In this document: one piece after another, positions 1-64,000 of the stretch | Layout of the letters: each line of letters starts with the position of its first letter | How positions within the stretch are numbered: the first letter of the stretch is position 1 | Source of the DNA: Streptomyces sp. WP-1 | GTDB lineage: Bacteria; Actinomycetota; Actinomycetes; Streptomycetales; Streptomycetaceae | Reading direction: 5' to 3' | Length of the DNA: 64,000 nt | Assembly (NCBI RefSeq): GCF_030450125.1 | Contig: NZ_CP123923.1 | Span: 5,704,001 to 5,768,000 of the forward strand | Translations under genes and position numbers: made by a program | Notes under the pieces: model-generated | Seen by the model: only the letters and a program-made list of their open reading frames with translations | The model's database searches: none | Told to the model about the DNA's origin: nothing

Positions 1-84
1 CCCCCAGGGTACGCCCGTGTTCTGTACGCCCTGGCGCCGAGACCAACCCCATGACCGCAGGGCGCATTCCCGTCCGGGGGATTC

Positions 85-882
85 TCAGGCCGACGCCTTC
101 TCGACCGGCCGGGGCCGCGGGTCGGCGTTCTCCAAAACCTCCCGGAGATGCTTCTCGGCCACCGGTACGACCTCCTCCACCGTGACGTCCCGGCCCAGCT
201 CGCTCGCCAGGGAGGCCACGCCCGCGTCGCGGATGCCGCAGGGGATGATCCGGTCGAACCACTTCATGTCGGGGCAGACGTTGAACGAGAAGCCGTGCAT
301 GGTGACGCCCTTGGCGACCCGGATGCCGATCTGGGCGATCTTGCGGTCCTCGCGGCGCTGGCCGGCGTTCGAGGGGGCGTACTCGGGGCCGTCGAGCCGC
401 GGGTCGAACTCCTCGTCGGCCAGCCGGGGGTCGAAGTCGAGGGAGAGGCCGCCGATCGCGGGCCGCTGCTCGACGGGGTCGCCCAGCACCCACACGCCGC
501 TGCGCCCCTCGACGCGGGTGGTCTCCAGGCCGAACTCCGCGCAGGTGCGGATCAGGGCCTCTTCGAGGCGTCGTACGTGCGCCACCACGTCCACCGGGCG
601 GGGGAGCTTCTGGATCGGGTAGCCGACCAGCTGGCCCGGGCCGTGCCAGGTGATCTTGCCGCCGCGGTCCACATCGATCACCGGGGTGCCGTCCAGCGGG
701 CGCTCGCTGTCCTCCGTGCGCCGGCCCGCCGTGTAGACCGGGGGGTGCTCCAGGAGCAGCAGGGTGTCCGGGATCTCGTCGGCGAACCGGGCGGCGTGCA
801 CCCGGCGCTGCTCGTCCCATGCCTCCTGGTAGTCGACGGCCTCCGCGCCGAACCCCATACGGACGAACCGCAATTCACTCAC
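85..882 (-). CDS. lipB: Octanoyl-[ACP]:protein N-octanoyltransferase LipB
   Basis: LipB transfers the octanoyl group from acyl carrier protein to the lipoyl-domain lysine of 2-oxoacid dehydrogenases and GcvH, the first step of lipoate biosynthesis in the cytoplasm. The protein (265 aa) shows the family landmarks: [14 protein letters not shown] near the N-terminus, [16 protein letters not shown], the lysine of [10 protein letters not shown] and the acyl-accepting cysteine of IIPCGI. The GTG start at 882 is chosen because AGGGAGG lies just upstream; the open frame continues to 930 but that extension is not family-like. An acidic/Pro-rich insertion ([20 protein letters not shown]) sits between the GLSLDFD strand and the catalytic lysine segment. 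The client E2 gene is in the same window at 13.5-15.3 kb. Identification is firm. Confidence 0.95.
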
Positions 883-1114
883 GGCAAGCGCCTCCCTAGC
901 GATGTCAGGCACGTAACGCGCCCACGCCACTGTACGTCCGTCCGCGCGCCGTCAGCCCTGCGGGCAATCCTCACACGATCGGATGAATGAAAGCTGAAGT
1001 ATCCGACCGGGTGCTCACTCTCCGCTACATTCGCGCCGTTCATGAGGCCAAAAGGGCTGCTCACAGGCAATCCCGGCACGTCACGACGCCCGGAGGCAGG
1101 AGACCGCACCACCC

Positions 1115-2569
1115 ATGACGGACCGACCCGCGCAGCGCACCCCCAACCGCCAGCTCGCCGCGCTCATCGCAGAGGCGGGGTTCTCCAACGCGGGTCTGGC
1201 CCGGCGCGTCGACCAGCTCGGCCTGGAACACGGGCTGGACCTCAGATACGACAAGACCTCCGTCACCCGCTGGCTGCGCGGCCAGCAGCCGAGAGGTACG
1301 ACGCCCGCGCTGATCGCCGAGGTGTTCACCCGCCGGCTCGGGCGCCGGCTCTCCGCCCAGGATCTCGGCCTGGACGCGTGTGCGCCGGTGTACGCCGGGC
1401 TGGAGTTCGCGGCCACCCCGGAGGAGGCCGTGGACATCGTCAGCGGGCTGTGGCGCAAGGACTCCGGCAGCCACGCCGAGCTGCGCAAGATCGCGTTCAC
1501 CCCGGCGGGGCTCGTCGTGCCCAGCCGGGACTGGCTGATCGGCAAGCCCGACGACCGGGTGGCCCGGGAGCCGGCGCCCCGGGTGCCCGCGCAGGGGCGT
1601 CCGGGCGTGCTGCGGACACCGGTCGGGCGGCCCCGCCCGCGCGGACCCCTGGAGCGGATCCCCGGGCACCGGGTCGGCGCGGGCGACATCGCCGCGCTGC
1701 GCTCGGTGGGCGAGCTGTTCCGCACCCTGGACGACCGGTTCGGCGGCGGGCACGCGCGGCAGGCGCTGGTGCGGTACCTGGAGCACGAGTGCGAGCCGAT
1801 GCTGCGCGGCAGCTACGACGAGCCCACCGGGCGCCGGCTGTTCTCGGCGGCCGCGGACCTGACCCGGCTCGCGGGCTGGACGTCGTACGACATCGCCGCG
1901 CACGGGCTGGCCCAGCGGTACTTCGTGCAGGCGCTGCGGCTCGCGCAGGCGGCGGGGGACCGGCCGTACGGCTCCTTCGTGCTGGTCACGATGAGCAGGC
2001 AGGCGGTGTACCTCGGGCACGGCAGGGAGGCGGTGCAGCTGGCGCGGGTCGCCCAGCAGGGGATCGGCACCGGGGGACCGCCGGCCGTGCAGTCGCTGCT
2101 GCACGCGGCGGAGGCGCGGGCGCACGGGGTGCTGGGGGAGGTGCGGGCGTGCACGGCGGCGCTGGTGCGGGCCGAGCGGGCGCTGGAGGCGGCCCGGCCG
2201 GGGGACGAAGTGCCGTACTGGGCGCGGTTCTTCGACGAGGCGCAGCTCGCGGACGAGCTGGGGCACTGCCACCGGGACCTCCAGCAGTTCCGGGCGGCCG
2301 CGCAACACGCCGAGCGCTCGCTCCAGTTGCGCGCCCCCGCGTACGCCCGCAGCCGGCTCTTCTGCCGGGTCGTCCTCGCCACGGCCCGCCTCGGCCTCGG
2401 CGAACTCGACCAGGCGTGCGCGCTGGCGGCCGAGGCGGCGACCCAGGCCGCGGACATGCGCAGCGCCCGCGCCGTCGAGTACATCCGCGACTTCGAACGC
2501 CGCCTGGAGCCCTACAAGGACGCGGCCCCGGCGAGGACGTACCACGAGAAGGTGGCGGCCCTGAACTGA
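1115..2569 (+). CDS. Helix-turn-helix / TPR-type transcriptional regulator
   Basis: A 484-aa cytoplasmic protein. The N-terminal ~75 residues look like an XRE-type DNA-binding region (NRQLAALIAEAGFSNAGLARR, then DKTSVTRWLRGQQPRG). The middle is a Pro/Arg-rich linker around residues 150-185. The C-terminal two thirds is alanine-rich and helical with repeated AxxLARxAxxG-type units resembling tetratricopeptide repeats. This architecture is shared by Streptomyces NsdA-like regulators of development and antibiotic production; that is a resemblance of layout, not an assignment. It is divergent from lipB across a 232-base gap. The ATG at 1115 follows a purine-rich stretch (GGAGGCAGGAG) about 15 bases upstream. 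The signal or targets cannot be read from the sequence. Confidence 0.75.
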   Translation: MTDRPAQRTPNRQLAALIAEAGFSNAGLARRVDQLGLEHGLDLRYDKTSVTRWLRGQQPRGTTPALIAEVFTRRLGRRLSAQDLGLDACAPVYAGLEFAATPEEAVDIVSGLWRKDSGSHAELRKIAFTPAGLVVPSRDWLIGKPDDRVAREPAPRVPAQGRPGVLRTPVGRPRPRGPLERIPGHRVGAGDIAALRSVGELFRTLDDRFGGGHARQALVRYLEHECEPMLRGSYDEPTGRRLFSAAADLTRLAGWTSYDIAAHGLAQRYFVQALRLAQAAGDRPYGSFVLVTMSRQAVYLGHGREAVQLARVAQQGIGTGGPPAVQSLLHAAEARAHGVLGEVRACTAALVRAERALEAARPGDEVPYWARFFDEAQLADELGHCHRDLQQFRAAAQHAERSLQLRAPAYARSRLFCRVVLATARLGLGELDQACALAAEAATQAADMRSARAVEYIRDFERRLEPYKDAAPARTYHEKVAALN

Positions 2570-2884
2570 CGCCGAACGGCCCCCGGGCGACGCTGATCCG
2601 GTGCTGATCCGGTCCAGGGGCGAGGCCGGCGGGTCCCGAAACGGCGCCGGTCGATCCGAAGTCCGCCGCGACGGCGCTCGGCCACGACGGTGGTGGTCGG
2701 CGGTGCCGGGCCGGTGTCGGCCGCCGGTGGGGCCGGGCAGGGTTCGGCACCGCCGGGACACGCCGTCGTGGTGGTTCGCCGTCGCGGCCGGATCAGGGGG
2801 CTGGTGAGGACCGGTCAGCGGCGGGATTCGGGGGCCGGTCGCATCGAAATCCCGCCGCGGTGGCGCTCCGTACCGCCGGAGGCG
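2570..2884. other. Intergenic stretch with no gene seen
   Basis: This 315-base gap between two convergent genes holds no frame with convincing coding character. Around 2668-2690 it contains a unit (GACGGCGCTCGGCC) that matches the 17-base tandem repeat near 23.15 kb. A hairpin at 2818-2858, annotated separately, lies next to the end of the minus-strand oxidoreductase. Confidence 0.5.
2818..2858 (-). terminator. Hairpin after the FAD oxidoreductase gene
   Basis: GCGGCGGGATT at 2818-2828 pairs perfectly with AATCCCGCCGC at 2848-2858, 26 bases past the stop codon of the minus-strand oxidoreductase. There is no T-tract, which is common for Streptomyces terminators. Confidence 0.55.
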
Positions 2885-4255
2885 TCAGGCGGCCTTCGGC
2901 ATCGTCGGGGCCGGGTCGGCCGTGTGGAGGGAGCCCGTGGTGCCCAGGTCGGAGAGGATGGACCTGGTGGCGCGGTGGGCGGAGTGGAGGGCGCCCTGGA
3001 GGGTGCTGGTGCCGCGGTGGTCGCCGCAGACGTAGAGGCCGGCGAGCAGGCGCACCGGGCGGCGGAGGTCGTGCGGCGGGCGCATGACCGGGACCGCCTC
3101 CGGGGTGTGGTGCACGGCCAGCGTCTCCCAGCGGCGCGTGGACATGCCGTACAGGCGGGAGAGATGGATACGGACCGCGGTGTCCACGCCCTCGGGCGGG
3201 GTACCGAGCACCGTCGAGGAGATCAGCACCCGCCCGCCCGGCGCCCGGCTCGGGTCCACGTTGCTGAGCACCGACGTGTGCGCCACCGGCCCGCCCCGGT
3301 CCGCGTCCAGCAGCAGCGACGCCCTCGTCGCGAACGCCGCCGCCGGCTCGTCCGTCGTGTGGTGGACCACCGTCACCGGATGGAACTCCGGCACCCTGAG
3401 CCCCGGCAGCAGCTCCGCCGCCGAGCGCGCGTCGGCCGCCAGCAGCACCGCACGGCAGCGGATCTCCCCGTGCTCCGCCGTGGTCACCCTCGTCGTGGAC
3501 ACCGATGTCACCCGCACCCCGGTGTGCACCGTCCCCGGCGGCAGCGCCCGCGCCAGCACCTCGGGCAGCATGTCCGCGCCGCCCTCCGGCACACACAGCC
3601 GCCCGCCCGCGAACGCCCGCAGCGCCAGGTCCGCGCACCTGCTGGACGTCGTCAGCTCCGGGTCGCACAGCAACGCGGCGAGCAGCGGCCGCAGGAACCC
3701 CTCGACCGTACGGACCGGCACCCCCCGGGCCGCGAGGGCCTGCGCGGCGGGCAGCTCCGGGCGGGCGAGCAGCCGTTCGACCGGCATCGCGGCGATCCGG
3801 CTCAGCGCCGCGCCCAGCCGTGCCTGGTCCATCGCGCCGCCCACCGGTGCGCCACCACCGCCCCTCCCGGGCGGTGCCGCCGCTCCCCTGGGGGCGCTCG
3901 CCAGGGCGCGCACCGCATGAAGTGCGCCCCTCGCGCTTCCTCCGTTCGCCGGCGCGCCCGCCCGATGGGTGCGCCCGTCGCGGTGCAGCAGGACGCCCGG
4001 CGCGAAGGGCCGCAGGACCAGGGAGTCCAGCCCCGGCGTCAGCCGGAGCTCGGGGTATGCCGTGGACAGCAGCTGTCCGATCCGGTCGAGCCGGAAACCG
4101 TCGACCTTCTCCGTCGCCATGCGGCCGCCGACGCAGGAGGCGGCCTCCAGGACTGCGGTCGTTACTCCTGCGCTGGTGAGCCGGTGGGCCGCCGAGAGTC
4201 CGGCGATGCCGGCCCCCACGATGACGACGTCCACCTGGTTCGCGGGCTCAAGCAC
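2885..4255 (-). CDS. FAD-dependent amine oxidase / protoporphyrinogen-oxidase-like oxidoreductase
   Basis: A 456-aa flavoprotein of the amine oxidase / phytoene desaturase-like superfamily. A Rossmann dinucleotide-binding motif (VIVGAGIAGLSAAHRL, residues ~10-26, followed by the acidic residue of VLEA) opens the protein. A second FAD contact typical of the family closes it (LAGLYVCGDHRGTSTLQGAL, residues ~410-430, where the GD binds the FAD ribityl/pyrophosphate). A Gly/Ala/Pro-rich low-complexity segment around residues 115-140 looks like a surface insertion. Substrate is not evident; the family includes protoporphyrinogen oxidases, carotenoid desaturases and amine oxidases. The ATG at 4255 begins MLEPANQVDVVIVGAG, leaving the usual short lead before the Rossmann strand. 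It is divergent from the GNAT gene. Confidence 0.85.
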   Translation of the reverse strand: MLEPANQVDVVIVGAGIAGLSAAHRLTSAGVTTAVLEAASCVGGRMATEKVDGFRLDRIGQLLSTAYPELRLTPGLDSLVLRPFAPGVLLHRDGRTHRAGAPANGGSARGALHAVRALASAPRGAAAPPGRGGGGAPVGGAMDQARLGAALSRIAAMPVERLLARPELPAAQALAARGVPVRTVEGFLRPLLAALLCDPELTTSSRCADLALRAFAGGRLCVPEGGADMLPEVLARALPPGTVHTGVRVTSVSTTRVTTAEHGEIRCRAVLLAADARSAAELLPGLRVPEFHPVTVVHHTTDEPAAAFATRASLLLDADRGGPVAHTSVLSNVDPSRAPGGRVLISSTVLGTPPEGVDTAVRIHLSRLYGMSTRRWETLAVHHTPEAVPVMRPPHDLRRPVRLLAGLYVCGDHRGTSTLQGALHSAHRATRSILSDLGTTGSLHTADPAPTMPKAA

Positions 4256-4591
4256 GAGGCCCCTCCTGTGGTTGCGCTGAGCGGTCGGTGGAGACGTAGT
4301 GCCCCCAACCGGCTTCAGGGATACCCGAGTTCGGGTCGAGTATCAGCGCCGTTATCGGTCGTAAGGAGTCGCGCATGGACAGAGCACGGTCGCATAGAGG
4401 TCGCATACGGTCACATCCGTTCCGCACGCCGCACGCCGCCCTTGCGCGCCACCACGAAGCGCCCGCGCGCGCCCGGAGCGCGGGCAGGCAGGCCCCACAG
4501 GCCGCCCGGAGCACGGTCGGGGAAACCCCGTAGGCCACCCGGAGCGCGGACACGGAAACCCCGTAGGCCGCCCGGGGAGCGCCGACTTAGG
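4256..4591. repeat. Divergent promoter region with ~33-base tandem repeats
   Basis: This gap separates the divergent oxidoreductase and GNAT genes. An imperfect palindrome ACCCGAGTTCGGGT lies at about 4323-4336, a candidate operator. From about 4490 to 4585 there are roughly three diverged copies of a ~33-base unit containing AAACCCCGTAGGCC and CCCGGAGC (clear copies at 4523 and 4556, with a weaker copy before them). No gene was recognised. Confidence 0.45.
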
Positions 4592-5089
4592 GTGACCACC
4601 ATGCCCGAGCCGCACATACGCACCGCCACGCCCGCCGACGAGGAGCCCCTCGCCCACCTCGACCGGGACACCTGGTCCACCCTGCACGCGGTGATGCCCC
4701 GCCCCGAGCCGCCGTACCCGCCGCTCTTCGACGAGCGCCACCGCCCCGAAGACTTCCTCGTCGCCGAGCTGGACGGGCGCGTCGTCGGCTATGTGCGCCT
4801 CGTCCAGATGATCCCGCTGCCCGCCCACGCGCATATCCTCACCATCCAGGGCTTCGTGGTCGCCGAGGAGGCCCGCGGCCGGGGCCTGGGCCGGGCGCTG
4901 ATCCGGGCCGCCGTGACCGAGGCCCGCGCGCGCGGCGCCCGCCGGCTGAACCTGCGCGTGCTCGGCCACAACACCCCGGCCAGGAAGCTCTACGAGACCG
5001 AGGGCTTCACCGTGGAGGGCGTCAGCCCGGAGGAGTTCCTCCTCGACGGCGCCTACGTCGACGACATCTCCATGGGCCGTGCCCTGTAG
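4592..5089 (+). CDS. GNAT-family N-acetyltransferase
   Basis: A 165-aa single-domain GNAT enzyme that uses acetyl-CoA to acylate an unknown amine. The acetyl-CoA pyrophosphate-binding motif A is seen as EEARGRGLGRALIRAAV, preceded by the beta-strand ILTIQGFVVAE and followed by NLRVLGHNTPARKLYETEGF, the standard motif B for this family. GTG at 4592 (VTTMPEP) is preferred because GGGGAG lies about 12 bases upstream. ATG at 4601 is the alternative and costs only three residues. Nothing in the context fixes the substrate. Confidence 0.88.
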   Translation: MTTMPEPHIRTATPADEEPLAHLDRDTWSTLHAVMPRPEPPYPPLFDERHRPEDFLVAELDGRVVGYVRLVQMIPLPAHAHILTIQGFVVAEEARGRGLGRALIRAAVTEARARGARRLNLRVLGHNTPARKLYETEGFTVEGVSPEEFLLDGAYVDDISMGRAL

Positions 5090-5136
5090 GCGGACCGCCG
5101 GGGGCCGGGTGGGCCGGGTGGGCCGGGCGGCCGCGC

Positions 5137-6318
5137 TCAGCCGACCAGCGCGCCCGTGTCCACCGCCGCCGTCGCCGTGGCCGCCCGCCGGGCGTCCGCC
5201 GCCACCTCGGACGCCGTCAGCACGTACCCCGTCTCGGCGTCCGAGGTGGAACGGGCGAACACCACCCCGAACACCCGCCCGTCCGTGGTCAGCAGCGGCC
5301 CGCCGGAGTTGCCCGGCCGGACCGTGGAGCGGATCGAGTAGATCTCCCTGGTGACCGCGCCGTCGCTGTAGATGTTCTGCCCGGTCGCCCGCACCAGGTT
5401 CCCCACGGTCGCCGCCTGGAGATTCAGGCTGCCGTCCTGCGGATAGCCCGCCACCACCGCCGAGTCCCCGCGCGAGGCGGCGGTGTCGAAGCGCAGCACC
5501 GGCGCGTTCAGCCCCGGCACGTACAGCACGGCCACATCCCGGTCGGGGTCGAAGAGCACCACCCGCGCCGGATACACCGGGCCGACCCCGCCCACCCGCA
5601 CGCTCGGCCGGGCGATGCCCGCCACCACATGCGCGTTGGTCATCACCCGCCCCGGCGCGAACACGAACCCGCTGCCCTCCCGGCCCTCGCTGCCCGAGAC
5701 CCCCTCGATCTTGACCGTGCTCGCCTTGGCGGCGTTCGTCGCGGCCGCCGTGACGCTGTCCCCGGTGGGGCGCGGCACCTGCGCCGTCGACTCGTTCTCG
5801 AACGGGTTGAAGACCTGCGGGAACCCCGCGTCGGTGAGCGCCGAGGTGGCCCGGGAGAACCAGGCGGGCGTCGTCTCCGGCATCGTCCGCTGTACGGCAC
5901 CGAGCAGCGAGGAGTCCCGGATCGCCGTGGTCAGCGCGGGGGAGGGGGCCGCGCTGAGCACGCTCGCCGCCACCCAGGCCACGAGCAGCACGGCGACCGC
6001 GTTGGCCGCCGCGCCCCCGACGCCGTCCACCACCCGCAGCGGGCCCTTGTCCAGGCCCCCGCGCAGCCGCAGCGCGAGCCGGCCCGCCAGCTCATGGCCC
6101 ACCGCGGCGGGCACCAGCACGGTCAGCACCGCGAGCACCGTCGCCGTCGCCGTACCCCGCGCCACCTGGCCGGTCACCCACGGCAGCGCCCAGACGCCGA
6201 CGACCGCGCCGCCGACGAACCCGGCCAGCGAGACACACCCGGCCACCAGGCCGCGCCGGTAACCGGACGCGGCGTACAGGAGGATCACCAGCGCCAGGAG
6301 CAGGTCGAGCAGGTCCAC
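5137..6318 (-). CDS. MarP-like membrane serine protease (CvpA + trypsin-like domains)
   Basis: A 393-aa protein with an N-terminal CvpA/colicin-V-production-type membrane domain (about four hydrophobic helices in residues 1-155, starting VDLLDLLLALVILLYAASGY) and a C-terminal periplasmic trypsin-fold protease. The catalytic triad is visible in order: His in VMTNAHVVAG, Asp in DPDRDVAVLYVPG, Ser in RPGNSGGPLLTTDGRVFGVV. This is the layout of mycobacterial MarP (acid/oxidative stress protease acting in the envelope); the functional parallel is by family only. The open frame extends to 6852, but GTG at 6318 gives the family N-terminus and has GAAAGG upstream. It is divergent from the amidase at 6515. 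Confidence 0.88.
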   Translation of the reverse strand: MDLLDLLLALVILLYAASGYRRGLVAGCVSLAGFVGGAVVGVWALPWVTGQVARGTATATVLAVLTVLVPAAVGHELAGRLALRLRGGLDKGPLRVVDGVGGAAANAVAVLLVAWVAASVLSAAPSPALTTAIRDSSLLGAVQRTMPETTPAWFSRATSALTDAGFPQVFNPFENESTAQVPRPTGDSVTAAATNAAKASTVKIEGVSGSEGREGSGFVFAPGRVMTNAHVVAGIARPSVRVGGVGPVYPARVVLFDPDRDVAVLYVPGLNAPVLRFDTAASRGDSAVVAGYPQDGSLNLQAATVGNLVRATGQNIYSDGAVTREIYSIRSTVRPGNSGGPLLTTDGRVFGVVFARSTSDAETGYVLTASEVAADARRAATATAAVDTGALVG

Positions 6319-6514
6319 GGGGCCGCCTTTCTCTTCGGACCCCTCACACGGGCGGGTCGGGCCCGCTGAAGGGTCACAGGTACATGATCGGGCGCCGAGG
6401 GCGAACCGGCCACGTGTGCCTGTAACCGCAGAAACGTCCCGGACCGGGACGTCGGTTCCGCCAGGTGGCACAGCGCACATCGCGGGCAGGGGTGACCGGT
6501 CCGAGAGTGGGACC

Positions 6515-7671
6515 ATGTCCGTCGTCCGAAGAGCCAGGGGGATCCGCGGCTCGCTCACCGCACGACTGCCGCGGCCCGCCCTGCTGCTCCGGCCGCTCCG
6601 GCCGTCCCTGCTGCCCCGGCCGTCCCTGCTGCCCCGGCGCTCCCGGTCACCACGGCCGTCCCAGCCGCCCTCCCGGTCGCCCCGCCCTACGCGCCGGGGC
6701 CGGCTCCCCGGTCCGCTGCTGGTGCTGCTGGGCTCCCTGCCCGGTCTGATGGCCGTCCTCGCGCTCGCCCTGTACGCGCGCGGCGTGGAGCGGCCCGCCC
6801 GGATCCCGGTCGACCGGCCCGCCGCCCTCGACCTGCGCTCCGCCGCGCCCACCCACCTCGCGGGCCGGCCCCTGATCGTGCCGCGCTCCGCCTGGCTGGC
6901 CGGCGCCCCCGCCGGGCACAGCCAGCCGCCGCCGCGCTACGACGACAAGGTGATCGCCGTCTTCGTGCACCACACCGACTCGTCCAACGCCTACCGGTGC
7001 GCGGACACCCCCGAGATCATCCGCCGCCTCTACGCCGGGCAGACCGGCGTCCGGCAGTGGGACGACATCGGCTACAACTTCCTCGTCGACCGCTGCGGCA
7101 CGATCTACGAGGGCCGGGCGGGCGGCGCCGACCGGGCCGTCACCGGCGCCCACGCACAGGGCTTCAACCACCGCACCGCCGGGATCGCCGCGATCGGCAC
7201 CTTCACCGCGGGCGTGCCGGTGCCGCGCGCCATGACGGACGCCATCGCGGCGATCGCCGCCTGGAAACTGGGGCCGGCCGGCATCGATCCGCGCGGCCGG
7301 GTGCGGCTGGTCTCCAGCAACGGGCACAGCCGCTTCCGCGCGGGCACCACGGTCACGCTGCCCGCCGTCGCCGGTCACAACGACGGGTTCATGACCAACT
7401 GCCCGGGTGCCGCCCTCGCCGCCCGGCTGCCCGAGATCAGGGAGACCGCGGCCCGCCTCCAGGGCCGGGCACCCACCGCGCCGACACCCCGCGCCCCGCG
7501 CACACCCGCCACGCGCCCCACGGATGCGCCTGCCACGCGCACGCCTGCCACGGGCACACCCGCCACGGGCACACCCGCCACGTCACACACGCCCACCACG
7601 TCACAGACACCCCCCCCACCACGTCACACACGCCCCCCGCGCCCACCCCGTCCGCTCTCCTCAGCCCCTGA
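6515..7671 (+). CDS. PGRP-type N-acetylmuramoyl-L-alanine amidase, probable frameshift in the tail
   Basis: A secreted or membrane-anchored peptidoglycan amidase of the PGRP/Amidase_2 family. The Arg/Pro-rich N-terminus is followed by a hydrophobic anchor (LLVLLGSLPGLMAVLALALY, residues ~68-87). The zinc-site histidine of AVFVHHTDSSN, the segment WDDIGYNFLVDRCGTIYEGR, and AGHNDGFMTNCPG (second His and Cys) identify the enzyme. A Thr/Pro-rich tail follows. Read without interruption, the frame runs to 8614, straight through two genes on the other strand. Shifting by one base at the C8 run (7610-7617) gives a natural Thr/Pro tail and a TGA at 7669-7671, right at the next convergent gene. I therefore end the gene at 7671. 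Sequencing error or true slippage cannot be told apart here. Confidence 0.8.
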
Positions 7672-8182
7672 AGCGCGCCCAGAGCCTCGGGTAGAGCTCG
7701 GCGAGCAGCGCCTCGTCCTCCAGGTCGACCGGCGTGCCCACCGGTTCCGCGGGCGCGGGCGGGATGCCGAGGTCGGCCGCCACCGTGCCGGTGAGCTGCT
7801 CGTACGCCTCGTCGGCCGCGTACCCCAGCTCCTCGGCGTCGCCGTCGACCTCCTCGTCGAAGTCGCCCAGCAGCCCGGCCAGCGCGTCCGGGTCGTGCAG
7901 GGCGCCCTCGAACACCTCCCGGCCCTGGCCGATCAGCCAGCACCGGAAGAAGTCGAACGCGTCGTCGCTGGCCCCGTCCAGGAGCACCCAGGCGGCGCCC
8001 CACAGGTCCCAGCGGTAGGCGCGGTTGTAACGGGCCTCGAAATGGCGGGCGAAGTCCAGGACCTGCTCGGGGTCCAGTCGGGTGAGCCGGTCCACCAGCA
8101 GCTCGGCCTGGTCCTCGGGATCGCCCCCGGCGGCCTCGCGCGTGCTGTCGACCAGCTCCCAGAACTCCGTCTCGTCCATCAC
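7661..8182 (-). CDS. DUF4240 domain protein
   Basis: A 173-aa acidic cytoplasmic protein of the DUF4240 family, recognised from MDETEFWELVDSTREAAGGD at the start and the RWDLWGAAWVLLDGASDDAFDFF region that follows. The family is widespread in Streptomyces and has no established biochemical role. Start is ATG at 8182 or the next ATG at 8179; the second matches relatives that begin MDETEFW. Its 3' end overlaps the shifted amidase end by 11 bases (convergent). Confidence 0.82.
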   Translation of the reverse strand: MMDETEFWELVDSTREAAGGDPEDQAELLVDRLTRLDPEQVLDFARHFEARYNRAYRWDLWGAAWVLLDGASDDAFDFFRCWLIGQGREVFEGALHDPDALAGLLGDFDEEVDGDAEELGYAADEAYEQLTGTVAADLGIPPAPAEPVGTPVDLEDEALLAELYPRLWARFRG

Positions 8183-8237
8183 CGCTCCAGCATCGGGCCT
8201 GCGCCGGTGGGACGCACGCGGGAGTACGACGGCCGCG

Positions 8238-9215
8238 TCACCGCTCCCCGTACAACGCCGCGAGGCGCCCCGCGTCCCGCACGAACCGCGCCCGCAGGCT
8301 CTCCGGGGCCAGCACCTCCACCTCGGGGCCGAGCCCGGTCAGCTGGGCGTGCGCGACCTCCTCCGACTCCACCGGCAGCGTCACCGTCACCCATCCCGCG
8401 GCGTCCGGCTCCCCGGCACCGGCCGACACCTCCCGGGCGGCCGGCACACCGACGGCGTCCGGCAGCCCGCGCACCCCCTCCGGCGAGAGCCGTACGACCG
8501 CCTCGGCGCGCAGCAGCGAGCGCGCGAACCGCTCGGCCTGATCGGACCAGTGGGCGGGCAGGTCGAAGTCCTCGTCCCGGTGGAAACGGGTGTCCGACGC
8601 GTCCACGGAGGTGAACCGGTCGACGCGGTAGGTGCGGAAGGCCCCCGGATCCGGCACCCGCGCGCACAGATACCAGGCGCCCGCCTTCAGCACGAGCCCG
8701 TACGGCTCCAGCAGCCGCTCCACCTCGCCGTCCCCGCGCCGGTAGCGGGCCGTGACGCACCGGTCGTCCCACACGGCCTCGGCCAGCGCGGGCAGCGGCG
8801 CGGGTGTCTCGGGCGCCCGGAACCAGCCCGGCGCGTCCAGATGGAAGCGCTGGGCCGCGGCCCGGGGCGCGTCCCGGAGGGAGGGCAGCAGCGCCGCCGC
8901 CACCTTCAGCCGGGCGGCCGACGCCGCGTCCGCGAGCCCCATCTCCCGCAGCGCCCCCGGCACCCCGCTGAGGAACAGCGCCTCCGCCTCGTCCCGCCCC
9001 AGCCCCGTCAGCCGCGTCCGGTACCCCCCGACCAGCCGGTACCCGCCGGCCCGCCCCCGGTCCGCGTACACCGGCACCCCCGCCTCCGACAGGGCCTGGG
9101 CGTCCCGGGTCACCGTCCGCTCCGACACCTCCAGCTCCCGCGCCAGCTCACCGGCGGTCATGGCCGCCCGCGACTGGAGGAGCAGGACCATCTTGATGAG
9201 CCGGGCCGCACGCAT
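8238..9215 (-). CDS. WYL-domain HTH transcriptional regulator (YafY/PafC type)
   Basis: A 325-aa regulator. The N-terminus carries a winged helix-turn-helix (MTAGELARELEVSERTVTRD at residues ~19-38, wing in VYADRGRAGGYRL). The central WYL domain is seen in LEPYGLVLKAGAWYLCARV followed by RTYRVDRFTSVDASD. A C-terminal WCX-like domain completes it. WYL proteins sense nucleotides or other ligands in DNA-damage and defence regulons; the specific signal here is unknown. The start at 9215 gives the typical MRAARLIKMVLLLQ opening. It lies 55 bases from the DUF4240 gene on the same strand. Confidence 0.87.
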   Translation of the reverse strand: MRAARLIKMVLLLQSRAAMTAGELARELEVSERTVTRDAQALSEAGVPVYADRGRAGGYRLVGGYRTRLTGLGRDEAEALFLSGVPGALREMGLADAASAARLKVAAALLPSLRDAPRAAAQRFHLDAPGWFRAPETPAPLPALAEAVWDDRCVTARYRRGDGEVERLLEPYGLVLKAGAWYLCARVPDPGAFRTYRVDRFTSVDASDTRFHRDEDFDLPAHWSDQAERFARSLLRAEAVVRLSPEGVRGLPDAVGVPAAREVSAGAGEPDAAGWVTVTLPVESEEVAHAQLTGLGPEVEVLAPESLRARFVRDAGRLAALYGER

Positions 9216-9243
9216 GGCCCCATGATGCCGGGAGGCACTGACA

Positions 9244-9278
9244 GAGAAGGGGTACGGCGGTCCGCCGTACCCCTTCTC
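9244..9278 (-). terminator. 17-bp perfect hairpin after aceE
   Basis: Positions 9244-9260 (GAGAAGGGGTACGGCGG) pair perfectly with 9262-9278 around a one-base centre. It lies 30 bases past the aceE stop and just before the start of the WYL gene, so it probably terminates aceE transcripts. No T-tract. Confidence 0.65.
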
Positions 9279-9307
9279 ACGTCACCTCGCGCGTCGCCGC
9301 GCGGCGA

Positions 9308-12019
9308 TCACAGCCCGTACTTCTCCCGGGCCTCCTTCACCGCCGTCGCCTTGACCTCGCCGCGCCTGGCGAGCTGGGCGAGGGCGGCGACCACGATCGA
9401 CTCGGCGTCCACGCCGAAGTGACGGCGGGCGGCCGGACGGGTGTCCGAGATGCCGAAGCCGTCGGTGCCGAGGGAGGACCAGTCCTGGTCGACCCACTGC
9501 GCGATCTGGTCCGGGACCTGGCGCATGTAGTCGGAGACCGCGAGGACCGGGCCCTCGGCGCCCTGGAGCGCCCGGCGGACGAACGGCACCCGCTCCTCGC
9601 CGCGCAGCAGGGCCGCGTCGGCCTCCAGCGCGTCACGGCGCAGCTCGGTCCAGGACGTCGCCGACCAGACGTCGGCCGCGACACCCCACTCCTCGGCCAG
9701 CAGGCGCTGCGCCTGAAGCGCCCAGTGGATCGCCGTACCGGAACCCAGCAGCTGGATGCGCGGGGCGTTGGCCGGGACGGTGACGCCCGCGGACTCCGCG
9801 GTGTTGAAGCGGTACAGGCCCTTGACGATGCCCTCGTCGACACCGGGGACACCGGGCTTCGCGGGCTGCGGCAGCGGCTCGTTGTAGACGGTGAGGTAGT
9901 AGAAGACGTTCTGGTCCTCGCCCGGCTGGGCCTCGCCGTACATCCGGCGCAGACCCTCGCGGACGATCACCGCGATCTCGTAGGCGAACGCGGGGTCGTA
10001 CGACAGCGCGGCCGGGTTGGTCGCGGCGATCACCGGCGAGTGGCCGTCGGCGTGCTGGAGGCCCTCGCCCGTCAGCGTCGTACGGCCGGCCGTGGCGCCG
10101 ACGAGGAAGCCGCGGCCGAGCTGGTCGCCGAGCTGCCACATCTGGTCGGCGGTGCGCTGCCAGCCGAACATCGAGTAGAAGATGTAGAACGGGATCATCG
10201 CCTCGCCGTGCGTCGCGTACGCGGTGGACGCGGCGATGAAGTCGGCCATCGAACCGGCCTCGGTGATCCCCTCGTTGAGGATCTGGCCGTTCTTGGCCTC
10301 CTTGTAGTACATCAGCTGGTCGCGGTCGACCGGCTCGTACGTCTGGCCCTTGGGGGAGTAGATCCCGAGCGACGGGAAGAGCGACTCCATGCCGAAGGTG
10401 CGCGCCTCGTCCGGGACGATCGGCACCCAGCGCTTGCCCGTCTCCTTGTCGCGGACCAGGTCCTTGACGAGGCGGACGAAGGCCATCGTGGTCGCCACGT
10501 TCTGCGAGCCGGAGCCCTTGTCGAAGGAGGCGAACGCCTTCTCGGCCGGGGCGGGCAGCGGGGCGATCGGGTGCGTACGGCGGGCCGGGGCGAGACCGCC
10601 GAGGGCCGCGCGGCGCTCCTGGAGGTAGCGGACCTCGGGGGAGTCGGCGCCCGGGTGGCCGTAGGGCACCACGCCGTCGGCGAAGTCGCTGTCCTTGATC
10701 GGCAGGTCGAGCAGGTCCCGCATCGCCTTGAACTCGTCCACCGTCAGCTTCTTCATCTGGTGGTTGGCGTTCTTCGACGCGAAGCCCTCGCCCAGGGTGT
10801 GGCCCTTGACCGTCTGGGCCAGGATCACGGTCGGCGCGCCCTTGTGCTCGACGGCCGCCTTGTACGCGGCGTAGACCTTGCGGGCCTCGTGACCGCCGCG
10901 CGAGAGGTGGAAGCACTCCAGGATCTTGTCGTCCGAGAGCAGCTTCGCCATCTCCACCAGCGCCGGGTCGGCGCCGAAGAAGTCCTGGCGGATGTAGGCG
11001 GCGTCGCGGGTCTGGTACGTCTGCACCTGCGCGTCCGGCACCTGGCGCAGCCGGCGGACCAGCGCGCCCGTGGTGTCGAGTGCGAACAGCTCGTCCCAGG
11101 CGGTGCCCCACAGCGTCTTGACGACGTTCCAGCCGGCGCCGCGGAACTGGGCCTCCAGCTCCTGCACGATCTTGAAGTTCGCGCGGACCGGGCCGTCCAG
11201 GCGCTGCAGGTTGCAGTTGATGACGAAGGTCAGGTTGTCGAGACCCTCGCGGGAGGCGAGCGCGAGCGCCGCCGTGGACTCGGGCTCGTCCATCTCGCCG
11301 TCGCCGAGGAACGCCCAGACGTGCGAGGCCGAGACGTCCTTGATGCCGCGGTTGGTCAGGTAGCGGTTGAAGCGCGCCTGGTAGATCGCCGACAGCGGGC
11401 CGAGGCCCATGGAGACGGTCGGGAACTCCCACAGCCAGGGCAGCCGGCGCGGGTGCGGGTACGACGGCAGACCGTCGCCGCCCGCCTCCTGGCGGAAGTT
11501 GTCCAGCTGCGCCTCGCTCAGGCGGCCGTCCAGGAAGGCGCGGGCGTAGATGCCGGGGGAGGCGTGGCCCTGGATGTACAGCTGGTCGCCGGACCCGGCG
11601 GCTTCCCCGGTGTCCTTGCCCTTGAAGAAGTGGTTGAAGCCGGTCTCGTAGAGCCAGGCCGCGGAGGCGAAGGTGGCGATGTGGCCGCCGACGCCGTGCT
11701 TGCTGCCCCGGGTGACCATCGCGGCCGCGTTCCAGCGGTTCCAGGCGGTGATCCGGGCCTCCATCTCCGGGTCACCGGGCAGGCCCGGCTCCGCGGAGGT
11801 GGGGATGGTGTTGACGTAGTCCGTCTCCAGCAGCTTCGGCAGCGCGATGCCGCCCGCCTCGGCGCGCTCCAGCGTGCGCCGCATCAGGTACGCGGCACGA
11901 TGCGGGCCCGCCTCCCTGGCCACGGCGTCCAGGGAGGCCTGCCATTCGGCGGTCTCCTCCGGGTCGCGGTCCGGGAGCTGGTCGAGCTCGCTCGGCTGGA
12001 TGGCGTGGGGGTCGGTCAT
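9308..12019 (-). CDS. aceE: Pyruvate dehydrogenase E1 component, homodimeric type
   Basis: A 903-aa ThDP-dependent E1 that decarboxylates pyruvate and reductively acetylates the lipoyl groups of E2, feeding acetyl-CoA synthesis. The ThDP/Mg signature is visible ([13 protein letters not shown] ... [14 protein letters not shown]). Length and the opening [20 protein letters not shown] match the single-chain AceE of actinobacteria and gammaproteobacteria rather than the alpha/beta type. The open frame reaches 12202, but ATG at 12019 has AGGAAGGCGG directly upstream and gives the family start MTDPHAIQ. A GntR/FCD regulator gene ends 326 bases upstream on the same strand, and the gap carries inverted repeats. 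The E2 and E3 genes follow further upstream (13.5-16.7 kb). Confidence 0.97.
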
Positions 12020-12138
12020 GTCGCCGCCTTCCTCAGTCGAAGGGGGTTCCCTCATCGGTAAGGGTTCGGGGGTGCCCTTGTGTCTTTGGCAGGACAGGGC
12101 AGAGGACCTCGGGTGGAAGTCCGTCGGTGACTGTAACT

Positions 12139-12160
12139 CCCTGATCGATGATCGATCAAA
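12139..12160. promoter_or_regulatory. TGATCGAT...ATCGATCA palindrome upstream of aceE
   Basis: The sequence TGATCGATGATCGATCA is a 17-base near-perfect palindrome lying about 125 bases upstream of the aceE start. A related half-palindrome TTGATCA follows at about 12236-12242. Symmetric T-G-A-T-C-type sites of this size suit FCD-class GntR dimers, and such a regulator is encoded next door. Binding is inferred only. Confidence 0.45.
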
Positions 12161-12191
12161 GGGTTGAGCGGGAAAACCTCTTGATTCCAAG

Positions 12192-12238
12192 AAAGTCGGC
12201 ACCCGGTGCCTTGGAACTGGGCACCCGGTGCCGACTTT
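12192..12238. promoter_or_regulatory. Large inverted repeat with two GGCACCCGGTGCC boxes
   Basis: AAAGTCGGCACCCGGTGCC at 12192-12210 and GGCACCCGGTGCCGACTTT at 12220-12238 are inverted copies with one central mismatch. Each arm itself contains the near-palindrome GGCACCCGGTGCC. It lies between the gntR 3' end and the aceE 5' end, so it may be the gntR terminator, an operator pair for aceE, or both. Confidence 0.5.
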
Positions 12239-12345
12239 GATCAGGGAATTCGCAGGTGAGCGGGGGTATGCTCGGGGGTGCGAGCGTCAGCCGGGCGTCA
12301 GTCCGCGTCAGTCGACCGTCAGCCGGCCGTCAGACCGGATGCCGG

Positions 12346-12969
12346 TCAGGCGCGAGGCGCGCAGCCGAGCACATGCGCCTTCACCAGCTCCGCGATCCGC
12401 GGGTCCCGGCGCTTGAACGCCTGCACCAGTTCCTCGTGCTCCTCGGCGTACGACTGCTGCACCGTGCCCAGCCAGCGGATCGACAGGGCGGTGAAGACCT
12501 CGATGCCGAGCCCCTCCCAGGTGTGCAGCAGCACCGAGTTGTCGGCGGCGCGCACGAGTTCGCGGTGGAAGCCGACGGTGTGCCGCACCTGCGCGGTGCC
12601 GTCGGCGGCGCGGTCGGCCTCGTACAGGGCCAGCACATGGGGTTCCAGGGCCGAGCAGTCGCCGGCGAGGCGGTCGGCGGCCAGCTCGGCCGCGATGGCC
12701 TCCAGACCGGCCCTGACCGGGTAGCTCTCCTCCAGGTCGGCCGCGGTGAGATTGCGGACCCGCACGCCCTTGTTCGGCGCCGACTCGATCAGCCGCAGCG
12801 TCTCCAGCTCCCGCAGCGCCTCGCGCACCGGGGTCTGGCTGACCTCCAGCTCGGTGGCGATACGGCGCTCCACGATGCGCTCGCCCGGCTGCCAGCGCCC
12901 GCTGACGATCCCCTCCACGATGTGCTCGCGGATCTGTTCGCGCAGCGAGTGGACTACGGGCGCGGTCAT
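12346..12969 (-). CDS. GntR-family (FCD/FadR-like) transcriptional regulator
   Basis: A 207-aa regulator with an N-terminal winged helix (LREQIREHIVEGIVSGRWQP, then ERIVERRIATELEVSQTPVR and EALRELETLRLIESAPNKGV) and a C-terminal all-helical FCD ligand domain. FCD domains bind organic acids with a metal held by histidines; HTVGFHRELVRAADN carries candidate residues. By position it is the natural controller of aceE, analogous in context to enterobacterial PdhR, but effector and sign of control are not shown. ATG at 12969 has GGGAGGAG just upstream; the frame upstream of it is not coding-like. Confidence 0.9.
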   Translation of the reverse strand: MTAPVVHSLREQIREHIVEGIVSGRWQPGERIVERRIATELEVSQTPVREALRELETLRLIESAPNKGVRVRNLTAADLEESYPVRAGLEAIAAELAADRLAGDCSALEPHVLALYEADRAADGTAQVRHTVGFHRELVRAADNSVLLHTWEGLGIEVFTALSIRWLGTVQQSYAEEHEELVQAFKRRDPRIAELVKAHVLGCAPRA

Positions 12970-13137
12970 GAGGGCTCCTCCCGGGGGCTGACCTTTAGAC
13001 AATACGGCGGCTTCGCTCGGCGGGAGCGTGCGCGGGGGGCGCTTCGATGCAGGTGAGACGAGGCTTACACGGGACGCGGAGGGGCAAACGGGCGCCTTTC
13101 GGTTCGGTTCGGTGATTGCCGGACGACCACACCCCGC

Positions 13138-13515
13138 GTGCGCCCGCTCGCACCCGGCGACGGATCCGGGGCCCCGGACGCCTTCGCGGCGTCCTGCCGC
13201 AGCGTGACCGACACGTGGGGCGGGGCCGCCGTCGGCCTCACGGACACGGCGGACAAGTACCGCCGGGCCGACTGGCAGGCCCGGCGGGTGCAGGGGCATC
13301 TCGGGGTGCGACCCGATTTCCGTGCACGACCGGGACCTGGCCTGTCCCTCGTGTCCGATCAGGAAGTCGGAAGTGGAAACGGGCGGAGCCCCCGTCCGGA
13401 GAAGAACTCCGGGCGGGGGCTCCGCCGTGGTCGCCGCAGGGCGTTCGAGCCTTACAGGCCGAGCTCGACCTCGAACTCGCCCGCCTCCAGGATCGACTTG
13501 ACCGCCGTCAGGTAA
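13138..13515 (+). CDS. Possible remnant of a small helical (WXG100/ESX-like) protein, doubtful
   Basis: A weak candidate in the 482-base gap between gntR and the E2 gene. The first ~55 codons from GTG 13138 are GC3-rich and read [20 protein letters not shown] then [12 protein letters not shown]. This resembles the C-terminal helix of ESX/WXG100-like proteins, in which a Trp-Gly turn is followed by an amphipathic helix. After that the frame runs through the hairpin at 13382-13426 and into the antisense end of the E2 gene, so it is probably a decayed fragment ending near 13310. No convincing ribosome binding site is seen. The remainder of this gap shows no gene. Confidence 0.25.
13382..13426 (-). 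terminator. 13-bp perfect hairpin after the E2 gene
   Basis: GGCGGAGCCCCCG at 13382-13394 pairs with CGGGGGCTCCGCC at 13414-13426, with a further TCCGGA/TCCGG pairing inside the loop. It is 26 bases past the minus-strand E2 stop; CGTTTCC follows in the transcript direction. Confidence 0.7.
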
Positions 13516-15260
13516 CGGGCCGCGTCGGCGCCGTCGACCAGGCGGTGGTCGTAGGAGAGGGTCAGGTAGGTCATGTCGCGGACGCCGATGACCGTACCCT
13601 CCTCGGTCTCGATGACGGCCGGACGCTTGACCGTGGCACCGATGCCGAGGATCGCGACCTGGCCCGGCGGCACGATGATCGTGTCGAACAGGGCACCGCG
13701 CGAACCGGTGTTGGAGATGGTGAAGGTCCCGCCGGACAGCTCGTCCGGGGTGATCTTGTTGGCGCGGACCTTGCCCGCCAGCTCCGCCGTGGCCTTGGCG
13801 ATGCCCGCGATGTTGAGGTCGCCGGCGTGCTTGATGACCGGGGTCATCAGGCCCTTCTCGGAGTCCACCGCGATACCGACGTTCTCGGTGTCGAAGTAGG
13901 TGATCGTGCCCTCGGCCTCGTTGATCTTGGCGTTGATGACCGGGTGGGCCTTCAGCGCCTGCGCGGCGGCCTTGACGAAGAACGGCATCGGGGAGAGCTT
14001 GACGCCCTCGCGGGCCGCGAAGGAGGCCTTCGCCTGGCCGCGCAGCCGCATCAGACGCGTCACGTCGACCTCGACGACCGACGACAGCTGGGCCTGCTCG
14101 CGCAGCGCCTTGACCATGTTGTCGCCGATGACCTTGCGGATGCGGGTCATCTTGACGGTCTGGCCGCGCAGCGGGGAGGCCTCCAGCGCCGGGGCCTTCT
14201 TGGCGGCCGGGGCGGCGGCCGCGGCGGCCGGAGCCGGAGCGGCGGCGGGAGCCTTCGCGGCCTCGGCGGCGGCGATGACGTCCTGCTTGCGGATACGGCC
14301 GCCGACACCGGTGCCCTTGACGGTGGACAGGTCGACGCCGTTCTCGGCGGCGAGCTTGCGCACCAGCGGGGTCACGTACGCGCCCTCGTCCGTCGCCTGG
14401 GTGGCGGTCGGGGAGGTCGGCGCGGTGGCCGGGGTGACCGGAGCCGGGGCGGGCGCCGGGGCCGGGGCGGGCGCCGGGGTGGCGGGCTGCGCCGGGGCGG
14501 CCGGAGCCGGGGCCGCGGGGGCAGCCGGAGCGGCCGGGGCGGGAGCCGGGGTGGGCTCGGCGACCGGGGCCGGGGCGGGCGCCGGTTCGGCGGCGGGGGC
14601 CGGGGCGGCCGGAGCCGGGGCGGCGGCGGGGGCGGCACCGGGCGCGCCGATGACGGCGAGCTTGGCGCCGACCTCGGCGGTCTCGTCCTCGCCGACCACG
14701 ATCTCCAGCAGCACGCCGGACGTGGGCGCCGGGATCTCGGTGTCGACCTTGTCCGTGGAGACCTCGAGCAGCGGCTCGTCGGCCTCGACGGAGTCGCCGA
14801 CCGACTTCAGCCAGCGGGTGACGGTGCCCTCGGTGACGGACTCACCGAGCGCGGGCAGCACCACGTCGGTGCCCTCGGCGCCACCGGCGGGGGCGGCGGC
14901 CGGGGCCTCGGCGGGCTGCGCCGGGGCGGGCTCGGCCACCGGGGCCGGCGCCTCGGCGGCGGGGGCCTCGGCGGCAGGTGCCTCGGCGGCGGCCGGGGCC
15001 GGGGCCTCGGCGGGGGCGCCGCTGCCGTCGTCGATCAGGGCCAGCTCGGCACCGACCTCGACGGTCTCGTCCTCGGCGACCTTGATGGACGCCAGCACGC
15101 CGGAGACGGGCGAGGGGATCTCGGTGTCGACCTTGTCGGTCGAGACCTCGAGCAGCGGCTCGTCGGCCTCGACGCGCTCACCCTCGGCCTTCAGCCAGCG
15201 GGTGACGGTGCCCTCGGTGACGCTCTCACCGAGCGCCGGAAGGGTTACGGAAACCGCCAT
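13452..15260 (-). CDS. sucB: 2-oxoacid dehydrogenase E2 (dihydrolipoamide acyltransferase), two lipoyl domains
   Basis: A 602-aa E2 core protein. Two N-terminal lipoyl domains each carry the lipoylated lysine in [12 protein letters not shown] (residues ~40 and ~165), joined by long Ala/Pro-rich linkers. A peripheral-subunit-binding domain follows ([20 protein letters not shown], then [13 protein letters not shown]), then the catalytic acyltransferase core with [17 protein letters not shown] near the C-terminus. In actinobacteria one E2 of this type can serve both the pyruvate and 2-oxoglutarate complexes, so succinyl- versus acetyl-transferase naming is uncertain; I use sucB as the common label. 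ATG 15260 gives [19 protein letters not shown]. It lies downstream of lpdA on the same strand with a 60-base gap, probably one operon. Confidence 0.93.
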
Positions 15261-15320
15261 GGTTTCGGTTGCTCCTTACGAATTGCGGAAGTCTGTGTCG
15301 TCGCGCCCGTGACCGAGGGC

Positions 15321-16709
15321 TCAGTCGTGGGAGTGCAGCGGCTTGCCGGCCAGCGCCAGGTGGGCCTCGCCCATCGCCTCGTTCTGCGTCGGGTGGGCGT
15401 GGATGAGCTGGGCCACCTCGGCCGGCAGCGCCTCCCAGTTGTAGATCAGCTGGGCCTCGCCGACCTGCTCGCCCATGCGGTCGCCGACCATGTGGACGCC
15501 GACCACGGCACCGTCCTTGACCTGGACGAGCTTGATCTCGCCCGAGGTGTTCAGGATCTTGCTCTTGCCGTTGCCCGCCAGGTTGTACTTCAGAGCGACG
15601 ACCTTGTCCGCGCCGTAGATCTCCTTGGCCTTGGCCTCGGTGATGCCGACGGAGGCGACCTCGGGGTGGCAGTACGTCACCCGCGGGACACCGTCGTAGT
15701 CGATCGGGACGGCCTTCAGACCGGCCAGGCGCTCCGCCACCAGGATGCCCTCGGCGAAGCCGACGTGCGCGAGCTGGAGGGTCGGGACCAGGTCGCCGAC
15801 GGCGGAGATGGTCGGGACGTTGGTCCGCATGTACTCGTCGACCAGGACGTAGCCACGGTCCATGGCGACACCCTGCTCCTCGTAGCCGAGGCCCTGGGAG
15901 ACCGGGCCGCGGCCGACGGCGACGAGGAGGACCTCGGCCTCGAACTCCTTGCCGTCGGCGAGGGTGACCTTGACGCCGTCCTGGGTGTACTCGGCCTTCT
16001 GGAAGAAGGTGCCGAGGCTGAACTTGATCCCGCGCTTGCGGAACGCGCGCTCAAGAAGCTTCGAGGAGTTCTCGTCCTCGACCGGCACGAGGTGCTTGAG
16101 GCCCTCGATCACGGTCACGTCGGAGCCGAAGGACTTCCACGCGGAGGCGAACTCGACGCCGATGACACCGCCGCCGAGGATGATCGCGGACTTGGGCACG
16201 CGGTCCAGGACGAGGGCGTGGTCCGAGGAGATGATCCGGTTGCCGTCGATCTCCAGGCCCGGCAGCGACTTCGGCACGGAGCCGGTCGCCAGCAGGACGT
16301 GGCGGCCCTGGACACGCTGACCGTTCACATCGACGGAGGTGGGGGAGGACAGCCGGCCCTCGCCCTCGATGTACGTCACCTTGCGGGACGCGATCAGGCC
16401 CTGGAGGCCCTTGTACAGGCCGGCGATCACGCCGTCCTTGTACTTGTGGACGGCCGGGACGTCGATGCCCTCGAAGGTGGCCTTGACGCCGAACTGCTCG
16501 CTCTCGCGGGCCTGGTCGGCGATCTCGCCCGCGTGCAGCAGGGCCTTGGTGGGGATGCAGCCCCGGTGCAGGCAGGTGCCGCCGACCTTGTCCTTCTCGA
16601 TCAGGGCGACGTCCAGGCCCAGCTGCGCCCCGCGCAGGGCCGCGGCGTAACCACCGCTACCACCGCCGAGGATCACTAGGTCGAAAACGGTGCTGGCGTC
16701 GTTCGCCAC
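15321..16709 (-). CDS. lpdA: Dihydrolipoyl dehydrogenase (E3)
   Basis: A 462-aa FAD/NAD-dependent disulfide oxidoreductase that reoxidises the dihydrolipoyl groups of the E2. Visible motifs are the FAD Rossmann GGGSGGYAAALRGAQLG, the redox-active disulfide GGTCLHRGCIPTK, an NAD-binding GGGVIGVEFA, and the C-terminal catalytic HAHPTQNEAMGE in which His-Glu form the active-site dyad. GTG at 16709 (VANDASTVFDLVILGGG) has GGAGG eight bases upstream; the frame continues to 16826 but the extra residues are Pro/Arg-rich and not family-like. First gene of the E3-E2 pair. Confidence 0.96.
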   Translation of the reverse strand: MANDASTVFDLVILGGGSGGYAAALRGAQLGLDVALIEKDKVGGTCLHRGCIPTKALLHAGEIADQARESEQFGVKATFEGIDVPAVHKYKDGVIAGLYKGLQGLIASRKVTYIEGEGRLSSPTSVDVNGQRVQGRHVLLATGSVPKSLPGLEIDGNRIISSDHALVLDRVPKSAIILGGGVIGVEFASAWKSFGSDVTVIEGLKHLVPVEDENSSKLLERAFRKRGIKFSLGTFFQKAEYTQDGVKVTLADGKEFEAEVLLVAVGRGPVSQGLGYEEQGVAMDRGYVLVDEYMRTNVPTISAVGDLVPTLQLAHVGFAEGILVAERLAGLKAVPIDYDGVPRVTYCHPEVASVGITEAKAKEIYGADKVVALKYNLAGNGKSKILNTSGEIKLVQVKDGAVVGVHMVGDRMGEQVGEAQLIYNWEALPAEVAQLIHAHPTQNEAMGEAHLALAGKPLHSHD

Positions 16710-16886
16710 GTCACGTCCTCCATGCATGTGCGCCTTGCGCCGATCTCCGATGACCGGCGGGCGGCTGGTGTCCGGCCGCTTGATGCTTCGGCCCTTCGGT
16801 GGGGGCCCTGTCCTGCCGGGCTCCATCTTTGCACTTGTTGGAGGCGGACGAGACGCCGGGCTGGTGTGTGAGACGTCCCACTACGA

Positions 16887-16925
16887 GCGCCCGAAGGGGC
16901 GCGGGGAACCGCGCGAGCGGCCCCC
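16887..16925. repeat. Streptomyces-type GCGCCC-GAA-GGGGCGCGGGGAAC element
   Basis: A short hairpin (GCGCCC at 16887-16892, GGGCGC at 16897-16902) is followed by GGGGAACCGCGCGAGC. This GC-rich motif recurs widely between Streptomyces genes; a reverse-oriented relative lies near 25.05 kb and another near 56.74 kb in this window. It lies beyond the pepA stop and may act as its terminator. Confidence 0.4.
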
Positions 16926-16976
16926 ACGCCCCGAGGACGCGCCACGGACCGTGCGGCCCGAGCCATCGAGCAGGCG

Positions 16977-18521
16977 TCAGCCCAGCTCGCCCGCGGCCGT
17001 CAGCTCCACGAGCCGGACCAGCGTACGGACCGCCGTGCCGGTGCCGCCCTTCGGCGTGTACCCGAAGGGCGCGCCCTCGTTGAAGGCCGGGCCCGCGATG
17101 TCGAGGTGCGCCCAGGCGATGCCCTCGCCCACGAACTCGCGCAGGAACAGACCGGCCAGCAGCCCGCCGCCCCAGCGCTCGCCGACGTTGGTCATGTCGG
17201 CGACCTGGGACTCCAGGCCCTTGGTCAGGTGCTCCGGCATCGGCATCGGCCACGCCGGCTCGCCGGTCTCCTCCGCCGCCTCGTACACCGAGGTGCGGAA
17301 CGCGTCGTCGTTGGCGAGGACACCCATCGTCCGGCTGCCCAGCGCCACCATCATCGCGCCGGTCAGCGTCGCGACGTCCACGATCGCGTCCGGCTCCTCC
17401 AGCGAGGCGGCCCACAGCGCGTCGCCGAGCACCAGCCGCCCCTCGGCGTCGGTGTTGAGCACCTCCACCGTCTTGCCGCTGTACATGCGCAGCACGTCAC
17501 CCGGGCGCACCGCCGAGCCGGACGGCATGTTCTCGGCCAGCGCCAGCCAGCCGGTGACGTTCGCCCGCAGGCCGAGCCGGGCCGCGGCGACGACGGCCGC
17601 GAAGACCGCCGCGGCACCGGCCATGTCGCACTTCATCGTCTCGTTGTGACCGGCCGGCTTCAGCGAGATGCCGCCCGAGTCGTAGGTGATGCCCTTGCCG
17701 ACGAAGGCGAGGGTCCGCTCGGCCTTCGGGTGCGTGTAGGCGATCTTGACCAGGCGCGGGGTCGCGGCCGAGCCGCCGCCGACGCCGAGGATGCCGCCGT
17801 AGCCGCCCTTGACCAGCGCCTTCTCGTCGAGCACCTGCACCTTGAGGCCGTGCTCCTTGGCCGCGGCCTGCACGATGCCCGCGAAGCTCTCCGGGGTGAG
17901 GTCGTTCGGCGGCAGGTTGACCAGGTCGCGGGCGCGGTTCAGCTCCTCGCCGACCGCGAGGGAGCGGGCGAGGGCACCCTTGTGGGCGGCGTCGCGCGGC
18001 TTGCCGCCGAGCAGGACGGCCTCGCCCAGCGGGGCCTTGCCGTTCTTCGCGCGGGCGCCCTTCGCCTTGCCGCTGCTCTCCTTGAAGGAGTCGAAGGAGT
18101 ACGCGCCGAGGAGCGCACCCTCGCCGATCGCCTCCAGGGCGCCGGGGCCGTCCACGGGCAGCGCGAACGCGGCCTTCTTGGCGCCGGTGAGCGCCCGGGC
18201 CGCCGTACCCGCGGCCTTGCGCAGCGCCTCGGCGCCGAAACCGGCCGCCGCGTCCTTGGTGTCCGGCTCCGCGCCCAGGCCCACCGCCACCACGAGCGGG
18301 GCCTTGAAGCCCGCCGGGGCGGGCAGCTTCGTCAGCTCGCCCTCCGCGCCCGAGGCGCCGAGGGTCTCCAGGACGCCGGCCAGCTTGCCGTCGTACGCCT
18401 TGTCCACGGCCTCGGCGCCCGGCGCGACGACGGGTCCCTTGGCGCCCTTGGCGACACCGATCACGATCGCGTCGGCCCGCAGGCCGGGCGCCGCGGCGGT
18501 GCTGAGAGTCAGAGCAGTCAC
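16977..18521 (-). CDS. pepA: Leucyl aminopeptidase (M17 family)
   Basis: A 514-aa cytosolic M17 aminopeptidase that removes N-terminal residues using two metal ions. The diagnostic signature NTDAEGRLVLGDAL is intact, as are FVGKGITYDSGGISLKPAG (metal and catalytic lysine region) and MKCDMAGAAAV. The N-terminal ~160 residues form the Ala/Gly-rich macro-like domain. ATG at 18521 (MTALTLSTAAAPGLRADAIV) is preferred. It is oriented like lpdA, but a 267-base gap with the repeat-like element separates them. Confidence 0.95.
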   Translation of the reverse strand: MTALTLSTAAAPGLRADAIVIGVAKGAKGPVVAPGAEAVDKAYDGKLAGVLETLGASGAEGELTKLPAPAGFKAPLVVAVGLGAEPDTKDAAAGFGAEALRKAAGTAARALTGAKKAAFALPVDGPGALEAIGEGALLGAYSFDSFKESSGKAKGARAKNGKAPLGEAVLLGGKPRDAAHKGALARSLAVGEELNRARDLVNLPPNDLTPESFAGIVQAAAKEHGLKVQVLDEKALVKGGYGGILGVGGGSAATPRLVKIAYTHPKAERTLAFVGKGITYDSGGISLKPAGHNETMKCDMAGAAAVFAAVVAAARLGLRANVTGWLALAENMPSGSAVRPGDVLRMYSGKTVEVLNTDAEGRLVLGDALWAASLEEPDAIVDVATLTGAMMVALGSRTMGVLANDDAFRTSVYEAAEETGEPAWPMPMPEHLTKGLESQVADMTNVGERWGGGLLAGLFLREFVGEGIAWAHLDIAGPAFNEGAPFGYTPKGGTGTAVRTLVRLVELTAAGELG

Positions 18522-18798
18522 GGTGGTGAATTCTCGCTTCCGATGTGAAGTTGCTTGGGGTGGGTCGACCGGGCCCGACAGCCGACCCTAGGTCCAGGTC
18601 CGGGGGCAGGTGGCAACCGGGATCCCCGCCTTGTAGGCGAACACCCGGGACGAGACTACGCGCGTGCCCCGCCGCGCTCATGCCCCCGGTGTGCACCCGT
18701 ATGTGGCGCGGCGGCCCCCACCACCTGTCCGGGCAGGCCCTGTGACCTTCCCTTTCGGGCCAAGTGGCTCCTCGCGCGAGGGAGTTGCGACCCGCCCG

Positions 18799-19596
18799 TC
18801 AGCGTCCGAGGGCCAGCACCACGAGGGACGCCGTCGCGGCCGTCTCGGCGAGCGCGCCGAACACGTCCCCGGTCACCCCGCCGAAGCGGCGCACACAGCG
18901 GCGCAGCAGCAGTTCGGCGGTGGCGAGCGCGAACAGCACGGCGGCGGCGGCGCGCAGGGCGCCGTACGGGCCGGACCCGGCGCCCCAGGCGGCCGCGCCC
19001 CCGGCGCACAGCACGGTGAGGGCGAGCGCGCCCGGCACCGGCACCACCCCGGCGACGGCCGCCCCGAGCCCCTCGGGCCGCGCGGCCGGCACCCCGGTGC
19101 GGGCGGCCAGGGTGAGCGCGAGCCGGGCGGTCACCGCGGAGATCACCGCCGCCGCGGCGCCGCGCGCCCACGAGTCGTCGTACGACTGCGCCAGCACCGC
19201 CACCTGGGCCAGCAGCGCCAGGACGAGGGTGAGCACCCCGAACGGGCCGATGTCCGACCGCTTCATGATGGTCAGCGCCTCCTCGGCGGGTTTGCCGCTG
19301 CCCAGCCCGTCGGCGGTGTCGGCGAGCCCGTCCAGATGCAGTCCGCGGGTGAGGACGGCGGGTACGGCGACCGAACCGACGGCGGCGAGCAGCGGGCCCG
19401 CGCCCAGCAGGAGCAGGAGCAGCGCGAGGGCGACCGAGAAGGCGCCGGCGGCCAGGCCCACCAGGGCGGCGGCGAGCATGCCCGACCGCGCGGCCCCGCG
19501 GTCCCAGCGGTGCACCCGTACGGGCAGCACGGTGAGCGTGCCGAAGGCGAACCGGAGACCGTCGAGGGGGGAGGGCCGGGGCGAGGACATGCGCAT
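18799..19596 (-). CDS. cobS: Adenosylcobinamide-GDP ribazoletransferase (cobalamin synthase)
   Basis: A 265-aa polytopic membrane enzyme that joins adenosylcobinamide-GDP to alpha-ribazole (5'-phosphate) in the last steps of cobalamin assembly. The family motif GLHLDGLADTADGLGSG with its metal-binding aspartates is intact near residue 90, followed by IMKRSDIGPFGVL. Six to seven hydrophobic helices follow. Starts MRMSSPRP or MSSPRP are both possible. Its partner genes cobT and cobU are on the same strand at 23.3-26.3 kb, so this region supplies the whole nucleotide-loop branch. No cobalamin riboswitch was found upstream (only 64 bases before the divergent gene). Confidence 0.93.
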   Translation of the reverse strand: MRMSSPRPSPLDGLRFAFGTLTVLPVRVHRWDRGAARSGMLAAALVGLAAGAFSVALALLLLLLGAGPLLAAVGSVAVPAVLTRGLHLDGLADTADGLGSGKPAEEALTIMKRSDIGPFGVLTLVLALLAQVAVLAQSYDDSWARGAAAAVISAVTARLALTLAARTGVPAARPEGLGAAVAGVVPVPGALALTVLCAGGAAAWGAGSGPYGALRAAAAVLFALATAELLLRRCVRRFGGVTGDVFGALAETAATASLVVLALGR

Positions 19597-19660
19597 CGGC
19601 GCAGGTTATCCGGCGCTCCGGGGCCCGCCGCCGGCCGGGCGGCGGGGATAAAGTGCGCAC

Positions 19661-20428
19661 ATGGGGCACTGGTGGGTGCGGAACATCGTCGAGCCGGGCA
19701 AGCTTCCGCTGCTGCTCGCCCTCACCGCCTTCGTACTGACGTTCGCCATCACGCGGGTGATCACCCGTCTGATCCGGGCCGGCAGGGGCCCGTTCCGCAA
19801 TGTCAGCGCGGGCGGACTGCACATCCACCATGTCGTGCCCGGGGTCGTGCTCACCGTCGTCGGCGGCTTCGGCGCGATCGCCAGCGACCGGCACGGCACC
19901 GGCGGGGCACTGGCCGCCGTGGTGTTCGGGATCGGCGTGGGCCTGGTCCTGGACGAGTTCGCGCTGATCCTGCATCTCCAGGACGTCTACTGGACCGAGG
20001 AGGGCCGCCAGAGCGTCGAGGCCGTGGTGCTCACCGCCGCCTTGGTGGGGCTGCTGCTCGCCGGGTTCGCGCCGTTCGGCGTCAACGACCTGACCCAGGA
20101 GGAAGTCGCCGACCGCGGCACCGTCATCGCCAACGTCGCCGCCAACTTCGCGCTCTCCCTGGTCGCCCTGAGCAAGGGCAAGACCCGCACCGCGGTGTTC
20201 GGCGCGATCGTGCCGCTGGTCGCGCTGGTCGGCGCGCTCCGCCTGGCCCGCCCCGACTCGCTCTGGGCCCGCCGCTTCTACGGCCGCCGCCCCCGCACCC
20301 GCGCGCGGGCCACCCTGCGCGCCTACCGCCACGACCGCCGCTGGACCCCGCGCGGCCGCGCCCTTCAGGACTGGATCGGCGGCAGACCCGACCCGGACCC
20401 GGCCAGGCTGCCCGGCGGGCGCCGCTGA
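19661..20428 (+). CDS. Conserved integral membrane protein with HIHH motif
   Basis: A 255-aa membrane protein with about six hydrophobic segments (for example LPLLLALTAFVLTFAITRVI at ~16-35). Between the first two lies a histidine cluster, GGLHIHHVVPG, and later a charged LDEFALILHLQDVYW stretch inside or near the membrane, both well suited to metal or quinone contacts. I do not recognise a functional family. The C-terminal ~60 residues are Arg-rich and hydrophilic. It is divergent from cobS, and its last 64 bases overlap the antisense end of the rhomboid-like gene. Confidence 0.72.
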   Translation: MGHWWVRNIVEPGKLPLLLALTAFVLTFAITRVITRLIRAGRGPFRNVSAGGLHIHHVVPGVVLTVVGGFGAIASDRHGTGGALAAVVFGIGVGLVLDEFALILHLQDVYWTEEGRQSVEAVVLTAALVGLLLAGFAPFGVNDLTQEEVADRGTVIANVAANFALSLVALSKGKTRTAVFGAIVPLVALVGALRLARPDSLWARRFYGRRPRTRARATLRAYRHDRRWTPRGRALQDWIGGRPDPDPARLPGGRR

Positions 20429-21102
20429 AGCAGGCGGCCGGGGCGGTGCCGTACCGCCACCGCCAGGCACAGCGAGCCCACCGCCATCAGCGCGGCCAGA
20501 TGCTCCTTGCCCGCCAGGTTCTCCTTGAGCAGCACCTCCGCGACCATCGCCACGGTCACCGCGCCCGCCGTGGCGTACGCGCCGTGCCGCCAGGCCACGA
20601 ACACCGCGAGACCCACCACGGCGGCCGACGGGCCGGTGTCCACCACCTGCGCGTCCGTCCACGGCAGCCCGAAGGGGGCGTGCGCGCCGAGGGTGATGCC
20701 GAGGCGCGCGTACAGCGTCCCGGCGAGCGTGGCGAGATACGCGATGACGAGCGTGCGCCACCAGCCCAGGCACAGCTCGGCGATCCCGAACACCAGCAGG
20801 ATCTGCGCCAGCGCGCCCCACACCGGCAGGTCCAGCGCGGGCACGAACAGCGACAGGGGAGTGCGCAGCAGCGCCAGCCACAGGGGGTCCTCGGCCCGGA
20901 CCGCGCCGAGGCTCTGCACCACCCGAAAGCCCCACGGCCGGTTCTGCGCGAACTGGAGCAGCGCGGTCAGCAGCACCGCCGCGGCGGTCATCGGCAGCGC
21001 GGTCATCGGCATCGCCCACGGACGCGGTCCCCGCAGGGGCCCGCGCACGGTGCCGTACAGCGGTCCCCACTCGGTGCGGGCCCAGCGAGTGAGCGATCCC
21101 AT
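20365..21102 (-). CDS. Rhomboid-like integral membrane protein
   Basis: A 245-aa membrane protein with roughly six transmembrane segments. It resembles actinobacterial rhomboid-like proteins: a Ser in TGPSAAVVGLAVF could correspond to the rhomboid GxSx serine and the His in AGKEHLAALMAVG to the second catalytic residue. That would make it an intramembrane protease, but the match is loose and proteolysis is inferred. It lies 24 bases downstream of the DUF2156 gene on the same strand, so the two are likely co-transcribed. Its 3' end overlaps the convergent membrane gene by 64 bases. Confidence 0.7.
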   Translation of the reverse strand: MGSLTRWARTEWGPLYGTVRGPLRGPRPWAMPMTALPMTAAAVLLTALLQFAQNRPWGFRVVQSLGAVRAEDPLWLALLRTPLSLFVPALDLPVWGALAQILLVFGIAELCLGWWRTLVIAYLATLAGTLYARLGITLGAHAPFGLPWTDAQVVDTGPSAAVVGLAVFVAWRHGAYATAGAVTVAMVAEVLLKENLAGKEHLAALMAVGSLCLAVAVRHRPGRLLQRRPPGSLAGSGSGLPPIQS

Positions 21103-21126
21103 GTGAACTTCCCTACCCCGGTACGG

Positions 21127-22941
21127 TCATCGGCGCGCCCCGAGCCGTCCCCGGTGCAGCCACTTGGGCAGTCCCGGCGCCTCCAGGAAGCCCTCCGCGC
21201 GGGCCGAGGCGAGGCCGATGCGCGGCAGGTCCGCGCTCTTCTCGAAGAGCAGGAACCGCGGCTCCCAGATGGGCCGGTACTTGGCGTTGGCGCGGTACAG
21301 CGACTCGATCTGCCACCAGCGCGAGAAGAAGCTGAGCAGCGAGCGCCACAGCCGCAGCACCGGTCCGGCGCCGAGCCGCGCGCCACGTTCGAAGACCGAG
21401 CGGAACATCGCGAAGTTCAGCGATACCTGTGTGATCCCGATCTCCCCGGCGCGCCGCAGCAGTTCGATGACCATGAACTCCATCAGCCCGTTCTCGGCGT
21501 CGCGGTCGCGCCGCATCAGATCCAGCGACAGCCCGCTCGGGCCCCAGGGCACGAAGGACAGCAGCGCGCGCGGCCGGCCCTCGGCGTCCGTGCACTCCAG
21601 CATCACGCACCGGCCGTCCGCCGGGTCCCCGAGCCGCCCCAGCGCCATGCTGAACCCGCGCTCGGTCGCCCCGTCCCGCCAGTCGTCCGCGCGCTCGACC
21701 AGCACCGCCATCTCGGCCGCCGGGATGTCCTCGTGACGCCGGACCCGCACCTCGTACCCGGCCCGCCGCACCCGGTTGTACGCCTGCCGAACGGTGCGCA
21801 TCGCCCGCCCCTCCAGGGTGAAGTCGGCGACCTCCACGAGCGCCTCGTCCCCCAGCTCCAGGGCGTCCAGGCCGTACCGGCGGTAGACGGTGCCCGCCTC
21901 CTCGCCCGCCCCCATCACCGCCGGGATCCAGCCGTGCGCCCGCGCCTGCGCCAGCCACGGCACGATCGCGCCCGGCCAAGCCTCGGGATCGCCGAGCGGG
22001 TCCCCGGAGGCCAGGCTCACCCCGCCGACCACGCGATAGGCGACGGCCGCCTTGCCGGTCGGCGACCACACCACGCTCTTCTCCCGGCGCAGCGCGAAGT
22101 AGCCGAGCGAGTCCCGCTCGCCGTGCCGCTCCAGCAGCGCCCGCAGCCGCGCCTCGTCGTCGGCGGTGAGCGGGTCGACGGCGCGCCGGGAGCGGAAGGC
22201 GGCGTAGAACACGGCGAGCACCAGGGCCGTGCTGAGCACGTTGACGACGACATTGGCCCAGGTGGGCGGGGCGATGCCGGGGAAGTGGCGCTCGTCGGCG
22301 GAGACCGAGACCAGGCGCAGGGTGCCGTAGTGCCAGCGCTCCCGGAACGTCGAACGGGCCGCGTCCGGTGCCTGGTTGGTGACCGTCACCAGCAGCCCGG
22401 CCAGCAGGCTGGCGGCCAGCCCGCCGCCGACGGCGACGGTGGCCGCGAGCCGGGGGTTGGCGCGGTCGCCCTTCGCGTAGAACTCCCGCCGCCCCACCAG
22501 CAGCGCCGCGACGAACGCGGCCGTCAGCACCAGCGACACCCAGTTCTGCGCGTACCGGTGGATCTCCGGGAACGCCATGGCGAACGCGAACAGCGCGAGG
22601 AAGACGCCGCTGAGCACGAGGTTGAGGATCCACGCCGCGCGCTTGCGGCGCCGCATCGTGATCGCCAGGAACGCGGTGAACACACCGGAGGCGAAGCCGG
22701 CGGTCAGCAGGTACGGCGTGAAGAAGTCGTCCTGGTTGTGCCGGCGCACGTCCTGGTACAGCGAGACCCACACCGCGGTGAGGAAGTTGATGAACGCGAC
22801 GACCCGCAGGTACCAGACGGCGCAAGCGGCGGCCTTGGAGGCCACCCCGCCCGACCGCCGCCCGGCCGCACCCGACCGCTCCACTTCGACCGACCGCCCC
22901 GCCTCGACGCGCGGCGGGGCGGCAATTCGGGCATCTCCCAT
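21127..22941 (-). CDS. DUF2156 / phosphatidylglycerol lysyltransferase-like membrane protein
   Basis: A 604-aa protein with an N-terminal membrane region of about five to six helices (residues ~38-255) and a C-terminal soluble DUF2156 domain with tandem GNAT-like folds (residues ~270-600), as in the aminoacyl-phosphatidylglycerol synthases MprF and LysX. Landmarks are LGYFALRREKSVVWSPTGKA, then GVSLASGDPLGDPEAWP, then LDLMRRDRDAENGLMEFMVI and the terminal WQIESLYRANAKYRPIWEPR. The family transfers an amino acid from charged tRNA to phosphatidylglycerol, lowering envelope negative charge. No lysyl-tRNA synthetase module is fused here. ATG at 22941 precedes a short hydrophilic lead. Confidence 0.83.
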   Translation of the reverse strand: MGDARIAAPPRVEAGRSVEVERSGAAGRRSGGVASKAAACAVWYLRVVAFINFLTAVWVSLYQDVRRHNQDDFFTPYLLTAGFASGVFTAFLAITMRRRKRAAWILNLVLSGVFLALFAFAMAFPEIHRYAQNWVSLVLTAAFVAALLVGRREFYAKGDRANPRLAATVAVGGGLAASLLAGLLVTVTNQAPDAARSTFRERWHYGTLRLVSVSADERHFPGIAPPTWANVVVNVLSTALVLAVFYAAFRSRRAVDPLTADDEARLRALLERHGERDSLGYFALRREKSVVWSPTGKAAVAYRVVGGVSLASGDPLGDPEAWPGAIVPWLAQARAHGWIPAVMGAGEEAGTVYRRYGLDALELGDEALVEVADFTLEGRAMRTVRQAYNRVRRAGYEVRVRRHEDIPAAEMAVLVERADDWRDGATERGFSMALGRLGDPADGRCVMLECTDAEGRPRALLSFVPWGPSGLSLDLMRRDRDAENGLMEFMVIELLRRAGEIGITQVSLNFAMFRSVFERGARLGAGPVLRLWRSLLSFFSRWWQIESLYRANAKYRPIWEPRFLLFEKSADLPRIGLASARAEGFLEAPGLPKWLHRGRLGARR

Positions 22942-23249
22942 GGAGAGGGATCATATGGGCGCCGCCCGGAGGTACGGCTCTTATCGGGCCGGGGTGCGCA
23001 TGGGTCTCACCGGCACGGCGTCGCCCGGCGGCGACATGGCCCGGCGGCGGCGTGGGCCGGCCGCGGTGGCGGTCGATCCCCGGGGGCGGCCGGTCCGCTG
23101 CGGTGGTCGGTCGCGGCGCCGCTTGTGTTTCTTTCCGCCGCGACGGCGCTCGGCCGGGACGGCGCTCGGCCGGGACGGCGCTCGGCCGGGACGGCGCTCG
23201 GCCGCGACGGCGCGGCCCGGCGGTGCCGAACCGGCCGCCACGCCACCGG
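22942..23249. repeat. 17-base tandem repeat, four-plus copies, in a gene-free gap
   Basis: Between the DUF2156 start and the cobT stop no gene is visible. From about 23141 to 23210 the unit GGACGGCGCTCGGCCGG repeats head to tail four times with partial copies at both ends. A single related unit occurs at about 2668 in this window. Confidence 0.75.
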
Positions 23250-24374
23250 CTACTCCGACTCCGGCTCCGGTTCCTTCTCGGTCTCCGGCTCCAGTTCCTT
23301 CTCGGGCTCCAGCTCCGGCTCGGGCTCCGGATCCCGCTCCGGCATCTCCGCGGCCAGCGCCGCCGCGGCCTGCACCAGCGGGAGCGCCAGCAGCGCGCCC
23401 ATGCCCTCGCCGACCTTCACGCCCTGCTGGAGCAGCGGCTCCAGGGCCATCCGGTCCAACGCCTTCGCCTGCCCCGGCTCACCGCTGTCGTGCGCCGCCA
23501 GCCACCAGTCCGGCGCCCGGAACGCGACCCGCTGCGCGACCAGCGCGCACGCCGCGCTCACCACGCCGTCCAGGATCACCGGCAGCTTGCGCACCGCGCA
23601 CTGGAGCAGGAACCCGGTCATCGCCGCGAGGTCCGCCCCGCCGACCGCGGCCAGCAGCTGCGCCTGGTCGCCGAGCACCGGCCGCGCCCGGCGCAGCGCG
23701 TCCCGGATCGCCGCGCACTTGCGCATCCAGGTGAGGTCGTCGATCGCGACGCCGCCCCGCCCGGTCACCACCGACGCGTCGGTCCCGCACAGCGCCGCGA
23801 TCAGCACCGCCGCCGCGGTGGTGCCGCCCACGCTGATGTCGCCGAGCACCACCAGGTCCGTACCGGAGTCGGCCTCCTCGTCGGCGACGGCGACACCGGC
23901 CCGCAGCGCGGCGTCCACCTCCTCCTCGGTGAGCGCGTCCTCGACGTCGATACGACCGCTGCCGCGCCGCACCCGGTGCCGCCCGACGTCCTCGGGGAGG
24001 TCGCCCGGGTCGCAGTCCAGGGACATGTCCACGACCCGGACCGGCACCTGGAGCCGGCGCGCGAGCACCGCGGCGGGGCTCACGCCCTCCAGCACGTCCC
24101 GCACCAGCTCCCGCGCGCCGCCCGCGGGCCGCGCCGAGATGTCCAGTCCGGCGATGCCGTGGTCGCCGGCGAAGAGGATCAGCCGGGGCCGTTCGACGGT
24201 CCGTACCGGTACGGCGCTCTGCGCGGCGGTCAGCCACTCGCCCAGCTCGTCCAGGCGCCCCAGCGCCCCGGGCGGCACGATCTGGCGCTCCCGCCGGGCC
24301 TCGGCGTCACGGCGCACGCCCCCGTCCGGGCGCTCGATCAGATCGGTGAAGTCGTCCAGATCAATCCTGCTCAT
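23250..24374 (-). CDS. cobT: Nicotinate-nucleotide-dimethylbenzimidazole phosphoribosyltransferase with acidic tail
   Basis: A 374-aa enzyme that makes alpha-ribazole phosphate from dimethylbenzimidazole and nicotinate mononucleotide for the lower ligand of cobalamin. Motifs: PPGALGRLDELGEWL near the N-terminus, LILFAGDHGIAG, VLGDISVGGTTAAAVLIAAL, VTGRGGVAID, and a C-terminal EPLLQQGVKVGEGMGALLAL containing the catalytic-base glutamate region. After residue ~345 comes an unusual tail of about 25 residues that is almost only Glu and Pro. The frame extends to 24530, but ATG 24374 (MSRIDLDDF) is the family start. It shares the 136-base upstream region with the divergent methyltransferase. Confidence 0.93.
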   Translation of the reverse strand: MSRIDLDDFTDLIERPDGGVRRDAEARRERQIVPPGALGRLDELGEWLTAAQSAVPVRTVERPRLILFAGDHGIAGLDISARPAGGARELVRDVLEGVSPAAVLARRLQVPVRVVDMSLDCDPGDLPEDVGRHRVRRGSGRIDVEDALTEEEVDAALRAGVAVADEEADSGTDLVVLGDISVGGTTAAAVLIAALCGTDASVVTGRGGVAIDDLTWMRKCAAIRDALRRARPVLGDQAQLLAAVGGADLAAMTGFLLQCAVRKLPVILDGVVSAACALVAQRVAFRAPDWWLAAHDSGEPGQAKALDRMALEPLLQQGVKVGEGMGALLALPLVQAAAALAAEMPERDPEPEPELEPEKELEPETEKEPEPESE

Positions 24375-24510
24375 TCGCCGAACAGTACCGCCAGCGGGCG
24401 AACGGTTCCGCGCCACATCGCCACCACGACCCGGCGATGTCATTGCGTCCAAGATCGGCATCCCATACGTTCCGTTTTGCCGCGAAATGTCGCACAGGGA
24501 GCCGCCGTCC

Positions 24511-25029
24511 ATGCCGACCTCGCCCCGCACACCGCAACCCCTCCTCCGACGCAGCTACTACGAACACCGCTTGGCCCTGATCCGGCACCGCCTCACCGCC
24601 CGCGCGCTGTCGTCGCTCCCCGAACCGGAGAGCTGGCTGGACGTGGGCACGGGGTACGGCCACTTCCCGGAGGCGGCGAAGCGCGTCTTCCCCTACACGA
24701 GCTTCGACGGCGTCGACCCGACGGACCGCGTGGAGCGGGCGCTGGCGCGGGAGCGGGTGGAGGAGGCGTACCGGGGCCGGCTGACCGACGTGGCACCGCG
24801 TCTGCGCGCCCGCTACGACGTGGTGAGCATCTTCGGGCCGCCGAGGCAGACCCCGGACGCCGAACTCGGCGCGGCGGTCACGGTGCTGCGCCCCGGGGGC
24901 CACATCGTCCTGGGCGCCTACTGGTCACCGGCCGACCTGGAGGCCCTGGCCTGCGCCGTCCTCCCCGGCACCTTTCCGATCCCGTTCCTCCACCAGCACC
25001 GGTTCGTGGCCCGCAAAGCCGTCGCCTGA
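24511..25029 (+). CDS. Class I SAM-dependent methyltransferase-like protein
   Basis: A 172-aa protein with a class I methyltransferase core: WLDVGTGYGHFPEAAKRVFP is motif I, FDGVDPTDRVE the acidic strand 2, and YDVVSIFGPPRQTP then TVLRPGGHIVLGAYW the later strands. It is short for the class, lacking a separate substrate cap. ATG 24511 has AGGGA 11 bases upstream; an in-frame ATG at 24487 is the alternative. It sits between cobT (divergent) and cobU (convergent), but nothing ties it to cobalamin synthesis. Confidence 0.72.
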   Translation: MPTSPRTPQPLLRRSYYEHRLALIRHRLTARALSSLPEPESWLDVGTGYGHFPEAAKRVFPYTSFDGVDPTDRVERALARERVEEAYRGRLTDVAPRLRARYDVVSIFGPPRQTPDAELGAAVTVLRPGGHIVLGAYWSPADLEALACAVLPGTFPIPFLHQHRFVARKAVA

Positions 25030-25080
25030 CCGCGGGCCCGCCGCGGCGCGCCGCGCAGTTCCCCGCGCCCCGCACGGGGC

Positions 25081-26283
25081 TTACCCCCGCAACACCATCG
25101 CCTGCCCCGCCACGATCAGCAGCACCTGCTCGCACTCCGCCGCGAACGCCGCGTTCAGCCGCCCGAGTTCGTCCCGGTACCGCCGTCCCGACGCGGTCGC
25201 GGGGACGATCCCCGAGCCCACCTCGTTCGACACGGCCACCACCGTCCGCCGCGCACACCGCACCGCCTCCGTCAACTCCCGTACCCGCTCCCGCAACGCC
25301 TTCTCGCCCCCGCCCGCCCACTCCGCGTCGTCCCACGCCCCCACCTCGTCCATCACGTCCGTCAGCCACAGCGACAGACAGTCGATCAGCACCGGCGGCC
25401 CGTCCTCCGCGAGCACCGGCACCAGGTCCGTCGTCTCGGACGTACGCCATGAACCCGGCCGCCGCTCCCGATGCGCCGCCACCCGCGCCGCCCACTCCGT
25501 GTCGCCGCCCCGCGTCCCGCCGGTCGCGACGTACAGCACCTCGGGGAAGGACTCCAACCGCCGCTCCGCCTCGACCGACTTGCCGGAGCGCGCCCCGCCG
25601 AGCACCAGCGTGCGCCGGGGCACATCGGGCACCTCCTCGTACGCGCCGACCACCAGCGTCGTACCGTCGGGCACCGCCCGCGCCCCCGCCGCCGCGAGCC
25701 GGCGCCGCAGCTCAGTGCCGGGCGGCACATCGTGGTCGAGATGGACCGCGAGCACATCCGTCGTCGGCCCCACCGAACCGACCGCCCGCAGCCGGGCCAG
25801 CGCGTCCGGCCGGCCGACGACATCCGCGAGGACCATGTCGTACGACTCCGCCGTCGCCGTCTCCAGACCCGCCGGCGCCCCGCCCGGCGGCAGATACAGC
25901 AGCCGCTGCCCGTCCGGACCGGTCACCGCGTACCCGGTGCCGCCCGCGTCCATCGCCACCGCCCGCACCCGATGTCCCGTCAGCAGCGTCAGCTCCCGCC
26001 CGTCCGGCACCCGTACCGGATGCGGCAGCCCGGCCGGCACCTCCACCGGGGGACCGTCGTGCGGGTGGGACAGCACCACCTGGCGCACCCCGCCCAGCGA
26101 GTGCCCGGCCCGCGCCGCCGCGAAGGCCGCGCCCGGGGTGAGGTCGAGCAGCAGCGCGCCGTCCACCAGCAGCGCGGTGGCCGCCCGCGCGTGCGGACCC
26201 AGCGCCGTCGCGCACGCGGCACAGGGGCAGTCGGGGCGGGGCAGGCCGGCGGGGGCACCGGTACCGAGCAGAGTCACTTCCAC
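25081..26283 (-). CDS. cobU: Fusion: metallo-beta-lactamase-like domain + adenosylcobinamide kinase/guanylyltransferase
   Basis: A 400-aa two-domain protein. Residues ~1-225 resemble a metallo-beta-lactamase-fold domain (VEVTLLGTGAPAGLPRPDCP, with VVLSHPHDGPP and a late VHLDHDVPPG), but the canonical HxHxDH metal motif is incomplete (SHPHDG). Residues ~230-400 are CobU/CobP: P-loop TLVLGGARSGKSVEAE, then YVATGGTRGGDTEW, the guanylylated-histidine region AAHRERRPGSWRTSE, and VLIDCLSLWLTD. CobU phosphorylates adenosylcobinamide and adds GMP. GTG at 26283 opens the family N-terminus; the frame upstream is not family-like. Confidence 0.9.
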   Translation of the reverse strand: MEVTLLGTGAPAGLPRPDCPCAACATALGPHARAATALLVDGALLLDLTPGAAFAAARAGHSLGGVRQVVLSHPHDGPPVEVPAGLPHPVRVPDGRELTLLTGHRVRAVAMDAGGTGYAVTGPDGQRLLYLPPGGAPAGLETATAESYDMVLADVVGRPDALARLRAVGSVGPTTDVLAVHLDHDVPPGTELRRRLAAAGARAVPDGTTLVVGAYEEVPDVPRRTLVLGGARSGKSVEAERRLESFPEVLYVATGGTRGGDTEWAARVAAHRERRPGSWRTSETTDLVPVLAEDGPPVLIDCLSLWLTDVMDEVGAWDDAEWAGGGEKALRERVRELTEAVRCARRTVVAVSNEVGSGIVPATASGRRYRDELGRLNAAFAAECEQVLLIVAGQAMVLRG

Positions 26284-26363
26284 GGAACGATTTTCGCCTG
26301 TCCGATCGGGTATTGCGCTTCCGTCTACTCTTCCAGCAGGTGTCGGATTATTAGGAGGCCCAC

Positions 26364-26576
26364 ATGACGGCATGGACGTGGCGGTTCGAGAAGGCCGACG
26401 GGACGGAGGTCCAGCCGGCGGTCCAGCCCGAGGAGTTCACCACCCAGGGGGACGCCGAGTCCTGGGTGGGGGAGCACTGGCGGGCGCTGCTGGAGGGCGG
26501 CGCGGACCAGGTGCGGCTGTTCGAGGAGACCACCGAGATCTACGGCCCGATGAACCTGCGCGCCGACGCCTCCTGA
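26364..26576 (+). CDS. Conserved 70-aa hypothetical protein
   Basis: A small acidic protein starting MTAWTWRFEKADGTEV and ending YGPMNLRADAS, with Trp residues at regular intervals (SWVGEHWRAL). A good ribosome binding site (AGGAGG, at about 26353-26358) lies before ATG 26364. It is divergent from cobU with 80 bases between. The pattern of charged and aromatic residues suggests a small folded cytoplasmic protein; I know of no assigned function. Confidence 0.75.
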   Translation: MTAWTWRFEKADGTEVQPAVQPEEFTTQGDAESWVGEHWRALLEGGADQVRLFEETTEIYGPMNLRADAS

Positions 26577-26699
26577 CCCCGCGGTCGCGGTGAGGAGGGG
26601 CGCACCACTCCCGAGGCCCGAGCACTCGGAGGCTGGGGTACTCGCAGGCCCGGGTACCCGGAGGCCCCGGTGCCCGGAAGGCCGTACGGCCGGGAAGGT

Positions 26700-26816
26700 C
26701 GCCCCCCTCCTCACCCGCCCCCCTCCTCACCCGCCCCCCTCCTCACCCGCACCCCTCCTCACCCGCACCCCACCTCACCCGCACCCCACCTCGCCCACAT
26801 CCCTCCTCATCCGCGC
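26700..26816. repeat. 16-base tandem repeat CCTCCTCACCCGC-CCC
   Basis: About seven head-to-tail copies of a ~16-base unit containing CCTCCTCACCCGC fill the gap between the 70-aa gene and the HtrA-like gene. The later copies drift to CCACCTCACCCGCA and CCTCCTCATCCGC. The preceding 26618-26690 is also made of imperfect CCCGG-AGGC repeats. No gene is present. Confidence 0.8.
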
Positions 26817-26821
26817 CGCCC

Positions 26822-27904
26822 TCACTGCTCGCCCAGCGTCACCTGCGCCGTCCGCCCCGCCCCGTCGCGCAGATAGGTCACCGTCGTCCGCTGGCCCGGC
26901 TTGGCCCCCGCCAGGGCCTCCTGGAGCGAGGTGATGGTGGTGATGGACCGGCCGCCGACCTTGGTGATGATGTCGCCGGTGCGCAGCCCGCCCCGGGCCG
27001 CGGGGCCCCCGCCGTGGACGGTCGCGACGGCGACCCCGGCCGGCTGGAGGCGGTCGTCCACCACGGTCCGCCCGGTGATGCCGAGCGCGGCCCGGCCCGA
27101 GTCCACGACCCGGCCCTCGCGCACGATCTGACCGGCGATGGTCCGCGCCATCGACGCGGGGATGGCGAAGCCGATCCCGGCCGCCGCGCTGCCCAGGTTG
27201 GGATCGGCCGCGGCCAGCGTCGGGATGCCGACGACCTGCCCGTCGAGATCGACCAGGGCGCCCCCGCTGTTGCCCGGGTTGATGGCCGCCGAGGTCTGCA
27301 CCATGTTGGCGATGGTGGCGCCGGTCGCCCCGCCGCTGCTGCCCTCGCTGACGGTCCGCCCGGTCGCCGAGACGATCCCCTGCGTCACACTGGACGACAG
27401 TCCGAGCGGCGAGCCCATGGCCAGCACGATCTGGCCGACCTCCACCTTCTCGGAGTCCCCGAACACCGCGGGCCTCAGCCCGTCCGGCACCCGGTCCAGC
27501 TTGATCACGGCGAGGTCCTGCTGGGGGTAGGAGTAGACCAGGCTCGCGGTGAGCGGCTCCTCGTTGCCCGCCGTGGTCACCCGGAAGGTCTTCTCGTCGC
27601 CGACCACGTGCGCGTTGGTGACGATGTGCCCCCGGTCGTCGTACACGATCCCGGAACCCAGATCACGGCTCGCCTCGATCTGCACGACCGAGGGCAGCGC
27701 CTGCTTGATCACCCGCTGGTAGGCGCTCTGGAGATCGTCCGCCGCCATCGGCACGGTCACCGGGCTCGCCGTCGCCGCGCCGGGCCGCCGCGCGCTCGGG
27801 GCGCCGGGGCCCTCGCAGCCCGCCGTGAGCGCCGCGCAGCACAGCAGGACGACGGCGAGGAAGGCACGGCACCGGACAGGGGCAGGGGAAGCGGAAGCGT
27901 CCAT
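26822..27904 (-). CDS. HtrA/DegP-type (S1C) serine protease lipoprotein with PDZ domain
   Basis: A 360-aa exported protease. The signal peptide (FLAVVLLCCAALTAGC) ends in an LTAGC lipobox, so it should be anchored to the outer face of the membrane. The trypsin-fold domain has an intact triad: His in IVTNAHVVG, Asp in YPQQDLAVIKLD, Ser in INPGNSGGALVDLDGQVVG. A single PDZ domain follows (VHGGGPAARGGLRTGDIITK, then VGGRSITTITSL). The family degrades or senses misfolded envelope proteins. It differs from the MarP-like protease at 5.1 kb, which has a CvpA anchor and no PDZ. Confidence 0.92.
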   Translation of the reverse strand: MDASASPAPVRCRAFLAVVLLCCAALTAGCEGPGAPSARRPGAATASPVTVPMAADDLQSAYQRVIKQALPSVVQIEASRDLGSGIVYDDRGHIVTNAHVVGDEKTFRVTTAGNEEPLTASLVYSYPQQDLAVIKLDRVPDGLRPAVFGDSEKVEVGQIVLAMGSPLGLSSSVTQGIVSATGRTVSEGSSGGATGATIANMVQTSAAINPGNSGGALVDLDGQVVGIPTLAAADPNLGSAAAGIGFAIPASMARTIAGQIVREGRVVDSGRAALGITGRTVVDDRLQPAGVAVATVHGGGPAARGGLRTGDIITKVGGRSITTITSLQEALAGAKPGQRTTVTYLRDGAGRTAQVTLGEQ

Positions 27905-27999
27905 GCCCCGAGTCTGGCCGCGCGCCGGTCAGCGGGCCCGCCGTGTTGCCCCGATCGGGCTCGGCCCCGTACTCCGCACGGCCGGTGCCCCGCGGCGGT

Positions 28000-28788
28000 T
28001 CAGCCCCGTACCCCGCACAGATGCAGCAGCGCCGCGACGCCCCGGTAGGGGTCCGTGCGGCCCGCCCGCTCCTCGGCCGCGAGCAGCGCCGGGAGGTCGT
28101 CCGGCAGCGGGGCGTCGTCCGCCGCCAGGTCCGTGAAGACCCGCACGCCGTACCAGGCGTGCAGCGGGGCGGCGATGCCGGCGAGGGTCGCGGTCAGCGC
28201 GGACAGCCGGTCGGCCCGCACGTTCAGACCGAGGCGGTTGGTGTACGCGGTGGAGCCGAAGGCGGCCAGCGCGCCCGCCGAGTCACCGGCGAGCCCGGGC
28301 CGCATGGCGAGCGCGTCGCCGTTGCGCACCAGCAGCGAGAGCAGGCCGCCCGGCGCCAGCACCCGCGCCAGGCCCGCCACCAGCGGATCGGGCTCGGTGA
28401 CGTACATCAGCACACCGTGGCAGAGCACCAGGTCGAAGCTGCCCGGCAGGAAGTGCACCCCGGTGTCCCGGCCGTCGCCCTGCACCAGCCGCACCCGCTC
28501 CCGGATGCCCTCCGGCTCCCGGGCCAGCACCTCGCGGGCCGCCGCGACCATCACCGGATCCTGCTCGACCCCGGTCACCTGATGACCGAGGCGGGCCAGG
28601 CGCAGGGCCTGGGTGCCCTGCCCGATCCCCACGTCGAGCACCCGCAGCCGCCGCCCGACCGGGAACCGCCCGGCTATCTGCTCGTCCAGCTGCCGTGCCA
28701 CCAGTTCCTGGCGTACGACATCCCGGAGGCCCCCCACCTTGTCCAGCCAGGAGTGCGCCGCACCCCCGGTGAAAGCGTCTGCGCTCAG
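28000..28788 (-). CDS. Class I SAM-dependent methyltransferase, probable CTG start
   Basis: A 262-aa methyltransferase with motif I VLDVGIGQGTQALRLARLG, the acidic VTGVEQDP, VQGDGRDTGVHFLPGSFDLV and the post-I region VLAPGGLLSLLVRNGDALAM; it looks related to SmtA/CmoA-type enzymes. The reading frame has no ATG or GTG at the expected place. CTG at 28788, overlapping the TGA of the upstream DUF3043 gene as CTGA and preceded by GGAGAG five bases away, gives the expected N-terminus (LSADAFTGGAAHSWLDKVGG). GTG at 28737 is the fallback and would remove 17 residues of family-like sequence. Confidence 0.82.
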   Translation of the reverse strand: MSADAFTGGAAHSWLDKVGGLRDVVRQELVARQLDEQIAGRFPVGRRLRVLDVGIGQGTQALRLARLGHQVTGVEQDPVMVAAAREVLAREPEGIRERVRLVQGDGRDTGVHFLPGSFDLVLCHGVLMYVTEPDPLVAGLARVLAPGGLLSLLVRNGDALAMRPGLAGDSAGALAAFGSTAYTNRLGLNVRADRLSALTATLAGIAAPLHAWYGVRVFTDLAADDAPLPDDLPALLAAEERAGRTDPYRGVAALLHLCGVRG

Positions 28789-29378
28789 GGCCGCTCTCCG
28801 CGCTTGACCTGCGGCTTCGGCAGCCGGAGCCGGCGCATCTGGAGCGAACGCATCAGGGCGTAGGCCACCGCGCCGCGCGTGTTGCCGTCCGGGAAGCGCT
28901 CCTTGAGGCGCTTCTTCAGCCGCAGCCCGCTGACGGCGGCGTCCACCACGATCAGGACGATCACCGCGGCCCACAGCAGCAGCGCGATGTTCTGGATCGA
29001 GGGCACCCGCACCACGCTGAGCACGAGGATCACGATGGCGAGCGGCAGGAAGAACTCCGCCACGTTGAACCGCGAGTCCACCCAGTCACGGGCGAACCTG
29101 CGGACCGGGCCCTTGTCGCGGGCCGGCAGAAAACGCTCGTCGCCTCCTGCCAGCGCCTCGCGCTGCTTCTGGAGCGCGAGGCGGCGCTCCTCGCGCTGGC
29201 GCTTGGAGGCGTCCTTGCGCGTCGTCGGCGTGTGGGCGACGCTGCGGCGCTGGGACTGGGCCTCACTGCGCTTGGGCGTGGGCCTGCCCTTCGGGGCCTG
29301 CGGGTCACGGGGCTGCTTGGAGAAGTTCACCGGCTGGTCGGCCTGGGACTTCTCTTCCTTGGCACGGCTACGGAACAC
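28785..29378 (-). CDS. DUF3043 membrane protein
   Basis: A 197-aa protein of the actinobacterial DUF3043 family. The N-terminal ~110 residues are highly charged (QPRDPQAPKGRPTPKRSEAQ, then many Arg/Lys/Glu), followed by two close transmembrane helices (FFLPLAIVILVLSVVRVPSI, then IALLLWAAVIVLIVVDAAVS) and a basic C-terminal tail. GTG at 29378 (VFRSRAKEEKSQ) is preferred; upstream ATGs at about 29390 and 29399 are possible. Its stop overlaps the start of the methyltransferase by four bases, so the two are probably translationally coupled. Function unknown. Confidence 0.82.
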   Translation of the reverse strand: MFRSRAKEEKSQADQPVNFSKQPRDPQAPKGRPTPKRSEAQSQRRSVAHTPTTRKDASKRQREERRLALQKQREALAGGDERFLPARDKGPVRRFARDWVDSRFNVAEFFLPLAIVILVLSVVRVPSIQNIALLLWAAVIVLIVVDAAVSGLRLKKRLKERFPDGNTRGAVAYALMRSLQMRRLRLPKPQVKRGERP

Positions 29379-29664
29379 AAAGACCAAGGGTAAGGGCATC
29401 CGAGGCATGGACCCCAGCCCGGCCGGGAACGATCCGGCAACGCCGAGCGTCTGTACGACGCAGAGGGGGTGTTCCGGCGGGTTCGAGCGGGGTCCGTGTG
29501 AGGGACCGCCTCCTCCCTGCGCGGGAGCGCTACGGTCCGCAGTCGTTCTTGGGGATGAGCGCATCAGGCCCCGGACAGTGCGGTAATGGAGGCAAGGCCC
29601 GTACTGTGGGTCTTGTCGCAGGATCGGTGAGCTGGAGTCCGTCAGAAGGGGGCGCGCGAAGCCC

Positions 29665-30462
29665 ATGAGCGGTGTCATGAAGCGTATGGGGATGATCTTC
29701 CGCGCGAAAGCGAACAAGGCCCTTGACCGGGCCGAGGACCCGCGCGAGACCCTCGATTACTCGTACCAGAAGCAGCTGGAGCTGCTCCAGAAGGTGCGCC
29801 GCGGGGTCGCCGACGTGGCGACCAGCCGCAAGCGCCTGGAGCTCCAGCTCAACCAGCTCCAGCAGCAGTCCGGGAAGCTGGAGGACCAGGGCCGCAAGGC
29901 GCTCGCGCTCGGCCGCGAGGACCTGGCCCGCGAGGCGCTGTCCCGGCGCGCCGCGCTCCAGCAGCAGGTGACCGACCTGGAGACCCAGCACGCCACCCTC
30001 CAGGGCGAGGAGGAGAAGCTCACCCTGGCGGCCCAGCGCCTGCAGGCCAAGGTGGACGCCTTCCGCACCAAGAAGGAGACCATCAAGGCCACCTACACCG
30101 CCGCCCAGGCCCAGACCCGGATCGGCGAGGCCTTCTCCGGCATCTCCGAGGAGATGGGCGACGTCGGCCTCGCGATCCAGCGTGCCGAGGACAAGACGCA
30201 GCAGCTCCAGGCCCGCGCCGGCGCCATCGACGAACTGCTCGCCTCGGGCGCCCTGGACGACCCGAGCGGCATGGCCAAGGACGACATCGCGGCCGAGCTG
30301 GACCGGCTCTCCGGTGGTAGTGATGTAGAGCTGGAGCTGCAGCGCATGAAGGCCGAGCTGGCCGGAGGCACCCAGCAGCAGGCCATCGAGGGCGGCGCCG
30401 GTCAGGGGCAGCCCCAGGCCCAGCAGCAGCCGCGGGACACCCCGCGCTTCGACAAGCAGTAG
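29665..30462 (+). CDS. pspA: PspA/IM30/Vipp1-family envelope stress protein
   Basis: A 265-aa, almost wholly helical protein with long coiled coils (for example RKRLELQLNQLQQQSGKLED, then QGRKALALGREDLAREALS, RRAALQQQVTDLETQ). This is the PspA/Vipp1 fold related to ESCRT-III, which assembles on damaged inner membrane. The N-terminal amphipathic helix MSGVMKRMGMIFRAKANKAL is the family's membrane-binding helix. A Gln-rich tail follows residue ~245. It is transcribed divergently from the DUF3043 gene across 286 bases and is followed after 38 bases by pspAA, its usual partner in actinobacteria. Confidence 0.93.
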   Translation: MSGVMKRMGMIFRAKANKALDRAEDPRETLDYSYQKQLELLQKVRRGVADVATSRKRLELQLNQLQQQSGKLEDQGRKALALGREDLAREALSRRAALQQQVTDLETQHATLQGEEEKLTLAAQRLQAKVDAFRTKKETIKATYTAAQAQTRIGEAFSGISEEMGDVGLAIQRAEDKTQQLQARAGAIDELLASGALDDPSGMAKDDIAAELDRLSGGSDVELELQRMKAELAGGTQQQAIEGGAGQGQPQAQQQPRDTPRFDKQ

Positions 30463-30500
30463 CCGGGTCCGCAGCCGGGAGACGAGCCGAGGAGGCCGAC

Positions 30501-30779
30501 GTGATCGTACGGATCATGGGGGAGGGCCAGGTCAGGCTGGACGACTCCCACTTCGCCGAGCTGAACAGGCTCGACGACGAGCTGCTGGCCGAGACACAGA
30601 CCGGCGACGAGGAGGGCTTCCGGCGCACCCTGAGCGCCCTCCTCGCCGCGGTCCGCCGCCTCGGCACCCCCCTCGCGGACGACGACCTCGAACCCTCCGA
30701 CCTGATCCTCCCCTCCCCGGACGCATCCTTGGCGGAGGTCCGCCTGATGCTCGACGAGGACGGCCTGATCCCGGACTGA
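30501..30779 (+). CDS. pspAA: PspA-associated protein PspAA
   Basis: A 92-aa acidic protein (MIVRIMGEGQVRLDDSHFAE, then LNRLDDELLAETQTGDEEGF) matching the small PspAA domain typically encoded next to actinobacterial pspA. GAGGAGG precedes the GTG start at 30501. The family is thought to modulate PspA oligomerisation or membrane targeting; that is family knowledge, not visible here. Confidence 0.85.
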   Translation: MIVRIMGEGQVRLDDSHFAELNRLDDELLAETQTGDEEGFRRTLSALLAAVRRLGTPLADDDLEPSDLILPSPDASLAEVRLMLDEDGLIPD

Positions 30780-31696
30780 GCGCCTGGGACCGGGCCTCAG
30801 GGCCTGTTCCGGGTGAAGCGGACTGTGCGGGGGCTTCTTGCTGCTCCAGGCAGGTCAGATTCTTCGTTGCTCATGCGCCGAGGCGGCCAGGCGCGGTACG
30901 GAGACGATCGACTCCCAGGAGCCCGCCCCGCGTCCACCGCTGGCAGGTCGACACCTTCACCGGCTGATCGCTCGCGACACCGTCCCAGGGGTGCACCGCC
31001 CCTGATCGTTGCGGCGCAGGTCGTGGACGAATGCGTCGCCGCCCGTTCCGGGGTGATACGAGGGGCCGGGGCGCGCCGAAACCGACGTACACCGTGGTCC
31101 TGGTCTCCTTCGAGGTCTGCCTGGTGGCGTCACCTGCGGCGAAGCCGCGCCGGTCGCTGCTGGCCCTTGTCTCGTACCGCCAGACCGTCGAGCGGCCGGT
31201 GGCCCACGGTGACGAAGGCGAGCTGGGTGGTTGCGTCTGAACGGGGACGGGCGTGACGACGAACCCGGTGTTCCGGTCGGCCTCGTGCCCTCACCGCGGC
31301 AAAGGACCTCCGGGCGCCGGGAAGGTACGACGAGGACAGCCCCCGCACTCATGTTTCCGAACTGGGGCGGGGCGCCGTCCGTCACATGGAGGGGCGCCTC
31401 TCGACTGAAGCTCGCCTAGCGTCGGGTGGAGGTCCTGCTCAACTGGACCTGATTGCGGCGGTGCCGGCCAACTTTCCAAGACCACCGGCTCTTTGTCTGA
31501 ACGACGCCGACGTAAACGTACATGCGTCCGGTCTCATGCGGCTGCGGCCCATGGGATCCGCCGGGCTGGTAGACGTGTCGGGGCGTGAACTCCATGGCGG
31601 AGCGAATGCCGAGACCTACCGAACGGCGACCCCGGCAACTGGCCACGTCCGTAGCGCCATTGTTCACGAACCAGGTCTAGCATCTACGTAGCACTG
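30780..31696. other. Gene-poor kilobase before CRISPR array 1, no gene recognised
   Basis: About 0.9 kb between pspAA and the first CRISPR leader holds only short overlapping frames of 60-150 codons on both strands. None has a recognisable domain, a good ribosome binding site or consistent third-position GC bias. The right half (31400-31700) is noticeably less GC-rich than flanking genes, suggesting decayed or imported DNA. I looked for transposase motifs and inverted repeat ends and saw none. Confidence 0.5.
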
Positions 31697-31785
31697 CATG
31701 AACAGCCGAAAGAACCGAAATGTCCTCTTTCCGAGAAGTGAGGAATTCCGCCTCCCGGCCCCACTAAAACCCCAGCTCACGAACT
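31697..31785 (+). promoter_or_regulatory. CRISPR leader of array 1
   Basis: About 90 relatively AT-rich bases immediately before the first repeat. They contain GAACCGAAATGTCC, CCGAGAAGTGAGGAATTC, a CCACTAAAACCCC segment and end in CCCCAGCTCACGAACT. Nearly the same sequence, inverted, borders array 3, and the last 16 bases recur at array 2. This conserved edge identifies it as the leader, which in type I-E systems carries the crRNA promoter and the Cas1-Cas2 integration site. Confidence 0.8.
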
Positions 31786-32790
31786 GTGGTCCCCGCGCCT
31801 GCGGGGGTGGTCCCGCAGCGAGAACCCCGTCATCATGGCGTCCGCAGTGGTCCCCGCGCCTGCGGGGGTGGTCCCCGCGCTGCAGGGCCCACAGGGCGCC
31901 GAGCAGGGTGGTCCCCGCGCCTGCGGGGGTGGTCCCCAGCCCGGTCAGGGTGAGGGTTCCGGTGACATGTGGTCCCCGCGCCTGCGGGGGTGGTCCCAGA
32001 AGTTTTTCCAGGTCGTCGTTCGAGGCGTCGTGGTCCCCGCGCCTGCGGGGGTGGTCCCCTCACCGGCACCAACGCGAATTTCAGTGTCAAGTGGTCCCCG
32101 CGCCTGCGGGGGTGGTCCCTCCCTGTACTGCCTGGACGACCCGTCCCGGACGGTGGTCCCCGCGCCTGCGGGGGTGGTCCCATGCCGTACAGACGCGGGG
32201 CCCCGGACAGCGAGTGGTCCCCGCGCCTGCGGGGGTGGTCCCTCCCGAGGTGTCTCACCCCATCGGTGAGGGCGGTGGTCCCCGCGCCTGCGGGGGTGGT
32301 CCCCACTCCGTGACCTCCGCGTGGTCCCACAGGCGGTGGTCCCCGCGCCTGCGGGGGTGGTCCCGACACCCGGCCGTACGGTGCCGGGCAGCCCCAGTGG
32401 TCCCCGCGCCTGCGGGGGTGGTCCCGCCGCGGCTGAGGGCGGAAAGGGCGGCGAAGAGTGGTCCCCGCGCCTGCGGGGGTGGTCCCGTGCTGTTCACCCC
32501 GCGCCCGGTCTTCCACCGGTGGTCCCCGCGCCTGCGGGGGTGGTCCCACGACGGCATGACTCCTCCGCCCCTTGGAGACGTGGTCCCCGCGCCTGCGGGG
32601 GTGGTCCCTGGCGGCGGACCGGCTGAACGTGACCGAGGAGGTGGTCCCCGCGCCTGCGGGGGTGGTCCCGTCTGCCCGCGCCACCAGTCGCCCGCCTTCT
32701 CGTGCTCCCCGCCTCTGCGGGGTGGGTCCCAAGCGCAGTGCACCGACCCTTGTCGCGCCAGGGTGATCCTTGCGCCTGCGGAGTTGTCCC
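31786..32790 (+). CRISPR. CRISPR array 1, type I-E repeats, 17 repeats / 16 spacers
   Basis: Fifteen intact 29-base repeats start at 31786 and recur every 61 bases (62 once, a 33-base spacer at 32120-32152); other spacers are 32 bases. The repeat opens GTGGTCCCCGCGCC and closes TGCGGGGGTGGTCCC, with a CCCCGC/GCGGGG stem typical of type I-E crRNA handles. Two further repeats at 32702-32730 and 32763-32790 are increasingly degenerate, marking the leader-distal end, so transcription is left to right. Spacers are all different. The array is 6 kb from the cas genes, which are on the opposite strand. Confidence 0.98.
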
Positions 32791-32810
32791 GGGATGAGGG
32801 CAGGGGCTAA

Positions 32811-32844
32811 TGGAAGCGGAGCGTAGCGCCACGCTCCGCTTCCA
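32811..32844 (+). terminator. 14-bp perfect hairpin at the end of CRISPR array 1
   Basis: TGGAAGCGGAGCGT at 32811-32824 pairs perfectly with ACGCTCCGCTTCCA at 32831-32844 around AGCGCC. It lies 20 bases past the last degenerate repeat and could end the pre-crRNA. Confidence 0.6.
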
Positions 32845-32942
32845 GCCGAGCAGTTCGACCGCATCACGGATCAGGGATGTGGTGGGGTTCGCTCTCCGGG
32901 CACCTGAACGAGTCGTCCATGCCCCGGACCCGGAAAGCCCGG

Positions 32943-32974
32943 AGGGGCACCCCCAGAGATCCGGGGGTGCCCCT
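32943..32974 (-). terminator. 12-bp perfect hairpin after the RND gene
   Basis: AGGGGCACCCCC at 32943-32954 pairs with GGGGGTGCCCCT at 32963-32974, just past the stop of the minus-strand RND transporter gene. Confidence 0.65.
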
Positions 32975-32992
32975 CTGCGCGTGGGACCGGTG

Positions 32993-35900
32993 TCAGACCT
33001 GGGCCAGGTCCGGCTCTGCCGGGGCCGGCGGCTGGCGCTTGGCCGACTTCTTCTTCGCGCGGCGTTCCTTGCGGAGTTCCAGCATCGCGTAGAGGGTCGG
33101 GACCAGGAGGAGGGTCAGCAGGGTGGAGGTGATCAGGCCGCCGATCACCACGACCGCGAGCGGCTGGGCGATGAAGCCGCCCTCGCCCGTGACGCCCAGG
33201 GCCATCGGGAGCAGGGCGAAGATGGTGGCCAGGGCCGTCATCAGGATGGGGCGCAGGCGGTGCCGGCCGCCCTCGATCACGGCTTCGACCACGCCGTGGC
33301 CCTGAGCCCGGTACTGGTTGATCAGGTCGATCAGCACGATCGCGTTGGTCACCACGATGCCGATCAGCATCAGCATGCCGATCATGGCGGGGACGCCCAT
33401 CGGGGTGCCCGTGATGATCAGCAGGCCGAGGGCGCCGGTCGCCGCGAACGGGATGGAGACCAGCAGGATCAGCGGCTGGGCCAGCGAGCGGAACGTCGCG
33501 ACCAGGAGCATGAAGACGATCGCGATCGCGGCCAGCATGGCGAGGCCGAGGTTCTTGAAGGCGTCGTTCTGGTCGGAGGTGACCCCGCCGATCTGGGCCT
33601 CGGCGCCCGCGGGCAGCTTCAGGGCCTTGATCTTCGACTGGAGCTGGGTGCTGACCGCGCCCGTGTTGTCACCGGTCGGCTTGGCCGTGATCGTCGCGGC
33701 ACGCTGCCCGTCGATCCGGGTCAGCGAGACCGGCCCGTCCACCAGCTTCACCGTGGCGATGTCACCGAGCCGGACCGGGCCGAGGCGCAGCTTCTTCAGC
33801 TGGGCGACGGTCGTGGTGGGCTCGGCCGACTTGATGACGACATCGCGCTCGGTGTCGTCGAGGGTCGCCTTCGCCGCCGTCGTACCGCGCACCGCCTGCG
33901 CCACCGCCGCGCCGAGCTTCTGGTTGTCGAAACCGGCCGCGGCCGCCTTGGCGTTGGCCGTCACCGAGATCCGCGGCACGCTGGTGGACAGGTCGCTGGT
34001 GACGTCGGTGACGCCGTCCAGCCCGGCCACCGTGGAGCGGACCTGCTCGGCCGCCGTGCGCAGCACCTCCGGGTCGGCGGCCTTCACCACGACGCTGAGG
34101 TTCTGGCTGCCGAAGCCGTCGCCTGCCGACACCGTGGTCGTACCGATGCCCTTGAGGCCCTTCAGGCCGCTCTCCAGGTGCTTCTGCACGCTGTCGTACG
34201 ACTTCGAGTCCTTCAGCATCACCTGGTAGGACGCCTGGTTGGTGTCCGTGCCGCCGCCGAAGGCCGCCATGAAGCCGGAGGAGCCGACGGTGACCTGGTA
34301 GTCCTTGACGCCGTCGGTGGTGGCGAGGAGCTTCTCGACCTTCTTCGCCTGCGCGTCGGTCGCGGCCAGGCTGGTGCCGGGCTTCAGCTCCTGCTTGACC
34401 GTGATGACCTCCTGCTCGCCCTGGTCGAAGAAGTTGGTCTTGAGCAGTCCGGACATGCCGAACGTGACGACCAGGACCACGATCGCGATCAGCACGCTGG
34501 TGAGGCGGCGGCGCGTCGCGAAGCGCAGCACGGGGACGTAGGTGCGCTGGAGGCGGCTGTTCGCCTCCTTCTCCTCGGCCTCGCGGCGGGCCTGTGCCGC
34601 GTCCTCGGGGGTGCCCTTGGGGGCGCGCAGGAACCAGTAGGAGAGCACGGGGACGACGGTCAGCGAGACCAGCAGGGAGGCCAGCAGGGCCGCCGTGACG
34701 GTGATGCTGAAGGAGCCGAACAGTGCGCCCACCATGCCGCCGACCAGGCCGATCGGCAGGAACACCGCGACCGTGGTGAGGGTGGAGGAGGTGACCGCGC
34801 CGGCCACCTCGCGCACCGCCTCGATGATCGCCGAGCGGCGCTCCTCGCCGTAGCCGAGGTGCCGCTTGATGTTCTCCAGGACCACGATCGAGTCGTCCAC
34901 GACCCGGCCGATGGCGATGGTCAGGGCGCCGAGCGTGAGCATGTTCAGGGACAGGCCGTCGGTCCACAGCACGATCAGCGCGAGGACGACGGACAGCGGG
35001 ATGGACACCGCGGTGACCAGCGTGGAGCGCAGCGAGGCGAGGAAGAGCAGGATGACCAGGACGGCGAAGAGCAGGCCGAGCGCGCCCTCGGTGGTCAGGC
35101 CCTTGATGGACTTGGAGACGGCCGGACCCTGGTCGCTGACGACCGTCAACTTGGCGTCGGGACCGAGCTGTTCGCGCAGGCCGGGCAGCTTGTCCTTGAC
35201 CGTGTTGGAGATCGTGACCGCGCTGCCGTCGTGGTCCATGGTCACGTTGACGGCGAGGCTGGGCCTGCCGTCGGTACGGGTGAGGGAGTCGGCCGGGGCC
35301 GGCTGCTCCTTGACGGTGGCCACGTCCCCGAGTCGTACGGCCTTGTGACCGCCCTGGCCGGTGACGGTGAGGTCCTTGATCTGCTCCAGCGTGGTGAAGC
35401 CGCCGCCGACCTGGACGGTGCGGTTGGCGCCGTTCTCGTCGAAGGAGCCGGCCGGGACGCTCGCGCCGCCCGCCTGGATTGCCTGGGCGAGGTCGGCGGG
35501 GGTGAGGCCGTCCCGCGCGAGCTCGGCGTCGTCGGGGGTGACATCGACCTGGAGGTCGCGGACGCCGGTGACCTGGACGCGGCCGACGCCGTCGATGTCC
35601 TTCAGCGCCGGTACGACCGTCTTGTCGAGCTGGTCGGCGAGCGCCTGCTGGTCCTTGCCGGAGGTGGCGGCGAGCACGACGGTCGGCATGTCGTCGGTGG
35701 AGCCGGAGATCACCTGCGGGTCGACCTCGGACGGCAGCTGGTTGCGGGCCCGGTTCACGGCCTGCTGCACATCGGCGACGATCTGCTTGGTGTCGTTGCC
35801 GTAGTCGAAGGACGCCATGATCACGGCGTTGCCCTCGCCCGCGGTGGAGGTGACCGAGGTGACGCCGTCGACGCCCTGGAGGCCGTCCTCGATCGGCTCG

Positions 35901-36094
35901 ACCACCTGCTTCTCGACGGCGTCGGGGGCGGCGCCCTGGTACGGCGCGATCACCGACACCATGGGCAGGTCGATGGTGGGCAGCAGCTGCTGCTTGATCT
36001 GGGGTATCGCGATCGCGCCGAAGACCAGGGCGACGATCGAGATCAGGCCGATGAGGGCCCGTTGGGCGAGGCTGAATCTGGACAGCCAGGACAT
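32993..36094 (-). CDS. RND-family efflux permease (HAE1/AcrB-like)
   Basis: A 1033-aa resistance-nodulation-division transporter that exports lipophilic compounds by proton antiport. It has the usual duplicated layout: first transmembrane helix after MSWLSRFSLAQRALIGLIS, a large extracytoplasmic loop (APYQGAAPDAVEKQVVEPIE), a central helix bundle with NMLTLGALTIAIGRVVDDSI and VVLENIKRHL (the GxxxDD proton-relay segment), then a second repeat ending in IGIVVTNAIVLIDLINQYRA. The C-terminus is basic (RKERRAKKKSAKRQ). No periplasmic adaptor or outer-membrane gene is nearby, as expected in a Gram-positive. A two-component system on the same strand 243 bases upstream is the likely regulator. Confidence 0.93.
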   Translation of the reverse strand: MSWLSRFSLAQRALIGLISIVALVFGAIAIPQIKQQLLPTIDLPMVSVIAPYQGAAPDAVEKQVVEPIEDGLQGVDGVTSVTSTAGEGNAVIMASFDYGNDTKQIVADVQQAVNRARNQLPSEVDPQVISGSTDDMPTVVLAATSGKDQQALADQLDKTVVPALKDIDGVGRVQVTGVRDLQVDVTPDDAELARDGLTPADLAQAIQAGGASVPAGSFDENGANRTVQVGGGFTTLEQIKDLTVTGQGGHKAVRLGDVATVKEQPAPADSLTRTDGRPSLAVNVTMDHDGSAVTISNTVKDKLPGLREQLGPDAKLTVVSDQGPAVSKSIKGLTTEGALGLLFAVLVILLFLASLRSTLVTAVSIPLSVVLALIVLWTDGLSLNMLTLGALTIAIGRVVDDSIVVLENIKRHLGYGEERRSAIIEAVREVAGAVTSSTLTTVAVFLPIGLVGGMVGALFGSFSITVTAALLASLLVSLTVVPVLSYWFLRAPKGTPEDAAQARREAEEKEANSRLQRTYVPVLRFATRRRLTSVLIAIVVLVVTFGMSGLLKTNFFDQGEQEVITVKQELKPGTSLAATDAQAKKVEKLLATTDGVKDYQVTVGSSGFMAAFGGGTDTNQASYQVMLKDSKSYDSVQKHLESGLKGLKGIGTTTVSAGDGFGSQNLSVVVKAADPEVLRTAAEQVRSTVAGLDGVTDVTSDLSTSVPRISVTANAKAAAAGFDNQKLGAAVAQAVRGTTAAKATLDDTERDVVIKSAEPTTTVAQLKKLRLGPVRLGDIATVKLVDGPVSLTRIDGQRAATITAKPTGDNTGAVSTQLQSKIKALKLPAGAEAQIGGVTSDQNDAFKNLGLAMLAAIAIVFMLLVATFRSLAQPLILLVSIPFAATGALGLLIITGTPMGVPAMIGMLMLIGIVVTNAIVLIDLINQYRAQGHGVVEAVIEGGRHRLRPILMTALATIFALLPMALGVTGEGGFIAQPLAVVVIGGLITSTLLTLLLVPTLYAMLELRKERRAKKKSAKRQPPAPAEPDLAQV

Positions 36095-36337
36095 GGGTGA
36101 GGGTCTCTCTTCCGTGAGCGGCAGAAGCGCTTCCGGTCACCGAGAACGCAAGGGCCCCAAGGGAACCCACAGGGTGCGCGGGAAGCGGCGACGGACGCCC
36201 AGGAGCGTCCACACCCCACCACCTTCGGCCATCCGGGAGGCCCGGACCGTAGGCCGCAGGTCCCGTTTCCCTACCCGTCTCCTACTCCGCGCGCAGTACA
36301 CGGCGGGTGGAGATGTACGGAGGTACGCGGGTGGAGA

Positions 36338-37018
36338 TCAGTCCACCCGCGGCCGGACGAGCCCGGACTCGTACGCGATCACCACGAGCTGGGCCCGGTC
36401 GCGCGCGCCGAGCTTGGCCATGGCCCGGTTGACATGCGTCTTCACCGTCAGGGGGCTGACCGCGAGGCGTTCGGCGATCTCGTCGTTGGAGTGGCCGCCG
36501 GCGACCTGGACGAGCACCTCGCGCTCGCGTCCGGTGAGCGCGTCGAGCCGTTCGGCGCCGAGGGGGGCGCGGCCGTCGTCGCCGTCGCCCTGGGCGAGGA
36601 AGCGGGCGATCAGGCCCTTGGTGGCGGCCGGGGAGAGCAGGGCCTCGCCGCCCGCGGCGATCCGGATGGCGCTGAGCAGTTCCTCCGGTTCGCTGCCCTT
36701 GCCGAGGAAGCCGGAGGCGCCGGCGCGCAGTGACTGCACCACGTAGTCGTCCACCTCGAAGGTGGTCAGGATGACCACGCGCACCTGGGCGAGATCGGTG
36801 TCCTCGCTGATCAGACGGGTGGCGGCGAGGCCGTCGGTGCCGGGCATGCGGATGTCCATGAGGACGACGTCGGGGTGCCGCTCCTTGGCCAGCAGGACCG
36901 CCTGCGCGCCGTCGGACGCCTCCCCCACCACCTCCATGTCGGGCTCGGAGTCGACCAGCACCCGGAACGCGCTGCGCAGCAGGGCCTGGTCGTCGGCGAG
37001 CAGGACACGGATCGTCAT
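36338..37018 (-). CDS. NarL/LuxR-family response regulator
   Basis: A 226-aa two-component response regulator. The receiver domain starts MTIRVLLADDQALLRSAF, has the phosphoacceptor Asp in VVLMDIRMPGTDGL and the conserved Thr of VVILTTFEVDDYV. The C-terminal LuxR-type HTH is LTGREREVLVQVAGGHSNDE, followed by IAERLAVSPLTVKTHV. Its start overlaps the kinase stop by four bases (ATGA), so the pair is coupled. The RND gene follows on the same strand and is a plausible target. Confidence 0.95.
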   Translation of the reverse strand: MTIRVLLADDQALLRSAFRVLVDSEPDMEVVGEASDGAQAVLLAKERHPDVVLMDIRMPGTDGLAATRLISEDTDLAQVRVVILTTFEVDDYVVQSLRAGASGFLGKGSEPEELLSAIRIAAGGEALLSPAATKGLIARFLAQGDGDDGRAPLGAERLDALTGREREVLVQVAGGHSNDEIAERLAVSPLTVKTHVNRAMAKLGARDRAQLVVIAYESGLVRPRVD

Positions 37019-38316
37019 ACGGGCTCCCCCGGTGCCGTCGTACGGCCCTCGATGCGGGTGTCGGTGGTGCTGACCGGCAGGATCGCATGGACGCGGAAAC
37101 CGCCGCCGTAGCGGGGGCCGGTGCTGAGGGTGCCGCCGAGGGCGCTGACGCGTTCACGCATGCCGAGGAGGCCGTGGCCGCCGCCCGTCTCGGGGACGGG
37201 GCCGGGGGCGCCTTCAGGGTCGCGCTCGGGGTCGTGCTCGGGGTGGGCGTCGGGGCCGGGAGCCGCGCCGGCGCCGTCGTCCACGACCGTGATCTCGATG
37301 TCCCGTCCGACGCGTACGACGCTCACCTCGGCCCGCGCGCCCGCGCCCGCGTGCTTGCGGACGTTGGTCAGGGCCTCCTGGACGATCCGGTAGGCGGCGA
37401 GGTCCACGGCCGCGGGCAGACGGGTGTCCTGGTCGGCGCGGGCGACCTCCACCGGCAGGCCCGCGCTGCGGAAGGTGCCGGCCAGCTCTTCCAGGAGGCT
37501 GAGGCCGGGGGCGGGTTCGGTGGGCGCCTCAGGGTCGCCGGACTGGCGGAGCAGGCCGACGGTGGCGCGCAGCTCGTTGAGCGCGCTGCGGCTGGCCTCG
37601 CGGACGTGGGCGAGGGCCTCCTTGGCCTGGTCGGGGCGCTTGTCCATGACATGGGCGGCGACGCCGGCCTGCACATTGACCAGGGCGATGTGGTGGGCGA
37701 CGACGTCGTGCAGGTCGCGGGCGATGCGCAGGCGCTCCTCGGCGACCCGGCGGCGCGCCTCCTCCTCCCGGGTGCGCTCGGCGCGTTCGGCGCGTTCCCG
37801 GATGGCCTGGACGACGGCTCTGCGGCTGCGGACCGCGTCGCCCGCGGTGGCGCCGATGCCGGTCCAGGCGAGGACGCCCAGGTTCTCCTGCGCGTACCAG
37901 GGCAGGGGCCCGGCGAGCATCGCGGCGGCGGTCAGCACGGTCATGGTGAGCAGGCCGACGCGGAAGGTGGTGGTGCGGTCGGTGGTGGCGGCGACGGTGT
38001 ACAGGGCGACGACGGCGGACATCGTGACCGGGGCGCGGGGGTCGCCGGTGACGCACTCCACCACGGAGAAGGTGCCGGTGAGGGCGAGGACGGTCCGGGG
38101 GGCGCGGCGACGGAAGACGAGGGCGACGGCGGCCAGCAGCATCAGCAGCAGGCTCAGGACACCAGGGCTGCGGACGTCCCAGGTGACGCCCTGGTCGTCC
38201 GAGGGAGCGGCGAAGGAACCGGCGACCATGCAGACGAGAACGGCCGCGGCGAGGGCCGCGTCGAGCGCGAGGGGGTGGGCCTTGAGCTCACAGCGGGCGC
38301 GTTCGAGAGTGGTCAC
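37015..38316 (-). CDS. Sensor histidine kinase (HisKA_3 type)
   Basis: A 433-aa membrane sensor kinase. The N-terminal ~170 residues contain four to five hydrophobic helices (for example LDAALAAAVLVCMVAGSFAA). The dimerisation/phosphoacceptor helix has the H-box RIARDLHDVVAHHIALVNVQ, followed by the ATPase domain with N-box EALTNVRKHAG and G-box GGGHGLLGMRERV. An acidic Pro-rich insertion (DAHPEHDPERDPEGAPGPVP) interrupts the ATPase domain before the G-box. GTG 38316 (VTTLERARCELK) is chosen over the longer frame to 38523, which would run into CRISPR array 2. The kinase presumably senses an envelope signal through its membrane domain. Confidence 0.93.
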   Translation of the reverse strand: MTTLERARCELKAHPLALDAALAAAVLVCMVAGSFAAPSDDQGVTWDVRSPGVLSLLLMLLAAVALVFRRRAPRTVLALTGTFSVVECVTGDPRAPVTMSAVVALYTVAATTDRTTTFRVGLLTMTVLTAAAMLAGPLPWYAQENLGVLAWTGIGATAGDAVRSRRAVVQAIRERAERAERTREEEARRRVAEERLRIARDLHDVVAHHIALVNVQAGVAAHVMDKRPDQAKEALAHVREASRSALNELRATVGLLRQSGDPEAPTEPAPGLSLLEELAGTFRSAGLPVEVARADQDTRLPAAVDLAAYRIVQEALTNVRKHAGAGARAEVSVVRVGRDIEITVVDDGAGAAPGPDAHPEHDPERDPEGAPGPVPETGGGHGLLGMRERVSALGGTLSTGPRYGGGFRVHAILPVSTTDTRIEGRTTAPGEPV

Positions 38317-38507
38317 ACAAGGAACAGTACGGCGGGGCGCGGCGTACCGGGCCGAGTCGGCGCAGCCCATACCGACGCCCGCTGCCGAGCCGTGCTGAAG
38401 CCTCACAACTGTGGGAACCGGCCAGCCCCAAGGACCACGGCAACTCACACGCGAGAGCGGTCCCCCGACCCACTGAGACCGCCTTCTCACCGTGCCCACC
38501 CAGCCGA

Positions 38508-38779
38508 GGGGGCTACCCCGCATGCGCGGGGACCACTCCCCCTGGACTCAGCGCTAGTTGGGCGGATGGGACCACCCCCGCATGCGCGGGGACCACCTGT
38601 GCGGTGGTCCGGTTCTTCGGCATGGCTGGGGACCACCCCCGCATGCGCGGGGACCACGGGGCCGCGTCACCTCAGAGCAGCGTGAACCGGGGACCACCCC
38701 CGCATGCGCGGGGACCACGACGAGGACGGCCAGGTCCCGACGGTCGGCGCGGGACCACCCCCGCATGCGCGGGGACCAC
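38508..38779 (-). CRISPR. CRISPR array 2, type I-E repeats, 5 repeats / 4 spacers
   Basis: On the plus strand the 29-base repeat opens GGGACCACCCCCGC and closes ATGCGCGGGGACCAC, at 38568, 38629, 38690 and 38751; a degenerate copy at 38508-38536 marks the leader-distal end. Spacers are 31-32 bases. Read on the minus strand the repeat equals that of array 1 except for C to A at position 14. The leader faces right, towards cas2, so the array is oriented like the cas operon and starts about 105 bases past the cas2 stop. Read-through from the operon could contribute to its transcription. Confidence 0.95.
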
Positions 38780-38866
38780 AGTTCCTGAGCTGGGGATTTA
38801 GTTGGTTGGGTTACAGGGTGTGCCCCACTTTCAGAGAAACGGGCATTTCGGGCTTTCAGGCTAATC
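38780..38866 (-). promoter_or_regulatory. CRISPR leader of array 2
   Basis: Read on the minus strand this stretch contains CCCGAAATG and ends CCCCAGCTCAGGAACT directly at the first repeat. The last 16 bases match the other two leaders except for one base; the rest is diverged and AT-richer. It fills the gap between cas2 and array 2. Confidence 0.7.
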
Positions 38867-38883
38867 GGTAGGTGGAGGGGGGC

Positions 38884-39243
38884 TCAGGAGTTACCGAAGC
38901 GGCGTCTCTTGGCGGCCTTGCTCCAGCCCTGGCGCGGAGGTGACGGCGAGTTCGTGGTGGGTGGGGAGTGGGGTGAGGGGCGTTTGAGGAGGACGAGGCC
39001 TTCGTGGTCGGTGGGATGCCAGGCGTGTTCGTGAGTCGCGAAGGTGAAGCCCTGTTCGTTGTCCGTCTGGTACGCGAGCAGGGCGCGCCCTTTGCCGCGG
39101 TACTGGCGGACCTCCTCCCACAGGATGTCGCGTACCCGGGCCGAGGGTGAGCCCAGGAAGACGCCGGGCGAGACTTCCAGCAGCCAGCGGGTCAGGAAGC
39201 CCCGCAGGCCCGGTGGGCAGTTGGCGAGGACGATGACCGTCAC
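38884..39243 (-). CDS. cas2e: CRISPR-associated endonuclease Cas2 (type I-E, CT1978 family)
   Basis: A 119-aa Cas2e that forms the central dimer of the Cas1-Cas2 spacer integration complex. Family landmarks are the start MTVIVLANCPPGLRGFLTRW, LEVSPGVFLGSPSARVRDIL, the segment YRGKGRALLAYQTDNEQGF and the Trp-His pair of HAWHPTDHEGLVLLKRP. A basic Pro/Ser-rich tail follows residue ~90. ATG 39243 overlaps the cas1 stop by four bases. Confidence 0.95.
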   Translation of the reverse strand: MTVIVLANCPPGLRGFLTRWLLEVSPGVFLGSPSARVRDILWEEVRQYRGKGRALLAYQTDNEQGFTFATHEHAWHPTDHEGLVLLKRPSPHSPPTTNSPSPPRQGWSKAAKRRRFGNS

Positions 39244-40202
39244 CAGAGGGGCTCCTCGCCAGCGGCACCGTCATAGTTGCGGCCGGCTTCGACGAGCCGG
39301 TCCCCGTCCGACTGGAGACTCACCCGATCGGCCGTCCCCCGGGGCTCGGCGAGGCCGGTCTGCCCGAGAAGCAGCTCTTTGATGTCCCGTACGCAACGGT
39401 CGAGCAGACCGGTGGAGTTGATGCGGTCGCGCAGCGCCCGGCGGGTGCGCGTCGCCACATCCTCCTCGCCCTCGGCGGCCGCGTCGAACGCGGCCGGGAT
39501 CCCGATCTCCGTCTTGTAGAGATCGGCGATGTCCAGGACGAACGAGCGCTCATGCCCGGAGTGCACGAAGCCCAGCCCCGGCGCACAGCCGAGCGCCGCC
39601 ACCACGGCGTGGGCCACTCCGTACATGCACTGCGCGGACGCGGTCACGGCCTGATTGGCCGCATCTCCCGCGGCGAAGTCGCCATGATGGTAATCACGCC
39701 GCCGCCAGGAGACCCCGGTACGGGCCGATTCGCGGCGGTAACACTCCTTCACCCGCCGGCCCTCCATACTGAGGAGTTCCTGCCGGGTGTGGCCGGACGG
39801 ATCGTCCTCGGGAAAGCGCATCCGGTACATGGCCCGGGCGACATCGAGCCGAGTACGACGATTCGCCCAGGCCGTCGCCTGTGCCTCGACGAGGTGCGAG
39901 GAGCGGGTGAGGGCTCGTCCGCCCGCGTAGAAACGCACTCCCTGCTCACCGACCCACACCACTGCGGCCCCGCATTCCCCGAGCACGGACATCGCCTGGT
40001 GGGTCAGCCGGGTTCCGGGGCCGAGGAGAAGCGTCCCGATGGTCGCGGACGGGATGTGGGTGACCCCGTCCGTGTCCGTCGCGGTGATCGCGTTGTCCTC
40101 CCGGTGAACCGTGCAGCGTTCCAGGTAGATGAAGGAGACCCGGTCACCGACCCGGGTGAGTTCCCGAGGTGAGGATGCGCCCCGGCGGCTGACGGTGGTC
40201 AT
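39240..40202 (-). CDS. cas1e: CRISPR-associated integrase Cas1 (type I-E)
   Basis: A 320-aa Cas1e, the metal-dependent integrase that inserts new spacers at the leader end. The three catalytic positions appear intact: Glu in LLSMEGRRVKECYRR, His in GLGFVHSGHERS and Asp in FVLDIADLYKTE. The N-terminal beta-domain is VSFIYLERCTVHREDNAITA. ATG at 40202 overlaps the cas6 stop by four bases; the open frame extends to 40787, but that part is antisense-frame noise within cas6. Confidence 0.96.
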   Translation of the reverse strand: MTTVSRRGASSPRELTRVGDRVSFIYLERCTVHREDNAITATDTDGVTHIPSATIGTLLLGPGTRLTHQAMSVLGECGAAVVWVGEQGVRFYAGGRALTRSSHLVEAQATAWANRRTRLDVARAMYRMRFPEDDPSGHTRQELLSMEGRRVKECYRRESARTGVSWRRRDYHHGDFAAGDAANQAVTASAQCMYGVAHAVVAALGCAPGLGFVHSGHERSFVLDIADLYKTEIGIPAAFDAAAEGEEDVATRTRRALRDRINSTGLLDRCVRDIKELLLGQTGLAEPRGTADRVSLQSDGDRLVEAGRNYDGAAGEEPLW

Positions 40203-40927
40203 GACGCGCGCACGGGCGCGAGGGTCATCAGCCCGCAGCCGTACGCCTTGGCCTTGCCCAACCCGTGCGTGAGAGTACGGCGGAAGACCTCGGCGTCCGT
40301 GACGCGGAGCCGGCCGTCGAAGGTGACGCGGGTGAAGTCGACCTGCCGCCGACTGCGGTGTGCCACGCCCTCGAACTTGCCGAATTGAGTGGGCGTCCTG
40401 TCGTGCACGACGACTTCGTGCTCGCTGCCGTGCTCGGTCAGCCGACGTTCGGCGGGGACGCGCAGCACCTCGAAACCGGCCCGCTGCTGCCGGTCGAGCA
40501 GCCAGCCGATCTGATGCCGCGGGGTGATGTGCGCGGCCCGTTTCGTCGGTGTCTCCCTGGAGTCCTGTGGCCTGCGGATGTAGTGCACCGGATTCGCGGT
40601 GAGCCGGAATCCCCAGGTGCTGTCGACGGCGAGACGGTCGAGCAGCCCCTGGTAGTCGAAGGTCGTCCAGCCCGGCTGCTCGGCGCTCGGCCACCCCGCC
40701 TGTTCCACGAGATGAGTGAGGTCGGGGCGGAGCGGACTGACGATGAACAGGTCGGCGCGTCCGGCGGCGGCCGGGTCCACTCGCCACAGGACCCGCGGTC
40801 CGCCGTCACCGCGAGGCGGAGCCTCGGGGAAGGACATGTTCACGGCTCCGTGCATGAAGTGCGGTGATCCGAGCAACCGACGAGCGCCGGGCCGGGCGGT
40901 GTTGATACGGAAACGGGTCAGGTACAT
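40199..40927 (-). CDS. cas6e: Pre-crRNA endoribonuclease Cas6e (CasE/Cse3)
   Basis: A 242-aa Cas6e that cuts pre-crRNA at the repeat hairpin and stays on the 3' handle within Cascade. It has the typical start MYLTRFRINTARPGARRLLG, a His in SPHFMHGAVNMSFP matching the catalytic His region of CasE, and the C-terminal Gly-rich loop LTHGLGKAKAYGCGLMTL. The repeat stem CCCCGC/GCGGGG found in all three arrays is its expected substrate. The start overlaps the cas5 stop by one base. Confidence 0.95.
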   Translation of the reverse strand: MYLTRFRINTARPGARRLLGSPHFMHGAVNMSFPEAPPRGDGGPRVLWRVDPAAAGRADLFIVSPLRPDLTHLVEQAGWPSAEQPGWTTFDYQGLLDRLAVDSTWGFRLTANPVHYIRRPQDSRETPTKRAAHITPRHQIGWLLDRQQRAGFEVLRVPAERRLTEHGSEHEVVVHDRTPTQFGKFEGVAHRSRRQVDFTRVTFDGRLRVTDAEVFRRTLTHGLGKAKAYGCGLMTLAPVRAS

Positions 40928-41745
40928 CAGCTGTTCCTCGGACGGTGCTCTGCCGTGCTGGTGCTCGCGGAGGGATCGAGGGAGCGGAGGAGGACGGTCG
41001 GGTCGTGCTCGGGGGCGGGAGCGCCGTCGGACGAGTGCCGCCGGGGTTCGGTGAGGGAGGTGACCACGCCGCGCAGCCCGTACTGCCGATGACGGGGGTC
41101 GAAACTCACCGGGGTGTCCCTGAGGGACAGATGAGGGAGCTCGCCCGGTGGACAGTCGAGCAGCAGATCCACGGCTACCTCGGGCGGGGGGCCGTTCGGG
41201 TCCGGTCCTCCGTACCCGGTCCGGCCGTACGCCTGGGCGGCCTGTCCGATGCGCTTGCGGTACCAGGACGCCGCCTGCCAGGGCGCGGCCCGCAGCGCGT
41301 CCTCCAGGCCGGGGCCCGAAAAGGGCCGGCCCATGTCGAGAGGGCGGGACGGGGGACAGGAGCGCCGGCCGAGGTACGGAAGGAAATGTGGGGCACGCAC
41401 GGCCTCGTACAGACGGTTCAGCAGCACGGCGTCCCCCTCGACCCCTGCGACGAAAACCGCGTCGGCGAGATAGAACCGTTCGGACAAAGGCATCGCCTTG
41501 CCGGAGTCCCCGTGGTGGGCGGTGTGGAAGTCCCGCAGCCGGGAGCCGGGCTGGTCGATGCGTACGCCGAACCGCAGTGCGGCCAGGTCGGCGAGGTCCG
41601 CACCGCGGGGGCGCCCTTCGGCGGCCGCGAGCAGCCCGAGCACGCCACTCTTGGTGGGTGCGTTCTCAGTGGTGCGACGGGCGAACCGGGCGGCCGAGCC
41701 CCAGGCTTGCAGCGGGCCCGCCAGCCGCAGCAGCAACACCGTCAT
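40927..41745 (-). CDS. cas5e: Cascade subunit Cas5e (CasD)
   Basis: A 272-aa Cas5e that holds the 5' handle of the crRNA in Cascade. Landmarks are MTVLLLRLAGPLQAWGSAAR, the segment TTENAPTKSGVLGLLAAAEG, RIDQPGSRLRDFHTAHHGD and FLPYLGRRSCPPSRPLDMG. A Ser/Pro-rich hydrophilic tail follows residue ~245. ATG 41745 overlaps the cas7 stop by four bases; the extended frame to 41940 is not family-like. Confidence 0.95.
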   Translation of the reverse strand: MTVLLLRLAGPLQAWGSAARFARRTTENAPTKSGVLGLLAAAEGRPRGADLADLAALRFGVRIDQPGSRLRDFHTAHHGDSGKAMPLSERFYLADAVFVAGVEGDAVLLNRLYEAVRAPHFLPYLGRRSCPPSRPLDMGRPFSGPGLEDALRAAPWQAASWYRKRIGQAAQAYGRTGYGGPDPNGPPPEVAVDLLLDCPPGELPHLSLRDTPVSFDPRHRQYGLRGVVTSLTEPRRHSSDGAPAPEHDPTVLLRSLDPSASTSTAEHRPRNS

Positions 41746-42953
41746 GCGTCCGCTCCGGTGCTCACCCGCGCCGCCACCGCCTCTTGCACCTCCCGTACGA
41801 GGGCGTCCAAGGACACCCGGTGGCCCAGCGGTTCGAGCGCATCCGTCTCGTCGCCCACGCGGAACACCCAGCCGTGCTCCGGAGCCTCGATGCCGTACTG
41901 CTTCTCCAGATCCGGTACATATGCGGCGAGCCTGCGGCAACTCTCCCGGAGGTAGCCACCCTCCGGACCCTGCGGCACCGGCTCCTCGAATGCGCCGACG
42001 AAGCTCACCGGCCGGCGGTCGCGCAGCCGCACGATCACCGCGGAGGGCAGGGTGTGGTTCCCGAAGGTGTTGATCTTCCCCGTCGGGAGGGAGGTGACGA
42101 AGGCGTCCAGAAAAGCCCCGACCGCCTTTTCCACCGGGGCGCTGGGTGCCTCGTCCGTCCGCAGCCCGAGCCCCAGGTTGCGGGTCAACTCGTCCACGTC
42201 CACGGCGGCGTAGCGGTAGAGGGTCGCCGAGTTGAAGTCGATGGTCCCGATCATTCCGGCGCCGGATTCGTCCGCGCCGCTGAGGTCGTCCACGGCGGTG
42301 TAGTAATCGGATTCGATCTCCGACTTGTGCACGCTGATGGCATGAGCTACCTGTGAGGCCGCGTCCACATTGAGGTCGGCGGCATCGGCGACCATGCGTC
42401 CGAAGAGAGCGATGTCCACCGAGTGCCTGGAGTCCACCGACTGCCGGGCCTTGGCCTTGTTCTCCTTGTCCTTCAGATAGGTCTGGAGGACCTTGAGGTC
42501 ACCCTCGGGGCCGCTGCCCTCGATCGTCACCTCGGCGAGGGCGTCCAGCTGCCGGCTGCTCAGGAACATCAGGTACGACGACTCGGGCGCGGCCGATTCC
42601 TCGTCTCCGCTCCTGGCCTTTCGCTTCGGCACCTCGATCTTGATCCCCGTCGCCGTTTTCAGCGTCTCGGCGGCCAACTGGACCGCGACGGGCGCCAACG
42701 ACTCGTTCCGGTCGATGATGCGATCGGCCAGCGCCTCGGCGATCTTCTTCGTACGGACGCCGAGTGCCTCGGGCGGCAGCAGCTTCTCGAAGGCCGTGCG
42801 CGTGGCCCGTTTCCAGGCCTGACTCGACACTCGCGCACGCCGGACCCCGCCGTAGTAGGCCGACTTGGGCGTCCCTGTGTCGTCGCGGTTGAGATTGCTC
42901 GGCGGGACGACGTGAAGGACATGGATGTCGAGGATGGTTCGGGGCATGGTCAT
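41742..42953 (-). CDS. cas7e: Cascade backbone Cas7e (CasC/Cse4)
   Basis: A 403-aa Cas7e, the six-copy backbone subunit that coats the crRNA. The family start is clear (TILDIHVLHVVPPSNLNRDD, then GTPKSAYYGGVRRARVSSQA), as are FGRMVADAADLNVDAASQVA and the NTFGNHTLPSAVI loop. ATG at 42953 is chosen; ATG 42947 (MPRTIL) is two codons later. It lies 40 bases from cse2, the only real gap in the operon. Confidence 0.96.
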   Translation of the reverse strand: MTMPRTILDIHVLHVVPPSNLNRDDTGTPKSAYYGGVRRARVSSQAWKRATRTAFEKLLPPEALGVRTKKIAEALADRIIDRNESLAPVAVQLAAETLKTATGIKIEVPKRKARSGDEESAAPESSYLMFLSSRQLDALAEVTIEGSGPEGDLKVLQTYLKDKENKAKARQSVDSRHSVDIALFGRMVADAADLNVDAASQVAHAISVHKSEIESDYYTAVDDLSGADESGAGMIGTIDFNSATLYRYAAVDVDELTRNLGLGLRTDEAPSAPVEKAVGAFLDAFVTSLPTGKINTFGNHTLPSAVIVRLRDRRPVSFVGAFEEPVPQGPEGGYLRESCRRLAAYVPDLEKQYGIEAPEHGWVFRVGDETDALEPLGHRVSLDALVREVQEAVAARVSTGADA

Positions 42954-42993
42954 TCCGATCTTTTCGGGCGATGAGGATGCGGCACGTGGGCGG

Positions 42994-43848
42994 TCAGTCC
43001 GCGTCCACGGCCGGGAAGGCGGCGGAGGTGGAGGAGTCGGCGGGCGAACCCGTGTCGTCGCCCGGTCCGGTGCCGTCCTCCTCCCGTCGGCCGCTCCGAT
43101 GCACTCGGTGGAAGTCCCGGCCCCAGCGACGCCTGACCTCGACCCGGCCCGTCTCGTACTGCCAGCGGTAGATCTGGTCGGCGAGGTCGCCGTAGTCCAG
43201 TGGAATGCGGGCGCCGCGCAGCAGCAGCACCATCTCGCGCAGCCGGCGGCCCAGCGTCTCCAGATCGGACGACGTCCCGATCCGTACGAACCGCTTGCGC
43301 AGGGCGGCACTCACGTCCTCGACCGGGGTGTACCCGGTGCTCTCCGGCGCCTCCTCGTCTCCGGTCCGCTGCGCGGGGAGGCCGGGTCCCGAGGACTTCG
43401 CCTCGGCCAGTCGCCGTACGGACCGACCCAGCGACCAGCCCGGGACGTGCATCGGCTCGTCCCGCAACGACTGCTGGTGCAACGCCCAGAGCGTCACGGC
43501 GAGATGGACCGCGCGGTCCTCACGGTCCTCGCGCGCCTCCTGCTGCCGCTGTCCTCCCGCCACCAGGTGACGCGTGGGGTCCTCGCCCTCCGCGCTCCTG
43601 CGCTCCCGGAGCTCGGTGAGCGCTTCCACATGGTCGAGCCCCCAGTTGGTGGGCGAGGCGTGGACGTCCCGGCCGACCTCGCGTCGCAACCGTGCCACGG
43701 CGGCCACGGCCGCCGGGCTGTCCTTGCGGTAGCCGCCCTGAAGACGGCTCACCGTGCGCCCGGTGGCCGTCCGGACGAGGGAGGGCGTGTGCTGCTCGCG
43801 GTGTCCCGCGGGACGGTCGGCACCGGCGGTTCCCGTGGTCGTGGTCAT
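42994..43848 (-). CDS. cse2: Cascade small subunit Cse2 (CasB)
   Basis: A 284-aa Cse2, longer than most relatives (about 160-230 aa). The core is recognisable in AAVAAVARLRREVGRDVHAS, then AVHLAVTLWALHQQSLRDEP, LGRSVRRLAEAK and MVLLLRGARIPLDYGDLADQ. Two copies per Cascade contact the non-target strand. Extra length is in the N-terminal hydrophilic lead and a Ser/Asp/Gly-rich tail after residue ~250. ATG 43848 overlaps the stop of the cas3-cse1 gene by four bases. Confidence 0.92.
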   Translation of the reverse strand: MTTTTGTAGADRPAGHREQHTPSLVRTATGRTVSRLQGGYRKDSPAAVAAVARLRREVGRDVHASPTNWGLDHVEALTELRERRSAEGEDPTRHLVAGGQRQQEAREDREDRAVHLAVTLWALHQQSLRDEPMHVPGWSLGRSVRRLAEAKSSGPGLPAQRTGDEEAPESTGYTPVEDVSAALRKRFVRIGTSSDLETLGRRLREMVLLLRGARIPLDYGDLADQIYRWQYETGRVEVRRRWGRDFHRVHRSGRREEDGTGPGDDTGSPADSSTSAAFPAVDAD

Positions 43849-46800
43849 GATGTGCTCCGCGTGAGGTCGTGGCTGTCGGCTTCCGTGCTCGCAGGAAGCG
43901 GACGCGCGGGGCCCGGCCCCTGGGGCGGACCCAGCACCTTGTCGAGCCGGATGAGGAAGAGCTGCTCGGCGCGGCCGGCGTCCATCAGCCGCGTACCGCC
44001 GCCGGGAACGGTGATCAGGCGGCCTTCGTCCGCGGCCGGACCGCTGTCGTCGAGCACCTGTCGGCCGAGTCCGAGCAGATGGCGGCGCACCGCGGTCCGC
44101 CATGCGCGTCGTGCCGTCTCCAGGTCGGGGAAGGACAGCAGACCCTTCAGCCAGGCCCGGTACGGTCCGTCCAAGGTGCCGAAGCCAAGGTCACGGGCGG
44201 CGGTGACGGGCGTCGCGGGGTCCGTACCGGCGGCACGGGCCAGATCACCGGCGAGCCCGCCGAGAGCTTTGACGGCGTCCTCCGCGTCGCGGACGGCGTC
44301 GACCGCCGCCGCGCCGAAGACCGGGTTCGTCTCGTGCAGGGTGATCACGGGCAGGACCACGGAGTCGTCCACGATCTCGTCCACCACCGACTGCTGGGTG
44401 CCGTACGCCGCACCCACGAGACGCAGCCGTACCAGCGTTCCCGGGGGGATCTCGGCGGCGGTGATCACGTGCGTGAACCAACGGGCGATGCCGGAGGACA
44501 GTTCGCGCTCGGGCTCCCCCCGTTTCCCTCCGCCTGGGGCCGGTCCACGGGCCGGGAGCAGAGCGGCAAGCCCCCGCCAGGCCGCTCTGTCCGGGTGGTG
44601 CCGGAGCGGCGTGTAGACGGGGACGCGGCCCTGCTTCTTCTCCTGCGTCTCACTACGCCGCCAACCGGACATCGGCTCGGTGTTCCAGGGAGCGCTCATC
44701 GTGAGCGGGTCGCCGTACCCGAGGACTACGCCCGTCACGGCGCCGTTCTCCGCGTGCAGCCGAATCCGGCGCGACTGCCACGTGTACAGATCCCGGAGCC
44801 CCTGCGGGCGGGCGGCGCCGCCGCTGCCCTCGCGCGGTCCGGCGCCGGGGGCAGCCGCGCGGCGCCATACCGGCATGTCCTGGCCGGTCGAGCCGTCCGC
44901 GCCCCAGCCTTCCACCTCTTGCAGGGCGATCAGGTTGAGCAGCAGGGTCTCGCGGAGTGTGGCGCCCTCGGCGAACACCCCGCCGAGACTGCCCAGCGAA
45001 CCCACCCCCAAGGGGTAGACCTTTCCCGCCTTGCCCCGGTCGTCGCCCAGCAGGGCCGGTTTGATCCCGGAGGTGTCGAAGGCGTGTGCGTGCACCAGCC
45101 ACCGGGCGGCCTCCGCGTACGACAGACAGTCGACGCCGGGACGGCGCATCGAGAACAGGGGCTCGCCCACAGGGACGTCCGCGACGATCCGGCTCAGCGG
45201 CGCGATCTCGTTCTTCGCGGTCCTCAGGCCGGCGACCTGGTAGAACGGCCGGTCCGTGGCGAACAGATCGAAACGGTCCCGGTGCGCCGCGAGGTATTCG
45301 GGAACGGCGGCAAAGGGGTCGGCCGACAGCCACAGATCCTCCCACTCCTCCACCTCCGCCGGGCCGTCCAGAGCGTCGTACAGGATCGCGAGGAGCAGCC
45401 GTAAGATCGCGATCTCCTGGGTGGGCACATCTCCCACCAGTCCCCGCAGGGAGTCGGCCTGCTCGAAGAGCCCGAGCATGGAGACGACATCGGTCGTCCC
45501 GTCCCCGCGCTGCACCGGGAGCCACGGCTCGGTGACCAGATCGAACGAGATCGGCCCCGACGTCGCCATGGTCCTCCGGCTCACCACCTCGACCACCTCG
45601 GCCGATCGCTCACCATGCTCATCCTGGCTGCCCGCTTCCCCCGCTTGTTCCTCACCGGAACCGCCCGCCGCTCGTTCCTCGCCGCTCCGTGCGATCGCGG
45701 GCGCGTCAGCAGACGTGACCCGCAGTCCGTCGGTGCGGCTGTAGGCGAGTACGAAGCCTGCCAGATGGGTCTGACAATCCGGGTCCAGAACGATAATCAG
45801 CTCACCAGCCAGCCAAGGACACTCCTTTACCTGCCAGGCAGGGACCAGAAATTGCTCAAGTTCGGCAATGGTTCGGTCGATCATCCAGCGCTTGCTGAAA
45901 CGGCCCGGCAGCGTGAGAGCACTCGCCGCCACCGCCTCGCAGGCCCGGCGACCGGGCACGAAGTCGACCGGCAGATCCAGACCACCCCGCGGGCCGTCCG
46001 GGCCGTCGTCGAGCCATGGCACGGTCGTCAGACGACCGTCGGCCTGCCGCTGGACGACCAGAACCTCCAGCGTCTCCTCACTGTCGCGTACCTGAGCGCG
46101 CCCCGCGGGGCTGTCGTCCACATCCCCCGCCGCCGCCTCCAGCCACCCGTACACGGGCCGCCCGGCGCGCCGAGCAGGGCCGAGCAGAAAGGTCTCGGCC
46201 TTGTGCCGCTTCTCGTCCAGTAACCGGTCATGCTCGGTACGAGCAGCAGCGAGCCGCTCCGCCCACGCGGCCGGACCGACCGCCCCGTCCCCGTAAACCG
46301 CCTGGACCAATGGGCTGATGGAGCCGGGCAGGCCCAGCGCCCGGCCGTCGAGGTACGGACCGAGCGCGCCCAGCGAACGCAGCAGGGTGTACTCACTGCG
46401 ATAGACCGCACGAGTGCCGTCACCAGGCTGCGGCGGATCCGCCCCCCAGTCCACTCCGGTGACGAGGCAGCGCGCCTGTGCCAGGTGAGCTGGTCGGATC
46501 CGAGTGTGCCGGTGCAGGCGGCCCATCCGTTGCAACAGCAGGTCGATCGGGGCCAGATCTGTGATCAGCAGGTCGAAGTCGATGTCGAGCGACTGTTCAG
46601 CCACCTGGCTGGCGACCACGACATGCCGGTGGGGCCGTTGCCGGCCGTCCGGTCCGAAGCGCCGTACCAGGTCCGCGTCCAGGGCCGCACGGTCGGCGGC
46701 GAGGAAGCGGGAGTGCGCCACGGTGATCGCGTCCTCGCCCAGCCGTGCGCGCAGCACGTCCGCGGCTTCCAGCACCCGGTCCACCGTATTGCGTACGACC

Positions 46801-48638
46801 AACGCGCAGCCGCCCTGGGCGAGTTCGCGCTCAAGCCGGTCGGCCAGCACGGCCAGGTCGTCGTCCGACCGCTCCAGGGCCACCGCGACGTGTCTGCCGG
46901 AAGCGGCGGGAGGGCAGGCGATACGGACCGGGTGTCCAGGGGCCGTGGCGGTGATCAGGGGATAGCCGTCACTGCTCGCCGCGGAGCTCCCGTCAGGGGA
47001 GCCGAAGCCCGAGGAACCGGAGTACGCGGCCACCAGCGCGCGCCTGCGGTCGGCCGGCAACGTCGCCGACAGCAGGACGACCGGAACTCGGTACGCCGCC
47101 AGCCACTCCAGTACCCGGTCCAGATACCGCCCCATGTACGCGTCGTACGCGTGCACCTCGTCGATCACGACGACCTTGCCTGCCACCGCCAGGTGCCGCA
47201 GGGCCAGGTGCCGGCTTTTCAGCCCGGCGAACAGGACTTGGTCGATGGTCCCTACGGCGAAGGAGGCCAGCAGCTGCTTCTTGCGCCCCCGCAGCCACTG
47301 ATGAGCGTGGAATCCGGCCTCCCTGGCCGGCCGGACAGCGCTCTTCTCTCCTCTTTCTTCCTCGCAGCCGTCGAGTTCGACAGCTACGATGTTTCGCCGC
47401 CCTTGGCGCAGTAGTCCCGCCCATACGTGGTTGAGAGCGGCTTTGGCGTGAGCGAGTACGACGGAACGCCGGCCGTCTTCGCCTTCTTCCCCCTCGGGCA
47501 GGTGCTTCAGCCAGTCCAGGACCCGCGGGAACATGGCGTCCCCTGTCGCCCGAGTGGGCAGCGCCACGAGCACTCCACCGGCGCCCGATCGGGCCGCGAG
47601 GACCTCTGCCGCGGCCAGTGCCGCCTCGGTCTTGCCCTCGCCCATGGGTGCCTCGATCACCAGCATGCCCGGCGCGGGCATGCTGCGGGCCATCCGCACG
47701 GCCTCGGCCTGGACCGGCCTGATGACCGCGTTCTCCAGGCCGGGGAACCGGCTTCGGAGCAACTCCTCGGCGGTTCCTCCCGGTTCACGGGGGGCCCAAG
47801 GGCGGGGCAGATCGAGCCCGGCCCAGGCCGCGGTGAGCCGGCGCCGCTCGCCCTGGGGGCCAAGGGGCTGCCAGGTTTCGGGATCGTAGGGGAACAGCTC
47901 GGCCGAACTCGCGATCCAGTCCGAGAGGATCACGACGGCCGTCAAGGCGATCTGTGCCGGCTGGGGCAGCCTGACCCCGGTCCACTCCGGAAGCCGGTCC
48001 GCCGCCCCCGCCGAAGCGGCGCACAGGTCCATCAACTCGAACTGCACCCCGCGCCAGACCGCTTCGCTCGGTCCGTGGTGCCGCATCAGATGAGGACGCA
48101 GTTGCAGATCGTGGATGCGCGGGTGATCGGGGTACGTGCCGTGGTGGCCGCCCACGACGACCGCGAACTGCCCGGACACCCGGCTGCGGAGCCCGTACCG
48201 CTCGGCCATCCACTCCTGCACCAGCAACTGGCTGGCCAGCCCGTGCGGCGCGATCCGCCGGTCCTGCCCGAACTCGCGGTCGCTCGGCATGTCGAGTCCC
48301 TCGTCACGCATCCGCCCGGCCAGGGCCTCGACCTGACATGCGAAGGCCGGGGTCGCCTTGCCCACGTCGTGCACACCGGCGAGAAACACAACGAGCTTCC
48401 GGGCATCCGCGTCCCCTGCGGGCAACGCGTCGGCCACCAACTCCTTGACGGACCGCGGAACCCACTGCTCCCACAGCCGCCCCGCGACAGCCGCGCTGTC
48501 GGCCATGTGTCGCCACAGGGGGAGCCAACCACCGGCTCTCTGGTCGTGCTTGGCCCAGGCAGATCGGGTGGGGGCGGACAACTGGCCGGTGGCGAAGACG
48601 ACTTCTACGCCGGGCGGCCCGGATTCCGCGTCGGTCAT
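43845..48638 (-). CDS. cas3-cse1: Cas3-Cse1 (Cas8e) fusion: Cascade large subunit joined to helicase-nuclease
   Basis: One uninterrupted frame of 1597 codons. Residues ~20-270 are the HD nuclease (HD in FLAGVHDVGKATPAF at 88-94, HH in VVGGHHGTYP). Residues ~300-760 are the SF2 helicase: Walker A APMGEGKT (332-337), DEVH (493-496), SAT (524-526), motif VI QRMGRLHRH (703-711). After a Glu/Gly/Ser-rich linker (~985-1020), residues 1024-1597 are Cse1, starting MATSGPISFDLVTEPWLPV with QADSLRGLVGDVPTQEIAIL next. All key Cas3 residues are present, so both parts look functional. Tethering Cas3 to the subunit that recruits it would couple target binding to degradation. First gene of the operon; ATG 48638 has GGAAGGGAGAG upstream. 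Rare natural Cas3-CasA fusions are known in actinobacteria. Confidence 0.95.
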   Translation of the reverse strand: MTDAESGPPGVEVVFATGQLSAPTRSAWAKHDQRAGGWLPLWRHMADSAAVAGRLWEQWVPRSVKELVADALPAGDADARKLVVFLAGVHDVGKATPAFACQVEALAGRMRDEGLDMPSDREFGQDRRIAPHGLASQLLVQEWMAERYGLRSRVSGQFAVVVGGHHGTYPDHPRIHDLQLRPHLMRHHGPSEAVWRGVQFELMDLCAASAGAADRLPEWTGVRLPQPAQIALTAVVILSDWIASSAELFPYDPETWQPLGPQGERRRLTAAWAGLDLPRPWAPREPGGTAEELLRSRFPGLENAVIRPVQAEAVRMARSMPAPGMLVIEAPMGEGKTEAALAAAEVLAARSGAGGVLVALPTRATGDAMFPRVLDWLKHLPEGEEGEDGRRSVVLAHAKAALNHVWAGLLRQGRRNIVAVELDGCEEERGEKSAVRPAREAGFHAHQWLRGRKKQLLASFAVGTIDQVLFAGLKSRHLALRHLAVAGKVVVIDEVHAYDAYMGRYLDRVLEWLAAYRVPVVLLSATLPADRRRALVAAYSGSSGFGSPDGSSAASSDGYPLITATAPGHPVRIACPPAASGRHVAVALERSDDDLAVLADRLERELAQGGCALVVRNTVDRVLEAADVLRARLGEDAITVAHSRFLAADRAALDADLVRRFGPDGRQRPHRHVVVASQVAEQSLDIDFDLLITDLAPIDLLLQRMGRLHRHTRIRPAHLAQARCLVTGVDWGADPPQPGDGTRAVYRSEYTLLRSLGALGPYLDGRALGLPGSISPLVQAVYGDGAVGPAAWAERLAAARTEHDRLLDEKRHKAETFLLGPARRAGRPVYGWLEAAAGDVDDSPAGRAQVRDSEETLEVLVVQRQADGRLTTVPWLDDGPDGPRGGLDLPVDFVPGRRACEAVAASALTLPGRFSKRWMIDRTIAELEQFLVPAWQVKECPWLAGELIIVLDPDCQTHLAGFVLAYSRTDGLRVTSADAPAIARSGEERAAGGSGEEQAGEAGSQDEHGERSAEVVEVVSRRTMATSGPISFDLVTEPWLPVQRGDGTTDVVSMLGLFEQADSLRGLVGDVPTQEIAILRLLLAILYDALDGPAEVEEWEDLWLSADPFAAVPEYLAAHRDRFDLFATDRPFYQVAGLRTAKNEIAPLSRIVADVPVGEPLFSMRRPGVDCLSYAEAARWLVHAHAFDTSGIKPALLGDDRGKAGKVYPLGVGSLGSLGGVFAEGATLRETLLLNLIALQEVEGWGADGSTGQDMPVWRRAAAPGAGPREGSGGAARPQGLRDLYTWQSRRIRLHAENGAVTGVVLGYGDPLTMSAPWNTEPMSGWRRSETQEKKQGRVPVYTPLRHHPDRAAWRGLAALLPARGPAPGGGKRGEPERELSSGIARWFTHVITAAEIPPGTLVRLRLVGAAYGTQQSVVDEIVDDSVVLPVITLHETNPVFGAAAVDAVRDAEDAVKALGGLAGDLARAAGTDPATPVTAARDLGFGTLDGPYRAWLKGLLSFPDLETARRAWRTAVRRHLLGLGRQVLDDSGPAADEGRLITVPGGGTRLMDAGRAEQLFLIRLDKVLGPPQGPGPARPLPASTEADSHDLTRSTS
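45567..45577 (-). promoter_or_regulatory. Internal GGAGG and ATG that could initiate free Cse1
   Basis: On the minus strand GGAGG (45577-45573) precedes ATG 45569-45567 by three bases, in frame, exactly where stand-alone Cse1 proteins begin (MATSGPISFDLVTEPW). The spacing is shorter than ideal. If used, the gene would yield a separate 574-aa Cse1 besides the fusion. Confidence 0.4.
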
Positions 48639-49231
48639 ACTCTCCCTTCCTGTGTGAAACGGCGGAACCGCCCGCAGAGCTCAAGTTTCGTGGCTGGTGT
48701 GCGGCAAGCTGGGCAAATGGCAAGCGCGTCTGCGTACGACGGCACCTCTGACCTGCGGTGCGTATGGCATGCGTGCCCGGCGGCCGTCGAATGCGGTCGA
48801 GGCTGGTGAGCTGATGTTCTCTTCCGTACCCACTGGGAAGGCGAGGGCGTTCCTGTCTCGACGTATTGGGCCCAAGGTGAACCGGGCTCAAGGCTGCCGA
48901 CGCGCACGCACCAGTCCGGCCTGTTCACAGCCACGTTGTGACCCAACAGCACTACGCTACATGGCAGTTGGGAGAGTGTGCGGTCGTTCCCCGAAACTGA
49001 AAACCAGCGCCGGAACTCAAGTCGGCTCGGTATCGTTGTGTGTGACACGCTGGCCCGACCGCCTCCTGCGAACGCACGAGCGAGCCATCCATGCGTCGAG
49101 CGAGAAGCCACGGGCGGCGGGCGCCCCCCTCCGCAGGGTGTGACGACCATGGAGCCGGCTAGGGCTTAGGGCTGAGGCTCCGGTATCGGGAACAACCCCA
49201 TGGAATGCGGGGACGAGCTGCGGGTCGGTGG
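48639..49231. other. Cas operon upstream region, no gene recognised
   Basis: About 590 bases between the cas3-cse1 start and array 3. Frames of 150-170 codons cross it on both strands but show no domain or codon bias, and the minus-strand one would collide with the cas3 ribosome binding site. The cas operon promoter must lie here. The right edge (from about 49120) contains sequences resembling eroded CRISPR repeats. Confidence 0.5.
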
Positions 49232-49292
49232 GGGATCGCCCCGGTGGACGCGGAGGCCACTCGCCGCCATCGAGCGTCCAGTGCCGTCGGCC

Positions 49293-49992
49293 GGGATCAC
49301 CCCCGCAGGCGCGGGGCCCACGTTCACGTCGCCGCGCTGGCGGGGCGGGGGCAGGGACCACCCCGCAGGCGCGGGGACCACACCAGGCGGGCCGCGGCGG
49401 CGAGGAACGCCGTGGGACTACCCCCGCAGGCGCGGGGACCACGCTTCGATCGGGTCCAGTCCGAGCCGCTGCTCGGGACTACCCCCGCAGGCGCGGAGAC
49501 CATACGTCGTCTCGGTCACGTCGCCTCCTGGTGGCAGGGACTACCCCCGCAGGCGCGGGGACCACATGAGCTTCTGTGCGGCCGTGCCCGTGATGCCGGG
49601 ACTACCCCCGCAGGCGCGGGGACCACCTGGCGCGACGACGGAGGCCGCCCGATGAGCAGGGACTACCCCCGCAGGCGCGGGGGCCACAGGACCGGTATGG
49701 CTCCGGCTGGGCCCCGCTTGGGACTACCCCCGCAGGCGCGGGGACCACCCTTTCCCAGGAGACGGCCCCTGACCAGGTGGGGGACTACCCCCGCAGGCGC
49801 GGGGACCACTGGCTCATCGAGGTCAGCGACGCCGCCCGGGAGGGACTACCCCCGCAGGCGCGGGGACCACGCGGGCCGAGAGGACCACATGTTCGCATCG
49901 CTGGGACTACCCCCGCAGGCGCGGGGACCACCAGTGCCCGGAGACCCGGGGGCCGGTGATCCTGGGACTACCCCCGCAGGCGCGGGGACCAC
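49293..49992 (-). CRISPR. CRISPR array 3, type I-E repeats, at least 12 repeats / 11 spacers
   Basis: On the plus strand the 29-base repeat opens GGGACTACCCCCGC and closes AGGCGCGGGGACCAC. Copies start at 49293, 49354, 49414, 49475, 49537, 49598, 49659, 49720, 49781, 49842, 49903 and 49964; spacers are 32-33 bases. The three leftmost copies drift (TC for CT, 28 bases, terminal CAT), and 49232-49260 is a still more eroded copy, so the leader is on the right and transcription leftward. Read on the minus strand it equals array 1 except G to A at position 24. It borders the promoter side of the cas operon. Confidence 0.97.
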
Positions 49993-50085
49993 AGTTCTTG
50001 AGCTGGGGGTTTGGTGGGGTGGGGAGGTGGGATTCCTTACTTCTCGGGAAGGGGACATTTCGGTTCTTCCGGCTGGTCGTGCGGT
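49993..50085 (-). promoter_or_regulatory. CRISPR leader of array 3
   Basis: Read on the minus strand it contains GAAGAACCGAAATGTCCCC, CCCGAGAAGTAAGGAATC and ends CCCCCAGCTCAAGAACT at the first repeat. It aligns with the array 1 leader over about 85 bases with scattered mismatches, showing the two arrays descend from one another or from one ancestor. Confidence 0.8.
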
Positions 50086-50527
50086 GTTGCGTCGATGCTG
50101 GGCATGCTTGGTGCGGGAGGCGGAGGTTGTGCTCAACAATCCTATGAATACGTCCCGTTGGCGGAATTCGCCTCCCGAACGGTATCGGCAAGTGTTCCGT
50201 AACGGAGTTCCTGGCCCGGCTGTCAGTCCCGTTCACCCGTGGGTCGTAGCAGCAGTGCGTTGGGCGCCTGTACAGCCATGCCGAGCGCTGACGCAGTCGA
50301 ATTCGGTCGAGCGGCATCACGTGCCGGACCGCCTTGGCGCACGGTCGGCGCAGTCGGGCTCTCGGCGGTTGGACAAGACCTCGACAAAGAGGAAGGCCGC
50401 TGTGCGAGTCCGGCTCGGGGAGAGGTGGCTGGAGCGTGCCGCGTGAACCGCGGGCTGAGGTCCCGGCCCCCGCATCCGCCCAGGGAGTACTGCTTCCGCC
50501 ACCCGGACCCAGGAACCCCGACACCGA
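50086..50527. other. Gap between array 3 leader and nadA, no gene recognised
   Basis: About 440 bases. Short frames on both strands lack domains and good starts. Base composition in 50086-50300 is less GC-rich than the flanking genes, as in the gap before array 1. Confidence 0.45.
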
Positions 50528-50571
50528 ACGACGCCCCGCACCCGGTACCGGGACCGGGTATGGGGCGTCGT
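50528..50571 (-). terminator. Hairpin after nadA
   Basis: ACGACGCCCC (50528-50537) pairs with GGGGCGTCGT (50562-50571) and the stem continues with ACCCGGT/ACCGGGT. It lies 20 bases beyond the nadA stop. Confidence 0.7.
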
Positions 50572-50591
50572 GCTCGCCGGACCGCCGGAGG

Positions 50592-51776
50592 CTACGGCAG
50601 GGCCAGCATCCGTTCCAGCGCCAGCTTCGCGAACGCCTCGGTCTCGTCGTCGACCTGGATGTGGTTGACCAGGGTGCCCTCGGCGAGGGATTCCAGGGTC
50701 CAGACCAGGTGGGGGAGGTCGATGCGGTTCATGGTGGAGCAGAAGCAGACCGTGCGGTCGAGGAAGACGATCTCCTTGCCCTCGGGGGCGAAGCGGTTGG
50801 CGAGGCGGCGGACCAGGTTCAGTTCCGTGCCGATCGCCCACTTCGAGCCGGCGGGGGCCGCCTCCAGGGCCTTGATGATGTACTCGGTCGAGCCGACGTG
50901 GTCCGCCGCGGCCACGACCTCGTGCCTGCACTCCGGGTGGACCAGGACGTTCACCCCGGGGATGCGGGCGCGCACATCGTTGACCGAGTCCAGGCTGAAG
51001 CGGCCGTGGACCGAGCAGTGGCCGCGCCACAGGATCATCTTCGCGGCGCGCAGCTCGTCCGCCGTCAGGCCGCCGTTCGGCTTGTGCGGGTTGTAGACGA
51101 CGCAGTCCTCCAGGGACATCCCCATGTCCCGCACGGCGGTGTTGCGGCCGAGGTGCTGGTCGGGCAGGAAGAGCACCTTCTCGCCCTGCTCGAACGCCCA
51201 GTCGAGCGCCCGCTTGGCGTTGGAGGAGGTGCAGATGGTGCCGCCGTGCTTGCCGGTGAACGCCTTGATATCGGCCGAGGAGTTCATGTACGACACCGGC
51301 ACGACCTGCTCGGATATCCCGGCCTCGGTCAGCACGTCCCAGCACTCCGCGACCTGCTCGGCCGTCGCCATGTCGGCCATGGAGCAGCCGGCCGCGAGGT
51401 CCGGCAGGACGACCTTCTGGTCGGCGGAGGTGAGGATGTCCGCGGACTCGGCCATGAAGTGCACACCGCAGAAGACGATGTACTCGGCCTCCGGACGCGC
51501 GGCCGCGTCCCGGGCCAGCTTGAAGGAGTCGCCCGTGACGTCGGCGAACTGGATCACCTCGTCACGCTGGTAATGGTGACCGAGCACGAACACCTTGTCG
51601 CCGAGCTTCTCCTTGGCGGCGCGGGCGCGCTCGACCAGGGCGGGGTCGGACGGCGACGGCAGATCGCCGGGGCACTCGACGCCGCGCTCGCTCCTCGGGT
51701 CGGCCTCGCGGCCGAGCAGCAACAGGGCGAGCGGAGTCGGCTGGACGTCGAGCTCCGGGGTCTGGGCGGTGGTCAC
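50592..51776 (-). CDS. nadA: Quinolinate synthase A
   Basis: A 394-aa [4Fe-4S] enzyme that condenses iminoaspartate with dihydroxyacetone phosphate to quinolinate in NAD synthesis. Landmarks are FVLGHHYQRDEVIQFADVTG, then EYIVFCGVHFMAESA (first cluster Cys), VLVHPECRHEVV (second) and DRTVCFCSTMNRIDLPHLV (third). GTG 51776 (VTTAQTPELDV) is chosen because AAAGGG lies about nine bases upstream; GTG 51785 is possible. nadB and nadC are not adjacent in this window. The divergent neighbour erpA encodes an Fe-S carrier, a sensible partner for a cluster enzyme. Confidence 0.96.
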   Translation of the reverse strand: MTTAQTPELDVQPTPLALLLLGREADPRSERGVECPGDLPSPSDPALVERARAAKEKLGDKVFVLGHHYQRDEVIQFADVTGDSFKLARDAAARPEAEYIVFCGVHFMAESADILTSADQKVVLPDLAAGCSMADMATAEQVAECWDVLTEAGISEQVVPVSYMNSSADIKAFTGKHGGTICTSSNAKRALDWAFEQGEKVLFLPDQHLGRNTAVRDMGMSLEDCVVYNPHKPNGGLTADELRAAKMILWRGHCSVHGRFSLDSVNDVRARIPGVNVLVHPECRHEVVAAADHVGSTEYIIKALEAAPAGSKWAIGTELNLVRRLANRFAPEGKEIVFLDRTVCFCSTMNRIDLPHLVWTLESLAEGTLVNHIQVDDETEAFAKLALERMLALP

Positions 51777-52052
51777 GGCACGCACCCTTTCTATTTCTCG
51801 TCTATCTGACGCTATCTATCATAAACGCTTCACGTCAGTTTGACGATGGCCATCGTGTCCATGTGACGTGAATCCCGGTCCGGCCGACCCGGATCCCTCC
51901 ATGGGCCGCTGTGCGCCTTCGCCCGGGTATGCGAGCATGAAGGGGCAGTAGGCAAAATCGCGACCACGTGACGCCCGGCCCGGAATGAATCCGCGGAAGC
52001 GCCGGTTGCACTCGTCGGCAAGCAGTCTCCGTACAACCCGGGAGAGATGTAG
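51777..52052. promoter_or_regulatory. Divergent nadA-erpA promoter region
   Basis: A 276-base gap between divergent starts, unusually AT-rich next to nadA (TATCTATCATAAACGC). On the minus strand TATGAT at 51823-51818 is a fair -10 for nadA, but the -35 match (GTCAAA, 15-base spacer) is weak. No gene was seen in it. Confidence 0.35.
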
Positions 52053-52409
52053 ATGTCCGTATCGGACGAGACCACTACCGTCAGCGACGGCATCATCCTG
52101 ACCGACGCCGCCGCGGCCAAGGTCAAGGCCCTGCTCGACCAGGAAGGCCGTGACGACCTCGCGCTGCGCGTCGCCGTCCAGCCCGGCGGCTGCTCGGGCC
52201 TGCGGTACCAGCTGTTCTTCGACGAGCGCGCCCTCGACGGCGACGTGGAGAAGGACTTCGGCGGCGTCAAGGTCGTCACCGACCGCATGAGCGCCCCGTA
52301 CCTGGGCGGCGCCACCGTCGACTTCGTGGACACGATCGAGAAGCAGGGCTTCACGATCGACAACCCGAACGCGACCGGCTCCTGCGCCTGCGGTGACTCC
52401 TTCAGCTGA
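52053..52409 (+). CDS. erpA: A-type iron-sulfur carrier protein (HesB/IscA/ErpA family)
   Basis: A 118-aa A-type carrier that holds and delivers [2Fe-2S]/[4Fe-4S] clusters. The three cluster cysteines are in place: GGCSGLRYQLFFDE and, near the C-terminus, TGSCACGDSFS. ATG 52053 has GGGAGAG upstream. It is divergent from nadA. The assignment to ErpA rather than another A-type paralogue is by length and context. Confidence 0.93.
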   Translation: MSVSDETTTVSDGIILTDAAAAKVKALLDQEGRDDLALRVAVQPGGCSGLRYQLFFDERALDGDVEKDFGGVKVVTDRMSAPYLGGATVDFVDTIEKQGFTIDNPNATGSCACGDSFS

Positions 52410-52435
52410 GCCATCGCGCTCAAGCCGATGAAGCC

Positions 52436-52489
52436 GGTACGACAGAGGCGGCGGCCCCCACCAGCGGGGCTCGCCGCCTCTGTCGTACC
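52436..52489. terminator. 18-bp perfect bidirectional hairpin
   Basis: GGTACGACAGAGGCGGCG at 52436-52453 pairs perfectly with 52472-52489. It lies between the convergent erpA and DUF4331 genes and can serve both. Confidence 0.8.
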
Positions 52490-52526
52490 CGCGCGCTCCG
52501 TCGTGCCCGCTGCGGACCGGGCTCCG

Positions 52527-53546
52527 TCAGGGAGCGGTCACCGGGTGCGGGTCGCCGAGGTACGGGAACCGGTCCAGGGTGTCGGTGTGCGGGGACAGAC
52601 CGGTGGGCGGCGCCTCGTTCTTGGTGAGGAAGGCGACGCGGATGTCGATGACGTCCTCCGTGAACGTCCGGCCGTTCGGGTACACGGCGGGCCTGGACGG
52701 GTCGAAGTGCAGCACGTCGGGCAGGATGCCGTGCTCGTCGAGCGCGGCGATCGCCTCCTCGCGCGAGTAACCGCCGGTGTGGCCCAGCAGATGGACGAAC
52801 TGGTCCGTCCATCTGGCCCGGTCGCCCGCCGGCTCGCTCGCGTTGTACTCCTCCTTCGTGTCGTCGGTGTTGAAGAAGCTGCTGATCGACGGGTGGCCGG
52901 CCCGGTCCGCGTGGACGAGTTCGCCGTCGCGCAGGACGCTGCACCGGCCCCAGATGTGCAGTTCGGACTGGGCGGCAAGCTCCGCGGTCGGCAGTTCGAT
53001 CGCCATGGAGAACACGTTGGCCGTGGCGTTGGAATCGACCCCGGTCCAGGGGGACTCGCCGCCCAGGTGCGGCGCGGTGAAGTTCCGCTTGCCGCTGGTG
53101 TCGAACAGGTTCTTGATTCCGTCGAAGTCGAAGAAGAAGGCGTCGCTGCGGCTGCCGGCGGCCACCTGGTACTCGCCGAAGGTGACCACATTGGCCTGCG
53201 GGCCGAAGGAGACGGCGGCGTCCGAGACGATCTTCGTGCCGACCGCCTCGGGCCTGCGGGCCTCCGCGCCGGTCGCCATGAAGACGCTGTAGGTCTGCGA
53301 GCCGTCGGCCGCCGGCGGCCCGAAGACCCAGCTGATGGCGCGGTCGGTGAGGAAGTCGCCGTCGTTGTCGATGTTCAGGCGGTACACGGCGTCGGGATGC
53401 ATGGCATCCGCGCGGGGATTGGCGTTGAGGATGAGCACGGTCCTGCTCGGATCGGCGGGCGCCGTGAAGGCGTAGAGGTCGCACAGATCCAGGCGCTGGT
53501 CGCCGAGTGGTGGTCCAAGACTGAGGCCGGTGAAGTGGTTGGACAT
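52527..53546 (-). CDS. DUF4331 domain protein
   Basis: A 339-aa protein of the DUF4331 family, recognised from the start MSNHFTGLSLGPPLGDQRLD, then LCDLYAFTAPADPSRTVLIL and the later DAFFFDFDGIKNLFDTSG and FLTDRAISWVFGPP segments. It is beta-rich with no signal peptide visible. Members are found scattered in actinobacteria and their biochemical role is not established. ATG 53546 has GGAAGGG upstream; the longer frame to 53717 is not family-like. Confidence 0.83.
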   Translation of the reverse strand: MSNHFTGLSLGPPLGDQRLDLCDLYAFTAPADPSRTVLILNANPRADAMHPDAVYRLNIDNDGDFLTDRAISWVFGPPAADGSQTYSVFMATGAEARRPEAVGTKIVSDAAVSFGPQANVVTFGEYQVAAGSRSDAFFFDFDGIKNLFDTSGKRNFTAPHLGGESPWTGVDSNATANVFSMAIELPTAELAAQSELHIWGRCSVLRDGELVHADRAGHPSISSFFNTDDTKEEYNASEPAGDRARWTDQFVHLLGHTGGYSREEAIAALDEHGILPDVLHFDPSRPAVYPNGRTFTEDVIDIRVAFLTKNEAPPTGLSPHTDTLDRFPYLGDPHPVTAP

Positions 53547-53742
53547 GCCGGGCCCTTCCGTTGCTCGCCCGTCGGAAAACCGCTGAAATGTCACGCTAGC
53601 CGTCACATCGGTCCGGTCGGCGAGGGTGAAGGTACGACCGTCGGACAACCGCTCGAACGGATCACCGGCAGCCGGGAACTCACGGCAGCCGGGACCGCAC
53701 AGGGGGCGGGCCCTCATGAGAGGGCCACGGCCATGAGAGGGC

Positions 53743-55164
53743 TTACGGCCGCAGCGCCCCCGGCTTCGCCTGCGGGATCCGCGCGCCGTCCGCGCCGACC
53801 ACCGTCCGGCCGTCCACCGGCGCCTTCAGCCGTACGGTCCGCGTGAACTCCTTGGCGATCATCGGGCAGATCTTGCCCTCCTGCCGGCGCTCGGTGACCG
53901 TGACCGTCACCCGGGTGGCGCTCTCCCGGGCCGCCGCCGTGTAGTCGGCGCACAGGCCGCCGTAGAAGCTCACGGTGAGGCTCCGGTCGTCGGCCGTATA
54001 GCCGGTGATCCTGACCGAGCCGCGGGGGGCGGCCGTCGGCGGTACCGAGCCGCCGGGGCCCGTCGTCGGTGACGTGGAGGGTGCCGGGGAGGCAAGGTAG
54101 CGGGGGTCGATCGCCGGGTACGACACCGTCCCCGAGCCCCGCGTCTCGAACAGCCAGGACGGCACCAGGGTCTGCCGGCCGCCGACCGAGTGCGCGGCCA
54201 GCCCGAACACCGCCTTGTCCACGGTGACCGTCCCGGAGGACGCCGGGGACGCCTGCCCGCACGGCCCCTCCAGACGCGTCGCGAACCGCGCCGGGCCCGC
54301 ACAGCCCCCGGGGCCCATCCGGTGGTCGCCCCTCGGCGCCGCGTTCATCAGCGCGAGGGTCTTCTCCGCGTCCAGGACGGGGTACGTCGCCCCCTTCACC
54401 GGCGTCGACAGCAGCCCGCGCCCGCCGACCACCTCACCCTGCCGGCTGATCGTCAGCCCGGTCGCCCAGCCGCTCGTGGGCAGGCCGCCCACCACCGGGT
54501 CGGCGGTCACCACCCGCTGCTTGCCCATGATCTGGCCGGCATCGGTCCGCGCGCCCTCCAGACCGGCCGCCCGCAGCACGGGCGCCGCCGCCTTCCCGGC
54601 CGTCGCCGCGCTCACCGGCGCCCCGGTCGGACCCACCGGGCCGGGCGCGCACAGGGGGCCCTTGCCGCAGTCGTCGGTACCCGGCGCGTACCGGCTGAAG
54701 GTCCAGCTGCCCGGCGCGTCCCGGTTCACCTGGAGCGTAGGCCCCGAACCGTCCTTGCCGCCGATCCGCCAGCCGTACCCCTCGGCCACCGGCGTCCCGC
54801 TCACCCCGAGCGCCTTCGCCAGCCGGACCACCTGGTCCTCGCGGACCGCCGCCCCCGCTCCGTACACCGCCGCCGCGCCGGGGCCCTTCGGCAGCGCGCC
54901 CTGCGCCACGTAATGGGCGCCGTAGGGGTCCGACCCGTCGTCCAGGGCGAGCGGCGGGGGAGTGGTGGACTCCGCCGCGGTGGGGGCCGTACGACCGCCC
55001 GGGCCGTCGCTCGCCGCGACGTACGCGCCACCGCCGCCGGCCAGCAGGACGGCGGCCAGGGCGGAGAGGACGACGGCACGCGAGCGCCGCCTGGACCGCC
55101 CCGCCTCCCGCGCGTCCGGCACCTCGGGGGCGTCCCCCGTGTTCTCAGGCAGCTCCGTGTTCAC
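53743..55164 (-). CDS. Large membrane-anchored protein of unknown function
   Basis: A 473-aa protein with a short acidic cytoplasmic N-terminus, a basic patch (RSRRRSR), one transmembrane helix (AVVLSALAAVLLAGGGGAYV, residues ~30-49) and a long extracellular domain. The latter begins with a Pro/Thr-rich stalk and contains paired cysteines (DDCGKGPLCAPG, GGCAGPARFATRLEGPCGQ, a late GGLCADYT ... KICPM) likely to form disulfides. The layout recalls Streptomyces 'large membrane proteins' but no anti-sigma or sigma gene is adjacent. Function unknown. Confidence 0.75.
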   Translation of the reverse strand: MNTELPENTGDAPEVPDAREAGRSRRRSRAVVLSALAAVLLAGGGGAYVAASDGPGGRTAPTAAESTTPPPLALDDGSDPYGAHYVAQGALPKGPGAAAVYGAGAAVREDQVVRLAKALGVSGTPVAEGYGWRIGGKDGSGPTLQVNRDAPGSWTFSRYAPGTDDCGKGPLCAPGPVGPTGAPVSAATAGKAAAPVLRAAGLEGARTDAGQIMGKQRVVTADPVVGGLPTSGWATGLTISRQGEVVGGRGLLSTPVKGATYPVLDAEKTLALMNAAPRGDHRMGPGGCAGPARFATRLEGPCGQASPASSGTVTVDKAVFGLAAHSVGGRQTLVPSWLFETRGSGTVSYPAIDPRYLASPAPSTSPTTGPGGSVPPTAAPRGSVRITGYTADDRSLTVSFYGGLCADYTAAARESATRVTVTVTERRQEGKICPMIAKEFTRTVRLKAPVDGRTVVGADGARIPQAKPGALRP

Positions 55165-55279
55165 CGCATCGCTCCTCGCCGGTCCGTCCGTTTCCCGCGT
55201 GCCCCGCGTGAGGGGACGACCATGGGACGAGGGAGGCGGGCGGGAGGTTCCCCGGGCTACGCCGTACGGGTGAGCCGGA

Positions 55280-55516
55280 TCAGTCGCCGTACTCGGACAT
55301 GCCCTCCAGCAGCCGCACGGAGCGCTTCGACACGGAGACCCTGTGGATGCGGGACGGCGGCACCGGGCGGGACGCGGCGCGCGCGGGCGCCGGCCAGCGC
55401 TGGGCCATCCGGGCGCAGTCGCCGCGCAGGGTGCCGAGGCCGCCCTCCAGATCGCCGGGGGCGGGGGAGACGGGAGTGCCGGACGCGGCGGACGAGGAGC
55501 CCTTGAGGTTCGTCAT
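55280..55516 (-). CDS. Small conserved hypothetical protein
   Basis: A 78-aa protein (MTNLKGSSSAASGTPVSPAP ... SVSKRSVRLLEGMSEYGD) with a helical middle and basic C-terminal half. The ending VSVSKRSVRLLEGM looks constrained, but no strong ribosome binding site is seen before ATG 55516. It lies 115 bases upstream of the large membrane protein on the same strand. No domain recognised. Confidence 0.5.
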   Translation of the reverse strand: MTNLKGSSSAASGTPVSPAPGDLEGGLGTLRGDCARMAQRWPAPARAASRPVPPSRIHRVSVSKRSVRLLEGMSEYGD

Positions 55517-55699
55517 GAGGGAACCGTAGGCATGGTCGAGCCCGCGAAGAAAGATCTACTATCGGGTAGTTTCGTCAACTACAGCGCCGATCCCTGACCG
55601 GGTAGCGTGAACTGTCATCGCGGCCCTCCCGTCTCCCACCGCCGCCCTTCCAACGAGCGCTATCGCGCGCACCTTCTTATTCCGCAGGAGATCCCCGTC

Positions 55700-56674
55700 G
55701 TGCGCATCGCAGTCACCGGCTCCATCGCCACCGACCACCTCATGACCTTCCCCGGCCGGTTCGCCGACCAGCTCGTCGCGGACCAGCTGCACACGGTTTC
55801 GCTCTCCTTCCTCGTCGACAACCTCGACGTGCGCCGCGGCGGTGTCGCCGCGAACATCGCGTTCGGCATGGGCCAGCTCGGCACCCGGCCGATCCTGGCC
55901 GGCGCGGCCGGCTTCGACTTCGACGAGTACCGGGCCTGGCTCGACCGGCACGGCGTCGACACCGAGTCGGTCCGCATCTCCGACACCCTGCACACCGCGC
56001 GCTTCGTGTGCACCACCGACGCCGACCACAACCAGATCGGCTCCTTCTACACGGGCGCGATGAGCGAGGCCCGGCTGATCGAGCTGAAGACGGTCGCCGA
56101 CCGGGTGGGCGGCCTCGACCTGGTGCTGATCGGCGCCGACGACCCCGAGGCGATGCTCCGCCACACGGAGGAGTGCCGGTCCCGCTCGATCCCGTTCGCC
56201 GCGGACTTCTCGCAGCAGATCGCCCGCATGGGGGGCGAGGAGATCCGGATCCTGCTGGAGGGTGCCACGTACCTCTTCTCGAACGAGTACGAGAAGGGCC
56301 TCATCCAGACCAAGACCGGCCTCACCGACGAGGAGATCCTCGCCAAGGTCGGCCACCGGGTGACCACCCTCGGCTCCCGGGGCGTGCGCATCGAGCAGGC
56401 CGGCGCGGACCCGATCGAGGTCGGCTGCGCGGAGGAGGAGCGCAAGGCCGACCCCACGGGTGTCGGCGACGCCTTCCGCGCGGGCTTCCTGTCCGGCCTC
56501 GCCTGGGGCGTCTCGCTGGAGCGGGCGGCGCAGGTGGGCTGCATGCTCGCGACGCTGGTCATCGAGACCGTGGGCACGCAGGAGTACCAGCTGCGCCGCG
56601 GCCACTTCATGGAGCGGTTCGTGAAGGCGTACGGCGACGAGGCGGGCGAGGAGGTCCGTCAGTACCTGCGCTGA
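55700..56674 (+). CDS. adoK: Adenosine kinase (ribokinase/PfkB family)
   Basis: A 324-aa sugar-kinase-fold enzyme. The N-terminus VRIAVTGSIATDHLMTFPGR and LDVRRGGVAANIAFGMGQLG, plus DPTGVGDAFRAGFLSGLAWG with the catalytic Asp of GVGDAF, match mycobacterial adenosine kinase closely as I recall that sequence. It would phosphorylate adenosine to AMP in purine salvage; annotation pipelines often say only 'carbohydrate kinase'. GTG 55700 is chosen because GCAGGAG lies nine bases upstream and the protein then begins as in relatives. Confidence 0.9.
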   Translation: MRIAVTGSIATDHLMTFPGRFADQLVADQLHTVSLSFLVDNLDVRRGGVAANIAFGMGQLGTRPILAGAAGFDFDEYRAWLDRHGVDTESVRISDTLHTARFVCTTDADHNQIGSFYTGAMSEARLIELKTVADRVGGLDLVLIGADDPEAMLRHTEECRSRSIPFAADFSQQIARMGGEEIRILLEGATYLFSNEYEKGLIQTKTGLTDEEILAKVGHRVTTLGSRGVRIEQAGADPIEVGCAEEERKADPTGVGDAFRAGFLSGLAWGVSLERAAQVGCMLATLVIETVGTQEYQLRRGHFMERFVKAYGDEAGEEVRQYLR

Positions 56675-56772
56675 CGGATCCGTCGGCCACGCGCCCGACC
56701 CAGGACCGTCGTTGTCGGGCGCGGGGCCGGGCGGGCCGGCCGCGCGGTTCCCCGCCCGCCTCCGGGGGGCCC

Positions 56773-58155
56773 TCAGCCGAGCCGGCGGACCAGGTACGCC
56801 GTTCCCTTCTCCGCCGGTTCCTCGCCCACGTACTCCTGTCCCCGCATCTCGCACCAGGCCGGGATGTCCAGGCGGGCCGCCTCGTCGTCCGACAGGACGC
56901 GGACGGTGCCGCCCACGGGGACGCCGGGGAACGCCTTGGCCAGTTCGATGACCGGGACGGGGCAGCGCTTGCCGAGGGCGTCCACGACCAGGGGGGCCGG
57001 CCCGGCCGCCGCGCCGACGGCGGCCGCGGGGGCGCCCAGCCTGTCCCGTACGCCGGCGACGGCCCCCGGCAGCACGGCCAGGAAGCGTTCCACGTCCTCC
57101 TGCGCCGTGCCCGGCGGCAGCGACACCCGGACATTGCCCTCGCTGAGCACACCCATGGCCTTCAGGACATGGCTCGGCGTCAGGGTGCTGCTGGTGCAGG
57201 AGGAGCCGGAGGAGACGGCGAAGCCCTCGCGGTCCAGCTCGTGCAGCAAGGTCTCCCCGTCGACATAGAGACAGGAGAAGGTGACGATCCCCGGCAGCCG
57301 CCGCTCCGGGTCGCCCACCACCTCCACATCGGGCACCAGCCGGGGTACCCGCGTCCGGATCCGCTCCGTCAGCTCCCGCAGCCGTACCGACTCCCGCGCC
57401 GCCTCGGCCCGTACCGCGCGCAGCGACGCGACCGCCGCCACCACGGCCGGGATGTTCTCGAACCCCGGCGCGCGCCCCGACTCCCGTTCGTCCGCCGGGC
57501 CTTGGGCGGCGAACCGTACCCCCTTGCGCACGACGAGCAGCCCGACCCCCGAGGGGCCGCCCCACTTGTGGGCGCTCGCCGCGAGCAGCGACCAGCCGCC
57601 CCCGACCGGCCCCCACCCCAGCGACTGCGCCGCGTCCACCAGCAGCGGCACCCCGGCCGCCCGGCAGGCCTCGGCCACCTCGGCCACCGGCTGGACGGTG
57701 CCCACCTCGTGGTTGGCCGACTGGAGCACGGCGAGCGCGGTGTCGCAGCGCAGGGCCGCCGCGTAGTCCGAGGGGGCCACGGCGCCCGTCCGCAGCACCG
57801 GCACCTGGGTCACCGAGCCGCCCTCCGCCTCGAACACCTCCGCCGAATGGAGGACAGAGGAGTGTTCGACCGCTGACACGATCAGGTGGCGTCCCACCCG
57901 CCGCCTTCCGGCCAACGCCCCCGCGACACCCGTATGTACGGCCCGTGTCCCCGAGGGCGTGAAGACCAGCTCGTCCGCCCGGCACCCCACCGCCTCGGCC
58001 GCCGCCTCCCGCGCCGCGTCCAGCAGCATCCGCGCCTTGCGCCCCTCCCGGTACAACCGCGCGGGATCGGCCCAACCGTCGTCCAGGGAAGCCAACAGCG
58101 CCTGACGGGCGACAGGGTGAAGGGGAGCGGCGGAAGCCGCGTCGAAGTAAGCCAC
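56773..58155 (-). CDS. Cysteine desulfurase fused to a TusA-like sulfurtransferase domain
   Basis: A 460-aa two-domain protein. Residues ~1-375 are a PLP-dependent class V aminotransferase fold cysteine desulfurase: Lys of LAASAHKWGGPSGVGLLV is the PLP Schiff base, His in SAVEHSSVLHSAE stacks on PLP, and Cys in VSSGSSCTSSTLTPSHVL is the persulfide carrier. Residues ~385-460 are a TusA domain with the sulfur-accepting Cys in VDALGKRCPVPVIELAKA. The fusion would pass sulfur within one chain. Start MAYFDAASAAPLHPVAR is standard. Confidence 0.92.
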   Translation of the reverse strand: MAYFDAASAAPLHPVARQALLASLDDGWADPARLYREGRKARMLLDAAREAAAEAVGCRADELVFTPSGTRAVHTGVAGALAGRRRVGRHLIVSAVEHSSVLHSAEVFEAEGGSVTQVPVLRTGAVAPSDYAAALRCDTALAVLQSANHEVGTVQPVAEVAEACRAAGVPLLVDAAQSLGWGPVGGGWSLLAASAHKWGGPSGVGLLVVRKGVRFAAQGPADERESGRAPGFENIPAVVAAVASLRAVRAEAARESVRLRELTERIRTRVPRLVPDVEVVGDPERRLPGIVTFSCLYVDGETLLHELDREGFAVSSGSSCTSSTLTPSHVLKAMGVLSEGNVRVSLPPGTAQEDVERFLAVLPGAVAGVRDRLGAPAAAVGAAAGPAPLVVDALGKRCPVPVIELAKAFPGVPVGGTVRVLSDDEAARLDIPAWCEMRGQEYVGEEPAEKGTAYLVRRLG

Positions 58156-58480
58156 GCTTCCACGTTAAAGCGCAGGTCGCGTCGGCCGGACCAGGGGCGC
58201 GGGGCGGTGCCCGCCGACGGCTCCGCCGCGGGGCGCGACCAGCCCGAAGCACACCCGCCCCCGCTCCCCAAACCCCCACAACCCGAGCTATTGGGCGCCC
58301 ATCCACACCCCAACTGAGTGAGGCGCGACGCGTATGCCCCCCTCCCCGCGAACCCCCGGAGGGCGTCGGCTAGGGTTTGGTCCGCATAAACATCCAAACC
58401 CCTGCCCGACGCAGGGCGGCGACCGACCAGCGAGAAGGCCGCAGCCGACCGCGCGGGCGAGACTCTCGGGAAGGCGCTAC
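58156..58480 (+). promoter_or_regulatory. ctaC upstream region with GGGTTTGG inverted repeat
   Basis: A 325-base gap between the divergent desulfurase gene and ctaC. GGGTTTGG at 58373-58380 and CCAAACCC at 58394-58401 form a perfect 8-bp inverted repeat spaced by 13 bases containing CATAAACAT, about 80-110 bases upstream of the ctaC GTG. It could be an operator or part of the promoter. No gene was seen. Confidence 0.4.
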
Positions 58481-59440
58481 GTGAGTCCCAACGGCTCCGA
58501 CCGCTCGCCGCGGCGCCCGATGCGGCGGAAGCTGCTGCAGGCACTGACCGCGGGCCTGGTCCTGGCGACCGCAACCGGTTGCACATACAAGGACTTCCCC
58601 CGCCTTGGCATGCCCACCCCGACCACGGAAGAGGCTCCGCGGATCCTCTCCCTGTGGCAGGGCTCCTGGGCTGCCGCGCTCGCCGTCGGCGTGCTGGTGT
58701 GGGGCCTGATCCTGTGGAGCGCCATGTTCCACCGGCGCAGCCGCACCAAGGTCGAGGTACCTCCGCAGACCCGGTACAACATGCCGATCGAGGCCCTGTA
58801 CACGGTGGTCCCGATCATCATCATCTCGGTGCTGTTCTACTTCACGGCCCGGGACGAGACGAAGCTCCTGAGCCTCGACAAGAAGCCCGATGTCACGGTC
58901 AACGTGGTCGGCTTCCAGTGGAGCTGGGGCTTCAACTACATCGAGAACGTCCCCGGTGTCTCGGGTGACGCGAAGACGGACACCAACCTGTCCGCGATCC
59001 CCGACCGGTTCAAGGCCGCCTTCCCGGCGAACGCCGGCGGCGTCTACGACGTCGGCACCCCGGGCACGCGCAACCCGCAGACCGGCAACCCTGGTCCGAC
59101 GCTCTGGCTCCCCAAGGGCAAGACGGTCCGCTTCGTCCTGACCTCGCGTGACGTCATCCACTCCTTCTGGGTGGTGCCGTTCCTCATGAAGCAGGACGTC
59201 ATCCCGGGCCACACCAATGCCTTCCAGGTGACCCCCAACAAGGAGGGCACCTTCCTCGGCAAGTGCGCCGAGCTCTGCGGCGTCGACCACTCCCGGATGC
59301 TGTTCAACGTGAAGGTCGTCTCCCCGGCGGCGTACGAGCAGCACCTCAAGGACCTCGCCAAGAAGGGGCAGACCGGTTACATTCCCGCCGGCATCGCGCA
59401 GACGAGCCACGAGAAGAACCGGGAGACGAACAACCTGTGA
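58481..59440 (+). CDS. ctaC: Cytochrome c oxidase subunit II (lipoprotein, CuA site)
   Basis: A 319-aa subunit of the aa3-type terminal oxidase that receives electrons from the bc1-cytochrome c complex. The signal peptide ends in a lipobox (ATATGC, residues ~29-34). Two transmembrane helices follow ([20 protein letters not shown], then [15 protein letters not shown]) and the CuA-binding cupredoxin domain shows [13 protein letters not shown] and [14 protein letters not shown] with Cys, Cys, His and Met ligands. GTG 58481 has GGGAAGG upstream. Its stop overlaps the ctaD start (GTGA). Confidence 0.96.
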
Positions 59441-61170
59441 GCATCCTCAACGAACCCCAGGGTGCCGCGGCCGCTGAAGGCTCGTACGTGGACGAGCTGC
59501 CGGTTCGGCGCAAGCAGCCCGGCAATTCCGTGGTGAAGTGGCTGACGACCACCGACCACAAGACGATCGGGACGATGTACCTCGTCACGTCGTTCGCGTT
59601 CTTCCTGATCGGCGGCGTCATGGCGCTGCTCATGCGTGCCGAGCTGGCCCGTCCGGGCCTGCAGATCATGACGAACGAGCAGTTCAACCAGGCGTTCACG
59701 ATGCACGGCACGATCATGCTGCTGATGTTCGCGACGCCGCTGTTCGCGGGCTTCGCGAACTGGATCATGCCGCTCCAGATCGGCGCGCCCGACGTGGCGT
59801 TCCCGCGGCTGAACATGTTCGCCTACTGGCTGTACCTGTTCGGCTCGATGATCGCGGTGGGTGGCTTCCTCACCCCCGAGGGCGCGGCCGACTTCGGCTG
59901 GTTCGCCTACTCCCCGCTGTCGGACGCGGTCCGCTCGCCGGGCGCCGGCGCCGACATGTGGATCATGGGTCTGGCCATGTCCGGCTTCGGCACCATCCTC
60001 GGCTCGGTCAACTTCATCACCACGATCATCTGCATGCGCGCGCCCGGCATGACGATGTTCCGTATGCCGATCTTCGTGTGGAACGTGCTGCTGACCGGTG
60101 TGCTGGTCCTGCTGGCCTTCCCGGTGCTCGCCGCCGCGCTGTTCGCCCTGGAGGCGGACCGTAAATTCGGTGCGCATGTCTTCGACGCGGCAAATGGCGG
60201 CGCGTTGCTGTGGCAACACCTCTTCTGGTTCTTCGGACACCCAGAGGTGTACATCATCGCCCTGCCGTTCTTCGGCATCATCTCCGAGGTCATCCCGGTC
60301 TTCTCCCGCAAGCCGATGTTCGGCTACATGGGCCTGATCGCGGCGACGATCTCCATCGCGGGTCTGTCCGTGACGGTGTGGGCGCACCACATGTACGTCA
60401 CCGGCGGTGTGCTGCTGCCGTTCTTCTCCTTCATGACCTTCCTGATCGCGGTGCCGACCGGTGTGAAGTTCTTCAACTGGATCGGCACCATGTGGAAGGG
60501 CTCGCTGTCCTTCGAGACGCCGATGCTCTGGGCGACCGGCTTCCTGATCACCTTCACGTTCGGTGGTCTGACCGGTGTCATCCTGGCCGCGCCGCCGATG
60601 GACTTCCACGTCTCGGACTCGTACTTCGTGGTGGCCCACTTCCACTACGTGGTCTTCGGTACGGTCGTGTTCGCGATGTTCTCCGGCTTCCACTTCTGGT
60701 GGCCGAAGTTCACCGGCAAGATGCTGGACGAGCGCCTCGGCAAGATCACGTTCTGGACGCTGTTCATCGGCTTCCACACGACCTTCCTCGTCCAGCACTG
60801 GCTGGGCGCCGAGGGCATGCCGCGCCGGTACGCCGACTACCTGGCGGCCGACGGCTTCACCGCGCTGAACACGGTCTCCACCATCGGTTCGTTCGTGCTC
60901 GGCCTGTCGATCCTGCCGTTCCTCTACAACGTCTGGAAGACGGCCAAGTACGGCAAGCCGGTCGGCGTGGACGACCCGTGGGGCTACGGCCGCTCGCTGG
61001 AGTGGGCGACCTCCTGCCCGCCGCCGCGGCACAACTTCACCACCCTGCCGCGGATCCGCAGCGAATCCCCGGCGTTCGACCTGCACCACCCCGAGATCGC
61101 CGCGCTCGAGCAGCTCGAGTACGCCGGTCACGCGCCTGCCGTCGCGGACAGCAAGGAGGCCGGCAAGTGA
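59437..61170 (+). CDS. ctaD: Cytochrome c oxidase subunit I
   Basis: A 577-aa heme-copper oxidase catalytic subunit with twelve predicted membrane helices, reducing O2 to water with proton pumping. Heme and copper ligands appear in order: His in [14 protein letters not shown], the HPEVY motif in [21 protein letters not shown] in [12 protein letters not shown] and the two histidines of [13 protein letters not shown]-channel residues follow HPEVY as usual. GTG 59437 overlaps ctaC by four bases. Confidence 0.97.
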
Positions 61171-61565
61171 AGATCCAGGGCCGGATGTTCATCTGGCTGA
61201 GCTTCTTCATCCTGATCATGGCCGTCGTGTACGGCGTGTGGTCGAAGGAGCCGGCCGGCACCACGGCGCTCTTCCTGGCCTTCGGCCTGTCGATCATGAT
61301 CGGCTTCTACCTGGGCTTCACCGCCCGCCGGGTGGACGCCGGTGCGCAGGACGACAAGGAGGCCGATGTCGCGGACGACGCGGGCGAGCTGGGCTTCTTC
61401 AGCCCGCACAGCTGGCAGCCGCTCATGCTGGGCTTCGGCGGTGCGATCGCCTTCCTCAGCATCGCGGTCGGCTGGTGGCTGATCTACTTCTCGGCGCCGT
61501 TCATCGTGATCGGTCTGTTCGGCTGGGTGTTCGAGTACTACCACGGTGAGAACCGCACCCAGTAA
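61167..61565 (+). CDS. ctaF: Cytochrome c oxidase subunit IV (actinobacterial CtaF)
   Basis: A 132-aa membrane protein with four helices ([18 protein letters not shown] near the N-terminus; [17 protein letters not shown]; two more after residue 85) and a soluble acidic middle loop ([19 protein letters not shown]). It is the small subunit specific to actinobacterial aa3 oxidases. GTG 61167 overlaps the ctaD stop by four bases, making ctaC-ctaD-ctaF a coupled operon. Confidence 0.93.
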
Positions 61566-61581
61566 GACTCCGAGCACCACC

Positions 61582-61630
61582 CCGGGAGCCCGGATCCTCC
61601 GTCAGGAGGGTCCGGGCTCCCGGCTTTTCC
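61582..61630 (+). terminator. Terminator of the ctaC-ctaD-ctaF operon
   Basis: CCGGGAGCCCGGA (61582-61594) pairs with TCCGGGCTCCCGG (61611-61623), the stem continuing inward as TCCTCC/GGAGG, and CTTTTCC follows. This is one of the few hairpins in the window with a T-run. Confidence 0.85.
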
Positions 61631-61725
61631 GCGTCCGAACCGGTGTCCTTCGGATGCCGGAATGTCGTTCCCTCGTATGGGTTACGTACCGCGCCAGTAG
61701 GCTCTCCATCTCATAGCGTGATCGT

Positions 61726-62985
61726 ATGAATCACATTCCGCGGACCCGTACCGTCGTCAGCTGTGTCGTGCTGGTGACCGCCCTGGGCGCGGGCATCACC
61801 GCCTGCGGTTCGGAGGGCGACCCCCTGTCCGCCACGCCGTACGACGCAGCGGGCCTGATCTCCTTCAACGCCCCCACCGGGGCGGGCAAACGGGCCGACC
61901 CGGACAAGCCCCTGGAGGTCAGCGTCAAGGACGAGGGCCGCATCACCGACGTGACCGCCCAGGACTCCACAGGACGCTTTGTGGCGGGCGAACTCAGCGC
62001 CGACGGCAGTCGGTGGCACAGCACCTCCCCGCTGGCCGCGAACGCCCATTACAAGGTCACGGTGAGCACCGAGGACGACGACGGGGCACCCGGCCGCAAG
62101 GTCCTCAGCTTCGACACCACCCAGCCGGCCGCCAAGAAGCAGCTGGGCGTCGCCTTCGGGCCGAAGGCGGGCGAGTACGGAGTCGGGCAGATCATCACCG
62201 CCCAACTCAGCGAGGACGTCGCCGACAAGGCGCAGCGGGCCGTCGTGGAGCGCGCCCTGCGGGTGGACTCCGTGCCCGCCGTGCCCGGCTCCTGGTACTG
62301 GGTGAGCGGCAAGGAGCTCCACTACCGGCCCAAGGAGTACTGGCCCGCCCACGCCACGATCCTGGTGCACAGCAACCTGGACGGCGTGAAGATCGGCGAC
62401 CGGCTCTGGGGCGGCAAGACGCAGCCGGTGAAGCTCACCACGGGCGACCGCGTCGAGGCCGTCACGGACGCCTCCGCGCACGAGATGACGGTGTTCAAGG
62501 ACGGCGCCGTGATCAACAGCATCCCGGTCACCACGGGCAAGCCCGGCTTCGAGACCCGCAACGGCGTCAAGGTGGTCCTGGAGAAGCAGTACTTCGTACG
62601 CATGCGCGGCACCACCGTCGGTATCGCCGAGGGCAGCCGGGACAACTACGACCTGCCGGTGTACTACGCCACCCGGGTCACCTGGTCCGGCGAATACGTG
62701 CACGCGGCGCCCTGGTCGGTGGGCTCACAGGGCTACGCCAACGTCAGCCACGGCTGCACCGGCATGAGTACGGCCAACGCGCGGTGGTTCTTCGACACCG
62801 TCCACGAGGGTGACATCGTCCGGGTCGTCAACTCCAACGGCCGTCCGATGGAACCGTTCGGCAACGGCTTCGGCGACTGGAACGTCACCTGGAAGAAGTG
62901 GCGCGACGGCTCCGCCTTGACGGGCACCCAGACCGGCGGCCAGTCCTCCCCGGACACGGTCCGGCTCCAGCCAGCGGCCGTGTGA
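61726..62985 (+). CDS. L,D-transpeptidase lipoprotein (YkuD) with Ig-like domains
   Basis: A 419-aa cell-wall cross-linking enzyme. The signal peptide ends in the lipobox GITAC (Cys ~27). Two Ig-like domains (residues ~45-240) precede the YkuD catalytic domain with the active-site signature NVSHGCTGMSTANARWFF, in which His and Cys are the catalytic pair, and HAAPWSVGSQGY upstream of it. This is the layout of mycobacterial LdtMt2, which makes 3-3 cross-links. The C-terminal tail with GFGDWNVTWKKW caps the domain as in that family. ATG 61726 has only a weak ribosome binding site. Confidence 0.93.
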   Translation: MNHIPRTRTVVSCVVLVTALGAGITACGSEGDPLSATPYDAAGLISFNAPTGAGKRADPDKPLEVSVKDEGRITDVTAQDSTGRFVAGELSADGSRWHSTSPLAANAHYKVTVSTEDDDGAPGRKVLSFDTTQPAAKKQLGVAFGPKAGEYGVGQIITAQLSEDVADKAQRAVVERALRVDSVPAVPGSWYWVSGKELHYRPKEYWPAHATILVHSNLDGVKIGDRLWGGKTQPVKLTTGDRVEAVTDASAHEMTVFKDGAVINSIPVTTGKPGFETRNGVKVVLEKQYFVRMRGTTVGIAEGSRDNYDLPVYYATRVTWSGEYVHAAPWSVGSQGYANVSHGCTGMSTANARWFFDTVHEGDIVRVVNSNGRPMEPFGNGFGDWNVTWKKWRDGSALTGTQTGGQSSPDTVRLQPAAV

Positions 62986-62998
62986 GCAGCGCCTCGAA

Positions 62999-63035
62999 AG
63001 GGCGCGGGACCGTGCCGGCGCACGGCCCGCGCCCT
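62999..63035. terminator. Hairpin between convergent L,D-transpeptidase and receiver genes
   Basis: AGGGCGCGGG (62999-63008) pairs with CCCGCGCCCT (63026-63035), the stem continuing with CCGTG/CACGG. It lies between two convergent stops and can serve both. Confidence 0.7.
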
Positions 63036-63041
63036 CTCGCG

Positions 63042-63443
63042 CTAGGCGCTCACAAGCCGCTGCCGGCGCAGCAGGGCGGCCAGCGAGGCGGCGAACTCCA
63101 CCGGGTCCACCGGCAGGGTCACCGCGGCGTCCGCACGGCTCCACGTGGCCAGCCAGGCGTCCTGGGGGCGGCCGATGAGCAGCAGCACGGGCGGGCACCG
63201 GAACACCTCGTCCTTGATCTGCCGGCACACCCCCATGCCGCCCATCGGGACGGCCTCGCCGTCGAGCACGCAGAGATCGATGCCCCCGCGGTCCAGCTCG
63301 CGCAGCACCGCCGCGGGCGTGGCGCACTCCACGAACTCCACTGGGGGCACGTCCGGGGCGGGACGCCGCCCGGTGGCCAGCCGTACTTGCTCGCGGGTGT
63401 TGGAGTCGTCGCTGTAGACCAGCACGGTGGCGGTCGGCTGCAT
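63042..63443 (-). CDS. Stand-alone receiver-like protein, degenerate
   Basis: A 133-aa protein with a CheY-like fold: VLVYSDDSNTREQVRLATG carries the acidic pair, IDLCVLDGEAVPMGGMG the phosphoacceptor Asp, and PPVLLLIGRPQDAWL strand 4. The conserved lysine near the end of beta-5 is absent (AAVTLPVDPVEFAASL), so phosphorylation-dependent switching may be lost. No output domain. ATG 63443 has GGAGGAAC upstream. It lies between ctaF and ctaE in a conserved actinobacterial arrangement of unknown meaning. Confidence 0.8.
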   Translation of the reverse strand: MQPTATVLVYSDDSNTREQVRLATGRRPAPDVPPVEFVECATPAAVLRELDRGGIDLCVLDGEAVPMGGMGVCRQIKDEVFRCPPVLLLIGRPQDAWLATWSRADAAVTLPVDPVEFAASLAALLRRQRLVSA

Positions 63444-63589
63444 TGTTCCTCCGGGTCGACGTCGGCGTCGTACGGACAGGACGGACGGGGCCGTTCGGGC
63501 GGATGTTACTCCCATGAACACCACGTCAACACCGGTTCGGAGGGCAGCAACACTCCGAACGGCACCCCCCGGAGTGAGGGCGAGATAAG

Positions 63590-63610
63590 CGACCGACATA
63601 ATGTCGGTCG
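63590..63610. promoter_or_regulatory. Perfect palindrome covering the ctaE start codon
   Basis: CGACCGACAT (63590-63599) and ATGTCGGTCG (63601-63610) form a perfect 10-bp inverted repeat around one A. The second arm begins with the ctaE ATG. GATAAG at 63584-63589 is a fair -10 element 11 bases before the ATG, so the message may be leaderless with its start inside an operator or hairpin. Confidence 0.45.
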
Positions 63611-64000
63611 TGGCGACAGCAACGACAGTAGAAACCGGGCACGCGCACCCGTCGGTCAACCGGCCGAACCTCACCAGCGTCGGAACCATCATCTGGCTGA
63701 GTTCCGAGCTGATGTTCTTCGCGGCCCTCTTCGCGATGTACTTCACCCTCCGGTCGGTGACCGGACCGGCTCACTGGAAGCACATGGCTTCAAGCCTCAA
63801 TGTGCCTTTCTCCGCGACGAACACCACGATCCTGGTGCTCTCGTCGCTCACCTGTCAGCTCGGCGTGTTCGCGGCCGAGCGGGGCGATGTGAAGAAGCTC
63901 CGTGGCTGGTTCATCCTCACCTTCATCATGGGTGCGATCTTCATCGGCGGTCAGATCTACGAGTACACGAGCCTGGTGAAGGAGGACGGCCTCTCGCTCT
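63601..64000 (+). CDS. ctaE: Cytochrome c oxidase subunit III, cut by the window edge
   Basis: The first 133 codons of Cta[21 protein letters not shown], then [20 protein letters not shown] and [15 protein letters not shown], with at least three membrane helices before the window ends ([20 protein letters not shown], then [20 protein letters not shown]). The Glu-containing [15 protein letters not shown] helix is typical of subunit III. ATG 63601 lacks a ribosome binding site; GTG 63610 is an alternative. The rest of the gene, and usually qcrCAB, would follow to the right. Confidence 0.9.

Follow-up and report, generated by a model that had tools for sequence, protein, structure and literature searches.

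The window analysed here, a stretch of 64,000 nucleotides from Streptomyces sp. WP-1, contains a complete type I-E CRISPR-Cas operon that is headed by a natural fusion of cas3 and cse1 and has CRISPR arrays on either side. The features of the locus are as follows.

38508..38779, minus strand: CRISPR array of 5 repeat copies, downstream of cas2
38884..39243, minus strand: cas2e (NCBIfam)
39240..40202, minus strand: cas1e, start inferred (ATG 40202; the open frame reaches back to 40787)
40199..40927, minus strand: cas6e (Pfam/NCBIfam)
40927..41745, minus strand: cas5e, start at 41745 (ATG) or 41739 (GTG)
41742..42953, minus strand: cas7 (cse4/casC), start at 42953 or 42947
42994..43848, minus strand: cse2 (casB), its ATG overlapping the fused-gene stop (ATGA)
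43845..48638, minus strand: cas3-cse1 fused gene, 1597 codons, ATG 48638-48636, stop 43847-43845
45717..48638, minus strand: Cas3 part, residues 1-974 (HD nuclease, SF2 helicase and Cas3 C-terminal domain)
45546..45716, minus strand: linker, residues 975-1031 (57 residues, rich in E/G/S/A)
43848..45545, minus strand: Cse1 (Cas8e) part, residues 1032-1597
49293..49992, minus strand: CRISPR array of 12 repeat copies, upstream of the fused gene

Translation of the fused gene gives Cas3, the linker, and a full Cse1, in that order and in a single uninterrupted frame, and a Shine-Dalgarno (SD)-like aggaagggag lies 5' of its ATG at 48638. Pfam places Cas3_HD at residues 28-249 (7e-53), DEAD at 307-379, the Cas3-like C-terminal helicase domain at 608-713, Cas3_C at 851-972, and Cse1 at 1033-1522 (7e-107); the NCBIfam calls are concordant. 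A preliminary description of this DNA had presented the gene as a Cas3-Cse1 fusion with intact catalytic motifs and a linker of biased composition, without stating the strand. The open frame and the domain calls bear this out, and the HD nuclease and SF2 helicase motifs of Cas3 were all located (HD at residue 90, HH at 165, GEGKT at 333, DEVH at 493, SAT at 524, and QRMGR at 703), as was the linker of the composition described. The host genome gave a single Cse1 match and a single Cas3_HD match, both of them the fused gene, with no second match to either.

The operon carries the type I-E signature of Cse1 and Cse2 with Cas7, Cas5, and Cas6e, together with Cas1e, Cas2e, and arrays with repeats of ~29 nt (length judged by eye) at a spacing of 60-62 nt. 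Interference had been called self-contained, which holds for nuclease recruitment only, Cse2, Cas7, Cas5, and Cas6 being encoded by separate genes. The flank of the last repeat in the 12-copy array (about 49993-50023) resembles the flank of the other array. The spacers of this 12-copy array, one of three arrays, gave zero matches to phages; against plasmids, the array matched 101 records. The 20 plasmid records listed match at 66-69% identity and look like other arrays that have its repeat; in 30 records the best place has ≥90% identity and could be a repeat or a spacer match. The one place inspected in plasmid match H5 overlaps no annotated gene.

A single base can decide whether such a gene is fused, since one relative (L061) is split apparently by a single-base difference from its fused neighbours. 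A sequencing or assembly error masking a stop between two ordinary genes, the weak point named in the preliminary description, nevertheless has a negligible probability here, because a database protein that is 91% identical over the Cse1 region (P0002, representative of 24 member sequences in a 90% cluster) is also 1597 amino acids long, and many diverged relatives are likewise fused (17 among the initial 81 loci, 44 among all 161). The host genome, moreover, is a single 7.62-Mb contig, and on these comparisons a hidden stop in the window gene is very unlikely.

Fusions of this kind look, from their distribution among relatives, both old and common. They had been described as rare, a term that sits poorly with 41 fused genes among the best 80 named relatives and with the 292 database proteins of about 878-2795 amino acids that match the window Cse1 region; the mention of S. 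griseus was apt, as strain NCTC13033 (L278) carries the fusion in the relative set. In a joined tree, 43 of the 44 fused rows fall in a single 49-row clade with six split rows (SH-aLRT 98), and at least two of these six are nested deep inside it; in the Cse1-only tree the fused genes are not recovered as a single clade. A single ancient fusion, followed by re-splits, probably accounts for the joined tree. Where the genes are split, the Cse1 domain starts -20 to 60 nt from the cas3 stop in 67 of 77 relatives.

The fused genes also share their setting and most of their motifs. Matches to cse2, cas7, cas5, and cas6 adjoin the fused gene in all 44 fused loci, and matches to cas1 in 43. HD.[GAS]K, a relaxed pattern used after a stricter one matched 54, is found in 68 of 68 fused genes, SAT and QRxGR in 67, and DE[V/A/T/C]HA in 65, two others having DEIH; one gene (L173) has lost all three helicase motifs. 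The linkers vary in length, from about 16 to 83 residues, and many are of low complexity. Such variability would suit a protease that cuts within the linker to release separate Cas3 and Cse1, but a conserved cleavage motif is absent, by eye, from the 44 listed linkers, and many linkers are only 16-20 residues long; proteolytic separation seems to us very improbable.

Separate Cse1 could also arise by translation, and the linker of the window gene contains candidate internal starts:

45582..45587, minus strand: candidate internal starts GTG GTG, residues 1018 and 1019 (GTG 45587/45584)
45567..45569, minus strand: candidate internal start ATG, residue 1024

The two GTG codons have an SD-like GAGGTGGT at 45592-45599, with a duplex energy to the anti-SD of -10.7 kcal/mol, and the ATG at 45569 has an SD-like GGAGG at 45573-45577, at a short spacing of 3 nt (-7.4 kcal/mol); the anti-SD letters are those of five 16S-end-like sites in the host genome. 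In a phmmer alignment, residue 1024 falls opposite residue 4 of Cse1 chain 3wvo_A, whose structure is solved. Taken by itself, the window gene is unremarkable, with a synonymous-shuffle rank of 0.27-0.33.

As a group, fused genes tend to retain, directly before Cse1, an ATG or GTG that is in frame and has a good SD match, beyond what is expected from synonymous shuffles. Fixed windows of 20 codons before Cse1 were scored for in-frame ATG/GTG and SD energy and compared with synonymous shuffles. Among 44 fused genes the mean best SD energy before Cse1 is -8.76; the 59 other windows from these genes range from -0.39 to -6.12, and split relatives (n = 77), scored in the same way, give -8.52. The synonymous-shuffle mid-rank before Cse1 is 0.246; over all 60 windows the mean is 0.510 (SD 0.067), and the next lowest value is 0.325. 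A second set of 24 fused genes gave 0.303, against 0.515 (SD 0.077) over 53 other windows. This set is weaker, with a mean SD energy of -7.42 compared with -8.66 in 22 split genes, and four of its 24 genes have a rank ≤0.05, yet one control window reached five. Grouping the fused genes at 70% identity gave 13 clusters, 11 of them below 0.5 (sign p 0.011), p-values here being approximate because the sequences share ancestry. The signal is not universal: of 68 fused genes, 16 lack any in-frame ATG/GTG as strong as -6 kcal/mol within the 20 codons, and L133 has a GTG without an SD match.

Two further comparisons carry little or no weight. A codon-order-shuffle test (mean rank 0.247) had mis-set linker borders in several genes, such as L042, L132, L141, L142, L146, L152, L172, and L173, and out-of-frame starts, used as a control, left frame 0 strongly favoured in a comparison made unfair by codon bias. 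Local RNA folding, which is not counted as support, indicated weak structure at the Cse1 start whether the gene is fused or split, perhaps owing simply to the conserved FDL..PWL codons; just upstream of Cse1, the RNA folds more strongly in fused genes (about -11 to -12 kcal/mol) than in split ones (-8.6 to -10.7 kcal/mol).

SD-like stretches are said to slow ribosomes, and one located at a domain boundary might serve as a pause in which Cas3 folds before Cse1 is made, with no start site involved. This is improbable: 19.8 of 68 fused genes have their strongest SD ahead of an in-frame start codon, where 7.2 are expected, and the control windows are reversed (48.2 of 818, where 64.3 are expected). 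Nor would a pause need the shift of valine codons to GTG, which accounts for 117 of 155 valine codons in the linkers and, within the body of Cse1, for 1012 of 2343.

Alternatively, the full-length chain may be the sole product, so that every finished Cascade has one Cas3, and the internal SD and start codons may be inert, left over from a time when cse1 was split and had its own start, or from recurrent cycles of fusion and re-splitting. The signal could indeed be a vestigial relic of the split state: the tightly coupled cas3/cse1 junctions of split relatives could bequeath it, re-splits seem to occur, the window gene's own signal is not significant alone, and the artificial fusion of Westra was functional in E. 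coli, according to the account of it in PMC3890593. Against this, the shuffle test bears on codon choice at a given protein, a choice that drift would be expected to randomise, and genes with long and widely different linkers (n = 28) keep it beside Cse1 (mid-rank 0.249), not one window upstream (0.518). We regard the full-length-only explanation as unlikely, though deserving of weight. The earlier suggestion of a permanently Cas3-loaded Cascade is in turn doubtful, because free Cse1 could come from the start site retained among fused genes taken together.

We favour, with moderate confidence, an explanation that combines a single old fusion, later re-splits, a tethered Cas3, and linker-internal starts that yield free Cse1. 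From what is known of type I-E biology, the Cse1 part would take the large-subunit place in Cascade and recognise the PAM and the R-loop, and its own Cas3, carried on a flexible tether, would make nuclease recruitment from solution unnecessary. Ribosomes initiating a second time in the linker, at GTG 45587/45584 or ATG 45569, would produce free Cse1 of normal length, and cells would contain both Cas3-tethered and Cas3-free Cascade. Closely coupled cas3 and cse1 would have become fused, probably once in this type I-E lineage, when the stop between them was lost, and the fused gene would later have been re-split several times. As for the narrower proposal, that a selected internal ribosome-binding site makes these two-product genes and so sets the share of nuclease-bearing Cascade, we put the chances as even.

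Should the full-length chain be the only product, every Cascade in these bacteria would be constantly armed, a condition relevant both to the avoidance of self-damage and to the design of compact genome-editing tools. Should free Cse1 be produced too, a single gene would hold nature's solution to a dosage problem, and the balance between armed Cascade (interference) and unarmed Cascade (surveillance or priming) could be measured, and tuned, by way of one start site. Natural controls are available in the relatives mapped here as fused, split, or re-split. A literature search, in which subscription journals and preprints were thinly covered, found no paper that describes initiation of Cse1 inside a fused gene.

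That the principle of the fusion is not new, as had been stated, agrees with the literature; the original report of natural Cas3-Cse1 fusions is said to be that of Westra in 2012. Natural type I-E Cas3-Cse1 (Cas3-CasA) fusions, with the same subunits and operon type as the window gene, are named in two 2013 reviews (PMC3727216, PMC3890593). The passages on fusions there state only that they exist; their spread, their probable age and re-splitting, and the candidate internal start are added by the present analysis. Tethered Cas3 supports interference both in the engineered E. coli fusion (Westra 2012, as described in PMC3890593), which is artificial, and in a cas3-cse1 fusion used in yeast and there termed naturally occurring (PMC9241507), which was supplied beside a normal Cascade. 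Split Streptomyces type I-E operons, including those of close split relatives, share gene order and Cse1 family with the window but encode Cas3 and Cse1 in two distinct genes; cas3 of S. avermitilis reportedly occupies its own operon (PMC4762764). The nearest parallel to the proposed internal start is Cas11, which in types I-B, I-C, and I-D comes from internal in-frame translation of cas8/cas10 (PMC11899642, citing McBride 2020), one Cascade large-subunit gene thus giving two proteins. The internal product in those types is the small subunit; the window gene, in which a nuclease is fused, would instead yield the large subunit, Cse1, in its entirety. If true, the two-product reading would extend internal translation to a complete type I-E large subunit, retained across an old and diverse clade, mostly of Streptomycetaceae.

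In the window, the fused cas3-cse1 gene and its operon are laid out as follows.

48638 (ATG) to 43845 (stop), minus strand: fused cas3-cse1 frame, 1597 codons
3' of the fused gene, minus strand, in order: cse2, cas7, cas5, cas6, cas1, cas2, then a CRISPR array
Upstream of the fused gene: second CRISPR array
45587 and 45584, minus strand: candidate internal starts (GTG), duplex energy -10.7
45569, minus strand: candidate internal start (ATG), duplex energy -7.4

The preliminary description placed Cas3 and then Cse1 in a single 1597-codon gene with motifs intact, and this is confirmed by Pfam and NCBIfam matches in the order Cas3_HD, SF2 helicase, Cas3_C and Cse1, and by legible Cas3 catalytic motifs. 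The closest solved chains are the Cas3 helicases 4q2c and 6c66 (chain G) for the Cas3 part and the Cse1 3wvo for residues 1024-1569. The stop of the fused gene overlaps the cse2 ATG, and no further Cas3_HD or Cse1 match was found in the host genome (one contig of 7.62 Mb).

Beside the last repeat of each operon array lie similar sequences (38780-38810 and 49993-50023), 88% alike over 60 nt including the repeat, as expected of a common leader. A third array (31791-32662, plus strand) has the same repeat core, with the 17-nt core matched exactly 15 times, and lies some 6 kb away from the cas2 end, on the strand opposite to the operon; beyond the window the core has a single stray copy (G000:C1:5799065, in the host genome).

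When proteins of approximately 878-2795 aa were searched with the Cse1 region and 7989 candidates were scored (part of all candidates), at least 292 proteins matched. Both Cse1 and Cas3 C-terminal domains are present in the 120 matches listed, with the Cas3 end truncated in some, and the named proteins among them are all from Streptomyces except one from Mangrovactinospora. Cse1 matches occurred in 150 of 392 genomes sampled evenly from the genus, 100 of 297 from the family, 73 of 394 from the class and 21 of 396 from the phylum; in the phylum sample, frames above 1500 aa were confined to three genomes, all of the window's own genus. The survey of the fused order called for earlier found it in 44 of 161 loci: the window, 16 of the 80 best-scoring others among the genus matches listed, 25 of 50 high-scoring family loci and 2 of 30 chosen class loci, a picked set whose fused share is not a natural frequency. 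Named loci (the best 80 of 242 confirmed relatives) are fused in 41 cases, from Streptomyces, Actinacidiphila and Mangrovactinospora; these include S. griseus, for which the preliminary description also named a fusion. In each of four genomes (G349, G206, G023 and G265) a fused type I-E system coexists with a second, of a distant split kind.

On a tree built from Cse1 alone, with 129 rows (121 of at least 41% identity and 8 further ones), nine label changes between fused and split are required, at least seven of them forced by well-supported branches; this tree does not resolve the base of the group or recover the fused genes as one clade. The joined Cas3+Cse1 tree (113 rows; four with broken or partial Cas3 were dropped, and the distant loci L186 and L190-L193 were left out beforehand) needs eight changes and places 43 of 44 fused rows within one 49-row clade (SH-aLRT 98); the chosen outgroup does not form one side of a branch. 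The remaining fused row, L172, belongs to another family and stands apart; its family relative L173 falls inside the clade on a long branch, its placement unsure. Six split rows also lie inside (L033, L050, L058, L061, L076 and L131). L061 and L076 are nested deep within fused groups: the Cas3 end of L076 retains linker-like residues and its junction is ATGA, and L061 appears to differ from its fused neighbours by a single base, either a true difference or an error. L050, at the clade base, may have been split all along. A single fusion followed by several re-splits is the simplest reading; several fusions may instead have occurred. Joining or parting the genes needs little, since 67 of the 77 split relatives have a Cse1 domain that starts between -20 and 60 nt from the cas3 stop.

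Some relatives depart from an intact Cas3. The helicase part of fused L173 (G699:C48) is without DExH, SAT and QRxGR motifs, and no cas1 or cas2 match was found in its fetched stretch; it is perhaps a decayed or repurposed effector. In split L155 and L169 the best cas3 frames are 199 and 596 codons, yet matches span most of Cas3, so that cas3 looks frame-broken while the Cascade genes persist.

In each fused gene, in-frame ATG and GTG codons among the 20 codons that precede the 'FDL' of Cse1 were scored by the duplex energy of the upstream stretch with the 16S end, and the best was ranked among synonymous shuffles (a low mid-rank marks a stronger start). We assumed the letters of the 16S end, and these occur in the host genome. 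The 44 fused genes gave a mean mid-rank of 0.246, with best energies averaging -8.76 kcal/mol; mid-ranks for all 60 windows taken from these genes averaged 0.510 (SD 0.067; next lowest 0.325), and no other window had a mean energy below -6.12. Split relatives averaged -8.52 (n=77) when scored in this way. A further 24 fused genes, each below 95% identity to one another and to the first 44, had a mid-rank of 0.303, against 0.515 (SD 0.077) elsewhere, and no lower value occurred among the 54 windows; the mean energy of -7.42 was weaker than the -8.66 of 22 split genes, and rank 0.05 was reached by 4 of 24 genes, with 5 in one control window. Long-linker genes gave 0.249 (n=28), and 0.518 in the adjacent upstream window. 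The effect survives clustering by identity: at 80% the mid-rank is below 0.5 in 37 of 44 clusters, at 70% in 11 of 13. The p-values are rough because of kinship among the sequences. Altogether, 52 of the 68 fused genes contain an in-frame start that scores -6 or stronger. In fused genes strong Shine-Dalgarno sequences precede start codons more often than expected and valine codons lean to GTG; the upstream RNA is more structured than in split genes. In the window gene, whose own start scores -9.1 (the remaining cas genes score -1.8 to -8.4 at their presumed starts), the internal signal ranks 0.27-0.33 and is not significant alone.

The fused gene is of an already known type. Passages of two reviews (PMC3890593, PMC3727216) name Cas3-Cse1 fusions, the former describing an artificial E. 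coli fusion functional in E. coli; part of a third paper (PMC9241507) describes yeast use of a fusion termed naturally occurring, and in passages of a 2025 actinomycete CRISPR review (PMC12231136) there is no word beginning with 'fus'. The window gene has an extra layer, a probable second product besides the fused chain, which is directly testable and which the literature searched did not describe. Internal translation is described, in part of a further paper (PMC11899642), for Cas11, made from cas8/cas10 in types I-B, I-C and I-D.
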